A stretch of DNA of 50,628 bases from Atopobiaceae bacterium (lineage in GTDB: Bacteria; Actinomycetota; Coriobacteriia; Coriobacteriales; Atopobiaceae). The stretch lies in NCBI GenBank assembly GCA_017941705.1, contig JAGAVX010000052.1, forward strand, positions 1 through 50,628, in the 5' to 3' direction. The notes under the pieces are model-generated. The model worked only from the letters and a program-made list of their open reading frames with translations. It was not told the origin of the DNA and ran no database searches. Positions 1-50,628 of the stretch are shown here, one piece after another; positions within the stretch are counted from its first letter, which is position 1; each line of letters starts with the position of its first letter. The translations under genes were made by a program, and so were the position numbers.

Positions 1-132
1 AGACTAGCAGTCGTGCGTCGAGACGGACACGCCCACGGGCGGCGCGCGGCGGGGCGAGCCATAGAGAAGCGGTCCCGGCCCGAAGATTCTCGGGCTGGGA
101 CCGCTCTGCCTCTTGACAGATGAATCTACATA
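1..132. other. Intergenic edge of window
   Basis: No gene can be supported in the first 132 bases. Near position 28 lies GGACACGCCC, the core of repeat family B found elsewhere in the window, so this may be the cut edge of another copy. The rest is the hairpin described separately at 68-105. Confidence 0.4.
68..105 (-). terminator. Hairpin after the MoxR operon
   Basis: Arms at 68-83 and 90-105 pair over 16 bp with one G-U pair and a 6-nt loop. It lies just past the stop codon of the minus-strand MoxR gene, where a terminator is expected. The tail on that strand is only weakly U-rich (CTTCTCTAT), so its efficiency is uncertain. Confidence 0.55.
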
Positions 133-1659
133 TCAGAGCCCCTGAAGCTCGTCGACTTCACGCAGGAGGTCCAGTCCACGCTCGTGGAACATGAGCGCCT
201 GGCTGTGGGCAACGAACGAATCCGAGCCATGTGCGCTGACAAAGCGCATGAAGACGGGATCGACCGCTAGGTGCGAAGCGAAGACCAGCATCTCCTGCCC
301 GTCCCCAAAGCAGCGATCCAGGAAGGCCAGCGCCGCGTCGAGGTGGCCGCTCACGGTCTTGACCTGCTCCATCAGTGCGAGCGTTGCTGCGTTGAATGGC
401 CCTCGTGCCGCTTCGAAGGTGTTTGCCGCGCCGGAGTCCGCCTTTGAGCCGACGGCCGCCCACTGCGCGACGGCGGCGCGGAGCTGCTCGAGCAGCGCGC
501 TCCTTTCGGCGGCGATGCGCTGTGCCGAGGCACTTGCCGCGCCCTTTGCGAGCATCTCGTCGAGGTCCGCCCGTGCGCGGCTGGCCAGCTCGTCAATCGT
601 CCGCGCACCGTCGAAGCCCTCGAGGTCGGCCTTGTGCTGGGTCAGCAGGCTGCGCACATCGCGCAGGGCGGCTTCGGTGGCGTCGACGTCATGCACCTCG
701 TCGATGACGGCGTCGAGCAGAAGGTTCACCAGGGCTATGCGCTCATCGAACGGGGCCAGGCGGGCGCGGTGCTCGATGGCGCTTCCTGCGGTGCCTGCGA
801 GGATTTCGCCGACCTTGTAGTCGTCCTCGTACTTGGCAAAGAGGTCATAGTACAGAGAGAAGTCCTCCGCCGTCTCGCTGTCCTGCAGGTATTGCGAGAC
901 GAGGGCGATGCTCACGTCGAGCCCCTCGTGCTCGTAGGCGAGCAGCATGCGAGAGAGATCCTCCCAGCCACGAGCGGTGACGATGCGGGCTCCGCTGATG
1001 GCCGAGCGCACCTTGTAGAAGCTCTTGGGCTTGTTGGCGAGGTAGGTGGTGATTGCGGGATGCACGCCGTGCGCGATGGCATAGTCCATCCACACGTCCA
1101 CGTCGGGCTCGATGTCGATCTTCTTCATGCGGTCCATCATGGCGGGGTCAAAGTCGCGGGCGGCGCGGTTGTACTCGGGCGGGTTGCCGGCGCAGACGAT
1201 GATCCATCCCTGCGGGAGGCGATGCTGGCCAAAGGTCTTGTACTGCAAAAACTGCAGCATGGCGGGGGCGAGCGTCTCGCTGGCGCAGTTGACCTCGTCC
1301 AAGAACAGGATGCCCTCGCGTACGCCCGTCGAGGCGATGGCGTCGTGGGTCGCGGCAATGATCTCGCTCATCGTGTAGCGCGAGACCTTGTACGAACGGC
1401 CTCCAAAGACATCGTCGTCGATGTAGGGGAGGCCCAAGGCGCTCTGGCGGGTGTGGTGGGTGATCGAGTACGAGACAAAGTTGATGCCCATGCGCTCGGC
1501 GATCTGCGCGACGATGGCCGTCTTGCCGATGCCGGGAGGGCCCATGAGGATCAGTGGGCGCTGCATCTGGTCGGGGACGAGGGGCAGTCCGCGCTCGTCA
1601 CGCGCGAGATAGGCGCGAACGGCGCCTTCTACCTGCTGGGTTGCCTCACGTATGTTCAT
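133..1659 (-). CDS. MoxR-family AAA+ ATPase
   Basis: A 508-residue AAA+ ATPase of the MoxR/AAA_5 type. Visible motifs are Walker A GPPGIGKT (residues 40-47), Walker B ILFLDEVN (117-124), a sensor-1 region AGNP (157-160) and a likely arginine-finger segment MMDRM (174-178). The last ~180 residues are helical and Glu/Ala-rich, longer than in minimal MoxR proteins. MoxR ATPases usually act with VWA proteins as chaperone-like remodelling pairs, and the upstream gene in the operon is such a VWA protein. The start at 1659 is preceded by TAGGAG. It is the last gene of a three-gene minus-strand operon, 43 nt after the VWA gene. The target of the complex cannot be read from sequence. Confidence 0.9.
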   Translation of the reverse strand: MNIREATQQVEGAVRAYLARDERGLPLVPDQMQRPLILMGPPGIGKTAIVAQIAERMGINFVSYSITHHTRQSALGLPYIDDDVFGGRSYKVSRYTMSEIIAATHDAIASTGVREGILFLDEVNCASETLAPAMLQFLQYKTFGQHRLPQGWIIVCAGNPPEYNRAARDFDPAMMDRMKKIDIEPDVDVWMDYAIAHGVHPAITTYLANKPKSFYKVRSAISGARIVTARGWEDLSRMLLAYEHEGLDVSIALVSQYLQDSETAEDFSLYYDLFAKYEDDYKVGEILAGTAGSAIEHRARLAPFDERIALVNLLLDAVIDEVHDVDATEAALRDVRSLLTQHKADLEGFDGARTIDELASRARADLDEMLAKGAASASAQRIAAERSALLEQLRAAVAQWAAVGSKADSGAANTFEAARGPFNAATLALMEQVKTVSGHLDAALAFLDRCFGDGQEMLVFASHLAVDPVFMRFVSAHGSDSFVAHSQALMFHERGLDLLREVDELQGL

Positions 1660-1702
1660 CTATGCTCCTAACGCACATTTTCGTTGCTGGCACTTGCGGT
1701 GG

Positions 1703-3343
1703 CTAGTACACGCTCATGCTCTCGAACTCCCCTGGATGCAGCACCACTTGGATGGCCCATGGCGGCACGAGCTCGGGACGGTGGTCCTCGTCGTAGAACA
1801 CGAAGGCGCACTTGTAGGGCGGCATTCGGTCGGGGTAGATGCCCCACCCGTCGGTGAAGTACACCAGTCCCTGGAGGTCGTCGAACTCACCTGACTGGCG
1901 CAGTTCCTGCACGTAGCGAAAGGCTGGCCTGAAGTCGGTCCCGCCGAATCCGTAGAGCTTGATGTTGTGTCGCCAGCGGTTGAGGTCGGCGAGCGATGTG
2001 ATCTTGACGTCGCTCTGGACCCGCGCGTCCGCCTGAATGATGTGGATGTTGGTCTTGGCAAAGAATCCGCCCTCGCTGTTGAGCACGTCAAAGGTCGCGT
2101 CGACAAACTCCTGCACGACCTTGGCCGAGACCGAGCTGGAGGTGTCGATGACGATGGCGAAGTCGCGGATGCGCTTCTCGCTGCGGTACTCGAGCGGCTC
2201 GACGAGGGGCACGTTGCCGTAGAGGTCGAGGCCGTAGGTGTAGAAGATGTAGTCGAACTCGTCGTCGGAGAGGCGCATGTCCTCGTGCTCGACTGCAAAC
2301 TGCCGCAGGAACTCGCGGTAGTCGATCCGCTCGTGGGCGCTGACGGAGAGCTCGCGGACCAGCTTCCCAAGGCCTGCGCCGCGCTTGCGCGAGATGGTCT
2401 CGAGGTCGACTCGCATGCTCTTGGCGGCGCGCTCCCACGCCTTCTCTGCCAGCTCGCGTTGCGTCTCCGTCAGGGAGTCGCCCGCAGGTGCTCCCGTGCG
2501 GTCGTCGCCAGGACGGCCGTCCTGCTCGCCGTCCTCGGATTGCTCGCTGTCGTGCATGGCGTCGCGAGAGTCGCCCTTGCTGCGTGGCGCTTGCCTATCG
2601 GATGGTGCGTCCTCCTTGCTCTTTCCGGTGCCACTGCTCTCGTCAGGTCGTGTCACTGGTTGTGTGCTCGCGCCCGCGGGCGTTGGCTGCGAGTCTCCCA
2701 TCTGGTTGCTCGCACCGCCATCGGCACCTGAGGGCTGGCTCTGCGCGCCATCCGCCAAAGAGTTCGGCGGCCAAAGCTGGTGGTCGTCCACGTGGAAGAG
2801 CCGCTCCCATCGAGTCCGCTCGCTGGCGTAGGCTCCATCCTTGAGGGAACGATAGAGCTTCTCGGTGGTGACGGAGGAGGGGAGGTCCTTGTCGAGCCGG
2901 TCGAGGACTGCCTTGACCTGTGCCCCGCGTTCGCCGCTTCGCGCTCCAAGAATCTCGGCAACGACGCTTTCGGCGACGATGTCGCAGGCTAGGTTCCACG
3001 ATTGCGCGTCGATTGAGGCGTCGACAAAGGGGTGCAGCAAAAGGCAGTGCATCAGCACGTGGGCCAGGTCATGCACCGGCGCCTCGCGCGTGCGGGAGAA
3101 GTCCTGCAGCACTTTGGGCACGCATACGTAGAGCGTGTTGCCGTCGCAGGCAAATGCGTCTTCCAGCTCGGCTGGCTGCGGTTTTAGCAGGCCAATCGAC
3201 GAGGAGAGGAAGGGGTTGTCGGAGACCAGCAGGCCTCGTGCAAGGTCGATGACTTTCGACGCCAACTGCCACGCGCGGTCCTGGGTAAGGTCCTGCCGCC
3301 CTGTGCCCGAGCCGGTCTTTGTGTATGTTGCCTGGGGGTTCAT
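1703..3343 (-). CDS. VWA-domain protein with DUF2201-like N-terminus
   Basis: A 546-residue partner of the MoxR ATPase. The N-terminal ~190 residues resemble the putative metallopeptidase region of the DUF2201/COG3864 family. A low-complexity Asp/Ser/Gly/Gln-rich linker follows (about 195-290), and the C-terminal domain from ~390 is VWA-like. MIDAS-type residues are visible: DTSSS (400-404), Thr469 in GGTD, and Asp498 in FTDG. Where related proteins carry HExxH, this one reads HVLMH (95-99), so the glutamate needed for peptidase chemistry is missing and the domain is probably structural. It starts 9 nt after the ankyrin-like gene, with a TAGGAA-type ribosome site. Confidence 0.85.
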   Translation of the reverse strand: MNPQATYTKTGSGTGRQDLTQDRAWQLASKVIDLARGLLVSDNPFLSSSIGLLKPQPAELEDAFACDGNTLYVCVPKVLQDFSRTREAPVHDLAHVLMHCLLLHPFVDASIDAQSWNLACDIVAESVVAEILGARSGERGAQVKAVLDRLDKDLPSSVTTEKLYRSLKDGAYASERTRWERLFHVDDHQLWPPNSLADGAQSQPSGADGGASNQMGDSQPTPAGASTQPVTRPDESSGTGKSKEDAPSDRQAPRSKGDSRDAMHDSEQSEDGEQDGRPGDDRTGAPAGDSLTETQRELAEKAWERAAKSMRVDLETISRKRGAGLGKLVRELSVSAHERIDYREFLRQFAVEHEDMRLSDDEFDYIFYTYGLDLYGNVPLVEPLEYRSEKRIRDFAIVIDTSSSVSAKVVQEFVDATFDVLNSEGGFFAKTNIHIIQADARVQSDVKITSLADLNRWRHNIKLYGFGGTDFRPAFRYVQELRQSGEFDDLQGLVYFTDGWGIYPDRMPPYKCAFVFYDEDHRPELVPPWAIQVVLHPGEFESMSVY

Positions 3344-3352
3344 GCGCGGTTC

Positions 3353-4474
3353 CTAGAGCAGGAGGTCCGACAGGTCGGCGGACACGTCGCGGTGCTGGCT
3401 GCCGGCGGCGCGGTTGGGGTGATGCGCAAGCAGCCACGCCGCGGCTTCGGCATGGCCTGCCTTCGAGGCCGCCTCCATCGCAGCCTCGACGTTGCTGGCG
3501 GTAAGCGTGTCCTCCCACGAGGACAGCGCCTCGAGCTGGGGCATCCTGCCGTTTTTGGCCATCATGATCAGGAGGTTGCCGTTGTGCTCCTCGGTGCTGG
3601 GGGAGAGGTGATCGACCATGCCGGCGACCAGCTCGTCCTCCTTTTGCAGCCAGGAGAGCGCGTGCAGGCGTTCGAGAAAGACGTCGGGGGCCTGCTCGCA
3701 GACGAACTCGATGATGCGCGGGTGGGCCTTGGGCACGATGAGGTTGCCGAGGATGCGGCTAAGCGACTCGTACCCTTGCCCGCGCATGTGGTACATCTCG
3801 AGCATGCGGTTGGCAAAGGAAAGACAGGTCTCGGCGACTTCCTCGTCATGCTGGCCCTCGTGGCGCAGGGCGTGCCAGGCGCGTACGAGGGCGGCGCGAA
3901 GCAGGTCGTCAAATACGACTGCGTCAAAGCAGCCTTCGGAGGCGAGCCGTGCCACGAGGTCGCAGGTTGCGGCGAGGTCCGTGTCTTTGCGGTATGCGGG
4001 GCTTGCGAGGCTCTCGTTGGCGCGGCCCCTGAACGGCTCAAAGACCTCGGTCGACACGGTTGGGTCCATGGGGTTGAGGAAGAGCGTCGGGCTCTGGCGC
4101 GTGAGGTCAAAGCGCGTGAACGTTCCCTCGTGCGGAAGCAGCGCGCGATAGGTGGTCGGCTGGTGAACGCTGCCAAGCAGGTCGACGCCGCGGTCGAGCA
4201 ACAGGCGTGCGACGGGCTCGTTTGCGCAGCGCAGGGCCAGCGCGAGTGCCCATGACTCGTATACGAACTCGGGAAACGCCTCGTATGCGGCTGACACCAC
4301 ACGTGTCGAGCCAAAGACGCAGGCGCGCTCGAGTAGGTCGACTGCCTGTACGGGCGCAACCTGATCGTAGATGGGGGCAAGGGAGGCGAACGCATCGACG
4401 GACGCCTGTTCATCGCCGGTGACGATGATCGATCGCGCCTGCGCCGCGAGCTGCTCTGCCGTTTGCTGCGTCAT
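3353..4474 (-). CDS. Ankyrin-repeat-like protein
   Basis: A 373-residue soluble protein and first gene of the MoxR operon. Helical pairs resembling ankyrin repeats are seen around residues 50-100 (AVARLLLDRG-like pattern) and near the C-terminus (AGHAEAAAWLLAHHPN), with an NGNLLIMMAKNG-type unit before it. The middle is less clearly repeated. No signal peptide or membrane segment is visible. Its tight coupling to the VWA gene suggests a substrate adaptor or regulatory third subunit of the MoxR-VWA pair, which is an inference. The start has a G-rich site (GGGGG) upstream. Confidence 0.75.
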   Translation of the reverse strand: MTQQTAEQLAAQARSIIVTGDEQASVDAFASLAPIYDQVAPVQAVDLLERACVFGSTRVVSAAYEAFPEFVYESWALALALRCANEPVARLLLDRGVDLLGSVHQPTTYRALLPHEGTFTRFDLTRQSPTLFLNPMDPTVSTEVFEPFRGRANESLASPAYRKDTDLAATCDLVARLASEGCFDAVVFDDLLRAALVRAWHALRHEGQHDEEVAETCLSFANRMLEMYHMRGQGYESLSRILGNLIVPKAHPRIIEFVCEQAPDVFLERLHALSWLQKEDELVAGMVDHLSPSTEEHNGNLLIMMAKNGRMPQLEALSSWEDTLTASNVEAAMEAASKAGHAEAAAWLLAHHPNRAAGSQHRDVSADLSDLLL

Positions 4475-4960
4475 ATGCCTGCCCCCAATAATCTGCCAAC
4501 TATATCCTAGTGCAGTTGCAGGGCATGAGTGTTGTTATCCTTGTGGGACTTTGGATGATTCGTGTGCCACAGCCAGCAATGACGCAGGACGAAAGCATAA
4601 TCTTCGCGTTATTTGCGTGTCGTATCAGCTGGCGTAGCTTTGTATGCGCTTTTTTAGAGGCATGGATAAATTGCGACAAACAACGCATTTTGGTTGTGCA
4701 TTTTAGGCTCGATTTCATGTGGTGTCGAAGAGCGGGGCCCTAAAACTGCAAACAACGTTCAAAACGACTGCGGTTTGTGGATTTTTGGCACCTACAAATC
4801 ATCTTGTTTGCACTTGCTCTCACAGCAGCCGCACCCGTGCATTGGGGACAGGCACCAATGCACACGCGCGTGCATTGGGGACAGGCACCCGTGCACGCTG
4901 GCGTGCATCGGGGACAGGCTTTCCTTGGCGTGCACGTCCCCGATGCACGAAATGCGCTTC
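4475..4960. other. 486-bp gene-free stretch with repeats
   Basis: This lies between the start of the ankyrin-operon and the 3' end of the MFS gene. The first ~300 bp are AT-richer than the flanks and hold no convincing gene. A single GCACCTACAA arm (family C) lies at 4787-4796. A three-unit family A array occupies about 4838-4945. A promoter for the ankyrin-VWA-MoxR operon is expected at the left end, but I could not identify its boxes with confidence. Confidence 0.6.
4838..4946 (+). repeat. Family A array, three 33-bp units
   Basis: The core GGGGACAGGC begins at 4844, 4877 and 4910, an exact 33-bp period. Each unit has flanks that pair around the core (GTGCATTGG...CCAATGCAC type). The last unit ends in GGCTTTCC instead of GGCACC. 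A partial inverted copy (CGTCCCCGATGCAC) follows at 4935-4948. Confidence 0.9.
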
Positions 4961-6199
4961 CTAGCGGTGGTCAGGCACCTTGAGCATGATGGCGAATCCG
5001 ATGATGAAGAGCAGGGCGATCGAGAGGACTCCGAGTGACGGATTGCCCGTGAGGAAGGTGAACGCCGACACGAGGCCGGTGCCCATGATGGCGGCGTACT
5101 TGCCAAAGATGTCAAAGAATCCAAAGTACTCGTTGGCATGCTCCTTGGGGCACAGCTTGCCAAACTCGGAGCGTGACAGCGCCTGGATGCCGCCCTGGAA
5201 CAGGCCGACGCAGATGGCGAGAATCCAGAACTCGGTGGCGGTCCTGAGGAAGAACGCGGCAAACAGCGTGATGCAGAAGTAGCCGATGACTCCGACGAGG
5301 ATCATCTTCTTGGTGCCGAACTTGCGCCCGAGCCGCCCATAGATGATCGACGAGGGCCATGCGACAAACTGGGTGACCAACAGTGCGAGGACGAGCTGGG
5401 TTCCCTCGATGCCAAGGTTTGCGCCGTAGCTCGTGGCCATCTTGATGACGGTATGGACGCCGTCGATGTAGAAGAAGTAGGCGAGGATGAACCAGCGCAG
5501 CGCCTCGTCAGCCCAGATGTTCTTGAGGGTCGTGCCGATGCCCGTGATGGCACGGGCGATGGCGTGCGGCTCATAGGGCTTGTAGCTCTTCTGCTCGACG
5601 TTCTTGACCATGGGGATGGTGAAGGCGACCCACCATGCGGTGGTGATGGTGAATGCGATGAGCATGGCGGTCTGCATGGTGAGTCCCAGCTTCTCGGCGT
5701 TGAGCACCACGAGCAGGCACACGACGAAGGGGATGCAGCTGCCCACGTAGCCCCAGGCAAAGCCTTGGGACGAGACCTCGTCCATTCGTTCGTCGGTCGT
5801 GGCGTCGACCAGGAACGCGTCATAAAACACGAACGACGAGTTGAGCATGACCGCAGAGATGACATAGACAATCAGGAACGGTAGCCAATTGGAGGGAAAT
5901 CCCATGGCGATGGTGGCAATGGCTCCGATGCCTACCGTGCCGACGATGAACTTCTTGCGCATCCCCTTCATGTCGGCAATCGATCCGAGAATGGGCATGA
6001 GCAGTGCGATGATGAGCGAGGCGATGGTCTCGGCGAGACCCCATGCCCCGACAGCCACGTCTTGGACCGATGGGTCTTTGGCTGCAAGATAGTTGAAGTA
6101 GATGGGAATGACGCTGGTGGCGAGAAGGACGAGCGCCGAGTTGCCCACGTCGTAGAGAATCCAGCTGATTTCCGCCTTGGTGAACTTTGTGCGTGCCAT
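4961..6199 (-). CDS. MFS transporter, UMF1/Atg22-like
   Basis: A 412-residue membrane protein with about 12 hydrophobic segments. The N-terminus ISWILYDVGNSAL is characteristic of the UMF1 (Atg22-like) branch of the major facilitator superfamily. Bacterial members are putative effluxers of mostly unknown substrate. A basic MFS-type loop (RLGRKFGTKK) lies between later helices. The start at 6199 is preceded by AGGGGG, well spaced. It appears to be a single-gene unit, divergent from the phospholipase C-like gene. No substrate can be assigned from context. Confidence 0.9.
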   Translation of the reverse strand: MARTKFTKAEISWILYDVGNSALVLLATSVIPIYFNYLAAKDPSVQDVAVGAWGLAETIASLIIALLMPILGSIADMKGMRKKFIVGTVGIGAIATIAMGFPSNWLPFLIVYVISAVMLNSSFVFYDAFLVDATTDERMDEVSSQGFAWGYVGSCIPFVVCLLVVLNAEKLGLTMQTAMLIAFTITTAWWVAFTIPMVKNVEQKSYKPYEPHAIARAITGIGTTLKNIWADEALRWFILAYFFYIDGVHTVIKMATSYGANLGIEGTQLVLALLVTQFVAWPSSIIYGRLGRKFGTKKMILVGVIGYFCITLFAAFFLRTATEFWILAICVGLFQGGIQALSRSEFGKLCPKEHANEYFGFFDIFGKYAAIMGTGLVSAFTFLTGNPSLGVLSIALLFIIGFAIMLKVPDHR

Positions 6200-6470
6200 G
6201 GGTCCCCCTATTGGTTGGTATCACCCGATAAGCCATAAGAATATCAATTGGCGAATCCTTCGTTCGAGATACTCCTGCCAAGGGTGGGCAAAGCGTCGGC
6301 TGCTGTTATGCGAGCGCGTCCCAACCCAGCCCGAGCCCGCGGCGCAAACGAGTGTGGTGGGGGAGTGCGACCTTTGTCACTTTTGGCTGTGGCGGCTGTG
6401 CAAGGCGGTTTGGTTGCGCTACCCTAAACACACATGGAGGCATACTGAACGCAGCGTGAAAGGACATCCG

Positions 6471-7442
6471 ATGCCAGCCATTCTTACGCATGACTTCTTT
6501 GGCCGTGATGCGGCAGATACGGTTTCCTCGCAGGTAAACCTTATGTCAAAAGATGCGCGTGATGCGTTCATGCTTGGCAACCAGGGGCCTGACCCGCTGT
6601 TCTACCTCCTCATCGATCCGCGCATCGGCAAGCAGAGTCGCGTGGGTGACCTCATGCATCATGCGCGTCCGACAAAGCTGCTGCTCTCGTTGCGCGACGC
6701 CCTGACGATGCTCACCAAGTCCGAGCGCCCTGTTGGCGACGCGTATGCGGCGGGGTTCTTGTGCCACTACCTGCTTGACAGCTCCCTGCATCCCTTGGTG
6801 TTTGCCGAGCAGTATCGCGTCTGCGATGCGGGGGTCGACGGGCTTGGGCGCAAGGACGGCTCGATCGTCCATGCCGAGATCGAGCGCGACCTAGACGAGA
6901 TGGTCCTCTACGAGAAGCGGCGCGAGACGGTGGCCACGTACCGTCCGTATCGCGAGGTGCTTCGTGGCTCGGACGCCGTGCTGGCCATCATCGACAAGCT
7001 CTACTTCTACATGAATCTCTGGACGTACAGCCGCACGCTCGAGCTTGATACCTACACGCACGCGGTGAAGTCGTTCCGCGTCATGCAGCACGTGTTCTGG
7101 TCACCCAAAGGGCGCAAGTCAAAGGCGCTGGATATCATCGAGCGCGTGGGGCGCAGGGGCGGTTACTCGCTGGCACGCGCCATGTCGCACCACGCCCGTG
7201 CCTCCGCAGAGTCTCCCTTTGCCAATCAGGACCATAACGAGTGGACCAACCCGTTCACCGGGGCTGTCTCGACGGAGAGCTTCTGGGATCTGTACGAGGA
7301 GGCCCTTGGGCGCGTGTTTGATGCGGAGGCGCTGTTCTTCTCGGGCGACTTCGACGCCGAGGCGGCGGAGCGCCTGACCAATAACCTGAACTTCTCGGGT
7401 GCCCCGGTCGATCCCGACAGCGCTGACGAGCCGGCCGAGTAA
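6471..7442 (+). CDS. Zinc-dependent phospholipase C-like protein
   Basis: A 323-residue protein of the PF00882 type. The pattern of potential metal ligands fits this family: an early THDFFG, GNQGPDPLFY, then GFLCHYLLDSSLHP and a following HAEIERDLDE. No signal peptide is visible, so it may act in the cytoplasm. I chose ATG 6471 because the family-like sequence starts there (MPAILTHDFFG) and GAAAGGA precedes it; the frame remains open upstream to 6177 but the extra residues look like translated spacer. vsr starts 4 nt after its stop. Confidence 0.8.
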   Translation: MPAILTHDFFGRDAADTVSSQVNLMSKDARDAFMLGNQGPDPLFYLLIDPRIGKQSRVGDLMHHARPTKLLLSLRDALTMLTKSERPVGDAYAAGFLCHYLLDSSLHPLVFAEQYRVCDAGVDGLGRKDGSIVHAEIERDLDEMVLYEKRRETVATYRPYREVLRGSDAVLAIIDKLYFYMNLWTYSRTLELDTYTHAVKSFRVMQHVFWSPKGRKSKALDIIERVGRRGGYSLARAMSHHARASAESPFANQDHNEWTNPFTGAVSTESFWDLYEEALGRVFDAEALFFSGDFDAEAAERLTNNLNFSGAPVDPDSADEPAE

Positions 7443-7446
7443 CGTC

Positions 7447-7968
7447 ATGCCGCACGAGGTGAGCGTGGCCACACGTCACGTCATGCAGGCGAACCGCTCC
7501 AAGAACACCAAGCCCGAGCTGCTGGTCAGGCACAAGTTGCGCGAGGCGGGCCTATCGGGGTATCGCCTGCACTGGAAGAAGGCCCCCGGAAAGCCCGACG
7601 TGTGCTATCCGGGTCGCAAGGTGGCGGTATTCGTCAACGGTTGCTACTGGCATCGATGCCCACACTGCGCGCTCCCGCTTCCCAAGACCAACGTCGAGTT
7701 CTGGACGCAGAAGTTCGCGCGCAACCGTCTGCGCGATGAGCGCGATCAGCGGTTGCTGGTGGAGCAGGGCTGGACCGTGCTGGTGGTGTGGGAGTGCCGT
7801 CTTAAGGGGGCGCACCTCGAGGGGACCATGCGCGAGCTGGTGAGCGAGGTCGAGGGTGCGGCGCACAGGGACGGAGGCAGGCTCGTGGAGGTCGGAGCCA
7901 CTGCGCCGTGGAAGCTTGCCGTCCGTCGCAAGCGCATGCATGCGCACCGGACCTTGGGCCGCAGGTAA
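7447..7968 (+). CDS. vsr: Very short patch repair endonuclease Vsr
   Basis: A 173-residue DNA mismatch endonuclease. Family hallmarks are present: NRSKNTKPELLVR (15-28), GKPDVCYP with the predicted catalytic Asp51, GCYWHRCPHC (65-74) carrying the catalytic His69 and zinc-ligand Cys/His residues, PKTN (79-82) and VWEC with Cys117. Vsr nicks DNA next to T:G mismatches left by deamination of 5-methylcytosine, so it usually accompanies a cytosine methyltransferase. None is present here. The start at 7447 gives the family's normal N-terminus; an in-frame extension to 7399 would overlap the upstream gene. Confidence 0.93.
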   Translation: MPHEVSVATRHVMQANRSKNTKPELLVRHKLREAGLSGYRLHWKKAPGKPDVCYPGRKVAVFVNGCYWHRCPHCALPLPKTNVEFWTQKFARNRLRDERDQRLLVEQGWTVLVVWECRLKGAHLEGTMRELVSEVEGAAHRDGGRLVEVGATAPWKLAVRRKRMHAHRTLGRR

Positions 7969-8146
7969 CGCCGCGCCCCGATGAGACTATGGCTGGCCTC
8001 TGGCCCCGGCTCACGCTGCCGCCATCGGCCGTTGCCGTCCCGCAAGACCTCCGCGCTAGCCCAAACAGACGAATTGGGCTATGCTAGCAAGTTGTTGTAG
8101 GAGACGCGTGCATGCGATGCGCGACGTCACTTGGAGGATGCCCAGC

Positions 8147-8953
8147 ATGGCAACATATGTGTTCTCTGACGTACATGGACACTTTGGGACGCTCGACCGT
8201 CTGCTCGAGCGTGTGTCTCCGACGTCAGACGACCGCATATTCATGCTTGGCGACATGATCGACCGCGGGCCAGATCCCATCTCGGTGGTGCGCTGTTGCT
8301 ATCAGCTGCCCAACACGACCGTGCTGATGGGCAACCACGAGGACCTGATGCTGTCGTACTACTCCGACCCAGATGACACCATGGCACGCGTCAACTGGCT
8401 GATAAACGGTGGCGAGACGACGCAGGAGGGCCTGCGCTCGCTGCCTGTCGACGAGCGGATCGAGCTTGCGCGTTGGCTCTTTACCCTGCCGTTGTACGCG
8501 CAGGCCGAGGTCGGTGGCAGGCGGTATCTCCTTGTTCATGCGGGAATCGACCCGCGGCGCATCCCTTCCAAGGATGTGGCCGAATGGGACGAGATTGCGA
8601 TAGACGAGGTCGTTGCCGACCAGTATCGCGATGACCTCATGTGGATCCGCGAGGACTTCTGGAGCGTGCCCACTGGGCTTGTCAACGAGAAGGGCGAAGG
8701 ACCCATCGTCATTGCGGGCCATACCCCGACGCTCTATCTCGAGCACATGGCAGATCTGCCCGACCGCCCGGCCAAAAACGCACGTGGCCTCTGCCAGATG
8801 GTGCGGGTCGGTGCCTGCGAGCAGACCGGCGGGGTCGCCGACCGCTGGGACATCGACTGCGGATGTGCGGGTGGCGCAGGCTTTGGCCAGCTGCTCATGC
8901 TGCGCCTCGATGACGGCGAGGAGATCTACGAGCCCGTTCGCGAGGGCGAGTAG
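8147..8953 (+). CDS. PP1-type serine/threonine phosphatase (metallophosphoesterase)
   Basis: A 268-residue calcineurin-like phosphoesterase. The metal-site motifs appear in order: SDVHG (Asp8, His10), GDMIDRGPD (Asp36, Asp39, Arg40), GNHED (63-66), HAGID near 127 and AGHTP near 188. This arrangement matches bacterial PrpA/ApaH-like protein phosphatases. ATG 8147 is favoured because TTGGAGG lies 9 nt upstream; an ATG at 8138 would leave no spacing. The downstream phosphatase gene converges with it 36 nt away. A role in dephosphorylating protein or a dinucleotide is possible; substrate is unknown. Confidence 0.88.
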   Translation: MATYVFSDVHGHFGTLDRLLERVSPTSDDRIFMLGDMIDRGPDPISVVRCCYQLPNTTVLMGNHEDLMLSYYSDPDDTMARVNWLINGGETTQEGLRSLPVDERIELARWLFTLPLYAQAEVGGRRYLLVHAGIDPRRIPSKDVAEWDEIAIDEVVADQYRDDLMWIREDFWSVPTGLVNEKGEGPIVIAGHTPTLYLEHMADLPDRPAKNARGLCQMVRVGACEQTGGVADRWDIDCGCAGGAGFGQLLMLRLDDGEEIYEPVREGE

Positions 8954-8989
8954 GCCCACGAGGCGCGCTGCGGGTCTGTGCGTTCCGGG

Positions 8990-9589
8990 CTATGCGAGCA
9001 GGCTGTCGTCCGGTTCGTAGCGTTCGACGAGGTTGAAGATCCCATCCTCATATTCCAGCACGTTGATGGTGCAGTTTTTCGAGACCCGGTTGGGCACGTG
9101 TAGCGTGCTGGTCGCATCGCAGGAGCTGATGAAGGCACGCGTGCAGGCGCCATGGCTCACGGCGAGGACCGATTGGTGGCGGGGGCGCTCCATGATGTCG
9201 ACGAGCGTGGAGCGCATGCGCTCGATGACCTCATCCTCCGAGTTGCCTCCAAAGGGGACGAGGAAGTCGCCGTATGGATTGTAGGTACCGGGAAGAACCA
9301 GCTGGTACGAGTTTCCCTCGATGCATCCGTAGTTGAACTCCTTGAGGCCCTTCGTGCGCTCGAAGGGGACCTCGCCGCGCGTGATGATCTCGACGGTGTC
9401 GCTCGCGCGCTCGGCGGGAGAGGAGTATGCGTGGTCAAAGGTGATGCCGCGCTCCTCGAACCACGCTCGCGCAAGCTCCGCCTGGTCCCGTCCGAGCTCG
9501 GTGAGCGGGGAGTCGCACCAGCCCTGCACGATGCCTCGCGTATTGAAGATGGTCTGTCCGTGGCGGGTGAGGTAGAGCATCTTGGGCAT
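8990..9589 (-). CDS. Histidine phosphatase family protein
   Basis: A 199-residue phosphoglycerate-mutase-like phosphatase. The N-terminal LTRHGQT places the phospho-accepting His at residue 10, followed by AYSSPAERASDT, and VSHGACTR carries the second catalytic His. It is cytoplasmic, with no signal peptide. Small-molecule or sugar-phosphate phosphatase activity is likely, but substrate is not predictable. ATG 9589 has GGAGG at the right distance; the longer open frame to 9694 runs into a large inverted repeat and is rejected. Confidence 0.9.
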   Translation of the reverse strand: MPKMLYLTRHGQTIFNTRGIVQGWCDSPLTELGRDQAELARAWFEERGITFDHAYSSPAERASDTVEIITRGEVPFERTKGLKEFNYGCIEGNSYQLVLPGTYNPYGDFLVPFGGNSEDEVIERMRSTLVDIMERPRHQSVLAVSHGACTRAFISSCDATSTLHVPNRVSKNCTINVLEYEDGIFNLVERYEPDDSLLA

Positions 9590-9635
9590 GGGTTCCTCCG
9601 GTAGTGCTGTCTTGCCTGTCGCATCAGATAGCATA

Positions 9636-9702
9636 GCCCAAGTGTGGTCCGGGGGACACGCCCCGAGACCACAGGACTGTGTCCCCCGGGCCACACTTGG
9701 GC
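9636..9702. repeat. Family B inverted repeat, divergent promoter region
   Basis: Arms at 9636-9659 and 9679-9702 are 24 nt each with one mismatch, separated by 19 nt. Each arm carries the GGGGGACAC core, and the left half adds GCCCC with a nested CCACA pairing. It sits between two divergently transcribed genes, so it cannot be a simple terminator. Confidence 0.92.
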
Positions 9703-9806
9703 CTTAACAATCCCAAAATGTGTGGAGTCCCGGCTCACCCGCGCCGCGTGTTCGCGTAGAATGGGAACGCCCATTATCAAAACGCAGCTCAAACAAAGAG
9801 GTCCCG

Positions 9807-11084
9807 ATGGGTCTCCGTGAGAAACTGACAGACGAGCAGGCCAGGAGCCTGTTGACGAGTGCTCCGGCGGCGGGGCTGCTCCACGGCGCCGTGAGCGCGG
9901 TCGAGCAGGACTTTCGCTGGATGCGCCCGCTGCGGTTCTCCGATGACCAGGTCCGTGCGCTCGGCAGCTGCCAGGCGTGGCACCCGGGGCTGTTCAGGCA
10001 GATGGCGCGCACGACTTCGGGGATCTGCATCGAGTTCGAGACGGATGCGTCCGAGGTTGCCCTCGAGGTCCGCGTCGATGCCGAGCCCAAGGGCACGCGT
10101 GCGGTGCTTGAGGTCATCGATCGGACCAACCCTCAGGGCGAGATGCCCCACGATGGCCTCTCGATCGATATCGACGGCCGCCATCAGTGGCATGGCATGC
10201 CATCGGAGGGTGAGGAGCTGCTGGTCGTAAAGGTGGACGGCAACGATCCCGAGGACGCGTTGGGGCTGCAGCCGCTGCCGGGGATGGCACGCGTTCGCCA
10301 TGTGCGCGTATGGCTGCCCGCCTTGCGTGGCTGCGTCGTGCGTGACGTGTGGTGCGATGGGACCTTCGTTCGCGCGGTGGCGCATCGCAGGCACCTGCTG
10401 GTGCTGGGCGATTCCATCGCGCAGGGCTTCGTGTCGGAGGATCCTGCCTTCAGCTGGCCCTCCCTCCTGGCGGCGAAGCTTGGGCTCGACCTGGTGAACC
10501 AGGGGCTTGGCGGACAGGTCTTTCAGCCCGGGTCGCTCTTTGGCCTTGCGGGCTCGATAGACCCCGCTCGCATCGTCATCGCTCTTGGAGAGAACTATCG
10601 CTATGAGACCTGTGTGGCGAGGCGCGTTTCCATGGACATACGCGCTTACCTCTCGGAGGTGTCGAGGCTCTGGCCAGACGTTCCCACGCATGTGCTCACG
10701 CCGCTGTGGCACGACGAGGAGGCTTGGCCCTCGCACGCCATGAGCTGCCATGAGCAGGTTCCCGAGCTCATCGCCACACAGGTGGCGGCGCATGAGCAGA
10801 TGAAGCTCATCGATGGCCTCGAGTTGCTTGACCACGACACGGCGCTGCTCGCCGATGGCTACGAGCATCCCAACGAGCGTGGCTGCAGGCAGATCGCCAT
10901 GCGCCTCAACGGTGTCATTCGAATCCCGAGCCTGAGGCCGTCTTCGGTGGGAAAGCGTCGCAAGCGCAAGGGCAAGCCAAAGGCGAGCGGCAAGTCCGTT
11001 GCGAGAAAGACGCTGCCCTCGCTGCCCAAATCCTCCTCTACGACCCCTGACCTCCTGCAGCTTCCTCTGGACGAGCTGCTGTAG
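9807..11084 (+). CDS. SGNH/GDSL-family esterase
   Basis: A 425-residue hydrolase. The N-terminal ~195 residues look beta-rich, like the accessory sandwich domain of CE2-type esterases. The SGNH domain begins at LLVLGDSIAQG with catalytic Ser203, has a glycine-block region (NQGLGGQ) and ends with DGYEHPNERG placing catalytic His354. The tail from ~375 is Lys/Ser/Pro-rich and basic. No export signal is visible. Deacetylation of a carbohydrate or peptidoglycan-derived substrate is plausible but not shown. ATG 9807 follows AGAGGT. A TAGAAT hexamer at 9757-9762 could be the -10 box. Confidence 0.85.
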   Translation: MGLREKLTDEQARSLLTSAPAAGLLHGAVSAVEQDFRWMRPLRFSDDQVRALGSCQAWHPGLFRQMARTTSGICIEFETDASEVALEVRVDAEPKGTRAVLEVIDRTNPQGEMPHDGLSIDIDGRHQWHGMPSEGEELLVVKVDGNDPEDALGLQPLPGMARVRHVRVWLPALRGCVVRDVWCDGTFVRAVAHRRHLLVLGDSIAQGFVSEDPAFSWPSLLAAKLGLDLVNQGLGGQVFQPGSLFGLAGSIDPARIVIALGENYRYETCVARRVSMDIRAYLSEVSRLWPDVPTHVLTPLWHDEEAWPSHAMSCHEQVPELIATQVAAHEQMKLIDGLELLDHDTALLADGYEHPNERGCRQIAMRLNGVIRIPSLRPSSVGKRRKRKGKPKASGKSVARKTLPSLPKSSSTTPDLLQLPLDELL

Positions 11085-11306
11085 GTGCGCCTCGCCGCGT
11101 GATGCAGCCGCAAGTCGTGCCATTTGCGCCACGCCGGTGCCACACAAGGGCCGTATGCCCACTGACAGCTTGACGAAGCGAATCGCGTTACCAAGGCGAT
11201 ACGTCGAATCGCTATACTATCCCACGCGAGAGCACGCTGCCCTGTGGAGCGTGCATACCAGACGATGCGCGCGGGCAGATGATGGTGCCCGTAGAGAGGA
11301 GCCCCC

Positions 11307-12653
11307 ATGGCAAGGAAGGCCAAGCTTGGCTATCAGGACGAGTACCTGCAAATCCTGCAAGACCTGAAGGGCGATGAGGCTGGACGCGTGGCGGCCAACG
11401 AGTATCTTGCCGCGTCCTACCCTCATGGGGAGGCGGATGCCTACCGTGGTGCCATCAACCCAGTCCTGCTCGACGAGGCACAGTATGGCGTCCTGTCGGA
11501 GGCCGCCACGACCCTCTCGTCCATCATGGAGAAGGTCATGTCCAAGTACCATCGTGACCGCACCTTCCGCAGCCTGTTTGGCTTCGATTCGGCCATCGAG
11601 AGCATGACGCTGGTGCCCTCTGGCTGCAATGCGGCCGTGCCCCTCGCACGCGTGGACCTGTTCTTTGACCCCAAGACCAAGGACTTCAAGATCTGCGGCA
11701 TCGCCACAGGCGGCATTGACGGCATGGCCGTGTCCTCCGAGGCCGTTCGCGCCATCATGCGAACCAACGCCTATCGCGAGTTTGCCAAGCTCCACGAGGT
11801 CGAGTTCTTTGACCCCGTCTCGGCCTGCACCGACCAGTTGCTCCACACGTATCGTACCTGGGTGAATGCCGAGGAGGGCCACAACCATCCCAAGAACCCG
11901 TCGCTGGCGATCGTCGATATCGAGGGCTCGCCCCGCGCTGCCGAGACCGAGACCTTCATCAAGCATCTGCACGGCGAGGGCTGCTACGCCAATGCCGCGA
12001 GCTTCTCCGAGCTCAAGATCAAGGAGGTCGATGGGCGCGAGCAGCTCGTCGACTCCCATGGCCCTGTGACCTGCGTCTGGCTGCGCGCGACAGCCGACGA
12101 GGCTGTGCGTGACGGGGGCAAGGGCGTCCAGGCGCTGTTCTCGGCGACGAGGAGGGGTCTGGTCTGCACCATCGGAGGGTACCGCTCGTGGCCTTGCTGC
12201 ACCAGGAGCTTCATAGAGGTGCTGCGTACCAAGGAGTGCCGGTCGGTGCTCTCTCGCCCGGAGAACGCGTTTGTCGAGGCGCACTTTGCCGAGACGCACG
12301 TGATCACGCCCTACATCGACCTGTCTGACTTCTTTGACCAGGACAAGTGGCTCATCAAGACCACGGATGGCCGTGACTCCGGCGGCATCATCGCGGGGGC
12401 CGGCATGAGCAAGGCCGATTGGCGCAAGTGCCTGGTCAAGAGCATCAAGTCGCGCGACGCCGTACAGGAGTACATCCCGCAGCAGTCGATGATGGTGGTC
12501 AGCGGCGGCGACAAGCCGGCCGAGATGAATGTCATCCTTGGCCTGTACATCTTTGGCGGCAAGCTCTGCGGCATTCGTGCCAACTGCGGCACGGGCTACA
12601 CGATTGCCGACTGGGACGACCAGGTCGAGCTTGCGTGTGGAGTCGTCCACTAA
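11307..12653 (+). CDS. ATP-grasp-like protein of unknown function
   Basis: A 448-residue protein I cannot name securely. Segments resemble the glutathionylspermidine-synthase-like ATP-grasp group: a region ending AETETFIKHLHGEG followed by an acidic segment, a WPCCTRSFIEVLRTKE helix, FVEAHFAETHVITPY, and KWLIKTTDGRDSGG, similar to the nucleotide-binding WxLKPxxGxGG segment. It has no signal peptide or membrane helix. If the fold is right, it would join a carboxylate to an amine using ATP. It has its own AGAGGA ribosome site and a likely -10 box TATACT at 11213-11218. A terminator-like hairpin follows, so it is probably monocistronic. Confidence 0.6.
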   Translation: MARKAKLGYQDEYLQILQDLKGDEAGRVAANEYLAASYPHGEADAYRGAINPVLLDEAQYGVLSEAATTLSSIMEKVMSKYHRDRTFRSLFGFDSAIESMTLVPSGCNAAVPLARVDLFFDPKTKDFKICGIATGGIDGMAVSSEAVRAIMRTNAYREFAKLHEVEFFDPVSACTDQLLHTYRTWVNAEEGHNHPKNPSLAIVDIEGSPRAAETETFIKHLHGEGCYANAASFSELKIKEVDGREQLVDSHGPVTCVWLRATADEAVRDGGKGVQALFSATRRGLVCTIGGYRSWPCCTRSFIEVLRTKECRSVLSRPENAFVEAHFAETHVITPYIDLSDFFDQDKWLIKTTDGRDSGGIIAGAGMSKADWRKCLVKSIKSRDAVQEYIPQQSMMVVSGGDKPAEMNVILGLYIFGGKLCGIRANCGTGYTIADWDDQVELACGVVH

Positions 12654-12671
12654 TCAAGGCTTATCCGTTGA

Positions 12672-12720
12672 GGGGGCGGGTCCGGACGTGCGCTGTCGTG
12701 CGTCTGGACCCGTCCCCTTT
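12672..12720 (+). terminator. Terminator-like hairpin after the ATP-grasp-like gene
   Basis: A GGGGCGGGTCC arm pairs with GGACCCGTCCCC across a loop of about 20 nt, followed by CTTT. The tail is short, so termination is probable rather than certain. Confidence 0.55.
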
Positions 12721-12794
12721 GGCGGCACCGGACGCCCATGCATTGTGTCAGAAGGATACGGTAGGGTACTTTAGTGTCGACCTAAGGAGGCGCC

Positions 12795-14042
12795 ATGCCC
12801 ACGATACTGACTAACGCCTGTGCACCAGACCTGCCCCTCGAGCTCTCGCGGCAGACAGTCGAGCAGGTAAGAGAGATGCGTGCCACAGGCGGGCACAGCC
12901 GCTACGCGACGGGTGACCTCGCGGCCATTCGTCGTGATGACGAGCGCGACCAGGACAGTGTGCTCCGGCCGGCCTTCGTGCGTGACACCGAGAAGATCAT
13001 GCACATGCCAGCCTACAACCGCATGAGCGGAAAGACCCAGGTGTTCTCCTTCCGCGCCAATGACGACCTGTGCCGGCGTGGGTTGCACGTTCAGTTGGTG
13101 GGGCGTGTCGCATGCGATATCGGAAGGGCGCTGGGGCTCAACCTCGACCTGATAGAGGCCATCGCGCTCGGGCATGATATCGGCCACACGCCCTTTGGCC
13201 ACGCGGGGGAGCGGTTCCTCAACGACGTCTACCATGAGCGCACGGGGCGGTGGTTCTTTCATAACGTGCAGAGCGTCCGCGTGCTCGACGTCCTGTACGG
13301 CCGCAATATCTCGCTCCAGACGCTCGACGGCGTGATCTGCCACAACGGGGAGTTCGAGCAGCAGCGTTTCGAGACGAGCGGCCTTGCCGACTTCGACACC
13401 TTCGACCGCGTGGTCGAAGGCTGCTGGGAGAGGGGCGACGAGGCCATCAGTCGGCTGCGGCCGATGACGCTCGAGGGATGCGTCATGCGCGTGTCCGACA
13501 TCATCGCGTACGTGGGCAAGGACCGGCAGGATGCGATTCGCGCGGGACTCTGCGGCCAGGACGGGTTCGAGGACGGTCTTGGTGGGGCCTACAACGCTTG
13601 GGCGCTCAAGGCGTTTGTCGTCGACATCATCGAGCACAGCATCGGCAAGGACCACCTCGAGATGAGCGAGGCTGGCTTTGCCGAGATGCGTCGGGCCAAG
13701 CGCGAGAACTACGAGAAGATCTACGGTGCGAGCGAGGTGAACGGCGAGTTCTCGCATGAGGTGGCTGACCTGTTCGTTCGCCTGTACCAGCATGAGCTGC
13801 AGCAGCTCGAGCGTATGGATCGCACAGCGGCCATCTTCAGGCACCACATCGATCCGCTCAACCGTCACCTTGCATACTATGACGGCCGCTACGATTGGCA
13901 GGACGACCCCGACCAGTGCGTCTGCGACTTTATCAGCGCCATGACCGATGACTATTTCATGGCGACATGCGAGGCGCTGTTCCCGGAGGCTCGCGAGCTG
14001 TTTCCAAGGCGGAGCTACTTTGATGATGGGACGAGGCCGTAA
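12795..14042 (+). CDS. dGTPase-like HD-domain dNTP triphosphohydrolase
   Basis: A 415-residue HD hydrolase. The order matches deoxyguanosinetriphosphate triphosphohydrolases: a DTEKIMHMPAYNRMSGKTQV segment (compare the family's R-L-K-KTQVF motif), LHVQLV for the first metal His, GHDIGHTPFGHAGE for the HD pair, HNVQS, and a later VSDIIAYVGKD helix with the final Asp. It probably hydrolyses dNTPs to nucleoside and triphosphate, tuning the dNTP pool. AAGGAGG precedes ATG 12795. It converges with the gatase gene 45 nt downstream. Confidence 0.88.
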   Translation: MPTILTNACAPDLPLELSRQTVEQVREMRATGGHSRYATGDLAAIRRDDERDQDSVLRPAFVRDTEKIMHMPAYNRMSGKTQVFSFRANDDLCRRGLHVQLVGRVACDIGRALGLNLDLIEAIALGHDIGHTPFGHAGERFLNDVYHERTGRWFFHNVQSVRVLDVLYGRNISLQTLDGVICHNGEFEQQRFETSGLADFDTFDRVVEGCWERGDEAISRLRPMTLEGCVMRVSDIIAYVGKDRQDAIRAGLCGQDGFEDGLGGAYNAWALKAFVVDIIEHSIGKDHLEMSEAGFAEMRRAKRENYEKIYGASEVNGEFSHEVADLFVRLYQHELQQLERMDRTAAIFRHHIDPLNRHLAYYDGRYDWQDDPDQCVCDFISAMTDDYFMATCEALFPEARELFPRRSYFDDGTRP

Positions 14043-14087
14043 GGCGAGCGGGGGCTGCGGCGTGACTTGATCGGTGCGCAGTCCGTG

Positions 14088-14819
14088 CTAACGTGCTGCG
14101 TCGACGAAGGCCTCGAACAGCTGCGGCATCGACTCGGTCTGCTCGGGATGCCACTGGACGCCGATGAAGAAGCTCTTCTCGCCAAACTCGATCGCCTCGG
14201 GTATCCCGTCCGGCGCGAACGCGACGATGCGCCCGTGCGGCGACGGCTCGGCGATGGCCTGATGGTGCATCGAGTTGACCTCGAACTCGAGCCCGCCCAG
14301 AATCTGCGCCAACCAGCTTGTCGGCTCGATGCGCACACTGTGCGTGGGGATGTTCCAGGGCTTGGGCTGCAGGTGGTTGATGTTCGAGTCGGGGCGCTGC
14401 TCGGCGATGTCGCGCATGAGCGTGCCGCCAAACGACACGTTCATGACCTGCAGTCCGCGGCAGATGCCCAGGCAGGGCTTGTTGGCGTCCCATGCGGCTC
14501 GCACGGCCGCCCACTCAAAGACGTCGCGATCGGCACTCATGAACGAGATGCGTGCGACGCAGCCCTCCGCATAGTTGTTGCCTCCGAAGCCCTCTTCGCT
14601 GACGTCGCCTCCGCCGGTGAGCAGCAGCCCGTCGATGCGGTCGACGATCTCGTGGGCGATGGCCGCCGCCTCAAAGCCATAGGGGAGCGCCACGGGGATG
14701 CCGCCCGCCTCCTGAACCGCCTTGGCATAGTGCGAGTTGATGTACGACAGCTCGGGGTCCTTTTCGCCCGGACGCGAGCAGATGCCAATGAGCGGGCGCC
14801 GGCCGGTCGTGTATGCCAT
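14088..14819 (-). CDS. Gamma-glutamyl-gamma-aminobutyrate hydrolase family protein
   Basis: A 243-residue class-I glutamine amidotransferase-like hydrolase (peptidase C26, PuuD-like). The nucleophile elbow PCLGICRG carries the catalytic Cys, GVQWHPEQTE gives the His-Glu pair, and LLTGGGDVSEE forms the expected oxyanion region. The N-terminus RPLIGICSRPGEK is typical. Related enzymes cleave gamma-glutamyl bonds in polyamine or GABA breakdown; no other such genes are here, so substrate is open. AAGGAG is upstream of ATG 14819. It is divergent from rarA. Confidence 0.9.
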   Translation of the reverse strand: MAYTTGRRPLIGICSRPGEKDPELSYINSHYAKAVQEAGGIPVALPYGFEAAAIAHEIVDRIDGLLLTGGGDVSEEGFGGNNYAEGCVARISFMSADRDVFEWAAVRAAWDANKPCLGICRGLQVMNVSFGGTLMRDIAEQRPDSNINHLQPKPWNIPTHSVRIEPTSWLAQILGGLEFEVNSMHHQAIAEPSPHGRIVAFAPDGIPEAIEFGEKSFFIGVQWHPEQTESMPQLFEAFVDAAR

Positions 14820-14897
14820 GTGCTTGCTCCTTGCGTCGCGGATGGTGGGTTTCTTGCTGGGACCATAGGATACCAAACACCCATGACGGCTTCGCGC

Positions 14898-14903
14898 TAC
14901 AAT
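14898..14903 (+). promoter_or_regulatory. Putative -10 box for a leaderless rarA transcript
   Basis: TACAAT lies 7 nt before the ATG at 14911 and no Shine-Dalgarno sequence is seen. That arrangement would start transcription at or next to the ATG. No good -35 box is visible, so this is tentative. Confidence 0.4.
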
Positions 14904-14910
14904 GCTCCCC

Positions 14911-16236
14911 ATGGAAACCCTCTTTTCGAACATCGAACGCTACCAGCGCAAGCTCAACGCGCCGCTTGCCGTGCGCATGCGGCCGCAGACCCTCGATGGG
15001 TATGTCGGTCAGACGCAGGCGGTGGGCGAGGGGTCATGGCTTCGTCGCGCCATCGAGCACGACACGCTCTCGTCCGTGATCCTGTACGGGCCGGCAGGCA
15101 CCGGTAAGACGACGCTCGCGCGCATCATCGCAAACACCTCCCACGCCGAGTTCGTCGAGGTCTCGGCGGTGACGGGAACGGTCAAGGACCTGCGGCGCGA
15201 GACCGAGGCGGCCGAGTCGAGGCTGCTGGGGTCGGGACGGCGCACGATCCTGTTTGTCGACGAGATCCATCGCTTCAATCGCTCCCAGCAGGATGCGCTG
15301 CTTCATGCCGTGGAGGACCGGATCGTGGTGTTGGTCGGGGCGACGACCGAGAACCCCTATTTTGAGGTGAACTCGGCGCTGCTGTCCCGTTCGCGCGTGG
15401 TCGAGCTCCAACCGCTTGACGACGCTGCGATCACCGAGCTCGTGCGCCGTGCGATGGCTGACGAGTTTGGCCTCAAGGGGGCCTTCACCATCGCAGACGA
15501 TGCGCTGGCCGAGATCGTGACCCTAGCGGGCGGCGATGGTCGCGCGGCTCTGACCTCGCTCGAGCTGGCGAGCCAAATGGCCACGCCCAACGAGGGGGAG
15601 CCCACGGCTGACAATCCCGTGGAGATAACCCTCGAGCATGTGCGCGAGGCTAACCCGCGCCGTGGGCTGACCTACGACAAGTCGGGCGACATGCACTACG
15701 ACATCATCTCGGCCTTCATCAAGTCCATGCGCGGCAGCGATCCCGATGCTGCGCTCTACTGGCTGGCTCGCATGATCGATGCGGGTGAGGATCCCAAGTT
15801 CATCGCGCGGCGCATCTTCATTCTGGCGTCGGAGGACATCGGGAATGCGGACCCCCAGGCGCTGCTCATTGCCGAGGCAGCGTTCAAGGCGACCGAGGTC
15901 ATCGGTTACCCCGAGTGTCGGATCAACCTTGCCCAGGCAGTCATCTACATGTGTCTGACACCCAAGAGCAACGCGGCGGAGGCGGCCATCGACGCGGCGC
16001 TCGCCGAGGTGCGCGAGGGTCCGCGTCGCGAGGTGCCCAGCCACCTGCGTGATCGTCATCGCCCCGGATCGGACGAGTACGGTGCCTACCTCTATCCGCA
16101 CAACTATCCACAGGGATGGGTCGACCAGCAGTACCTGCCGGACGGCCTGGAGCGGGGCGCGTTCTATCATCCCGGTCCCCGCGGCTGGGAGGCCTGGCGT
16201 ACCGAGGCGACGGGTCGCGACCGCGCAGGGGAGTGA
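14911..16236 (+). CDS. rarA: Replication-associated recombination protein A (MgsA/RarA)
   Basis: A 441-residue AAA+ ATPase of the RarA/MgsA/WRNIP1 family acting at stalled replication forks. Features include the start-of-domain segment VRMRPQTLDGYVGQ, Walker A GPAGTGKT (60-67), Walker B VDEIHRFN near 112, GATTENPYFEVNSALLSR as sensor and arginine-finger segment, and the C-terminal helical tetramerisation region with LARMIDAGEDPKFIARR. ATG 14911 is preferred over the in-frame ATG 14902 because TACAAT directly upstream suggests a leaderless message; the two differ by three residues. It is divergent from the glutamine amidotransferase-like gene. Confidence 0.93.
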   Translation: METLFSNIERYQRKLNAPLAVRMRPQTLDGYVGQTQAVGEGSWLRRAIEHDTLSSVILYGPAGTGKTTLARIIANTSHAEFVEVSAVTGTVKDLRRETEAAESRLLGSGRRTILFVDEIHRFNRSQQDALLHAVEDRIVVLVGATTENPYFEVNSALLSRSRVVELQPLDDAAITELVRRAMADEFGLKGAFTIADDALAEIVTLAGGDGRAALTSLELASQMATPNEGEPTADNPVEITLEHVREANPRRGLTYDKSGDMHYDIISAFIKSMRGSDPDAALYWLARMIDAGEDPKFIARRIFILASEDIGNADPQALLIAEAAFKATEVIGYPECRINLAQAVIYMCLTPKSNAAEAAIDAALAEVREGPRREVPSHLRDRHRPGSDEYGAYLYPHNYPQGWVDQQYLPDGLERGAFYHPGPRGWEAWRTEATGRDRAGE

Positions 16237-16253
16237 CTGGGCAGCAAGCCCCC

Positions 16254-16312
16254 TCGTGCATCGGGGACAGGCACCGATGCACGCGGGCGTGCATCGGGGA
16301 CAGGCTTCCTCC
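16254..16312 (+). repeat. Family A array, two 33-bp units
   Basis: GGGGACAGGC begins at 16263 and 16296, again 33 bp apart. The first unit has perfect GTGCATCGG/CCGATGCAC flanks; the second ends in GGCTTCC, the variant seen at the end of the arrays at 4910 and 18287. It follows the rarA stop closely. Confidence 0.9.
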
Positions 16313-16458
16313 GGCTTGAGCGGGCAATCTGTGCTGCTCGCGCCTGTCGGTGCTTTTCGTCATTCGCATGGGTAGAATCAACTACTGTTTGTAAACGGGT
16401 AGAATAAGCACATGTATGCCTAACCTGCCGCATGCGGCTCAAAAGAAGGAGTTGGACT

Positions 16459-17010
16459 ATGGATGTGATGGGCATTCTCTTGATGGTGCTCGCTATCGTC
16501 GCCGTGTGGGCGGTTGTCGAGCTTGCACTGACGATTCGCAAGGCTCGTACCACCATCGATGAACTCACCCACTCGGCGACTGAGGTTCTCGATCAGACGG
16601 CCCCGCTCATCGTGAAGGCTGACGGTGTCATTGACGACCTCCAGCCGACGCTGCGCGACCTCGGTCCCATGGTCGAGCGCGTCAACGTGGTGCTTGACGA
16701 GGCTACCATCAGCCTTGATGGCGTGAACAACATCCTGGGTGACGTCTCGTCTGCCACGCACGGGGTTGCCGGCGTGGGCGAGTCCGCCTCCCGTATCGTG
16801 AACACCGCCACGAGCGCCGCCGTGGGTGTCGTGTCGAAGGTTGCCAGCCTTGGTGGCATCACCATCCCCGAGGGCCAGCAGCTCATCGGCAAGGGCGTCT
16901 CGCAGGAGGACGAGGAGCCGCAGCAGCCGCAGGTCAGCGAGCCCAAGCCCACCAACAAGACCAGCTATGTGACCTACGCTCCCGTCTCGGGCGAGAATGC
17001 CGAGGAGTAG
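16459..17010 (+). CDS. DUF948-domain membrane-anchored protein
   Basis: A 183-residue protein with one N-terminal membrane helix (about 1-23) followed by a long amphipathic region of DUF948 type (KARTTIDELTHSATEVLDQ). The C-terminus is Gln/Pro/Glu-rich. DUF948 proteins are often found with cell-envelope or general-stress genes, but no activity is known. AAGGAG precedes ATG 16459. The RsbW-like gene starts 4 nt after its stop, so it likely shares the operon with the sigma factor. Two direct copies of GGGTAGAAT lie upstream near 16369 and 16397 and may be part of its promoter. Confidence 0.8.
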   Translation: MDVMGILLMVLAIVAVWAVVELALTIRKARTTIDELTHSATEVLDQTAPLIVKADGVIDDLQPTLRDLGPMVERVNVVLDEATISLDGVNNILGDVSSATHGVAGVGESASRIVNTATSAAVGVVSKVASLGGITIPEGQQLIGKGVSQEDEEPQQPQVSEPKPTNKTSYVTYAPVSGENAEE

Positions 17011-17014
17011 GGAC

Positions 17015-17389
17015 ATGGCAAAGCAGACCGTCCGCCTGAGCGTTCCTGCCGAGGCGGACTTCGCAAGGACAGTGCGCATGATGGCGGCAAACCTCGCCGT
17101 CGTCAGCAACATGAGCGTCGACGACGTCGAGGATGTCCGCATGGCGGCGGAGGAGGGCTTCGTCTACTGTTGCGCGACCAAGCCCGATGCCTGCGAGGTC
17201 TCGTTCGACCTTCTGGATGGCGAGATGCACACCACGTTCACGCTTGGCATGAGCGACATCGACGACGAGGACGGCACGCTTGGGCTGGCCGAGCTGCTCC
17301 TTTCGGCGGTCTGCGACGAGCACGCGGTGAGCGATGACGGCCTGTACCTGCATCTTGTCAAGCGGACAGGAGTGGCACATGGCGAGTAG
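17015..17389 (+). CDS. RsbW-like anti-sigma factor with degenerate ATP site
   Basis: A 124-residue HATPase-fold protein. Position immediately before a SigB/F-type sigma gene, with an 11-nt overlap, supports an anti-sigma role. The helix that normally holds the N-box (E-x3-N) reads AAEEGFVYCC (45-53): the glutamates are there but the magnesium-binding Asn is not. No DxGxG glycine box is visible; the matching region reads SDIDDEDGTLGLAELL. It may therefore bind sigma without being an active kinase. GAGGAGTAGGG precedes ATG 17015. Confidence 0.75.
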   Translation: MAKQTVRLSVPAEADFARTVRMMAANLAVVSNMSVDDVEDVRMAAEEGFVYCCATKPDACEVSFDLLDGEMHTTFTLGMSDIDDEDGTLGLAELLLSAVCDEHAVSDDGLYLHLVKRTGVAHGE

Positions 17390-18200
17390 CGACCCCGAGG
17401 AGCGTCGCCGCCAGAGGGCAAAGCGCCCGCCGCGCGAAGGCAGGGCCGCTTGGGACAAGGAGCGCACGCGCGAGCTCTTTCGCCTGTACAAGGAGGAGGG
17501 TGACGAGGAGGCGCGCGAGCAGCTCATTGTGAGCCACCTCAATCTGGTGCGATTCCTCGCGAGCAAGTTCAAGAATCGTGGTGAGCCGCTCGACGACCTC
17601 ATCCAGGTCGGCACCATCGGCCTGATCAAGGCCATCGACCGCTTTGATCCGTCGCGTGGGCTAGAGTTCACCACCTTCGCGACGCCCACCATCATGGGCG
17701 AGATCAAGCGTCACTTCCGCGACAAGGGCTGGTCGGTGCGCGTTCCGCGGCGTCTGCAGGAGCTCTCCGCAAAGGTCAACCAGGCGACTGACGACCTCAC
17801 GCGCGAGCTTCAGCGCCCACCCTCGGTTGCCGAGGTTGCCGAGCGCCTTGGGGCGAGCGTCGACGAGGTCCTCGAGGCGATGGAATCCTCGACCGCCTAC
17901 AGCTCGGTGCCGCTCGAGGGCACGAGCCAGGATGCGGATGAGGATACCCCGTCGGTCATCGATCACTACGCCTCCGAAGACAGCGACCTCGAGGCCTCTG
18001 ACGACCGCATGGTGCTCGAGGACGTCATCGGCAGCTTCACCCCACGCGAGCAGGAGGTCGTGCGCATGCGCTTTGACCAGGGCCTGACGCAGGTGGAGAT
18101 TGCCGAGAAGCTCGGCATCTCGCAGGTGCAGGTCTCGCGACTGCTGCGCAAGGTGCTCAAGCAGATCCAGGAGCGCTTGGATCCCGAGGGTCTCATGTAA
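17379..18200 (+). CDS. SigB/SigF-family alternative sigma factor
   Basis: A 273-residue sigma factor with regions 2, 3 and 4. Region 2 spans about 25-115 (LIVSHLNLVRFLASKF, DDLIQVGTIGLIKAIDRFD, FTTFATPTIMGEIKRHFRD), region 3 follows (VRVPRRLQELSAKVNQA, PPSVAEVAERLG), and region 4 is at the C-terminus (FTPREQEVVRMRFDQG, QVEIAEKLGISQVQVSRLL). This is the general-stress/sporulation group controlled by partner switching. AGGAG in the end of the RsbW-like gene serves ATG 17379. A strong terminator follows, so the DUF948-RsbW-sigma set is one unit. Confidence 0.93.
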   Translation: MASSDPEERRRQRAKRPPREGRAAWDKERTRELFRLYKEEGDEEAREQLIVSHLNLVRFLASKFKNRGEPLDDLIQVGTIGLIKAIDRFDPSRGLEFTTFATPTIMGEIKRHFRDKGWSVRVPRRLQELSAKVNQATDDLTRELQRPPSVAEVAERLGASVDEVLEAMESSTAYSSVPLEGTSQDADEDTPSVIDHYASEDSDLEASDDRMVLEDVIGSFTPREQEVVRMRFDQGLTQVEIAEKLGISQVQVSRLLRKVLKQIQERLDPEGLM

Positions 18201-18224
18201 TTGCCGGGACAAAACGAAGGCGAC

Positions 18225-18257
18225 GAGCCCCATCGCATGTGCGGTGGGGCTCTTTTG
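18225..18257 (+). terminator. Rho-independent terminator of the sigma operon
   Basis: GAGCCCCATCGC pairs with GCGGTGGGGCTC around a 4-nt loop, with one G-U pair, followed by TTTTG. Position and shape are typical. Confidence 0.9.
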
Positions 18258-18285
18258 TGTCATCAGCAGGGCGGGTCGTGCGGGA

Positions 18286-18337
18286 AGCCTGTCCCTTTTG
18301 CACGTCCGCGTGCATTGGTGCCTGTCCCCGATGCACG
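18286..18337 (-). repeat. Family A array, two 33-bp units, inverted
   Basis: GCCTGTCCC begins at 18287 and 18320, 33 bp apart, so the units read on the minus strand. The outer unit has the GGCTTCC end variant (read as GGGAAGCC on the plus strand). The inner unit has GTGCATTGG/CCGATGCAC flanks. It lies between the sigma terminator and alaS. Confidence 0.88.
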
Positions 18338-18474
18338 GGCGGCGTGGCGACGGCGCGGGATGTGCAAGCGCCCCAGTGCTCCTTCGTGTGTGCTACGTGG
18401 GCGTTTCTCCCATGGGCGTTCAACTGAGTTACAATTACCCAGTTGGAACGTTTCAGCTTCATCATAGGAGAGAC

Positions 18475-21120
18475 ATGAGCACCGACTACAAGACCATGAC
18501 CACGGCCGAGATCCGTGACGACTTCCTCAAGTTCTTCGAGTCCAAGGGGTGCAAGCTTTACCCTTCTTCGTCGCTGGTTCCCGATGACCCTTCGCTGCTG
18601 CTCACCAACGCTGGCATGAACCAGTTCAAGGAGTATTACCAGGGTCTCAAGACCATGTCCGAGATTGGTGCCTGCTCGTGCCAGAAGTGCGTGCGCACCG
18701 GTGACATCGACAACATTGGCGACTCCCGCCACCTCTCGTTCTTCGAGATGCTGGGCAACTTCTCGTTTGGTGGCTACACCAAGGCCGACGCAATCGCCTG
18801 GGCATGGGAGTTCATCACGGCTCCCGAGCACCTCGGCCTGCCCGTCGACCGCCTCTACATGACGGTCTTCGAGGACGACGACGAGGCAATCGAGCTCTGG
18901 CATTCCCATGGCGTCGACTATGACCACATCTCGCGCTTGGGCGAGGACGACAACTTCTGGGCGGCCGGTCCCACCGGTCCCTGCGGTCCCTGCTCCGAGA
19001 TCTACTTCGACCAGGGTCCCGAGTTCGAGGGCGAGGCCCCTGGCGATGACGGCGATCGCTTCCTCGAGTTCTGGAACCTGGTGTTCACGCAGTACGACCG
19101 CCAGGAGGACGGCTCGATGCCCGAGCTGCCGCACCGCAACATCGACACGGGCATGGGCCTCGAGCGCATCGCTGCCATCATGCAGCACAAGGGAACCAAC
19201 TACGACGGCGACGTGCTCACCTCGCTCATCGGTGTGGGCGAGAAGCTCTCGGGCAAGACCTATGGCACCGATGCCCGCGTCGACCGCAGCCTCCGCATCG
19301 TGGCCGACCACAGCCGCTCGGTCACCTTCATGATCGGCGACGGAATCCTGCCGGGCAACGAGGGCCGCGGCTACGTGCTGCGCCGCCTGCTGCGCCGTGC
19401 CGTCTACCACGGGCGCCTCATGGGCATCGAGGGCACCTTCCTCACGGCATACTCCGAGGAGGTCATGCGCCTCATGGCCGAGGTCTATCCCGAGCTGACC
19501 GAGAACAAGGCCCTCATCCTGGGCATCCTCCAGGCCGAGGAGGAGCGCTTCAACGGTACGCTTGACGCTGGCGAGGCGAGCCTCGAGACCGAGCTCGCAA
19601 AGCTTCCCGCAGGCGCCGACCTGCCTGGTGAGGTCGCCTTCAAGCTGCACGACACCTACGGCTTCCCCATCGACCTGACGCGCGAGATCTGCGAGGCCGC
19701 AGGTCATGGCGTGGTCATGGAGGCCTTCGACCGCTGCATGACCGAGCAGCGCGAGCGCGCACGCGCCAGCGCGAACCGTGACGCATGGGGTACCTTCAAC
19801 GACGTGTGGACGGCCCTTTCCGACAAGCTTCCCGAGACCGAGTTCTGCGGTTACGAGGAGGACGCCCTTGACGGCGCGACCGTCCTTGCCATCGTGCGCG
19901 AGGGCGAGGAAGTCCAGAGCGCCGAGGCGGGCGACAAGGTCGAGCTCGTGCTTGACCGCACCACCTTCTATGCCGAGATGGGCGGCCAGACGGCGGACAC
20001 CGGCGTCATCGATGCCGACGGCTTCACGCTTGATGTAACCGACGCTCGCCATCACGAGGGTGGCATCGTTGCCCACATCGGTGAGCTGGTCGAGGGCACC
20101 GTCAAGGTCGGCGATACCGTCTCGACCACCATCGACCATGGCCGCCGTGAGCTCATCCGCCGCAACCACACCGCGACGCACCTGCTCGACGCAGCCCTCA
20201 AGAAGGTCCTCGGCGAGCATGTCAACCAGGCAGGCTCCCTGGTCGCTCCCGATCGCCTGCGCTTCGACTTCACGCACTTCGAGGCCTTGACCGCCGATCA
20301 GCTTGCCCGCATCGAGGGCATGGTCAATGCCGAGATCTTCGCCGCAAAGCCGGTCGTGACCCAGGTCATGGGCATCGACGAGGCCAAGGCTGCTGGCGCC
20401 GTCGCACTCTTTGGCGAGAAGTATGGCGATGTGGTCCGCGTCGTGTCGACCGATGACGTCGACGATCCCTTCTCCCGTGAGCTCTGCGGTGGCACGCACG
20501 CGCGCAACACCGCCGAGATCGGTCTGTTCAAGATTGTCTCCGAGGGCTCCGTGGGCTCCAACGCCCGCCGCATCGAGGCGATGACCTCGGTCGGAGCCAT
20601 CCAGTATCTCGACGAGTGCCTGGAGCAGCTGCAGGAGGCTGCGCATGCGCTCAAGTGCCGCCCCTCTGAGGTGCCTACGCGCATCGCTCAGCTGCAGCAT
20701 GACAAGGGCGAGGCCGACAAGAAGCTCCGCGCGGCGCTGACGGGCGGGTCTTCCAACAAGGTCGCCGACGCCGTTGCCTCCGCCATCGACATGGACGGCT
20801 ACAAGCTCGTCGTCGCTCGCCTTGACGGCATCGACGGCAAGGAGATTCGCGGTGCTTGGGATACCGTCCGCGACCGTCTTGGCGCGGCGTGCGCCTGCGT
20901 GCTTGCCTCCGCTACCGCCGACGGCAAGGTCGCCCTGCTTGCGGCTGGCACTGACGCGGCTGTCTCCGCGGGGTTCAAGGCCGGAGACATCATCCGCGGC
21001 ATCGCCGGGCACGTGGGTGGCCGCGGCGGCGGAAAGCCCACGATGGCGCAGGCGGGCGGCAGTGATGCCCAGGGCATCGACGCCGCCCTCGATGCTGCGC
21101 GCGAGCAGCTGGGAGCGTAA
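18475..21120 (+). CDS. alaS: Alanyl-tRNA synthetase
   Basis: An 881-residue class-II synthetase of normal length. The aminoacylation core starts with FFESKGCKLYPSSSLVP, followed by NAGMNQFKEYY, CSCQKCVRTGDIDNIG and TGPCGPCSEIYFDQGP. The editing domain has RNHTATHLL and CGGTHARNT, which supply the metal ligands used to clear mischarged Ser/Gly. A C-terminal DHHA1-type region completes it. ATG 18475 follows AGGAG. TACAAT at 18430-18435, inside a CAACTG/CAGTTG palindrome, is a plausible -10. It leads a tight plus-strand cluster with ruvX, mltG and the genes after them. Confidence 0.98.
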   Translation: MSTDYKTMTTAEIRDDFLKFFESKGCKLYPSSSLVPDDPSLLLTNAGMNQFKEYYQGLKTMSEIGACSCQKCVRTGDIDNIGDSRHLSFFEMLGNFSFGGYTKADAIAWAWEFITAPEHLGLPVDRLYMTVFEDDDEAIELWHSHGVDYDHISRLGEDDNFWAAGPTGPCGPCSEIYFDQGPEFEGEAPGDDGDRFLEFWNLVFTQYDRQEDGSMPELPHRNIDTGMGLERIAAIMQHKGTNYDGDVLTSLIGVGEKLSGKTYGTDARVDRSLRIVADHSRSVTFMIGDGILPGNEGRGYVLRRLLRRAVYHGRLMGIEGTFLTAYSEEVMRLMAEVYPELTENKALILGILQAEEERFNGTLDAGEASLETELAKLPAGADLPGEVAFKLHDTYGFPIDLTREICEAAGHGVVMEAFDRCMTEQRERARASANRDAWGTFNDVWTALSDKLPETEFCGYEEDALDGATVLAIVREGEEVQSAEAGDKVELVLDRTTFYAEMGGQTADTGVIDADGFTLDVTDARHHEGGIVAHIGELVEGTVKVGDTVSTTIDHGRRELIRRNHTATHLLDAALKKVLGEHVNQAGSLVAPDRLRFDFTHFEALTADQLARIEGMVNAEIFAAKPVVTQVMGIDEAKAAGAVALFGEKYGDVVRVVSTDDVDDPFSRELCGGTHARNTAEIGLFKIVSEGSVGSNARRIEAMTSVGAIQYLDECLEQLQEAAHALKCRPSEVPTRIAQLQHDKGEADKKLRAALTGGSSNKVADAVASAIDMDGYKLVVARLDGIDGKEIRGAWDTVRDRLGAACACVLASATADGKVALLAAGTDAAVSAGFKAGDIIRGIAGHVGGRGGGKPTMAQAGGSDAQGIDAALDAAREQLGA

Positions 21121-21126
21121 CGCATC

Positions 21127-21540
21127 GTGCGGGCGCTGGCACTTGACATAGGCGAGGTGCGTGTTGGCATTGCCGTGAGCGATGCCACGGGTAGCGTTGC
21201 CTCGCCGGTCACGGTGCTGCCCGCGCAGGAGGTCCTCTCGCACGCGCGCTCGTTTCGGCGCGTGCTCGAGGACTACGAACCGGACCTTCTGGTGTGCGGA
21301 AGGCCCAAGACGATGGCAGGGGAGGATGGCCCGCAGGCCGAGCGCATAATGGCTCAAGGCCAGCAGATAGCCGCGGCATGCGGCCTTCCTCTGGAATTTG
21401 CCGATGAACGGCTGTCCTCACGCGAGGCCAGGCGTATCCTACGTGAGGAGGGGATGAGCGAGAAGGCCATGCGCGGCAAGGTCGACATGGTCGCTGCGTC
21501 CCTGTTTCTGCAAGCCTGGCTGGATGCCAGAAGGACGTAA
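21127..21540 (+). CDS. ruvX: YqgF/RuvX-type Holliday junction resolvase or pre-16S nuclease
   Basis: A 137-residue RNase-H-fold protein. LALDIGEVRVGIAVSD carries the first catalytic Asp, LVCGRPKTMAGEDGPQA the middle segment, FADERLSSREARRIL the acidic DER motif, and the final Asp lies in GKVDMVAASLFLQ. The family matures 16S rRNA ends or resolves junctions. Translation starts at GTG 21127, 6 nt after alaS, using GGGAG within the alaS end. The alaS-ruvX-mltG order is common in Gram-positive bacteria. Confidence 0.93.
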   Translation: MRALALDIGEVRVGIAVSDATGSVASPVTVLPAQEVLSHARSFRRVLEDYEPDLLVCGRPKTMAGEDGPQAERIMAQGQQIAAACGLPLEFADERLSSREARRILREEGMSEKAMRGKVDMVAASLFLQAWLDARRT

Positions 21541-21549
21541 GGACATACT

Positions 21550-22860
21550 ATGCCCACTGGTCAGGATTCACCGCGGAGTGGTAGGCGTGCGGCGCACTTC
21601 TCCAACTCCTCCGAGGGAACCAAGGCTGTGAGCCCCGCGAGCTCCACCAAGCGCACCGCCACGCCCCGCAGCGCGACCGAGCGCACGACGGCGCGTGCGG
21701 CAAATCGTACTGCGAACGGGTCGAACCATATGTCCGAGCGCACCGCTCGGGCGACGCAGCGTGCTGCTGCGGCGCGTCAGCGCAGGTCGCAGAAGAACGC
21801 CAAGGGCAATGCCAACAAGCGCCCGTTCCCGTTTGCGGCCGTCTTGGCGCTGGTGGCAGTCCTGGCCGTGGTGGGCATCGGGTTCTTGGTCGTGCCGCAC
21901 CTGTTCCAGAACAATGCGCCAAAGCAGGAGGAGTATCCCGCTGGCGAAGAGGTCATCGTGACCATTCCCGATGGCGCTGGTGGTGCGCAGATCGCCCAGA
22001 TCCTCATCGAGAACCACGTGCTCTCCGACGAGTCGTCCTTCTATCAGGAGGCGCAGAAGCAAAACGCCGACGCCAACATGAAGAGTGGCACCTATCAGTT
22101 TGTGACGGGTGCCACCGCATCGGAGGTCGTCCGACAGCTGGTCGTCGGCCCCAACGCGACGCAGTACCAGCTCAAGCTTGCCGAGGGTCTCACGGTGACG
22201 AAGACCGCTGCGGCGGTCGAGGAGCAGCTCGGCGTCTCTGGAGACGAGTTCATCGAGCAGGCAAAGGCGTCAAACTACGAGAACGACTACGCCTTCCTGC
22301 AGGGCGTGTCCGACGACTCGCTGGAGGGATACCTCTTTGCGAAGACCTATGACTTTGGCGGCAAGGACATCAACGCCGACACCGTGATCCGTACGATGCT
22401 CGACCAGTATCAGACCGAGGTCGATTCGCTCGACATGGATGCGGCGCGCGACACGCTGCGCGAGCGCTTCAACATCGACATCACCGACTACGGCATCCTC
22501 AAGGTCGCTTCCATCATCGAGAAGGAGGCGGTGACCGAGGAGGACCGTCCGCTGGTGGCCTCGGTCATCTACAACCGCCTTTCGCTCGGGATGTACATCC
22601 AGAGCGACGCCACGATGATGTACGTCACCGGTGGAGAGGTGACGGCGGACGACCTGCAGACTGACAGTCCGTATAACACGTACAAGAACGCCGGCCTCAC
22701 GCCGACGCCGATCTGCTCGCCGAGCCTGGCGTCCATTCAGGCGGCGCTCGATCCTGCGGAGACCAAGTACCTCTACTTCTTCATCAACGACAAGGTCCAC
22801 ACCTTCTCGGAGACCTACGAGGAGCATCAGCAGGCCATCAACGAGTCGCTGTACGGCTAG
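21550..22860 (+). CDS. mltG: Endolytic murein transglycosylase MltG
   Basis: A 436-residue YceG-like enzyme. The N-terminal ~90 residues are a basic, Thr/Arg/Ala-rich cytoplasmic extension, longer than in most homologues. One membrane helix follows (about 95-115), then a LysM-like region and the catalytic domain with ASIIEKEAVTEEDR, placing the predicted catalytic Glu at 324. NAGLTPTPICSPSLASIQAAL near the end is a family signature. MltG cuts nascent glycan strands and sets peptidoglycan chain length. AAGGA precedes ATG 21550; ruvX ends 9 nt earlier. Confidence 0.95.
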   Translation: MPTGQDSPRSGRRAAHFSNSSEGTKAVSPASSTKRTATPRSATERTTARAANRTANGSNHMSERTARATQRAAAARQRRSQKNAKGNANKRPFPFAAVLALVAVLAVVGIGFLVVPHLFQNNAPKQEEYPAGEEVIVTIPDGAGGAQIAQILIENHVLSDESSFYQEAQKQNADANMKSGTYQFVTGATASEVVRQLVVGPNATQYQLKLAEGLTVTKTAAAVEEQLGVSGDEFIEQAKASNYENDYAFLQGVSDDSLEGYLFAKTYDFGGKDINADTVIRTMLDQYQTEVDSLDMDAARDTLRERFNIDITDYGILKVASIIEKEAVTEEDRPLVASVIYNRLSLGMYIQSDATMMYVTGGEVTADDLQTDSPYNTYKNAGLTPTPICSPSLASIQAALDPAETKYLYFFINDKVHTFSETYEEHQQAINESLYG

Positions 22861-22866
22861 GTCACC

Positions 22867-23367
22867 ATGGGGATCTTCGAGGCTACTCGCTACATTCGCG
22901 CGGTCGAGCTTGTCAGCGTCGACTGGCTAAAGGAGCAGGGCATCCGCTGCGTCCTGATAGACCGTGACAACACGTGCGTGCCGCGCGACAGCAAGGTCGC
23001 GCCGCCCGCCGTGCTCGACTGGATTCGCCGCGTGCACGAGGCGGGGATAACGACCTGCGTCGTGTCGAACAACTTCCACTCCAAGCAAGTCGAGCAATCG
23101 GCTCGCGAGCTTGACAGCGATGTCATCCATCATGCGATGAAGCCTGCGCCCTTTGCCGTCAAGGCCGCCCTCAAGAAGATGGGTGTCAAGCCCGAGGAGG
23201 CGATACTCATCGGCGACCAGGTGTACACCGATGTCGTGGCGGGCAACCTGGCAGGCCTGCGGACCATTCTCGTGCGTCCGCAGTCGACCGCCGATCTCTG
23301 GTACACCCACATCATGCGCATCGGCGAGCGCCTGATCCTGGGAAACCGCACGTTTGAGGGCGAGTGA
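22867..23367 (+). CDS. YqeG-family HAD phosphatase
   Basis: A 166-residue HAD-IIIA phosphatase. The nucleophile motif is LIDRDNTC (Asp32 and acid/base Asp34), motif II is VVSNN, the Lys is in KPAPFAVK, and the acidic motif is IGDQVYTDVVAGNLAG. YqeG proteins resemble mitochondrial PGP phosphatase PTPMT/GEP4-type enzymes, but the substrate is not settled. It starts 6 nt after mltG and its stop codon overlaps the start of aroK, so it is co-translated in the cluster. Confidence 0.88.
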   Translation: MGIFEATRYIRAVELVSVDWLKEQGIRCVLIDRDNTCVPRDSKVAPPAVLDWIRRVHEAGITTCVVSNNFHSKQVEQSARELDSDVIHHAMKPAPFAVKAALKKMGVKPEEAILIGDQVYTDVVAGNLAGLRTILVRPQSTADLWYTHIMRIGERLILGNRTFEGE

Positions 23368-23915
23368 GGTTGGTGGACTCGCAGGGTTATGTCGTGCACG
23401 ACGGTTGCGATCACGTCTTCTTCGTAGGCTTTCTGGGTGCCGGAAAGTCGACCTTGGCGCGCAACCTCGGTAAGCTCTTCCACCGCGCCTACATCGATAC
23501 CGACCGCCTGGTCGAGCGGCTCGAGTGCAAGTCGGTCATCGACATCTTCGAGGAGGATGGTGAGGAGGCGTTCCGTCGGGGCGAGGAGCGGGCGCTGCGC
23601 GAGCTCTCTCAGCGCAAGTCGCTCCTCGTGAGCTGTGGCGGCGGCATCGTCGAGCGTCCCGAATGCTGCGAGCTGATGCACGAGATGGGAACCATCGTCT
23701 TTCTTGACGGGAGCCTCGAGGACTCGCTGCGCCAGATCCAACACCCCGAGCGCCGCCCCGACCTGGGGACCCGCGAGGAGGCGGAGCAACTCTATGAGCA
23801 TCGTCGCCCCCTCTATCAGCGCGAGGCCGACATCACCATAGACATTCGCAACAAGACCTTTGATCAGGTGGCTGCCGAGGCTGGCAGCCTGCTGTGGGAA
23901 AGGGGACTCCTATGA
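23364..23915 (+). CDS. aroK: Shikimate kinase
   Basis: A 183-residue P-loop kinase. Walker A is GFLGAGKST (22-30), the shikimate-binding Asp lies in YIDTDRLVE, the glycine block is CGGGIVERPE, and the lid/adenine region includes RRPLYQREAD. It would phosphorylate shikimate in the chorismate pathway. Start GTG 23364 overlaps the previous stop (GTGA). The next gene overlaps its stop by ATGA, so the two are coupled. The partner downstream looks like an aroB relative without its catalytic residues, which leaves the pathway step at this locus uncertain. Confidence 0.9.
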   Translation: MRLVDSQGYVVHDGCDHVFFVGFLGAGKSTLARNLGKLFHRAYIDTDRLVERLECKSVIDIFEEDGEEAFRRGEERALRELSQRKSLLVSCGGGIVERPECCELMHEMGTIVFLDGSLEDSLRQIQHPERRPDLGTREEAEQLYEHRRPLYQREADITIDIRNKTFDQVAAEAGSLLWERGLL

Positions 23916-25018
23916 CCAGCGCCACTGCTCTTCGCAAGCGCCAATGGGTATCGCTTCCGGGTGGTTCTTGTGACGTGCGTCTGGGCACGAACGTGCTCGA
24001 CGAGTCGTCGGCCATCTTCAAGGGCGCGGTCGGCAAACCGCGTGTGGCGGCGCTCGTCATCGAGCGAGGCGTTGCCGAGGAGCATCTCGAGCTGCTGCGT
24101 CGGCAGTTGCGCGATGCGGGGTTCACGGTGGCAGAGGTCGCCCTCCCGTCCGGACCCAGTGCTCGTACGCTGTCTTCCACCGCATCCCTTTTGACCGAGC
24201 TCGAGGCAACGGGAGTCACGGCCGATGACCTTATGGTGGCCGTTGGGGGAGTCGACGTGCTTTCGGTCGCATCGTATGTCTGTGCGCAATGGTGCAACTC
24301 GATGCCGTTGGTCATGGTTCCGACGAGCTGTGCCGCTCTGCTCGAGGCGCCGGTGACGCCGCGTGGGATCGATGTCGGTGGTCGCGAGCAGGTCCTCTCG
24401 TTGAGGCCGGCGGCCAAGCACGTTCTGTTCGACTTTGGCGTGGCGTTGGACGAGGATGACCGTGAGGACGCGCTCATGGCTCGCGTGCTGATGGTTGTCA
24501 CTGCCATGTGCGACTCGGAGGCCGCCTTCTCGCGCCTGTGGGATCACGCCGACAAGATCTGTTCCTTCGACCATGAGGTGCTCTGCGATCAACTTCAGGA
24601 CACCGTCAAGCTCCGTGGCAAGACCATCTCGTCGACGGCGATCGCACTGCGTCAGTCGCTATCGTATGGCACGTCGTTTGCGCGTGCTCTCCAGAGGCTT
24701 GTGGGAGACGAGTTGCCTGCATCGACGGCGCGCGCAGAGGCGCTGCGCTTCCAGGCGCGCCTGGCTGCAGGCGAGGGCATGTTCGAGGTCGATGACGTGC
24801 TGGCGCAGGACGAGCTGCTCGACATGCTCGAGCTTCCCCTGCTGCATGCCACCGTGGACCCAGCCGAGCTGATTGAGGCTGTGCGCAACGAGCGCTTTGC
24901 GCGCTCTAATCGCTTTCTGCTGGGGCTGCCACGAAAGCTGGGTCGTGTGAGGCTGGCTGCAGTCTCAGACGAGCTTATCGCCGAGCACGTGGCTGCTTGG
25001 TGTGCCTCCCGCGCCTAG
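23912..25018 (+). CDS. Degenerate 3-dehydroquinate synthase-like protein
   Basis: A 368-residue protein in the place expected for aroB, right after aroK. Overall layout follows the dehydroquinate synthase fold: a VAVGGVDVLSVASYV segment near 110 in place of the family's GGGV-D-GF-A, then VMVPTSCAALLEAPVTPRGI in place of PTTLLAQ-DSS-GGKT, and LSYGTSFARALQRL near 250 in place of GHT-GHA-E. The NAD-binding glycine, substrate Lys and zinc His residues are replaced. The frame is intact and codon use matches neighbours, so it is a maintained divergent protein rather than a decayed gene. ATG 23912 is chosen for the overlap and GAAAGGGG site. Confidence 0.7.
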   Translation: MTSATALRKRQWVSLPGGSCDVRLGTNVLDESSAIFKGAVGKPRVAALVIERGVAEEHLELLRRQLRDAGFTVAEVALPSGPSARTLSSTASLLTELEATGVTADDLMVAVGGVDVLSVASYVCAQWCNSMPLVMVPTSCAALLEAPVTPRGIDVGGREQVLSLRPAAKHVLFDFGVALDEDDREDALMARVLMVVTAMCDSEAAFSRLWDHADKICSFDHEVLCDQLQDTVKLRGKTISSTAIALRQSLSYGTSFARALQRLVGDELPASTARAEALRFQARLAAGEGMFEVDDVLAQDELLDMLELPLLHATVDPAELIEAVRNERFARSNRFLLGLPRKLGRVRLAAVSDELIAEHVAAWCASRA

Positions 25019-25041
25019 CGGCTTCCTCCGAACATCGTTTG

Positions 25042-25180
25042 CGTGCACTGGTGCCTGTCCCCGATGCACGGCCGCGTGCAACGGTGCCTGTCCCCGATGC
25101 ACGGCCGCGTGCGCTGGTGCCTGTCCCCGACGCACGGCCGCGTGCGCTGGTGCCTGTCCCCGATGCACCCCAATGCACGG
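25042..25180 (-). repeat. Family A array, four tandem 33-bp units
   Basis: GTGCCTGTCCCC begins at 25051, 25084, 25117 and 25150, exactly 33 bp apart; read on the minus strand each is GGGGACAGGCAC. The linker GGCCGC is identical between the first three. This is the longest array in the window and fills the space between the aroB-like gene and the M24 peptidase. Confidence 0.95.
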
Positions 25181-25237
25181 CCAGACGCTCGAATGGTTAG
25201 AATGGCTATGCAAATCCAAGGGATGGAAAGGAACGCT

Positions 25238-26362
25238 ATGTCTTTGCAGAATGCCTTTGCTGGTCGTGTCGACCGGCTCCGCAAGCTCATGGAGGAACGC
25301 GGGTACGATGCGGTCGTGCTGCGCAACAACCCCGACCTTCGATGGCTGACCGGCGCTCAGGCCGTCTTTGACGACGAGGTGGCCCACACCGCATTCGTGA
25401 CGGCAGACGGCCTCTGGCTGCATACTGACTCGCGCTATTACAACAGCTTCGTCGAGAGTCTTGGCCCGGAAACTCCCTGGCAGCTCGACATGGACCTGGT
25501 CGATCACGCCGCATGGGTTGCCGGGCGGGCGCTCGCGTCTCGGGCTCGCGTGGTCGCCATCGAGGACTCCTGCAGCCTGGCCTTCTATGACGCACTCCAG
25601 TACAGGCTTGCACGCAAGTCGATAGCGCCTATGCTGCCGCGCCTGCATGAGGACATCTGCGACCTACGCATGGTGAAGGACGAGGACGAGCTGACCCTCC
25701 TGCGTGAGGCGCAGCGCATCACCGACGAGGCCTTCGAGCACATCTGCGGATACATCCGTCCCTGTATGACCGAGCAGCAGATTCGCGCAGAGCTTGAGAA
25801 CTACATGCTGAGCCATGGCGCAAACGGCCTGTCCTTCGAGACCATCATCGCTTCGGGTCCCAATGGCGCCAATCCGCATGCGCGTCCGAGCGCGCGCTTG
25901 GTGGGGGAGGGAGACCTCATCGTCATGGACTACGGCGCGCTGTACTGCGACTACCATGCCGATATGACGCGCACCGTCTGTCTGGGCGAACCGAGCGACG
26001 AGCAGCGTGCGGTGTACGACATCGTGCGCTCGGCACATGAGCAGTGCGCCGCGGCCATCAAGCCCGGCGTCATAGGCAGCGACATACACAACCTGTCGGT
26101 CAAAGTCATAAGCGATGCCGGATATGGAGCGTACTACGGGCATGGTCTTGGTCACGGTGTGGGTATCGAGATCCACGAGCGCCCCAACTTTGGTCGCCGG
26201 TGGGACAAGCCGGTACCCGCAGGATCTGTGGTGACGGTAGAGCCGGGCATCTATCTTCCGGGGAAGTTTGGCATCAGGCTGGAGGACTGTGGCGTGGTGA
26301 CTGAGGACGGATACGTGCCGTTCACGGCCTCTTCTCATGAGCTGCGTGTGATTCCTGTTTAG
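25238..26362 (+). CDS. M24-family Xaa-Pro aminopeptidase
   Basis: A 374-residue metallopeptidase with a creatinase-type N-terminal domain (to ~135) and a pita-bread catalytic domain. The dinuclear metal ligands are visible: Asp in MDYGAL, Asp in YHADMTRT, His in GHGLGHGVGIEIHE, Glu in TVEPGIYLP and Glu in GIRLEDCGVV. It would remove N-terminal residues before proline in the cytosol, fitting the peptide uptake seen at 32.6-39 kb. ATG 25238 follows GAAAGGA. The frame is open far upstream, but only through the family A array, so the longer protein is rejected. Confidence 0.92.
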   Translation: MSLQNAFAGRVDRLRKLMEERGYDAVVLRNNPDLRWLTGAQAVFDDEVAHTAFVTADGLWLHTDSRYYNSFVESLGPETPWQLDMDLVDHAAWVAGRALASRARVVAIEDSCSLAFYDALQYRLARKSIAPMLPRLHEDICDLRMVKDEDELTLLREAQRITDEAFEHICGYIRPCMTEQQIRAELENYMLSHGANGLSFETIIASGPNGANPHARPSARLVGEGDLIVMDYGALYCDYHADMTRTVCLGEPSDEQRAVYDIVRSAHEQCAAAIKPGVIGSDIHNLSVKVISDAGYGAYYGHGLGHGVGIEIHERPNFGRRWDKPVPAGSVVTVEPGIYLPGKFGIRLEDCGVVTEDGYVPFTASSHELRVIPV

Positions 26363-26415
26363 GACGAATCGGCATTTGTGCAGGTCATCGTTCTGGTGCA
26401 AAGGGTGTGTTGGCG

Positions 26416-26449
26416 AGGAGGTGCATGGGAGCCATGCGCCTCCTTGTTT
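26416..26449 (+). terminator. Rho-independent terminator of the M24 peptidase gene
   Basis: Arms 26416-26428 and 26432-26444 pair over 13 bp with one G-U pair and a 3-nt loop, followed by TTGTTT. Confidence 0.8.
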
Positions 26450-26580
26450 ATGCGTAAAAAAGTCCGATTGCCAGTTTGTCCAGAGCGAGGAATATGATTT
26501 TCTAAATATAGAATATAGTTAGGAAAACAGCGAATAATATACGGGTAACTGAGTAGTTTTGGAGAAATATCCACACATTA

Positions 26581-26594
26581 TTCAGTTGACTGAA
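26581..26594. promoter_or_regulatory. Palindromic operator candidate before the PTS operon
   Basis: TTCAGTTGACTGAA is a perfect 14-bp palindrome (TTCAGT-TG-ACTGAA) about 40 bp before the likely -10 box TATAAT at 26635. A DNA-binding regulator site is inferred from symmetry and position only. Confidence 0.4.
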
Positions 26595-26759
26595 CTTTAT
26601 CGAGATTTGAGGGGTTCTGGTGGCAGAAGCGCACTATAATGGTGAGCGTATTGTGGAGCGGATGTGTAGGTTCTGGGGACAAAATATGAACCAACATACC
26701 CGCGTCATGTACCCGTTACTGCAGGTAAGACAGGAAAAGGAAGAAAAGGAGGTAGTTTG

Positions 26760-27761
26760 ATGGTCAGTATTATCCTAGCCAGCCACGGAGGCTTCTCCGC
26801 GGGCATCAAGGAGTCCGGACAGATGATCTTTGGTCCGCAACAGGACGTCGAGGCAGTCGTCCTGACGCCCGATATGGGCCCGGATGACTTCCGTGCAAAG
26901 CTGCTGGCAGCCATCGACACGTTCGAGAACCAGGAGCAGATTCTGTTCTTGGCCGATCTGTGGGGTGGCACCCCGTTCAATCAGATCAGCAAGCTGATCG
27001 AAGAGCGCGGTGGGGAAGACTGGGTGTGCGTCACTGGCATGAACCTGCCCATGGTCATCGAGGCTTACGGCGACCGTATGGGTATGGACACCGCCAAGGA
27101 GATCGCTCAGGCCATCAAGCCCGAGGCCAAGGCTGGTGTTCGCATCAAGCCTGAGACCTGCGACATCGAGGATGCGGCTCCTGCCGCAGCTGCCGCCCCG
27201 GCCAACGTGCCGACCGGCTTCATCCCCGAGGGCACGGTGCTTGGCGACGGCAAGATCGACATCGCTTTCGCCCGTATCGACACGCGTCTGCTGCATGGCC
27301 AGGTCGCCACGACCATCACCAAGATGGTCAACCCCGACCGCATCATCGTATGCTCCGACGCCGTTGCCAAGGATGACCTGCGCAAGTCCATGATCGAGCA
27401 GGCGGCTCCTCCCGGAGTCAAGGCTCACGTCGTGCCCATCTGGAAGATCGTCGAGGTCGCCAAGGATCCGCGCTTTGGTGACACCCGCGCCATGCTGCTG
27501 TTCGAGACCCCGCAGGATCTCGAGCGTGCCCTCGAGGGCGGTGTGGACATCAAGGAGGTCAACCTCGGCTCGATGGCCCACTCTCTGGGCAAGGTCGTCG
27601 TGACCAACGCCGTCGCCATGGACCAGGAAGACGTCGACTGCCTGGAGCGCATCGCCGCCAGGGGCGTCAAGGTCGAGGTCTACAAGGTCCCCGCAGACTC
27701 GCATGAGTCTCTCGACGCTGTGCTCAAGAAGGCCAAGGCCGAAATCGCGGCTCAGAAGTAG
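26760..27761 (+). CDS. manX: PTS mannose/fructose/sorbose-family IIAB component
   Basis: A 333-residue fusion of IIA and IIB. IIA covers about 1-130 with phospho-His9 in ILASHGGFS. An Ala/Pro-rich linker (about 142-155) follows. IIB covers about 160-333 with phospho-His179 in RIDTRLLHGQV. Phosphate passes from HPr to IIA to IIB and then to the sugar carried by IIC/IID. AAGGAGG sits 7 nt before ATG 26760; a TTG three bases earlier is too close to it. It is first in the order IIAB-IIC-IID-DUF956. Substrate may be mannose, glucose or another hexose. Confidence 0.95.
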   Translation: MVSIILASHGGFSAGIKESGQMIFGPQQDVEAVVLTPDMGPDDFRAKLLAAIDTFENQEQILFLADLWGGTPFNQISKLIEERGGEDWVCVTGMNLPMVIEAYGDRMGMDTAKEIAQAIKPEAKAGVRIKPETCDIEDAAPAAAAAPANVPTGFIPEGTVLGDGKIDIAFARIDTRLLHGQVATTITKMVNPDRIIVCSDAVAKDDLRKSMIEQAAPPGVKAHVVPIWKIVEVAKDPRFGDTRAMLLFETPQDLERALEGGVDIKEVNLGSMAHSLGKVVVTNAVAMDQEDVDCLERIAARGVKVEVYKVPADSHESLDAVLKKAKAEIAAQK

Positions 27762-27775
27762 AAGGAGGATAGCGA

Positions 27776-28591
27776 ATGAATCCCATTTCGATCCTGCTCG
27801 TCATTGTCGTTGCCTTCTTTGCTGGCATGGAGGGCATCCTGGACGAGTTCCAGTTCCATCAGCCGCTGGTCGCCTGCACGCTCATCGGCATCGTGACCGG
27901 CCATCCCACCGAGGGCATCATCCTTGGTGGCTCCCTGCAGATGATCGCCCTTGGTTGGGCAAACGTCGGCGCAGCGGTCGCTCCGGACGCAGCTCTTGCT
28001 TCCGTTGCTTCCGCCATCATCATGGTCAAGGGCCTCGGCGATGGTAGCGCCGACGTCCAGACCGCCATCTCCACCTCCATCGCTCTGGCAGTGCCTCTGT
28101 CGGTGGCAGGTCTGTTCCTCACCATGCTTTGCCGTACCATCGCCATCCCGATGGTCCACTTCATGGATGCCGCTGCCGAGGAAGGCAACTTCCGCGGCAT
28201 CGAGATGTGGCAGCTGCTCGCCATTGGCCTGCAGGGCATTCGTATCGCCATCCCCGCTGCCCTGCTTTGCATGATTCCCGCCGAGGCCGTTACCACGATG
28301 CTCAACGCCATGCCCGCATGGCTGTCCGGCGGCATGGCCGTCGGCGGTGGCATGGTCGCTGCCGTTGGTTACGCCATGGTTATCAACATGATGGCTACCC
28401 CCGAGGTCTGGCCGTTCTTCGCGCTCGGCTTCGTCCTCGCTGCCATCGGTGACCTCACGCTCATCGCTCTCGGCGCCATCGGCGTCTCCCTTGCCCTCAT
28501 CTACCTCGGCCTCAAGGACCTCGCCAAGCAGGGTGGCGGCGCTGGTGGTGGCTCGGGCGACCCGCTCGGCGACATCCTCAACGACTACTAA
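27776..28591 (+). CDS. manY: PTS mannose-family IIC component
   Basis: A 271-residue membrane protein with several hydrophobic helices, typical in length for mannose-family IIC. The N-terminus and the segments QPLVACTLIGIVTGHP and IILGGSLQMIALGWANVG are family signatures of the sugar-binding core. The C-terminal tail is Gly-rich. It forms the translocation unit with IID. AGGAGG precedes the ATG, 14 nt after the IIAB stop. Confidence 0.95.
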   Translation: MNPISILLVIVVAFFAGMEGILDEFQFHQPLVACTLIGIVTGHPTEGIILGGSLQMIALGWANVGAAVAPDAALASVASAIIMVKGLGDGSADVQTAISTSIALAVPLSVAGLFLTMLCRTIAIPMVHFMDAAAEEGNFRGIEMWQLLAIGLQGIRIAIPAALLCMIPAEAVTTMLNAMPAWLSGGMAVGGGMVAAVGYAMVINMMATPEVWPFFALGFVLAAIGDLTLIALGAIGVSLALIYLGLKDLAKQGGGAGGGSGDPLGDILNDY

Positions 28592-28623
28592 GATCTAAGA
28601 GCCATAAAGGAGTGTGATAAACA

Positions 28624-29544
28624 ATGGCAGAGAACGAAATCAAGCTTTCTGTTGCTGATCGTCGTGCAGTGTGCTGGCGTCACCAGTTCCTGCAGGGCTC
28701 TTGGAACTACGAGCGTATGCAGAACGGCGGTTGGTGCTACGCCATGATCCCCGCCATCAAGGCGCTGTACTCTTCCAAGGAGGAGCAGTCCGCTGCTCTT
28801 AAGCGTCACCTTGAGTTCTACAACACCCATCCGTACGTCTCCGCCCCCATCATCGGCGTCACGCTGGCACTCGAGGAGGAGCGCGCCAACGGTGCTCAGG
28901 TCGAGGACCAGGCCATCCAGGGCGTTAAGGTCGGTATGATGGGCCCGCTGGCCGGCGTCGGCGACCCCGTCTTCTGGTTCACGGTACGCCCGATCCTGGG
29001 CGCCCTCGGTGCCTCCATGGCCATGGGCGGTTCCATCATCGGCCCCATCCTGTTCTTCGTCCTGTGGAACCTCATCCGCCTCGCCTTCCTGTGGTACACG
29101 CAGGAGTTCGGCTATAGCGTGGGCACCACCATCGCCAAGGACCTCTCCGGCGGCATGCTCGGCAAGATCACCGAGGGCGCTTCGATTCTGGGTATGTTCA
29201 TTATCGGCGCGCTGGTGCAGCGCTGGGTGTCCATCTCCTTCACCCCGGTCGTCTCCACGGTCACGCAGGCTGAGGGTGCCTACATCGACTGGTCGACCCT
29301 GCCCGCTGGCGCCGAGGGCATCAAGTCTGCGCTCGAGCAGTACAGCGCGCTTGGTCCCGCAGGCCTTAACGTCGAAAAGGTCACCACGCTTCAGGGCAAC
29401 CTCGACCAGCTCATCCCTGGCCTGGCCGCCGTCTGCCTGACCCTGCTCTGCTGCCAGCTGCTCAAGAAGAACGTCTCCCCGATCACCATCATTCTGGCGC
29501 TCTTCGCAGTCGGCATCATTGGCCGCGTCATCGGCTTCATGTAA
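28624..29544 (+). CDS. manZ: PTS mannose-family IID component
   Basis: A 306-residue protein with a soluble N-terminal half and C-terminal membrane segments. QFLQGSWNYERMQNGGWCYA and GVKVGMMGPLAGVGDPVFW are diagnostic for IID. With IIC it makes the sugar channel; in other bacteria this pair is also a receptor for some bacteriocins and phages, which is family knowledge only. AAGGAG lies before ATG 28624. A long hairpin separates it from the DUF956 gene. Confidence 0.95.
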   Translation: MAENEIKLSVADRRAVCWRHQFLQGSWNYERMQNGGWCYAMIPAIKALYSSKEEQSAALKRHLEFYNTHPYVSAPIIGVTLALEEERANGAQVEDQAIQGVKVGMMGPLAGVGDPVFWFTVRPILGALGASMAMGGSIIGPILFFVLWNLIRLAFLWYTQEFGYSVGTTIAKDLSGGMLGKITEGASILGMFIIGALVQRWVSISFTPVVSTVTQAEGAYIDWSTLPAGAEGIKSALEQYSALGPAGLNVEKVTTLQGNLDQLIPGLAAVCLTLLCCQLLKKNVSPITIILALFAVGIIGRVIGFM

Positions 29545-29600
29545 GCCATTCGTCTTCGCATCATGCGAACGTTGGGTTAGCATGTACTAGCTGATCTGCC

Positions 29601-29661
29601 GGACCGCATCCTTATCCGCTCTGGCGCCTTGCGCACGTGGGTGAGGATGCGGTCCTCGTTT
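29601..29661 (+). terminator. Terminator between IID and DUF956
   Basis: GGACCGCATCC (29601-29611) pairs with GGATGCGGTCC (29645-29655) across a loop with further pairing, followed by TCGTTTT. It may end or attenuate the PTS message before the regulator-like DUF956 gene. Confidence 0.75.
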
Positions 29662-29680
29662 TAAGGAAGGGGAGTGCCTC

Positions 29681-30070
29681 ATGGCACAGTCAATGAACAC
29701 CAAGGTCGATTTGACCATACGGGCGACCTCGTTTCATAGTCTCACGGTCTATGGGGACATGATGATTGGCGACAAGGCCATCGAGTTCTATAACGAGAAG
29801 AACGTGGAGGACTACGTCCAGATTCCGTGGACCGAGGTAGACAAGGTTGCTGCCGAGGTGCTCTTTGGCAAGTATATCCCCCGTTTTGCGATCATGACTA
29901 AGCAGAACGGCAACTTCTCCTTCTCCACGCGCGACAACAAAAAGACGCTGCGTGCCATCCGGGAGTACGTGCCGGCAGATCGCATGGTCAAGTCGACAAC
30001 GTTCTTCCAGGTGATCAAGCTGGGGCTTGCGCGCCTCTGGAAGATCATCACGTTTCGTGGAGGAGAGTAG
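29681..30070 (+). CDS. DUF956 family protein (ManO-like)
   Basis: A 129-residue DUF956 protein. Genes of this family commonly follow mannose-type PTS operons in Firmicutes and are thought to affect operon expression. The beta-rich N-terminus (MVYGDMMIGDKAIEFYNEK-like) and central IPWTEVDKVAAEVLFGKYIPRF match the family pattern as I recall it. The C-terminal ~25 residues are basic and partly hydrophobic. GGAAGGGGAG precedes ATG 29681. The upstream terminator suggests it is expressed at a lower level than the PTS genes. Confidence 0.85.
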   Translation: MAQSMNTKVDLTIRATSFHSLTVYGDMMIGDKAIEFYNEKNVEDYVQIPWTEVDKVAAEVLFGKYIPRFAIMTKQNGNFSFSTRDNKKTLRAIREYVPADRMVKSTTFFQVIKLGLARLWKIITFRGGE

Positions 30071-30436
30071 GTAATCAGTCTACGGCTGATACACATTAGG
30101 GCGCGTGGCATCACTCGACTCGTACGAAGACGCGCTATTATGAGACATGCTGCAAGCACCTACAACTAGATTTGTAGGTGCCAATTCCTTACTGATTGAG
30201 ATCGTTTCACACTTCTGTTGTAGTTTATACAGCTTCCTTGAAACAGGACCTCATCCCGCGTACATAATGCACCTACATAGTAGGTTATAGATGTATAAAT
30301 ATGCGACGTTTATGCTTTGCTGGACAATCATTGGATGCATTCGTGTAAACTTTCAGTATACATGGGCAAAAGCACTGATGCAATCAGATATCAGGCAATA
30401 GAGACTGCATGTAGTCAATTACGAAGGGAGCATGTA
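30071..30436. other. 366-bp AT-rich gene-free stretch with family C palindromes
   Basis: No gene is supported. It contains a perfect family C palindrome at 30156-30181 and a shorter one near 30250-30265. Base composition is clearly more AT-rich than the surrounding genes. The right end must carry the promoter of the DUF1269-like gene, which I could not define. Confidence 0.6.
30156..30181. repeat. Family C palindrome
   Basis: GCACCTACAA (30156-30165) and TTGTAGGTGC (30172-30181) are perfect inverted arms with a 6-nt loop. A second, partial copy ACCTACATAGTAGGT lies at about 30250-30264. Confidence 0.85.
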
Positions 30437-31243
30437 ATGGAGAACGTCGTTACCGTCATCTTCAACGTCGAGAGCGAGGCCTATCAGGCTTATGCGCAGA
30501 TCTGCCGCAAGCCGTTCGGCGAGGGCTACAAGATCGCAGAGGCTGCCCAGCTCAAGCGTGAGGGTGACGAGATCAAGATTATCGACGTGCACGATGCCGC
30601 TGCCGTCACCGCTAACGACACCGCCATGGGTATGGTCATCGGCTCGGTCGTGGGCATCCTTGGTGGACCGCTGGGCGTCCTGCTTGGTGCCTATGCTGGC
30701 GGCGCGACGGGCGCTGCCTTCGATACGGCCGACGCCATCGACAGCCTCTCGCTGCTCGAGGTCACCGCTGCCAAGCTGTATGACGGCGATGTCGCTATCG
30801 TCGCTCTGGTCCAGGAGGACGAGCCTGCCTTTGACGCCGCCTTCGAGGGCTTCGATGTCACCATTATCCGTCACTTCGCCGTTGACGTTATGGACGAGGT
30901 CGACCGCGCCATCGAGGTCGAAGCCGAGATCGCCAACGTTGCCAAGCAGCAGCTGCGCGCTGAGCGCAAGGCTGAGCTCGCCGCGAAGCGCGACGATCGC
31001 AAGGCTTCCGTGAAGGAGTACTTCTCCACTCTTCAGGATCAGTATGACGACAACAAGGCCGAGCGCGAAGCCGAGCGCGACGCCCGTCTCGATTCCTTCA
31101 ACGCAAGGGTCGAGGCCATCAAGGCCGAGGCAAGGGCTAAGAAGGCCAAGCATGATGCCGAGAAGGCAGTTCTCGACGAGGCCGTCGCCGACGCCGAGGC
31201 TGAGTTCGTTGCACAGAACAAGGAGTACATGGGCGAGAAGTAG
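30437..31243 (+). CDS. DUF1269-like membrane protein with coiled-coil tail
   Basis: A 268-residue protein. Residues 1-145 resemble DUF1269 proteins: a ferredoxin-like half, a Gly-rich membrane-inserting segment (GMVIGSVVGILGGPLGVLLG, about 70-90) and a second half containing DVAIVALVQEDEP. From ~155 to the end it is a long charged, Ala/Glu/Lys-rich helix, probably coiled coil. Function is unknown; stress-response genes often accompany this family. AAGGGAG precedes ATG 30437; an in-frame upstream extension of 40 residues lies in AT-rich spacer and is not favoured. Confidence 0.75.
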   Translation: MENVVTVIFNVESEAYQAYAQICRKPFGEGYKIAEAAQLKREGDEIKIIDVHDAAAVTANDTAMGMVIGSVVGILGGPLGVLLGAYAGGATGAAFDTADAIDSLSLLEVTAAKLYDGDVAIVALVQEDEPAFDAAFEGFDVTIIRHFAVDVMDEVDRAIEVEAEIANVAKQQLRAERKAELAAKRDDRKASVKEYFSTLQDQYDDNKAEREAERDARLDSFNARVEAIKAEARAKKAKHDAEKAVLDEAVADAEAEFVAQNKEYMGEK

Positions 31244-31272
31244 TCCACGTCGTTTGTTCTCGTAGAAACGTG

Positions 31273-31310
31273 TTGCGCGCACGACTCCCGTGGTCGCGCG
31301 CGCTTCTCTT
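31273..31310 (+). terminator. Possible terminator after the DUF1269-like gene
   Basis: GCGCGCACGAC and GTCGCGCGCGC pair around a short loop with one mismatch, followed by TTCTCTT. The tail is only partly U-rich. Confidence 0.5.
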
Positions 31311-31396
31311 ACCTGGTGTATGCTTTTCATGCCGGTCTTTGTTATGCCAGTGTATGAGTTAGCAGAATGCACGAGATAGTTAAGATGGGAGTCACC

Positions 31397-31798
31397 ATGC
31401 GATTCAAGACGAAGGTGCTGCTTGTGGCGGTACCCGCTGCTGCTGCTGTCGTCGTCGCTGGAACGGCGGTTGCGGTAGGCCTGCATATCCGACGGTCCCG
31501 TCGCAAGAGGGAGTCGAGCTTCCTTCCCGACGAAGTGCGTAGCTCGCTAGAAGACTTGTGCCTCCTCAAGGGCGAGGACTTTGTGCCCGACAAGATGGGC
31601 AACTCCCGTTACCAGCGCAAGCTGGAGTTTCTTACCGACCGACAGCTCATCGGGGTGTACGTTGTCCTCAATGCGGTGAAGGTCCTGCACGACAGGGGAG
31701 TGAACGTCCACGACCTGTCGAAACAGGACGTTGCCCGCGAGATTGTCGCGCTGCACAATGCGGCACATGGCAAGCACGACCGGCGTGCGTTGCTTTAG
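31397..31798 (+). CDS. Small single-pass membrane protein, unknown function
   Basis: A 133-residue protein with one N-terminal membrane helix rich in Ala/Val (about 5-28) followed by a basic stop (RRSRRKR) and a soluble domain. I do not recognise a family. GATGGGAG precedes ATG 31397; an upstream in-frame ATG at 31367 has no ribosome site. It stands between the DUF1269-like gene and tRNA-Ala on the same strand. Confidence 0.65.
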   Translation: MRFKTKVLLVAVPAAAAVVVAGTAVAVGLHIRRSRRKRESSFLPDEVRSSLEDLCLLKGEDFVPDKMGNSRYQRKLEFLTDRQLIGVYVVLNAVKVLHDRGVNVHDLSKQDVAREIVALHNAAHGKHDRRALL

Positions 31799-31929
31799 CG
31801 TCTTGGATCGTTTGGGGCAGATACCGCTCGCAGCATGATGTCAGACGGCCTGGTGCTTGCCGGGATGGCGATGCAGACCGCGTAGCGGCAGACTTGCGTG
31901 CAGGATGCATGGTGAGGCAACATCGACGG

Positions 31930-31958
31930 TTGACATGCCTATCCCAAATTGCGACAAT
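31930..31958 (+). promoter_or_regulatory. Promoter of tRNA-Ala
   Basis: TTGACA (31930-31935), 17-nt spacer, GACAAT (31953-31958), placed about 20 nt before the tRNA. Confidence 0.75.
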
Positions 31959-31978
31959 GACTCACGCACTCAACAAAC

Positions 31979-32054
31979 GGGGATGTAGCTCAGTTGGGAG
32001 AGCGCTGCCTTCGCAAGGCAGAGGCCGAGGGTTCGAATCCCTTCATCTCCACCA
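31979..32054 (+). tRNA. tRNA-Ala (anticodon CGC)
   Basis: A full cloverleaf of 76 nt: acceptor GGGGATG pairs with CATCTCC (one G-U), the anticodon loop is TTCGCAA with anticodon CGC, the T arm holds GGTTCGAATCC, and CCA is encoded. It reads GCG alanine codons. Confidence 0.97.
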
Positions 32055-32063
32055 TGTAATATC

Positions 32064-32092
32064 AGCGCCCCAGCAGTGGGGCGCTTTCTTGT
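32064..32092 (+). terminator. Terminator of tRNA-Ala
   Basis: AGCGCCCC (32064-32071) and GGGGCGCT (32078-32085) pair perfectly around a 6-nt loop, followed by TTCTTGTT. Confidence 0.88.
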
Positions 32093-32281
32093 TAGGAAAG
32101 AGTGCATGGATTCGTACCGCAAGGCCGCCAAATGTGTGCGTGTCCCCCAGAGCACATGCGCACCCAGCTCGCCTGATTGCGTAACCGTGATGTAACAATA
32201 CTCATCACCAAAATCCCGCAACATCAATTTGTGTTACTCTTGTTCGCTGTATCTATATATCCATAGGCAAGGAGTCATTGC

Positions 32282-32530
32282 GTGAATCCCCTGAACATCA
32301 TCATGCTCGTTCTCATGTTTGCTTCGGGCATTGCGACCGTCCTGCTCGTTCTCATGCATTCCGGCAAGGGCACCGGTGTCTCGGACATGATCGCCTCTTC
32401 GATGTACAACTCCGCCGCTGGCGCAGGCGTGTGGGAGAAGAACCTCGATCGTCTGAGCGTCATTACCAGCGTCGTCTTTGTCGTGAGCATCTGCGTCATG
32501 ATGCTTACGTTCCCGCTGGGCACCATCTAG
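32282..32530 (+). CDS. secG: Preprotein translocase subunit SecG
   Basis: An 82-residue protein of two membrane helices joined by the conserved loop LVLMHSGKGTGVSDM and a following N-S-A-A-G region. SecG assists SecYE during protein export. It starts at GTG 32282 with AAGGAG 8 nt upstream. A strong terminator follows at once, so it is monocistronic or the end of its message. Confidence 0.93.
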   Translation: MNPLNIIMLVLMFASGIATVLLVLMHSGKGTGVSDMIASSMYNSAAGAGVWEKNLDRLSVITSVVFVVSICVMMLTFPLGTI

Positions 32531-32545
32531 ACATAAGGTACCAAT

Positions 32546-32580
32546 AGGCCATCTTTGTGCGTAACGAAGGTGGCCTTTTT
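32546..32580 (+). terminator. Rho-independent terminator of secG
   Basis: AGGCCATCTT (32546-32555) pairs with AAGGTGGCCT (32567-32576), with a run of five T at 32576-32580. Confidence 0.93.
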
Positions 32581-32615
32581 CTACTCTATTGGACATTCGA
32601 CAAGGTGGGCAGAGC

Positions 32616-33542
32616 ATGGACTCTAAAACGTTGCGGTACATCGTTAAGAGAATATTTTTCTCTCTTGTCACGATCTGGGCGGTCATCACGATCACCTTCT
32701 TCGTGATGCATGCCGTTCCGGGTGGCCCCTTTACCCGCGAGAAGGCAATCTCGGCAGAGGCGCAGGCTGCGCTCAACGCCAAGTATGGCTTGGACAAGCC
32801 GCTGTTCGAGCAGTACACCACCTATCTCACCGACGCGATCCACGGCAACTTTGGCCCGTCCATCAAGCAGCGTGGCCGCATGGTGACTGACGTCATCCTC
32901 GATGGCATGAAGACCTCTGCCAAGATCGGCGTCATCGCGCTGATCATCGCCACGGTTGCGGGCGTGTTGTTGGGTGCGCTGGCAGCCCTGCGAAGAAACT
33001 CGCTGGCAGACCGAATAATCATGGTAATGACGACCGCGTTCGTGTCGATGCCATCGTTCATCATGGGATCGTTGCTGCTCATCCTATTCTGCGTGAAGCT
33101 CAACGTGCTGCCGGCCAACGGCGCCGCAAAGGGCGGCCTGATCCTGCCGGTCATCACGCTGGCGCTGTATCCGATGTCCTACATCACGCGCCTTACGCGC
33201 TCGTCGATGCTTGACGTGCTCGGCCAGGACTACATCCGCACCGCAAAGGCCAAGGGTGTCTCCGAGCGCAACGTCATCCTCAAGCACGCGCTCAAGAACT
33301 CGCTCATCCCGGTCATCACCTACTTTGGCCCCGAGCTTGCCTACATCGTCACAGGCTCGCTCGTCGTCGAGCAGATCTTTGCCGTGCCGGGTATCGGTCG
33401 CTACTTCGTGAACTCCATCACAGGCCGCGACTACACCCTCATCATGGGTACCACGATCGTGCTGGCCACCCTCATCGTCGTCATGAACCTCGTGTCCGAC
33501 ATCCTGTACAAGGTTGTCGACCCGCGCATCAATCTTGAGTAG
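32616..33542 (+). CDS. oppB: Oligopeptide ABC transporter permease OppB
   Basis: A 308-residue inner-membrane permease with six predicted helices. The N-terminal YIVKRIFFSLVTIWAVITI and the ATPase-contact loop RTAKAKGVSERNVILKHALK (EAA-type) are typical of OppB/DppB. VEQIFAVPGIGRYFVNSI is a family signature. It forms the peptide channel with OppC. AAGGTGGG precedes ATG 32616. It is first of oppBCDF, 36 nt past the secG terminator. Confidence 0.95.
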   Translation: MDSKTLRYIVKRIFFSLVTIWAVITITFFVMHAVPGGPFTREKAISAEAQAALNAKYGLDKPLFEQYTTYLTDAIHGNFGPSIKQRGRMVTDVILDGMKTSAKIGVIALIIATVAGVLLGALAALRRNSLADRIIMVMTTAFVSMPSFIMGSLLLILFCVKLNVLPANGAAKGGLILPVITLALYPMSYITRLTRSSMLDVLGQDYIRTAKAKGVSERNVILKHALKNSLIPVITYFGPELAYIVTGSLVVEQIFAVPGIGRYFVNSITGRDYTLIMGTTIVLATLIVVMNLVSDILYKVVDPRINLE

Positions 33543-33553
33543 GAGGTGTGATC

Positions 33554-34612
33554 ATGGCTAACAACCCACTCCGCATGCAGGTCGACCTCAACGACTTCCT
33601 CCCCGCAAGCGAGGAAGAGAAGGAATACATGGTGCAGATGCGTCCGTCGTCGACGTTCTTCCGCGACGGCTGCAAGCGCCTCTACAAGAACAAGGTCGCC
33701 TTCGTCTCGATGATCGTGATCATTCTCATCACGGTCGCCTCAATCGTTCTTCCCATGGTCTGGCCGTACTCCTACGCCAAGCAGCTGGGCAACCAGCCTG
33801 GACGCCCGGTCGACCCGTCGTTCAACAACCTCGCCCCCATGGAGTACTCGCTCTCCGAGCAGGAGCGCATGGCTAACGGCGAGAGCGTCTTCCCGCATAT
33901 CTTTGGCACCGACTCCTCGGGCCGCGACTACTTCATCCGCGTGGTCTATGGTACCCGCATCTCCCTGGCCGTCGGCTTCTTCGCCTCGATCATCGTCCTG
34001 GTCATCGGCATGACGCTGGGCTCGGTCGCCGGCTTTGCGGGCGGTCGCGTCGACATGATCATCATGCGCATAGTCGACATCATCTACTCGCTGCCGGACA
34101 TGCTGATGGTGATTCTTTTGGCCAGCGTCCTGCGCGAGACGCTCGGGCCTGCCATCGAGGGCACGTTCCTGCAGACCATCGGCTCCAACATCATCGCGCT
34201 CTTCGTCATCTTCGCACTGCTCTACTGGTGCTCGATGGCACGTCTCATCCGCGGCCAGATCCTGTCGCTGCGCGAGCAGGAGTACGTGCTTGCCGCCGAG
34301 ACGGCCGGCGCCGGTGCGGGCTGGATCATCAGGCGCCACCTGATCCCCAACTGCATCTCGGTCATCATCATCTCGACCGCACTGCAGATCCCCAGCGCCA
34401 TCTTCACCGAGAGCTTCCTGTCGTTCCTCGGCTTGGGCGTCAACGCCCCCGTGCCTTCGCTCGGCTCGCTGGCGTCCGAGGCGCTCAACGGCGTCACCAG
34501 CTACAGCTATCGCCTGGTCATCCCCGCCCTCGTCATTTCGCTCATCGTGCTTGGCCTCAACCTCTTTGGCGACGGCCTGCGCGACGCGTTCGATCCCAAG
34601 CTCAACCAGTAG
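33554..34612 (+). CDS. oppC: Oligopeptide ABC transporter permease OppC
   Basis: A 352-residue permease with a ~45-residue cytoplasmic N-terminus, then a first helix (VSMIVIILITVASIVLPMV), a periplasmic stretch with GTDSSGRDYFIRVVYGTRIS, and the EAA loop (YVLAAETAGAGAGWIIRRHL). It pairs with OppB. AGGAGG sits 7 nt before ATG 33554; a GTG at 33548 is too close to that site. It follows oppB by 11 nt. Confidence 0.95.
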   Translation: MANNPLRMQVDLNDFLPASEEEKEYMVQMRPSSTFFRDGCKRLYKNKVAFVSMIVIILITVASIVLPMVWPYSYAKQLGNQPGRPVDPSFNNLAPMEYSLSEQERMANGESVFPHIFGTDSSGRDYFIRVVYGTRISLAVGFFASIIVLVIGMTLGSVAGFAGGRVDMIIMRIVDIIYSLPDMLMVILLASVLRETLGPAIEGTFLQTIGSNIIALFVIFALLYWCSMARLIRGQILSLREQEYVLAAETAGAGAGWIIRRHLIPNCISVIIISTALQIPSAIFTESFLSFLGLGVNAPVPSLGSLASEALNGVTSYSYRLVIPALVISLIVLGLNLFGDGLRDAFDPKLNQ

Positions 34613-34625
34613 AAAGGAGGCACCC

Positions 34626-35936
34626 ATGGCACTTTTGGAGGTAAAAGACCTGCATACGTCGTTCTTCACCGATGCAGGCGAGGTAAAGGCCGTCAATGGC
34701 GTCTCCTTCAACCTCGACAGGGGAGAGACGCTTGGTATCGTGGGCGAGTCCGGTTCCGGCAAGTCGGTCACGGTCTACTCGATCATGCAGATTCTGGCGC
34801 CTGCCGGCAGGATCGTCTCTGGCTCGGTCAAGCTCGACGGCCAGGAGCTCGTCGGCGCCGGCGAGAAGGTCATGCGTGACGTCCGTGGCAACAAGATCAG
34901 CATCATCTTCCAGGACCCGATGACCTCGCTCAACCCGACCTACACCATCGGTGACCAGCTGATGGAGGCCATCCTGCTGCACACCGACCGCACCAAGCAG
35001 CAGGCCTGGGACCGCGCGGTCGAGATGCTTCGCCTCGTCAACGTCAACGAGCCCGAGAAGCGCATGAAGCAGTACCCGCACGAGTTCTCGGGCGGCATGC
35101 GCCAGCGCGTCATGATCGCCATGGCGCTCGCCTGCGAGCCTGACATCCTGGTGGCGGACGAGCCGACCACGGCACTCGACGTGACCATCCAGGCCCAGAT
35201 CCTCGAGCTCATGCAGAAGCTCCAGAAGGAGCTCGGCATGGCCATCATCATGATCACCCACGACCTTGGCGTGGTCGCGCAGATGTGTGACGAGATTGTC
35301 GTCATGTACGCCGGCTCGTACTGCGAGCGCGGCACGGCCGACGAGATCTTCTACAACCCCAAGCACGAGTACACCAAGGGCCTGCTGCGCTCTATCCCCA
35401 CGATGAGCACCATGGGCCAGAAGCTCCAGCCCATCACCGGCACCCCCATCGACCTGCTCAACCTGCCCAAGGGTTGCCCGTTTGCCCCGCGCTGCGAGGC
35501 GGCGATGAAGGTCTGCATCCGTCAGGCGCCCGAGTCGATGGTCATCAATGCGGATCACAAGGCATCCTGCTGGATGAACGTCAAGGCCATGGCGGAGAAG
35601 CTCGGCGCGGACGCCACGTCCAACGCACTCGAGCAGGGTCTGAGCCTCGAAGAGGCGCTTGCCCAAGGCGCCGAGGCCGAGAAACAGGGACTCGAGGCCA
35701 CCGTTACCTATGTCGAGGAGAGCTCCTACATCCGCGACGAGGAGCTGCGTAGCGCTCGTACGCAGGCAGCCGAGGACGTTGCGCGCAGTGCCGGCGATCC
35801 CAACCACCCCTTTGGCGACCACGGTGCCGACCTCATCGGAGACGCCGGTCTCATGGATGCCAGAGGCGCGGGCTCGCGCATACTGAAGCAGAGCGAACGT
35901 GCCGCATCGCATGGCGAGAAAGGCGGTGAGGAGTAA
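34626..35936 (+). CDS. oppD: Oligopeptide ABC transporter ATPase OppD with long C-terminal extension
   Basis: A 436-residue ABC ATPase. Walker A is GESGSGKS (40-47), the signature FSGGMRQR is near 155, Walker B ILVADEPT near 175. The Opp C-terminal motif with four-cysteine type pattern (CPFAPRCEAAMKVC) lies at about 288-301 and probably binds an iron-sulfur cluster. Beyond ~325 there is an extra ~110-residue Glu/Ala-rich tail not usual for OppD (about 330-360 residues). AAAGGAGG precedes ATG 34626. Its stop overlaps the oppF start. Confidence 0.93.
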   Translation: MALLEVKDLHTSFFTDAGEVKAVNGVSFNLDRGETLGIVGESGSGKSVTVYSIMQILAPAGRIVSGSVKLDGQELVGAGEKVMRDVRGNKISIIFQDPMTSLNPTYTIGDQLMEAILLHTDRTKQQAWDRAVEMLRLVNVNEPEKRMKQYPHEFSGGMRQRVMIAMALACEPDILVADEPTTALDVTIQAQILELMQKLQKELGMAIIMITHDLGVVAQMCDEIVVMYAGSYCERGTADEIFYNPKHEYTKGLLRSIPTMSTMGQKLQPITGTPIDLLNLPKGCPFAPRCEAAMKVCIRQAPESMVINADHKASCWMNVKAMAEKLGADATSNALEQGLSLEEALAQGAEAEKQGLEATVTYVEESSYIRDEELRSARTQAAEDVARSAGDPNHPFGDHGADLIGDAGLMDARGAGSRILKQSERAASHGEKGGEE

Positions 35937-36931
35937 TGGCCGACACCACGACCAACGAGACGCCGCTCGTCGACGTCCGTCACCTCAAGGAGTACTTCCC
36001 CGTAAACACCGGCTTCTTCAAGTCAACGCCGCTCAAGGCCGTTGATGACGTGAGCTTCCAGATCAAGCGCGGCGAGACGCTCGGTCTGGTCGGCGAGTCC
36101 GGCTGCGGCAAGACGACCGTCGGCCGCACCATCCTGCACCTCTACGAGCCCACCGACGGCGAGGTCGTCTACGACGGCCGTCCCATCAAGACCAAGGAAG
36201 ACATCAAGTGGTTCCGCACCAAGTCGACGATGGTCTTCCAGGACCCCTACTCCTCGCTCAACCCGCGCATGACGGTCTCCGACATCATCGGCGAGCCGCT
36301 TGACGTGCACCACATGTGCTCAAACGCCAAGGAGCGCGAGGAGAGGATCCTCAAGCTCATGGACCGCGTGGGCCTCAACTCCGAGCACGCCAGCCGCTAT
36401 GCGCACGAGTTCTCGGGTGGCCAGCGTCAGCGCATCGGCATCGCGCGCTCGCTTGCCGTCGACCCCGAGTTCATCGTCTGCGACGAGCCGGTCTCGGCGC
36501 TCGACGTGTCCATCCAGGCGCAGGTCATCAACATGTTCGACGAGCTGCAGGACCAGATGGGCCTGACCTACCTGTTCATCGCCCATGACCTGCTGGTCGT
36601 GCGCCACATCTCGGACCGCATCGCCGTCATGTACCTGGGCAAGATGGTCGAGCTGGCTGACGCCGGCGAGATCTACGACCATCCGCTGCATCCGTACACC
36701 AAGTCGCTCATCTCGGCAGTGCCGATTCCCGATCCTAAGATCGCGCGCGCCAACAAGCGCATCCCGCTGCAGGGCGACATCCCAAGCCCCCTCAATGCGC
36801 CATCTGGCTGCCCGTTCCGCACGCGCTGCCCGTACGCGCAGGAGAAGTGCGGCGAGACGATGCCGGCGTTCGACGAGGTCTCGCCCGGTCACTTCGTGGC
36901 GTGCCACCGCGTCGCCGAGATCAACGGCTAG
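35936..36931 (+). CDS. oppF: Oligopeptide ABC transporter ATPase OppF
   Basis: A 331-residue ABC ATPase. Walker A is GESGCGKT (53-60), Q-loop [13 protein letters not shown], signature [15 protein letters not shown], Walker [13 protein letters not shown]. The C-terminus has the cysteine motif [14 protein letters not shown], as in OppD. It makes the ATP-hydrolysing heterodimer with OppD. The start is in a TAATG overlap with oppD, indicating coupling. A very strong terminator follows. Confidence 0.95.
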
Positions 36932-36966
36932 CATCCGCGGCGCATCCATAGACGCCTGTTGCAGAC

Positions 36967-36997
36967 GTGCCTGCCAATCGCGGCAGGCACTTTTTTT
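36967..36997 (+). terminator. Rho-independent terminator of oppBCDF
   Basis: GTGCCTGCC and GGCAGGCAC pair perfectly around a 6-nt loop, followed by seven T. It separates the permease/ATPase genes from oppA. Confidence 0.96.
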
Positions 36998-37214
36998 GTA
37001 TGCGGCAGGTAGGGGGCGTGCAAACAGCGAGGCCGACCTTCCTGCAGTTGCGAAAGGGCTTCTCGTGGCATGAGCGCGGTACTCCCAAAATAGCAACGTT
37101 TATTGGATAGGAATCGCAATTTGCCACATACAACACGTTAAACAACTTGCAACAGTGGTAGCATTAGCACGTTCGTGTATTTCTCTAGTGTGTTTCCGAA
37201 AGGGGAGAGAACCA

Positions 37215-39011
37215 ATGTCCAACGTTACGCGTAGGAACTTCCTGAGGGGCATCGGCGGCATGGTCGTCATCGGTGGTCTGAGCGCCTGTGGTGGCGGCTC
37301 TGGATCCTCCGACTCCGGCGCTGGCGCAGCTGCTTCCGGCATGGCTCCTGAGGAGGCCGAGGCCGCAAAGATGGAGATCCGCAAGGCCATCCGTCTGCTC
37401 TTCGACCGTCAGTACATCGTTGACGAGATCGCCCAGGCCAACCAGATTCCTGCGAGCACCTTCGTCTGCCAGGGCGTCGGCGAGCCCGACGGCTCCGACT
37501 TCATGGAGAACGCCGGCCGCGGCGAGGGCAAGGGCTACTATGACGTCGCTCAGGACGCCCTCGAGTCCAACTATGCCGAGGCCCTCGAGATCCTCAAGAA
37601 GTACTACGACTATGACGAGACCAACGAGGTCTTCACCAACTTCCCGACGATGACCTACCTCTACAACACCGACGAGGGCCACAAGGCCATCGGCGAGTAC
37701 CTGCAGAGCACCCTGGCCGCCATCGGCATCACCATGAACATGGAGAACCAGGAGTGGGCAACGTTCCTGAACACCCGTAAGGCCGGCGACTACTCCATCG
37801 CCCGTAACGGCTGGATCATGGACTACACCGACCCCATCTCGATGCTCGACATGTGGACCTCCGGCTCCGGCAACAACGACGTCCAGTTTGGCAAGGGCGA
37901 CCACGAGTCCCTGGCCATCTACGACCTCGACCTCACCAAGTGGGGCTACGAGACCAAGGTCGAGAAGGGCACCTGGGCAGAGACCTTCGACGTGCTGATC
38001 GACACGATCAACAAGGAGTCCGACCAGGAGAAGCGCTTTGAGATGATGCACCTCGCCGAGGACATCCTCATGGACACCGGCTGCCTGTGCCCGCTCTACT
38101 ACTACACGATGGTCTACCTGCGCAACAAGGATGTCCAGGGCCACTTCAGCACCCCGCTGGGCTTCAACATCTTCAAGCACGCCACCTACGGCGACGGCTC
38201 GATCAACGTCTGCATCGCCTCCGAGCCCGACACGATCGACCCCGCTCTCAACTCTGCCGTTGACGGCGCCACCATGCTGACCCACCTCTTCTCCGGCATC
38301 GCCAAGTGGGAGAAGCAGGAGGACGGCACCTTCGCCATCGAGCCCGACCTGGTCGAGGAGATGGTCGAGGGCGTCCAGAACGACGACGGCACCGTGACCT
38401 ACACCTACACCCTGCGCGACGGCCTCACCTGGTCCGACGGCAAGCCCCTCACCGCTGGCGACTTCGAGTTCGCTTGGAAGCGTGCTGCCTCCGACGAGCT
38501 GGGCGCCGACTACGGCGAGATGTACTCCGTGGTCAAGGGCTATGAGGACGGCGACCTTGCCGTCAAGGCCATCGACGACAAGACCCTCGAGGTGACCACC
38601 ACCAACCTCATCGCCTACTGGAACGAGCTCATGGCCTTCCCCGTGTTCTTCCCGACGCGCGAGGATGTCGTCTCCAACGAGTCCTGGGCAACCGACCCCA
38701 AGACCTACGTCTGCAGTGGCGCCTACAGCCTCGACGGCTGGAAGCACAACTCCCTCATCACCCTCAAGAAGCGTGCTGACTACTGGGATGCTGACAACAT
38801 CAGCATGGACACCATCAACTTCTACCTGTCCGACGACCAGAACACCACGCTCACCAACTTCGAGAAGGGCGACTGGCAGTTCATCGAGGGCATCCCGACC
38901 AACGAGATGGCTCGCGTCAAGTCCGAGTACACCGACGAGTTCCACGTAGATCCCTACGCTGGCACTTACTACGTGTGCTGGAACGTCAACGAGAACATCC
39001 TGCCCGCGTAA
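37215..39011 (+). CDS. oppA: Oligopeptide-binding lipoprotein OppA, circularly permuted
   Basis: A 598-residue SBP_bac_5 peptide-binding protein. The export signal carries a twin-arginine-like TRRNFLRG and a lipobox LSAC (Cys25). Next, from about residue 40, comes SGMAPEEAEAAK and RKAIRLLFDRQYIVDEIA, continuing to GFNIFKHA (~323): this is normally the second half of the family. Then TYGDGSINVCIASEPDTIDP (324-343) opens what is normally the first half, including DGLTWSDGKPLTAGDFEFAW, and it ends at YYVCWNVNENILPA. In usual relatives ILPA runs on into the A-S-G-x-x-P-E-E-A segment, so the two ends fit each other. No piece seems missing. AGGGGAGAG precedes ATG 37215. The product should feed OppBCDF. 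Confidence 0.9.
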   Translation: MSNVTRRNFLRGIGGMVVIGGLSACGGGSGSSDSGAGAAASGMAPEEAEAAKMEIRKAIRLLFDRQYIVDEIAQANQIPASTFVCQGVGEPDGSDFMENAGRGEGKGYYDVAQDALESNYAEALEILKKYYDYDETNEVFTNFPTMTYLYNTDEGHKAIGEYLQSTLAAIGITMNMENQEWATFLNTRKAGDYSIARNGWIMDYTDPISMLDMWTSGSGNNDVQFGKGDHESLAIYDLDLTKWGYETKVEKGTWAETFDVLIDTINKESDQEKRFEMMHLAEDILMDTGCLCPLYYYTMVYLRNKDVQGHFSTPLGFNIFKHATYGDGSINVCIASEPDTIDPALNSAVDGATMLTHLFSGIAKWEKQEDGTFAIEPDLVEEMVEGVQNDDGTVTYTYTLRDGLTWSDGKPLTAGDFEFAWKRAASDELGADYGEMYSVVKGYEDGDLAVKAIDDKTLEVTTTNLIAYWNELMAFPVFFPTREDVVSNESWATDPKTYVCSGAYSLDGWKHNSLITLKKRADYWDADNISMDTINFYLSDDQNTTLTNFEKGDWQFIEGIPTNEMARVKSEYTDEFHVDPYAGTYYVCWNVNENILPA

Positions 39012-39037
39012 GTCGCACGGCACAAGTTCTTGCAAGC

Positions 39038-39072
39038 AAGGAGCCTGTCCCTCGTCGGGGCAGGCTCCTTTT
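39038..39072 (+). terminator. Rho-independent terminator of oppA
   Basis: Arms 39038-39051 and 39057-39070 pair over 14 bp with one G-U pair and a 5-nt loop; T residues follow. The left arm includes GCCTGTCCC, the core of family A, so the terminator may derive from a repeat copy. Confidence 0.9.
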
Positions 39073-39076
39073 GGTG

Positions 39077-39137
39077 CGCCCCCACCCGCGCTGTGGTCTT
39101 GGGGCGTGTCCCTTGGACCACAGCGCGGGTGGGGGCG
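39077..39137. repeat. Family B perfect 22-bp inverted repeat
   Basis: Arms 39077-39098 and 39116-39137 are perfect 22-nt complements. The 17-nt loop contains GGGGCGTGTCCC, the inverse of the family B core. It lies just after the oppA terminator and 100 bp before the YihY gene. Confidence 0.95.
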
Positions 39138-39237
39138 TAGAAGGCGTGTCTGTTCGATGCGCGTTCTGGTAGATTAGTTGCTAGTGGCGCCACGGCTGGT
39201 CGGCATGGCACGGGCGTCTCAGCCAAAAGGGGGTCTG

Positions 39238-40158
39238 ATGTTCGAGCGGGCAGGCAAACAGATTGCGGCAGTTTCAAAGAAGGCTTTGGACTTCATCCCC
39301 GTAAGGTTTGTCTTGCGCGTGCTCAAAAAGTCCTCTGACGACCATGTTGGCGCCTACTCTGCCCAGATCGCCTTCTACATCCTGATGACCGTTTTCCCCA
39401 TGGTCATACTCTTTCTCCAACTCATCAGGATTGCCCCCATCAGCCAGGAGAGCATCCTCTACGCAATCGACAGCGTCTTTCCCGACTACCTGCTCACCTC
39501 CTTGCATGGCCTGCTTCAGGAGGTCTACTCAGCCTCAACCGAGCTGGTGCCGATCACCATCGTCACGACGCTCTGGACCACCTCCAAGGTCATGCATGCC
39601 ATGGTGCAATGCCTCGACGCCATCTGCAGCAAGGAGAATGCGCGCAACTGGGTGGTCGTACGGCTCTGGTCGATGGCTTGTACTGGCCTCGCCTTTGTCG
39701 TGGCGGTCTTCATCGCGGGCAGCACCATAGCCTGGCGTCCTCTCAAGGTCTTTCTCATCCGCAATCGACCGGTCGGCATATCGCTCTCCGCCTTCTCGGG
39801 AACCATCGACATCGCGTACACCATGCTCATCGGGGTCATTTCTATCTCGGTCCTCTACAAGATCCTTCCCCGGCGCAACCTCAACTTCGTCGCGCAGATC
39901 CCCGGCGCGCTCTTTGCCGTCTTCGCAATCATGATGCTCTCGAGCGTGCTAACCGTATACGTGGGACAATTCAATGGATTCTCGGCCTATGGGAGCCTCA
40001 CTACGCTCACGCTCGTGATGTTCTGGCTGTACTTTAGCTGCTACTTCCTCATGCTGGGCGCCGTGGTCAACGAGGTCCTGCAGGAGTTCGAGGCACAGGG
40101 CACGCTCCGTTGGGGTCTTGCTCATCGCAGGGCTCCGCACGAGGCCACCGCAGCGTAG
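39238..40158 (+). CDS. YihY/BrkB-family inner membrane protein
   Basis: A 306-residue membrane protein with about six helices. GAYSAQIAFYILMTVFPMVI near the N-terminus and the late GSLTTLTLVMFWLYFSCYFLMLG are typical of YihY/UPF0761 proteins. The family was once labelled RNase BN and virulence factor BrkB; its function is unknown. AAAAGGGGG precedes ATG 39238. The stop is 3 nt from the stop of the convergent sugar-binding gene, with no room for a separate terminator. Confidence 0.9.
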   Translation: MFERAGKQIAAVSKKALDFIPVRFVLRVLKKSSDDHVGAYSAQIAFYILMTVFPMVILFLQLIRIAPISQESILYAIDSVFPDYLLTSLHGLLQEVYSASTELVPITIVTTLWTTSKVMHAMVQCLDAICSKENARNWVVVRLWSMACTGLAFVVAVFIAGSTIAWRPLKVFLIRNRPVGISLSAFSGTIDIAYTMLIGVISISVLYKILPRRNLNFVAQIPGALFAVFAIMMLSSVLTVYVGQFNGFSAYGSLTTLTLVMFWLYFSCYFLMLGAVVNEVLQEFEAQGTLRWGLAHRRAPHEATAA

Positions 40159-40161
40159 CGC

Positions 40162-41337
40162 CTACTCTTTGTTCGTGACGGCATCGTCGGGGCTATAGAT
40201 CGAGTACGGCAAAAGAACCATGCGCTTCCGGCCGTACTCGGTGTCGCGCGGATAGGAATCCATGCCCTGGAGCAGGTCGCGTCCGTCTTGCGCGTTTTTG
40301 ACCATCTGGCAGATGCAGTCAGCCATGGCCTGGGCATCTTGGGCGATGGTGCCCGTCATGATGCCGGAAGCGATGAGCTGACGTCCCGCGTCGGTCGCAT
40401 CCACGCCAAAGACCGGAATGGTGGTGCAGTCATCCGTGCCTAGGTTATACCCGTAGGTCTGCAAGGCGGCGATGGCTCCCTCCGCCATCGCATCGCTGTT
40501 GGCAATCACCAGCTCGATCATGTTGCCGTTGTCCTCGTTGTAGCGGGACAGGTCGGTGAGCAGGTAGTTCTGCGCCGATTCCTTGGTCCAGGATCCCGTG
40601 AGGTCGAGTTGGAACTTGTCGACGCTCGAGGCGTCAAAGTAGGCGAGGGGCGGATAGCCCCTTTCGGCCAGTATGGCATCGGCGTCCTCGACAGAATACT
40701 TGGTGCGATAGATGGCCTCGACGTTTGCCGCCTCGCCCTTGAAGAGGGCATAGGAGATGCGGCCATCTCCGTTGAGGTCGGTCTCGTCATAGTGATCCAC
40801 GAGGTATTGGCCAATCATCTGTCCCTGGAGGTGGCCCGCCTCGGCCGAGTCGGTGCCCACAAAGGCGATGTCGTCGTAGTAGTCGAGAATGACCCCCTCG
40901 TAGCCCTCCTCCTCGATGGGGCGATTGAAGAAGATGACGGGGATGCCTGCACGATTTGCCTTTTGGCAGATGACGTCGGTCTTCTCGGCGCTGCCGCTGT
41001 TGACGATGTTGACCACCAAGGCGTCCGCGCCATTGCTGATGGCCTTGTCGACCTGGGTGTTCTGGGTCATCTGGTTATGGTCCGCGTCGTATTCCTGATA
41101 GGTGATCTGGCGGGAAGCGAGGTCGGCGGTGAGAGCGTTGCGGACCGAGCTGATGTAGACGTCGTCGTAGTCATAGTAGAAGACGGCGGCCCTGAAGGAG
41201 CTTTTCTCAGGGTCCGTCGAGCTCGCGTCGCTTGGCTTGTGTAGGTTTGAGCAGGAACTCAGCGCAGAGACAAGTGCGACCATGACTGCCATGGCAAGGA
41301 GCGCGCGGATGGGTGCGTTGCGTCGGTTAGCCAGCAT
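40162..41337 (-). CDS. Sugar-binding lipoprotein, MglB-like (type I periplasmic fold)
   Basis: A 391-residue binding protein with a signal peptide and lipobox SALSSC (Cys29). The mature domain resembles galactose/glucose-binding MglB: GADALVVNIVNSG, PVIFFNRPI, FVGTDSAEAGHLQGQ, an EF-hand-like calcium loop DLNGDGRIS, and ELVIANSDAMAEGAIAAL. No ATPase or permease genes lie beside it, so it either serves a distant ABC transporter or acts as a sensor. GGAG precedes ATG 41337. Confidence 0.88.
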   Translation of the reverse strand: MLANRRNAPIRALLAMAVMVALVSALSSCSNLHKPSDASSTDPEKSSFRAAVFYYDYDDVYISSVRNALTADLASRQITYQEYDADHNQMTQNTQVDKAISNGADALVVNIVNSGSAEKTDVICQKANRAGIPVIFFNRPIEEEGYEGVILDYYDDIAFVGTDSAEAGHLQGQMIGQYLVDHYDETDLNGDGRISYALFKGEAANVEAIYRTKYSVEDADAILAERGYPPLAYFDASSVDKFQLDLTGSWTKESAQNYLLTDLSRYNEDNGNMIELVIANSDAMAEGAIAALQTYGYNLGTDDCTTIPVFGVDATDAGRQLIASGIMTGTIAQDAQAMADCICQMVKNAQDGRDLLQGMDSYPRDTEYGRKRMVLLPYSIYSPDDAVTNKE

Positions 41338-41528
41338 GTGAGTTCGCTCCAGCGTCGCAGGGGGTTACTTCAGTGCTGTATTATCCGCCAAGGCAGCCCT
41401 CTGGTCCGCGGCAAATCGACTCGGTGGTCGATTGCCGGTCGGGCCAACCGTTGGGCTGCTGGCGAGCCGCCCGATGGGTTCCGGGTGAGGTTCCGGACTA
41501 CTTTGTCAAAATACGTCCAAAAAAGTTG

Positions 41529-41557
41529 TTGCGCTAAGTCGACGAGCGTGCTAATGT
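41529..41557 (+). promoter_or_regulatory. Promoter of tRNA-Leu
   Basis: TTGCGC (41529-41534), 17-nt spacer, TAATGT (41552-41557). An A-rich block CCAAAAAAGTTG precedes the -35 box and is shared with two other tRNA promoters in the window. Confidence 0.8.
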
Positions 41558-41577
41558 ATCTCTTGCGCTTAACGCAC

Positions 41578-41668
41578 GTCGGAGTGGCGGAATTGGCAGA
41601 CGCGCTAGCTTGAGGTGCTAGTGCCTAACTAAAAGGGCGTGCGGGTTCAAGTCCCGCCTCCGACACCA
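41578..41668 (+). tRNA. tRNA-Leu (anticodon GAG)
   Basis: A class-II tRNA of 91 nt with a long variable arm. Acceptor GTCGGAG pairs with CTCCGAC, the anticodon loop is TTGAGGT with anticodon GAG, the T arm holds GGTTCAAGTCC, and CCA is encoded. Confidence 0.97.
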
Positions 41669-41677
41669 CGCAAGATC

Positions 41678-41710
41678 AGACGGGCTCCTTCGGGAGCCCG
41701 TCTTCTGTTA
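41678..41710 (+). terminator. Terminator of tRNA-Leu
   Basis: AGACGGGCTCC (41678-41688) and GGAGCCCGTCT (41693-41703) pair perfectly with a TTCG tetraloop, followed by TCTGTT. Confidence 0.92.
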
Positions 41711-41742
41711 TAGCGACCCAGTATGTCGCGAGGGGAGTTGCT

Positions 41743-43953
41743 ATGGCACGCGATTCAGAGTTGGTACCAGAGCAGGGCCTGGGCGAGTACGGCGCGGACG
41801 GCACGCTGTCTGCGCTCTTGGCCTTGACGGGCGACGCGGTGGTCTGCTTTGACGAGACGGGAACCATCCTGCTCGCCAACGACGAGGCGCTCCGCCTGCT
41901 AGCTCCCGTGGACGTCCTGCATGCGCCGCGCGCGCTGGTGGGTGCCGACGTACGGCTGCTATTCCCGCCTGCGGTGGGGGTCGTTCCCGATGCGCCCTTC
42001 TCGCCCAGCGCGCTTCCGCTCCCACTCGACGGGAGCACGACGCGCTTGCTGCGAACCGATGGTGCGGGCCATGTCATCCCGTTGGTGGCGCGCTGCACGC
42101 GCGTTGGCGCGCCTGAGGGCCTGTATCTTTTGGTCGCACGGCCTGACGCCAGCGCGATGGCGGCGGACAGCGAGCGCGAGCGGCTGGTGGACGAGCTCTC
42201 CCGCGCCAATCGCCGCCTTTCCGGGACGCTCGACATCGTCTTGGGCACGCTTGATTCTCCCAGCGTCAGCACGCTCTTCGAGCGCGTGCTCGAGGAGCTG
42301 CGCACGACGATGGACGCCACGGGTACCACGGTCTACCTCAACGAGCGCGATGGCTTTCACCTGCGCGGCACGAGTGCGTCGCTCGACGGGGCACACGTGC
42401 CACGGTTCCTCCCTCGCGGCAACGGCCTCATCGCGGCCATCTCGAGCAGCGAGCACACGTTGCGCCTGCGCGTCCTGCCACCCGACACTGACAGCCTCCG
42501 CAAGGGGCGGCTCTCGAGTCGCCTTGTCATGAACGAGGAGACCCGCGAGCAGCATAGGCTGGGTGTGGGGCAGGTGCCGCCGTTCACGAGCTTCATGGCC
42601 GTTCCCGTGCGCTTTGGCGGCCAGGTCATCGCGCTCATACAGGTCGGCTGGCGCAACGTCCGCAGCATTCCTCGCGATGACGCCGACTTGCTCGACGCGG
42701 TGACGCGCTACTTGGCTGTGCAGCTGGTGGGGGCGTTCAGCGCCCTTCGCACGCAACGCAGCGAGCAGCTCTCGCGCAGGGCCAATGACCTGCGCGACGC
42801 CCTGGTCGCCGAGCCCTTCTCAAACGAGACGTGGGCGCACGTGTTTGATGCCGTGGCGCATGACCTCGACTGCCTGTGCGCGCCGCTTGACGAGCCGACC
42901 GCAATGGACGACCATGCCGTTCTCCATCTGCCGGTTTCGCAGGAGGAGGTGGCGGTGCCCGTCGAGCTCCTGGGCCACGAACTTGGCGTGACGTCGCTCC
43001 TGCCCGACTCGCCCCTTGGCTCGTGGCTGCGCGAGCATGGGGAGCCGTGCCTGGGCGCTCTCGTCGACACGGGCACCATCGCCGAGGTGCGCACGCGCTT
43101 CCTGGCGCTCAGATCGCCCGATGCCGAGCCCTTTGATGACCTTGAGCTTGGCTACCTCAGGCAGGTGGCTGACACGATTATGGCCATCGCCTCGGGCGAG
43201 CAGGGACGCCGCCGCGACCATCGCATCTCGCAGGCGCTGCAAAACGGCATGCGCAGCGAGTTGCAGCAGGTGGACGGCATTTCGGCTCAGGGAATCTACT
43301 CATCCGCGACCGAGGCGGCCTTCGTAGGCGGGGACTTCTATGACCTCATCCGCCTGCCAAACCGACGCGCCTGCGTGATCATGGGCGACGTGTCGGGAAA
43401 GGGCGTCGAGGCTGCGTCGGTCTCGGCAGCCGTGCGCACTGCCCTGGGCGCCTACTCATGGGAGGGGCTCGCGCCAGCGTACATGGTCGAGCTGCTTAAT
43501 GACTTCCTGTTGGGGTTCTCGCGCGTCGAGACCTTCGCCACGCTCTTCGTGGGCATCATCGACCTGGCCGAGGGGACGCTGGCCTACTGCTCGGCGGGCC
43601 ATCCGCCTGCGATCATGCGTCATGCCCAGACCGGCGAGCTCGAGTGGCTTGGCGAGCAGTCGGGGGTCGTCGGGGCCTTTCATGACATGGTCTACCGCGA
43701 CGGTCATGTGGCGATTGCCGCAGGCGACGTGCTGGTGCTCTATACCGACGGCACGACTGAGGCCCGCGCGCGCGATGGCCGCTTCTTTGGCGAGGAGGGC
43801 CTGCGTGACGCGTTGATGCGCGAGGGAGCCCGGGGCTTTGACGGTCTGCTTGACCGCTTGCTTGCCACGGTCGAGGACTTTACCGGCAACAACCTCGAGG
43901 ACGACGTGGCGATGGTCACCCTGCGCTTCGACGAGGTGGGTGATCCCGCGTGA
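41743..43953 (+). CDS. PAS-GAF-SpoIIE (PP2C) regulatory phosphatase
   Basis: A 736-residue sensor phosphatase. A PAS-like domain covers about 20-140 (LTGDAVVCFDETGTILLAND), a GAF-like domain about 185-335 (TSFMAVPVRFGGQVIALIQV), a less clear second sensory region about 350-490, and a SpoIIE-type PP2C domain from ~505. Metal-site motifs are GGDFYD, GDVSGKG and LYTDGTTEAR. Such proteins dephosphorylate STAS anti-anti-sigma factors, so the STAS-HATPase fusion at 45.7 kb and the sigma locus at 17 kb are natural partners. No membrane helix is seen. The CDF gene overlaps its stop (GTGA). Confidence 0.92.
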   Translation: MARDSELVPEQGLGEYGADGTLSALLALTGDAVVCFDETGTILLANDEALRLLAPVDVLHAPRALVGADVRLLFPPAVGVVPDAPFSPSALPLPLDGSTTRLLRTDGAGHVIPLVARCTRVGAPEGLYLLVARPDASAMAADSERERLVDELSRANRRLSGTLDIVLGTLDSPSVSTLFERVLEELRTTMDATGTTVYLNERDGFHLRGTSASLDGAHVPRFLPRGNGLIAAISSSEHTLRLRVLPPDTDSLRKGRLSSRLVMNEETREQHRLGVGQVPPFTSFMAVPVRFGGQVIALIQVGWRNVRSIPRDDADLLDAVTRYLAVQLVGAFSALRTQRSEQLSRRANDLRDALVAEPFSNETWAHVFDAVAHDLDCLCAPLDEPTAMDDHAVLHLPVSQEEVAVPVELLGHELGVTSLLPDSPLGSWLREHGEPCLGALVDTGTIAEVRTRFLALRSPDAEPFDDLELGYLRQVADTIMAIASGEQGRRRDHRISQALQNGMRSELQQVDGISAQGIYSSATEAAFVGGDFYDLIRLPNRRACVIMGDVSGKGVEAASVSAAVRTALGAYSWEGLAPAYMVELLNDFLLGFSRVETFATLFVGIIDLAEGTLAYCSAGHPPAIMRHAQTGELEWLGEQSGVVGAFHDMVYRDGHVAIAAGDVLVLYTDGTTEARARDGRFFGEEGLRDALMREGARGFDGLLDRLLATVEDFTGNNLEDDVAMVTLRFDEVGDPA

Positions 43954-44867
43954 TCGACGACTCCCTCACGCGCGAGGAGACGCTCGCCCAGCGTAATCGC
44001 GAGATCCGCTGGGTTCTGTGGCTCGTGCTCATCCTCAACCTTCTGGTTGCGGTGGCCAAGTTTGCCTACGGTACGTTCACAAGGTCAGTTTCGATGCGCG
44101 CCGACGGCATCGCCTCGATGTTCGACACGGTGTCCAACCTGGTGGGAATCCTGGGCATGATGCTGGCTGCCCGCCCCGCTGACGCAAACCACCCCTATGG
44201 CCATGCCAAGTTCGAGACCTACGCGTCGGCTGTCATCGGCTTCATGCTGCTCATGGCGGCCTTTAACGTGGGCAGGGACGCATATGTCGCGCTGGCCTCG
44301 GGCGTGAGTGACATGCGTGTGGACGTGGGAAGCTACGTGGTCATGCTTGCGACGCTGGCGATCAACATCTGCGTCTCGCACTACGAGCGGTGGGAGGGCG
44401 CCAGGCTACGCTCTGAGGTGCTGAGTGCAGACGCGCTCCATACGATGAGCGATGCGCTTGTGTCCGTTTCGGTCGTGGTGGCGCTCATTCTGGTGCAACT
44501 GGGCTTTACACGCGCCGATGCACTGTGCTCGTGCGTGGTGGCGGTGGCCATCCTCAAGTCGGCGTTTGAGGTGCTGAGGCAGGTCAACAAGACCCTGTCA
44601 GACGAGGCTCGCATCGATCCTGCCGAGGTCAAGGCGCTCGTGCTGGAAGTTCCTTGCGTGCGCGACTGCCACAGGATCAGGACTCGCGGCACTGAGGCCG
44701 AGGTGTACCTGGACTTGCATGTGCTGGTCGACCCCTCGATGCCCATCCTGCAGGCGCACGAGGTGGGGGAGCGCGTGGAGCGGGCGCTTGCCGCCAACTA
44801 CCCTGAGGTCGTCGAGGTAATGGTCCATCTGGAGCCCGACACTGACGAAGAGCGCTCCGAGACGTGA
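43950..44867 (+). CDS. Cation diffusion facilitator (CDF) metal transporter
   Basis: A 305-residue CDF exporter with about six helices and a cytoplasmic C-terminal domain. Metal-site residues are visible in ADGIASMFDTVSN (two Asp) and ADALHTMSDALVS (His and Asp). The C-terminal domain includes YLDLHVLVDPSMPI. It probably exports Zn, Mn or Fe by proton exchange. It starts with GTG overlapping the SpoIIE stop, an unusual coupling of a metal exporter to a phosphatase. Confidence 0.93.
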   Translation: MIDDSLTREETLAQRNREIRWVLWLVLILNLLVAVAKFAYGTFTRSVSMRADGIASMFDTVSNLVGILGMMLAARPADANHPYGHAKFETYASAVIGFMLLMAAFNVGRDAYVALASGVSDMRVDVGSYVVMLATLAINICVSHYERWEGARLRSEVLSADALHTMSDALVSVSVVVALILVQLGFTRADALCSCVVAVAILKSAFEVLRQVNKTLSDEARIDPAEVKALVLEVPCVRDCHRIRTRGTEAEVYLDLHVLVDPSMPILQAHEVGERVERALAANYPEVVEVMVHLEPDTDEERSET

Positions 44868-44976
44868 TGTGTGTGCGACAAGATGGAGCTCCAGATTTTT
44901 TCTGGGGTAGATAGGGCTTTGAGCTGGGTATTCGTTCGTCGGTGCCTATCAATCGAAAAATTGTCCAAAAAAGTTC

Positions 44977-45005
44977 TTGCATTGTTGGGCGACTTTCCGT
45001 ATATT
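44977..45005 (+). promoter_or_regulatory. Promoter of tRNA-Gly and tRNA-Cys
   Basis: TTGCAT (44977-44982), 17-nt spacer, TATATT (45000-45005), with the CCAAAAAAGTT block just upstream. Confidence 0.8.
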
Positions 45006-45016
45006 AATTCCTGCAC

Positions 45017-45092
45017 GCGGGCTTAGCGCAGTTGGTAGCGCGCAACCTTGCCAAGGTTGAGGTCGCGGGTTCGAACCCCGTAGCCCGCTCCA
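45017..45092 (+). tRNA. tRNA-Gly (anticodon GCC)
   Basis: A 76-nt cloverleaf: acceptor GCGGGCT pairs with AGCCCGC, the anticodon loop is TTGCCAA with anticodon GCC, the T arm holds GGTTCGAACCC, and CCA is encoded. Confidence 0.97.
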
Positions 45093-45102
45093 TGAATTAC
45101 CG

Positions 45103-45123
45103 AGGGCCGGCCAGTCCGGCCCT
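45103..45123 (+). other. Hairpin between tRNA-Gly and tRNA-Cys
   Basis: AGGGCCGG and CCGGCCCT pair around a 5-nt loop without a T run. It resembles the terminator after tRNA-Cys (same CGAGGGCCGG lead-in), so it may be a processing or attenuation hairpin from a duplicated unit. Confidence 0.6.
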
Positions 45124-45133
45124 TCGCATATAT

Positions 45134-45207
45134 GGCGACGTGGCCAAGTGGTAAGGCAGAGGCCTGCAAAGCCTTTATCTCCGGTTCGAATCCGGACGTC
45201 GCCTCCA
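45134..45207 (+). tRNA. tRNA-Cys (anticodon GCA)
   Basis: A 74-nt cloverleaf: acceptor GGCGACG pairs with CGTCGCC, the anticodon loop is CTGCAAA with anticodon GCA, the T arm holds GGTTCGAATCC, and CCA is encoded. Confidence 0.97.
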
Positions 45208-45217
45208 ATGACTAACG

Positions 45218-45242
45218 AGGGCCGGCTTAGCCGGTCCTTTTT
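45218..45242 (+). terminator. Terminator of the tRNA-Gly/tRNA-Cys unit
   Basis: AGGGCCGGC and GCCGGTCCT pair around a 3-nt loop with one G-U pair; five T follow. Confidence 0.92.
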
Positions 45243-45280
45243 CATATCGGTGGGATGTGTGTATCTTCCCCGTCCGGAGT

Positions 45281-45324
45281 TTGTAGGTGCGTTTTCGAAC
45301 GGGCCTGTGAAAACGCACCTACAA
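45281..45324. repeat. Family C palindrome with 16-bp arms
   Basis: Arms 45281-45296 (TTGTAGGTGCGTTTTC) and 45309-45324 are perfect complements, with a 12-nt spacer. Confidence 0.93.
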
Positions 45325-45430
45325 CGCAACTTGTATGCGCGTTTTGGGCCCCAAATCGAGTGGTCTCACGCGCGGGGTGCCAAAATGTGCAACCAAACGG
45401 CGAAATTGCCTTGGGTCAGGCAGATTTGGC

Positions 45431-45452
45431 ACCTACGAAATGATTTGTAGGT
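45431..45452. repeat. Family C palindrome, imperfect
   Basis: ACCTACGAAAT and ATTTGTAGGT flank a central G, with one mismatch. Single arms TTGTAGGT occur again near 45525 and 45570. Confidence 0.75.
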
Positions 45453-45619
45453 ACTCGTAGTCAGCCTGCGTATTTCTGATTTCTGAGATGAATTACGCCC
45501 GAAGAAGACGATACATACGATTCACTTTGTAGGTGCGTGGTTTGGCTCTTTTTGGCTCGAATCTCACTTTGTAGGTAGTTTTGGGGCATGCGATTTTGCA
45601 GGCACGTGATTTCGCGTCT

Positions 45620-45656
45620 AAAGTGCACCTGCAAAGCAGGTTGTAGGTGCACTTTT
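45620..45656. repeat. Family C hairpin with T run
   Basis: Arms 45620-45634 and 45641-45655 pair over 15 bp with one mismatch and a 6-nt loop. On the plus strand T residues follow, so this copy could also act as a terminator. Confidence 0.8.
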
Positions 45657-45723
45657 TTGCGGCGCCGAAAAATTACGCTGACAAAGTGTAGGGCCTGCCA
45701 TGCTGGTGCGGTCGACAAGGCCC

Positions 45724-46464
45724 TCAGTCTGTGGCGGCATGCGCTAGCTTGACGATGCGGACCTTCATCCCCGGACCGGAGGGCTTGTGCGAAATGGTAA
45801 GGGAATCAGCCAGCAGGCTCATGAGGCGAATGCCACGCCCGCGCTTGGCCTGCGCGTCCACCTTCTTCTGCAGCACCTTACTGGGGTCAAATCCGGGACC
45901 GGTATCGCTGACCTCGATGATCGCACGGTCAGGGTAGCCAGTTACGGTGACTACGGCACCTTTGCCATCGGTGTGGTCGACGGCGTTTCCCACCGCCTCG
46001 CCCGCAGCCAGAACCGCGTCAAAGAGCTCGTCGGGGGAGAGCGGTATCTGCTCGAGCAGCCGCTCGATGGTGGCGCGCGTGCATGACAGGTCGTCGCGCT
46101 TGACTGGCACCACCGTGCGCCAGAGTGGCTGGATCGACGGGTCAAGCTCGTTGGCCCGCTCGCGCGAGGCGGCGCTCGACACGGGTACAAAATCGACCAG
46201 GCGTGCCCGCTTGAGAAGGGCCAGCACCTGGTCGGAGACGTTGGTGAGCGAAATGAGCCCATGGAGGTCCCGCATGCGCCTGATCTCGGCGAGCAGCATG
46301 GCCATCCCGGCAGAGTCGACATAGGTCGCACCCGTCATGTTGAGGATGATGCGCCGACAGCCCTCGTCGATGAGGCCGTTGATGACCGAGCGCAGCGAAT
46401 CGACGGTGGTCACGTCAACGTCCGTCTCGATGGGAACCAGTGCTATGTCGGGTGTCTGCTTCAT
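45724..46464 (-). CDS. STAS-HATPase fusion (anti-anti-sigma plus anti-sigma kinase domains)
   Basis: A 246-residue two-domain protein. Residues 1-~105 are a STAS domain with the phosphorylatable serine in YVDSAGM (Ser51). Residues ~125-246 are an RsbW-type HATPase with intact N-box GEAVGNAVDH (Glu156, Asn160), glycine box SDTGPGF (187-192) and GRGIRLM. Antagonist and kinase are usually separate proteins; here they are joined, so phosphorylation within or between copies is likely. AAGG precedes ATG 46464. It is divergent from the cysteine desulfurase gene. Confidence 0.9.
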   Translation of the reverse strand: MKQTPDIALVPIETDVDVTTVDSLRSVINGLIDEGCRRIILNMTGATYVDSAGMAMLLAEIRRMRDLHGLISLTNVSDQVLALLKRARLVDFVPVSSAASRERANELDPSIQPLWRTVVPVKRDDLSCTRATIERLLEQIPLSPDELFDAVLAAGEAVGNAVDHTDGKGAVVTVTGYPDRAIIEVSDTGPGFDPSKVLQKKVDAQAKRGRGIRLMSLLADSLTISHKPSGPGMKVRIVKLAHAATD

Positions 46465-46658
46465 ATCAACCTTGTTCCCAAAACAGCCTGAAAGTATCGC
46501 GCCACAATGCGCGGAACCCACGTGCGGTGCCCTCACGCCATCATCTGTGCACAAGCTTTATTCCGGGCGCGGCGGGACAAGTTGCACTACCATGGTCAGA
46601 TGCATCTACTGCGCGGCGGCCCTGCGGGGTCCAGGCGATCGCAAAGGACGTGAGCGGT

Positions 46659-47825
46659 GTGACAGACAGGCAGGTTTACCTCGACTATGGCGCAGCGACA
46701 CCCGTGCTGCCAGAGGTGTTCGATGCCATGGCTCCCTATCTCACGGACCAGTTCTACAATCCCTCGGCGCCCTATGCGCTGGCGCGCCAGGCTCGTGCGG
46801 ACCTCGAGGCTGCGCGGGCGACGCTTGCGCGCCTGATCGGCGCCCGTCCCGGCCAGGTCACGCTCACCGCAGGGGCTACCGAAGCCAACAACTTGGCCTT
46901 TGCCACGGTGGACGGTCCGGTGGTGACCGATGCCGCCGAGCACGAGAGCGTCCTTGCCTGCGCCGAGGCGCACGACCACGTGCTGGTCGGCGTGGGTCCT
47001 GATGCCCGCGTGAATCCGGCTGCGGTCCGCAGCGCCCTTACGCCTATGACGGAACTCGTCTCGGTTGAGCTCGCAAATGGCGAGGTGGGGACCATGCAGC
47101 CCCTGCGCGAGATTGCCGCGGTGGTTGCCGCCGAACGCGCCCGGCGCCTCGAGGCTGGCGAGCACACGCCCCTGTACCTCCATACCGACGCCTCACAGGC
47201 GGTCCTGACGCACGCGGTCAACGTGAGCTCGCTCGGGGCGGACCTCGTCACGCTCTCGGCCGCAAAGGTGTACGGCCCCAAGCAGGTGGGCCTGCTGTGG
47301 TCCTCCGATGACGTGCGCCTGCGTCCGCTCGTGCGCGGGGGAGGACAGGAGGGCGGCGTGCGTTCGGGCACCGAGAACGTGGCCGGCGTCGTGGGTTTTG
47401 CCCGCGCGCTGCAGATCGCCTCGGGGCGCCGCAAGGATGAGGCGCGGCGGCTTGCCGCGCTGCGCAACCGCCTGCAGAGGCGACTGGAGACCGCGTTTCC
47501 CACCATGGTGGTCTCTGGCCCCAAAAAGGACAAACAACGCCTTCCCGGGCTGCTCCACGTGTCGTTTCCGGGGCTCGACGCGGCCCGGCTGGTAATCCAG
47601 CTCGAACGCCGCGGCGTCAGCGTCGGCACGGGAAGCGCCTGCGCGGCCAGCCGCATGCAGGTGAGCCATGTACTGCAGGCGATGGGGGTGCCCGACGAGG
47701 TGGCGCGCGGCAGTCTGCGCATCACGCTGGGCCTCCCGACCAGTCAGGATGACATCGACTACGCCGCCGCGCAGATCGAGCAGGTGGTGGCCGCCGAGGG
47801 CGAGCGCGTGGGGGTGACGCTATGA
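46659..47825 (+). CDS. Cysteine desulfurase (NifS/IscS-like)
   Basis: A 388-residue PLP enzyme. VYLDYGAATPVLPEV opens the domain, TAGATEANNLA is the cofactor-phosphate region, SAAKVYGPKQ carries the PLP Lys203, and GTGSACAASR carries the catalytic Cys328. The mnmA gene overlaps its stop (ATGA), so sulfur is probably passed to MnmA for tRNA thiolation. GTG 46659 lies 10 nt after AAAGGA; a GTG at 46650 is too close. The longer open frame to 46440 crosses the divergent promoter region. Confidence 0.93.
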   Translation: MTDRQVYLDYGAATPVLPEVFDAMAPYLTDQFYNPSAPYALARQARADLEAARATLARLIGARPGQVTLTAGATEANNLAFATVDGPVVTDAAEHESVLACAEAHDHVLVGVGPDARVNPAAVRSALTPMTELVSVELANGEVGTMQPLREIAAVVAAERARRLEAGEHTPLYLHTDASQAVLTHAVNVSSLGADLVTLSAAKVYGPKQVGLLWSSDDVRLRPLVRGGGQEGGVRSGTENVAGVVGFARALQIASGRRKDEARRLAALRNRLQRRLETAFPTMVVSGPKKDKQRLPGLLHVSFPGLDAARLVIQLERRGVSVGTGSACAASRMQVSHVLQAMGVPDEVARGSLRITLGLPTSQDDIDYAAAQIEQVVAAEGERVGVTL

Positions 47826-48898
47826 GCAGGGTCTTTGTGGGCATGAGCGGCGGAGTCGACTCGGCGCTTGCGGCGGCGCTTCTCGTCGAGCAGGGCCACG
47901 ACGTGCTTGGCGTGTACATGCGCAACTGGTCGCAGGACCTTCCGGGGTTCAAGTGCCCCTGGGCGGATGACCTTGCCGACGCCGAGCGCGTGGCAGTGAC
48001 GTTGGGCATCGACCTCGAGGTTTGGGACTGCGAGAAGGAGTACCGCGAGACGGTCGTCGACTACCTGGTGGACGCGTATCGCCGGGGCCTCACGCCCAAC
48101 CCGGACGTGATGTGCAACCAGACCGTCAAGTTTGGGACCTTTGCCGAGCGTGCGTTTGCGCAGGGTGCGGACCTTGTGGCCACCGGGCATTACGCGCGGG
48201 TCGAGCATGGTGCCGGCGGGGACCCCGCGCGCCTGCTGCGCTCGTGCGACGAGCACAAGGACCAGACCTACTTCATGTGGCGCGTTCCGGGGGAGGTCTA
48301 CAACCGCGCTGTCTTTCCCATCGGCGGCTACCACACCAAGGCCGAGGTTCGCGCCGCCTGTGCGGAGCGAGGCCTTGGCATCGAGCAGAAGCCCGACTCA
48401 GACGGCATCTGCTTCATCGGGCCGGTGGGGCTGCGTACCTTCTTGCTCGACTCGTTGGAGCGCCGTCCGGGCGACGTGATCGACTGGAAGACGGGCGAGG
48501 TCCTGGGTCGTCACGAGGGTGCGTTCCTCTTCACCGTGGGCCAGCGGCGCGGGCTCGATCTGGGTGGCGGCCCCGCGCGCTACGTGGTCTCAACCGACAC
48601 CGACGCCAATGTGGTGTACGTGACCGACGACACCAGCTGCCCTGCGCTTTGGACGCAGACGCTGGTTGTGGACGACACGCACTGGGTGGCGGGCGAGGCG
48701 CCGCGCGAGGGCTCGTACCTGGTGCGCACGCGCCACACAGGCCCGCTGCGCGAGGCGCATGTCGTGGCGCGGGACGGCGAGGCAACGATCACGTTCGCCG
48801 AGCCGGTGCGGACTGTTGCCCCAGGGCAGAGCGCTGTCATCTACGACGACATCTGCTGCCTGGGAGGCGGCATCGTGACCAAGGAGGAGAGGGCGTAA
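47822..48898 (+). CDS. mnmA: tRNA-specific 2-thiouridylase MnmA
   Basis: A 358-residue enzyme that makes 2-thiouridine at position 34 of Lys/Glu/Gln tRNAs. The ATP pyrophosphatase loop is SGGVDS (9-14). Catalytic cysteines are Cys98 in DVMCNQ and Cys197 in DGICFIG. TPNPDVMCNQTVKFG, ATGHYARVEH and TVGQRRGLDLGGG are family signatures. It overlaps the desulfurase gene by 4 nt and the next gene by one base. Confidence 0.97.
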   Translation: MSRVFVGMSGGVDSALAAALLVEQGHDVLGVYMRNWSQDLPGFKCPWADDLADAERVAVTLGIDLEVWDCEKEYRETVVDYLVDAYRRGLTPNPDVMCNQTVKFGTFAERAFAQGADLVATGHYARVEHGAGGDPARLLRSCDEHKDQTYFMWRVPGEVYNRAVFPIGGYHTKAEVRAACAERGLGIEQKPDSDGICFIGPVGLRTFLLDSLERRPGDVIDWKTGEVLGRHEGAFLFTVGQRRGLDLGGGPARYVVSTDTDANVVYVTDDTSCPALWTQTLVVDDTHWVAGEAPREGSYLVRTRHTGPLREAHVVARDGEATITFAEPVRTVAPGQSAVIYDDICCLGGGIVTKEERA

Positions 48899-49254
48899 TG
48901 GCAGGCTTTTCCATCGTGATGCTCACGTTGCTCCTTATGCCGTTGTTCGTGGTGATAGGGCTTGTGATGCTCGTGCTTGCGGCCGCGGTCGAGTTTGTGC
49001 AGAGCGCGGCATTTCCGCTGCTCATCGTGTGTATCATCTGCAACTGCCTGGCGTTTGTGGACGTCGCGCGCATCGCGTGGCTGTGGTTTCGCGCGCGCGA
49101 CACCTTTGTGGTGTCGTGGAGGCTGCTCGTGCGTCCGGCGGTGCTGTGCGCGATCGGATTTGCGTTCTTCGTGGCCATGAGCGTGGTCGCGGGTGGCATG
49201 CTGCTGGACTGGTACCACTCGATGGAGAGCGCGGCGGCGTCGCTTTTGCTGTAG
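48898..49254 (+). CDS. Small membrane protein, unknown function
   Basis: A 118-residue protein with three or four hydrophobic segments (about 5-28, 36-56, 72-100) and few charged residues. I recognise no family. Its ATG overlaps the mnmA stop (TAATG), so it is co-translated; no separate promoter is likely. The deacylase gene begins 10 nt later. Confidence 0.7.
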   Translation: MAGFSIVMLTLLLMPLFVVIGLVMLVLAAAVEFVQSAAFPLLIVCIICNCLAFVDVARIAWLWFRARDTFVVSWRLLVRPAVLCAIGFAFFVAMSVVAGGMLLDWYHSMESAAASLLL

Positions 49255-49264
49255 AGGAGGGTTC

Positions 49265-49738
49265 ATGTCGATAGACAAGGCGCGTGCCTACCTCGCCCAG
49301 TGGGGCATGGACGGGCGCGTCATCGAGTTCGAGACATCGAGCGCGACGGTCGAGCTGGCGGCTCAGGCGGCGGGCACCGAGCCGGCGCGCATCGCCAAGA
49401 CGCTGTCGTTCATGATCGACGGCGTGCCGTCGCTGGTGGTTTGCGCGGGCGACACGCGCATCGACAATCGCCGCTTTAAGGACACGTTCCACACCAAGCC
49501 ACGCATGATTGCGCGCGACCAGGTCGAGAAGCTGGTGGGTCACGGCGTGGGTGGCGTCTGTCCGTTTGGCGTCAACGAGGGCGTGCGCGTGTACTTGGAC
49601 GAGTCGCTGCGCCGCTTTGAGACGGTGTTTCCTGCGGCGGGAAGCTCCAACAGCGCTATCGAGCTCACCTGTGACGAGCTTGATCGGGTGGCGCGTCCGG
49701 CGGCGTGGGTCGACATCTGCAAGGACTGGGAACGCTAG
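49265..49738 (+). CDS. YbaK/EbsC-family aminoacyl-tRNA deacylase
   Basis: A 157-residue protein of the YbaK/ProX type that hydrolyses mischarged tRNAs. Signatures are AAQAAGTEPARIAKTLSFM with the conserved catalytic-loop Lys, VVCAGDTRIDNRRFK, and GGVCPFGVNEGVRVYLD. The specific mischarged pair (Cys- or Ala-tRNA-Pro) cannot be read from sequence. GAGGAGG precedes ATG 49265. It belongs to the desulfurase-mnmA cluster. Confidence 0.9.
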   Translation: MSIDKARAYLAQWGMDGRVIEFETSSATVELAAQAAGTEPARIAKTLSFMIDGVPSLVVCAGDTRIDNRRFKDTFHTKPRMIARDQVEKLVGHGVGGVCPFGVNEGVRVYLDESLRRFETVFPAAGSSNSAIELTCDELDRVARPAAWVDICKDWER

Positions 49739-49749
49739 GGGATCGGGCG

Positions 49750-50256
49750 ATGACGCGCGAGGAGCTCGAGCGTGCGGCGCAGCACAACCGGTGGGCGTTT
49801 GACGAGGTACTTTGCCCATATGTGCAGCAAAAGCTGGAGGCGACGGTCGGACGTGGGCGCACGGGGCAAGCCGGTTGGTTTGATGCGTCGGGCTGCGTGT
49901 GGTGCCTGTTTGACGATGAGGCGTTCGAGCGCACGGGGTCTGCGGCAAGTGAGCTGCGCGAGCAGCCTGGCGGGTGTGGCCTGCAGGTCTATTGGAGCGT
50001 CGAGGATGTGGTGATGCCCGGCGAGTGCGATGAGACGTGGGTTGCGCGTCGTATTGCTGCAGAGGCGGCGAAGCAGCTTGTCGCGCAGGGGCTCGTGTGC
50101 AAGGAAGAGTGGCGCGACACCGCGGAGGGCAGGCATTTAGGCGTGACGTATCGGCGCGGAAGCCTGCTGGATGCGCTACAGGCACGCGTGCGAGGGGCGC
50201 AACGGCGCTTATTTAGCGGTGCTGTGGACGTTGTTGGGGCTATGCGTGAATTTTGA
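49750..50256 (+). CDS. Hypothetical protein; 3' end lies in an inverted repeat
   Basis: A 168-residue soluble protein I do not recognise; it has several Trp and Cys residues (ASGCVWCLFDDEAFE) and a helical second half. It starts 11 nt after the deacylase gene, ATG 49750. The last ten codons (V-D-V-V-G-A-M-R-E-F) and stop fall exactly in the left arm of the 31-bp inverted repeat at 50224-50354, so the native C-terminus has probably been replaced by repeat sequence. Confidence 0.7.
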   Translation: MTREELERAAQHNRWAFDEVLCPYVQQKLEATVGRGRTGQAGWFDASGCVWCLFDDEAFERTGSAASELREQPGGCGLQVYWSVEDVVMPGECDETWVARRIAAEAAKQLVAQGLVCKEEWRDTAEGRHLGVTYRRGSLLDALQARVRGAQRRLFSGAVDVVGAMREF

Positions 50257-50354
50257 GCCACCCATCGAGTATCGGAGCTCTGCGACCTGCGGTTTTGTTG
50301 TCTGAATACTCGAGGGGTATCCCAAAATTCACGCATAGCCCCAACAACGTCCAC
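50224..50354. repeat. Perfect 31-bp inverted repeat element
   Basis: Arms 50224-50254 and 50324-50354 are perfect 31-nt complements with a 69-nt interior that itself holds ATCGAGTAT / ATACTCGA. A total length of 131 bp with long terminal inverted repeats resembles a MITE or a structured RNA. No transposase is present, and no target-site duplication was identified. Confidence 0.95.
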
Positions 50355-50382
50355 GGGAGATCGTCAGATGCGCATCGTCGCT

Positions 50383-50450
50383 GTGTGGTCCAAGGGACAC
50401 GCCCCTGCACCACAGTTCTGTTGCGCCAGGGCGTGTCCCCTGGACCGCAC
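50383..50450. repeat. Family B inverted repeat
   Basis: Left arm 50383-50407 and right arm 50427-50450 pair with two mismatches and one indel. Each holds the GGGACACGCCC core, in opposite orientations. It lies between the 31-bp inverted-repeat element and the tRNA-Val promoter. Confidence 0.88.
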
Positions 50451-50491
50451 GGCCGCGCTAACTCGAGCTCAAAAGCAAATCAAAAAAGTTG

Positions 50492-50520
50492 TTGCGCTGT
50501 GCCAAGGCTTCCGCTATAGT
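50492..50520 (+). promoter_or_regulatory. Promoter of tRNA-Val
   Basis: TTGCGC (50492-50497), 17-nt spacer, TATAGT (50515-50520), with CAAAAAAGTTG directly upstream, the same layout as the tRNA-Leu promoter. Confidence 0.82.
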
Positions 50521-50553
50521 GTTCTTTGCTGCGCGAGCGGCACCCAAAGCTAA

Positions 50554-50628
50554 GGGCGTTTAGCTCAGGGGGAGAGCGCTTCCCTGACACGGAAGAGGTC
50601 ACAAGTTCAAATCTTGTAACGCCCACCA
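50554..50628 (+). tRNA. tRNA-Val (anticodon GAC)
   Basis: A 75-nt cloverleaf ending at the last base of the window: acceptor GGGCGTT pairs with AACGCCC, the anticodon loop is CTGACAC with anticodon GAC, the T arm holds AGTTCAAATCT, and CCA is encoded. Further tRNAs may follow outside the window. Confidence 0.97.

Follow-up and report, generated by a model that had tools for sequence, protein, structure and literature searches.

Does the gene at 37215-39011 of the window (the whole stretch of DNA analyzed, 50,628 nucleotides) encode a peptide-binding protein whose two halves have exchanged places and, if so, is the arrangement natural and is the product likely to work? The open reading frame specifies 598 residues, a Tat-type lipoprotein with a twin-arginine signal (TRRNFLRG...LSAC) related to SBP_bac_5 (PF00496), and an earlier note, made from sequence alone, had proposed that its C-terminal half precedes its N-terminal half. 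The parts of the gene and of its operon located below lie on the forward strand.

Chain order, fold, and operon of the window protein

When the protein was aligned (phmmer, PDB) with Bacillus subtilis DppE (8ay0), residues 323-593 corresponded to 17-285, residues 54-228 to 292-451, and residues 254-321 to 448-516, and alignments to the OppA structures 8are, 2z23, and 1b05 gave the identical block swap. PF00496 scores 212 bits on the protein (gathering cut-off, 32.4). The match is split into two stretches, and the better one pairs residues 376-594 with profile positions 3-211 of 368; the canonical relative L051 gives one match, covering profile positions 2-367. The proposed swap of halves thus held. 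Alignment with PF00496 and with Coriobacteriia OppA, suggested in the note as a check, confirmed the swapped blocks, and the result that would have refuted the proposal, one collinear full-length alignment to ordinary OppA, was looked for and not found. The chain order of canonical cluster C proteins (domain I, II, I, III, I) is not met, the blocks being swapped with respect to the solved relatives examined, and the protein has both marks of a natural circular permutant, namely two collinear blocks swapped over the full length with a short linker at the old termini, and an order fixed in independent genomes (see below). It is a permuted relative of SBP_bac_5 and cluster C, not an ordinary member. 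The structure search brought up no permuted solved relative, which is no proof of absence.

We call this order CP1. The signal peptide (37215-37289, residues 1-25, lipobox LSAC with Cys-25) is of the same kind as in canonical Coriobacteriia relatives (MSNLTRRDLLRAFG...LAAC) and is followed by a flexible linker of about residues 26-44 (37290-37346). Next (37347-38177, about residues 45-321, from PDB alignments, 8ay0) comes the stretch with which ordinary OppA ends, made up of domain III and the final strand(s) of domain I, and the joint HATYGDGS (38178-38201, about residues 322-329) fuses the old C and N termini; the linker had previously been given as TYGDGS, which needs only this small correction. 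The remainder, residues 330-598 (38202-39008), is the block with which ordinary OppA begins, comprising domains I and II through and past the hinge strand, as placed by PDB alignments and by a VIA-align Z of 29.2 to 3zs6 for model residues 324-585. The stop codon (39009-39011) stands right behind ...NVNENILPA, the CP1 cut point, which places the new termini just past the hinge strand, in domain III's first loop, and not at the interlobe hinge itself as first supposed. Downstream of the gene, at 39077-39137, lies a 22-base perfect inverted repeat with a 17-base spacer.

An AlphaFold model from a 58-row alignment, in which canonical relatives were split into halves with a row for each, reached a pLDDT of 88.8 and a pTM of 0.86, with residues 1-38 disordered (pLDDT below 50) and the joint confident (block mean about 95 over residues 321-330). 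A model from CP1 rows alone reached a pLDDT of only 60.9 and was not used. Order-dependent structure searches with the former match residues 324-586 only, to OppA proteins, with Z up to 29.2 and rmsd of 1.4-1.9 Å, which is the expected outcome because the chain is permuted. That the chain adopts the three-domain shape usual for OppA is an inference, the support from the whole model being indirect in the absence of a permuted superposition. Asp-203 (codon 37821-37823), invariant in the CP1 set, aligns with Asp-419 of Salmonella OppA (1b05), the residue that binds the N-terminal amine of the peptide (PMC5736914).

Directly upstream are oppB (32619-33542, start approximate) and oppC (33554-34612) for the permeases and oppD (34626-35936) and oppF (35936-36931) for the ATPases, all homologous to the genes of both canonical and permuted operons, so that the gene is genetically linked to a complete oppBCDF set (32619-36931). 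A terminator-like hairpin with a T-run occupies the gap between oppF and the permuted oppA (36967-36990), although it rests on a consensus match alone and such hits are no more frequent than in shuffled sequence. The last place in oppB-C-D-F-A is usual for canonical and permuted genes alike where the flanks are readable. When the OppBCDF sequences were concatenated, the resulting tree united the Coriobacteriia operons of both kinds, canonical and CP1, in one clade with support of 100. It follows that the permutation or replacement affected the binding protein in an operon that was otherwise passed on vertically. Three CP1 genes (L042, L046, and L048) are without oppBCDF in the fetched flanks, so that the partner does not always lie next to the gene. 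At L042, an upstream PTS IID-like gene resembles window 28624-29544, so that part of the gene order of the window is retained there, and at L041:8940-14667 and L047:8726-14471 a second operon, with a canonical binding protein (about 30% identical) and BCDF, lies directly behind the CP1 gene.

One might suppose that the rearranged gene is decaying or nonfunctional, given that rearrangements generally tend to inactivate genes and that dN/dS is not very low between the more distant pairs. Among CP1 orthologs, however, dN/dS is 0.09-0.66, below 1 throughout, albeit distorted by a strong codon bias (GC3 about 0.9). Also against decay, the frame is open and of normal length in dozens of genomes, with neither signal nor lipobox damaged, the binding residues are invariant, the gene is the sole close ortholog in its own genome, and it has been kept across deep divergence, all of which make decay very improbable. 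We consider it very likely, then, that 37215-39011 encodes a functional, naturally permuted peptide-binding lipoprotein serving the OppBCDF transporter encoded upstream. Its fold and its modes of action (peptide binding through Asp-203, the usual closing, and delivery to OppBCDF) rest on inference from alignment, model, dN/dS, and operon, without binding or transport data. The suggestion in the note that opening and closing or the geometry of the anchor might be altered likewise remains inference only.

The same order in separately assembled genomes

In a search of 60 relatives, five further genomes of the same genus gave the permuted order in one unbroken match spanning residues 1-598 (72-85% identity), and the ordinary order was found in nine others, six of them of the same genus, at roughly 50-65% identity. 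Overall, CP1 occurs in 15 genomes, nine of Coriobacteriia (the window included) and six of Bacillota; this count includes one partial gene cut by a contig end (L050) and a genome with two copies (G061). In that Bacillota genome the two CP1 genes, L048 and L159, are 63% identical, and just one of them adjoins oppBCDF. The named genome collection contributed the Coriobacteriia MAGs, the Bacillota MAGs, and Coriobacteriales bacterium OH1046 (L046), and although most genomes involved are MAGs, the record of OH1046, which also carries CP1, is not labeled as one. The Coriobacteriia genomes examined have CP1 or the canonical ortholog, none of them both, and the CP1 gene takes the place of canonical oppA instead of being additional to it. 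Signal, lipobox, and open frame are intact in every permuted gene read.

These data bear on the possibility of an assembly or binning artifact, in which a conventional gene was mis-joined in the window contig. In its favor, the window comes from a draft assembly of 171 contigs. Against it, the identical joint and cut recur, at 59-85% identity, in numerous genomes from two phyla that were each assembled separately, OH1046 among them; divergence of this kind would not build up on a mis-join, and the three junctions of the window gene carry no long repeats, merely short chance-like ones. A mis-join is thus all but ruled out. Assembly error and artificial rearrangement, both of which the note had left open, are excluded because the order is kept in so many separately assembled and diverged genomes.

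Four circular orders of one gene and their origins

What the earlier note could not have seen is that the same gene has been permuted in two further ways. All fetched orthologs were sorted by how four segments (N, C1, C2, and C3) follow one another, which gave the canonical order N-C1-C2-C3, CP1 (the window) as C1-C2-C3-N, CP2 as C2-C3-N-C1, and CP3 as C3-N-C1-C2. CP2 is represented by 18 complete genes in 18 genomes (L049, L085-L090, L092-L095, L220, L224, L230, L232, L234, L236, and L237) and two partial ones, and CP3 by 18 complete genes in 18 genomes (L143-L148, L150-L158, L210, L212, and L216). The CP2 cut falls between ...LKKYY and FPTLTYLYN, about 90 residues beyond that of CP1, and the CP3 cut immediately past SGNNDCQFGR. 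In each permuted form a signal peptide stands ahead of the new N terminus, and a linker of similar length joins the old termini, for example TTVDGKGDSLPV in CP1 L116, TTVDGKGDSLSV in CP2 L049, and KMSNGSDTLRL in CP3 L143. One orthologous gene therefore exists in four circular orders with three different cuts. In CP3 proteins such as P0005 (L162:6504-8291), PF00496 aligns collinearly in one piece over its full length (2-367 of 368), and the permutation is invisible to domain annotation because the PF00496 model ends at the CP3 cut.

On a 121-row tree of re-linearized proteins, one change is needed for CP1, one for CP3, and three for CP2. A more careful 46-row tree, from which joint and cut columns were left out, joins CP3 to the canonical L213 and L214 (100/100) and puts CP1 and CP2 into a clade (100/98) with further canonical proteins around them and a canonical-only branch inside; L213 has an in-frame stop, which leaves L214 as the cleaner canonical neighbor of CP3. 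A single clade of all permuted forms is rejected on this tree (lnL 285.6 lower, p-AU 1e-5), and with it one permuted ancestor for all three. The joint has thus arisen independently at least twice, with three different cuts, the exact number remaining unresolved. A single clade of CP1 and CP2 is not rejected (p-AU 0.098; 0.75 and 0.126 in earlier tests), so a common origin of these two is possible, neither shown nor refuted. The earlier 66-row tests, which were without the canonical neighbors of CP3, gave weaker answers, and some quick searches missed better constrained trees.

As to the route, permutation by duplication, in which a tandem copy is fused and then truncated at both ends (PMC2096629), fits best because the signal stays in place and the joint retains both native ends, adding only a few residues. 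By this inferred route, tandem duplication, in-frame fusion, and truncation at both ends would yield the chain order of signal, domain III with the last part of domain I, short joint, and domains I and II. No fused N-C-N-C intermediate was present among the 18 open reading frames above 850 residues in the fetched loci, nor were leftover half-genes found beside canonical genes in those loci. Apparent continuations past the stop of canonical genes proved spurious. In a Ruminococcus MAG (L054:6893-10903), two canonical oppA genes stand in tandem behind oppBCDF in the same reading frame, a duplication of the type that could precede permutation.

The gene could instead have come from fission and re-fusion, the C-half of one oppA homolog being joined to the N-half of another. 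Tandem copies such as those at L054 are compatible with this, half-gene trees are poorly resolved and not in full agreement, and the binding protein and transporter trees place the Coriobacteriia CP1 proteins differently. Against it, the C- and N-halves of the window protein are similarly close to the same relatives (64 and 65% for L045, 63 and 60% for L048, 66 and 63% for the canonical L011), as expected for a single parent gene. We regard re-fusion as unlikely, without being able to exclude it. A third reading is phase variation, in which cells of one population would reversibly exchange the halves by a programmed rearrangement. It draws on the alternation of canonical and permuted forms at the same operon position in one genus, but the three junctions lack repeats resembling recombination sites, the order is constant inside clades, and the cuts of CP1, CP2, and CP3 are not alike; it has very little to recommend it. 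Permutation of one gene by duplication remains the preferred account.

Relocation of the lipid anchor and comparison with known permutants

Aligned with Salmonella OppA (1b05), the three forms are cut at about 280-286 (CP1), 355-359 (CP2), and 442-444 (CP3). The extent of domain III in cluster C proteins is 286-503 by the numbering of Borrelia OppA4 (PMC5736914), or about 271-487 in Salmonella numbering by our own conversion, which puts all three cuts inside domain III; in the predicted structure they fall in loops. Given that the ordinary N terminus is in domain I, every permutation transfers the lipid anchor from domain I to domain III, a feature that the note had also not foreseen, and the lobe tethered to the membrane in all three forms would be that of domain III. 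Chance alone would put three cuts in domain III with a probability of roughly 0.07, and the pattern is merely suggestive. A bolder reading, that some gut and rumen bacteria benefit from the shift and that it has been reached repeatedly by permuting oppA at three domain III loops, cannot be dismissed, but we lean slightly against it, the advantage itself being inferred.

The window protein shares with the cluster C proteins DppE (8AY0), OppA (8ARE), and Salmonella OppA (1B05) the sequence of both halves, the amine-binding Asp, the lipoprotein anchor, and the linkage to oppBCDF, and differs from them in that its chain is circularly permuted and its anchor enters domain III, not domain I. Among natural permutants, TpMglB-2 (Tp0684), for which a Cluster Bc or Type Ic has been proposed, is also membrane-tethered, a property to which its authors suggest the permutation may be linked, and has relatives in Gram-positive gut bacteria (PMC4990184). 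It has, however, the sugar-binding cluster B fold, with an unrelated cut and one permutation reported, and the window protein does not meet that identity, its Pfam and PDB sequence matches being to cluster C peptide-binding proteins. Glycine betaine- and molybdate-binding proteins are likewise related by circular permutation (PMC2395249), but the relation is remote and structural, with less than 24% identity and no orthologs in one operon. The DNA methyltransferases, the textbook case of permutation by duplication (PMC2096629), show circular orders in one family and a gene-level route, but in another protein and with no relocation of a lipid anchor. In the open-licence literature, to which our search was confined, we found no report of natural permutation in cluster C or OppA, or of several cuts in one orthologous gene.

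Natural circular permutations are mostly single, ancient, and recognized from structures alone. Here, orthologs about 60% identical occur in one operon in four orders, so that the route, cost, and benefit of permutation become testable on natural variants, and for importers the question arises of whether the choice of lobe that anchors the binding protein to the membrane makes a difference. Such cases are concealed by standard annotation, as with CP3. Elsewhere in the window, at 25043-25170, an Xaa-Pro peptidase-like open reading frame starts with repeats of the peptide CLSPMHGRVRW, which probably reflect a tandem DNA repeat ahead of the true start.
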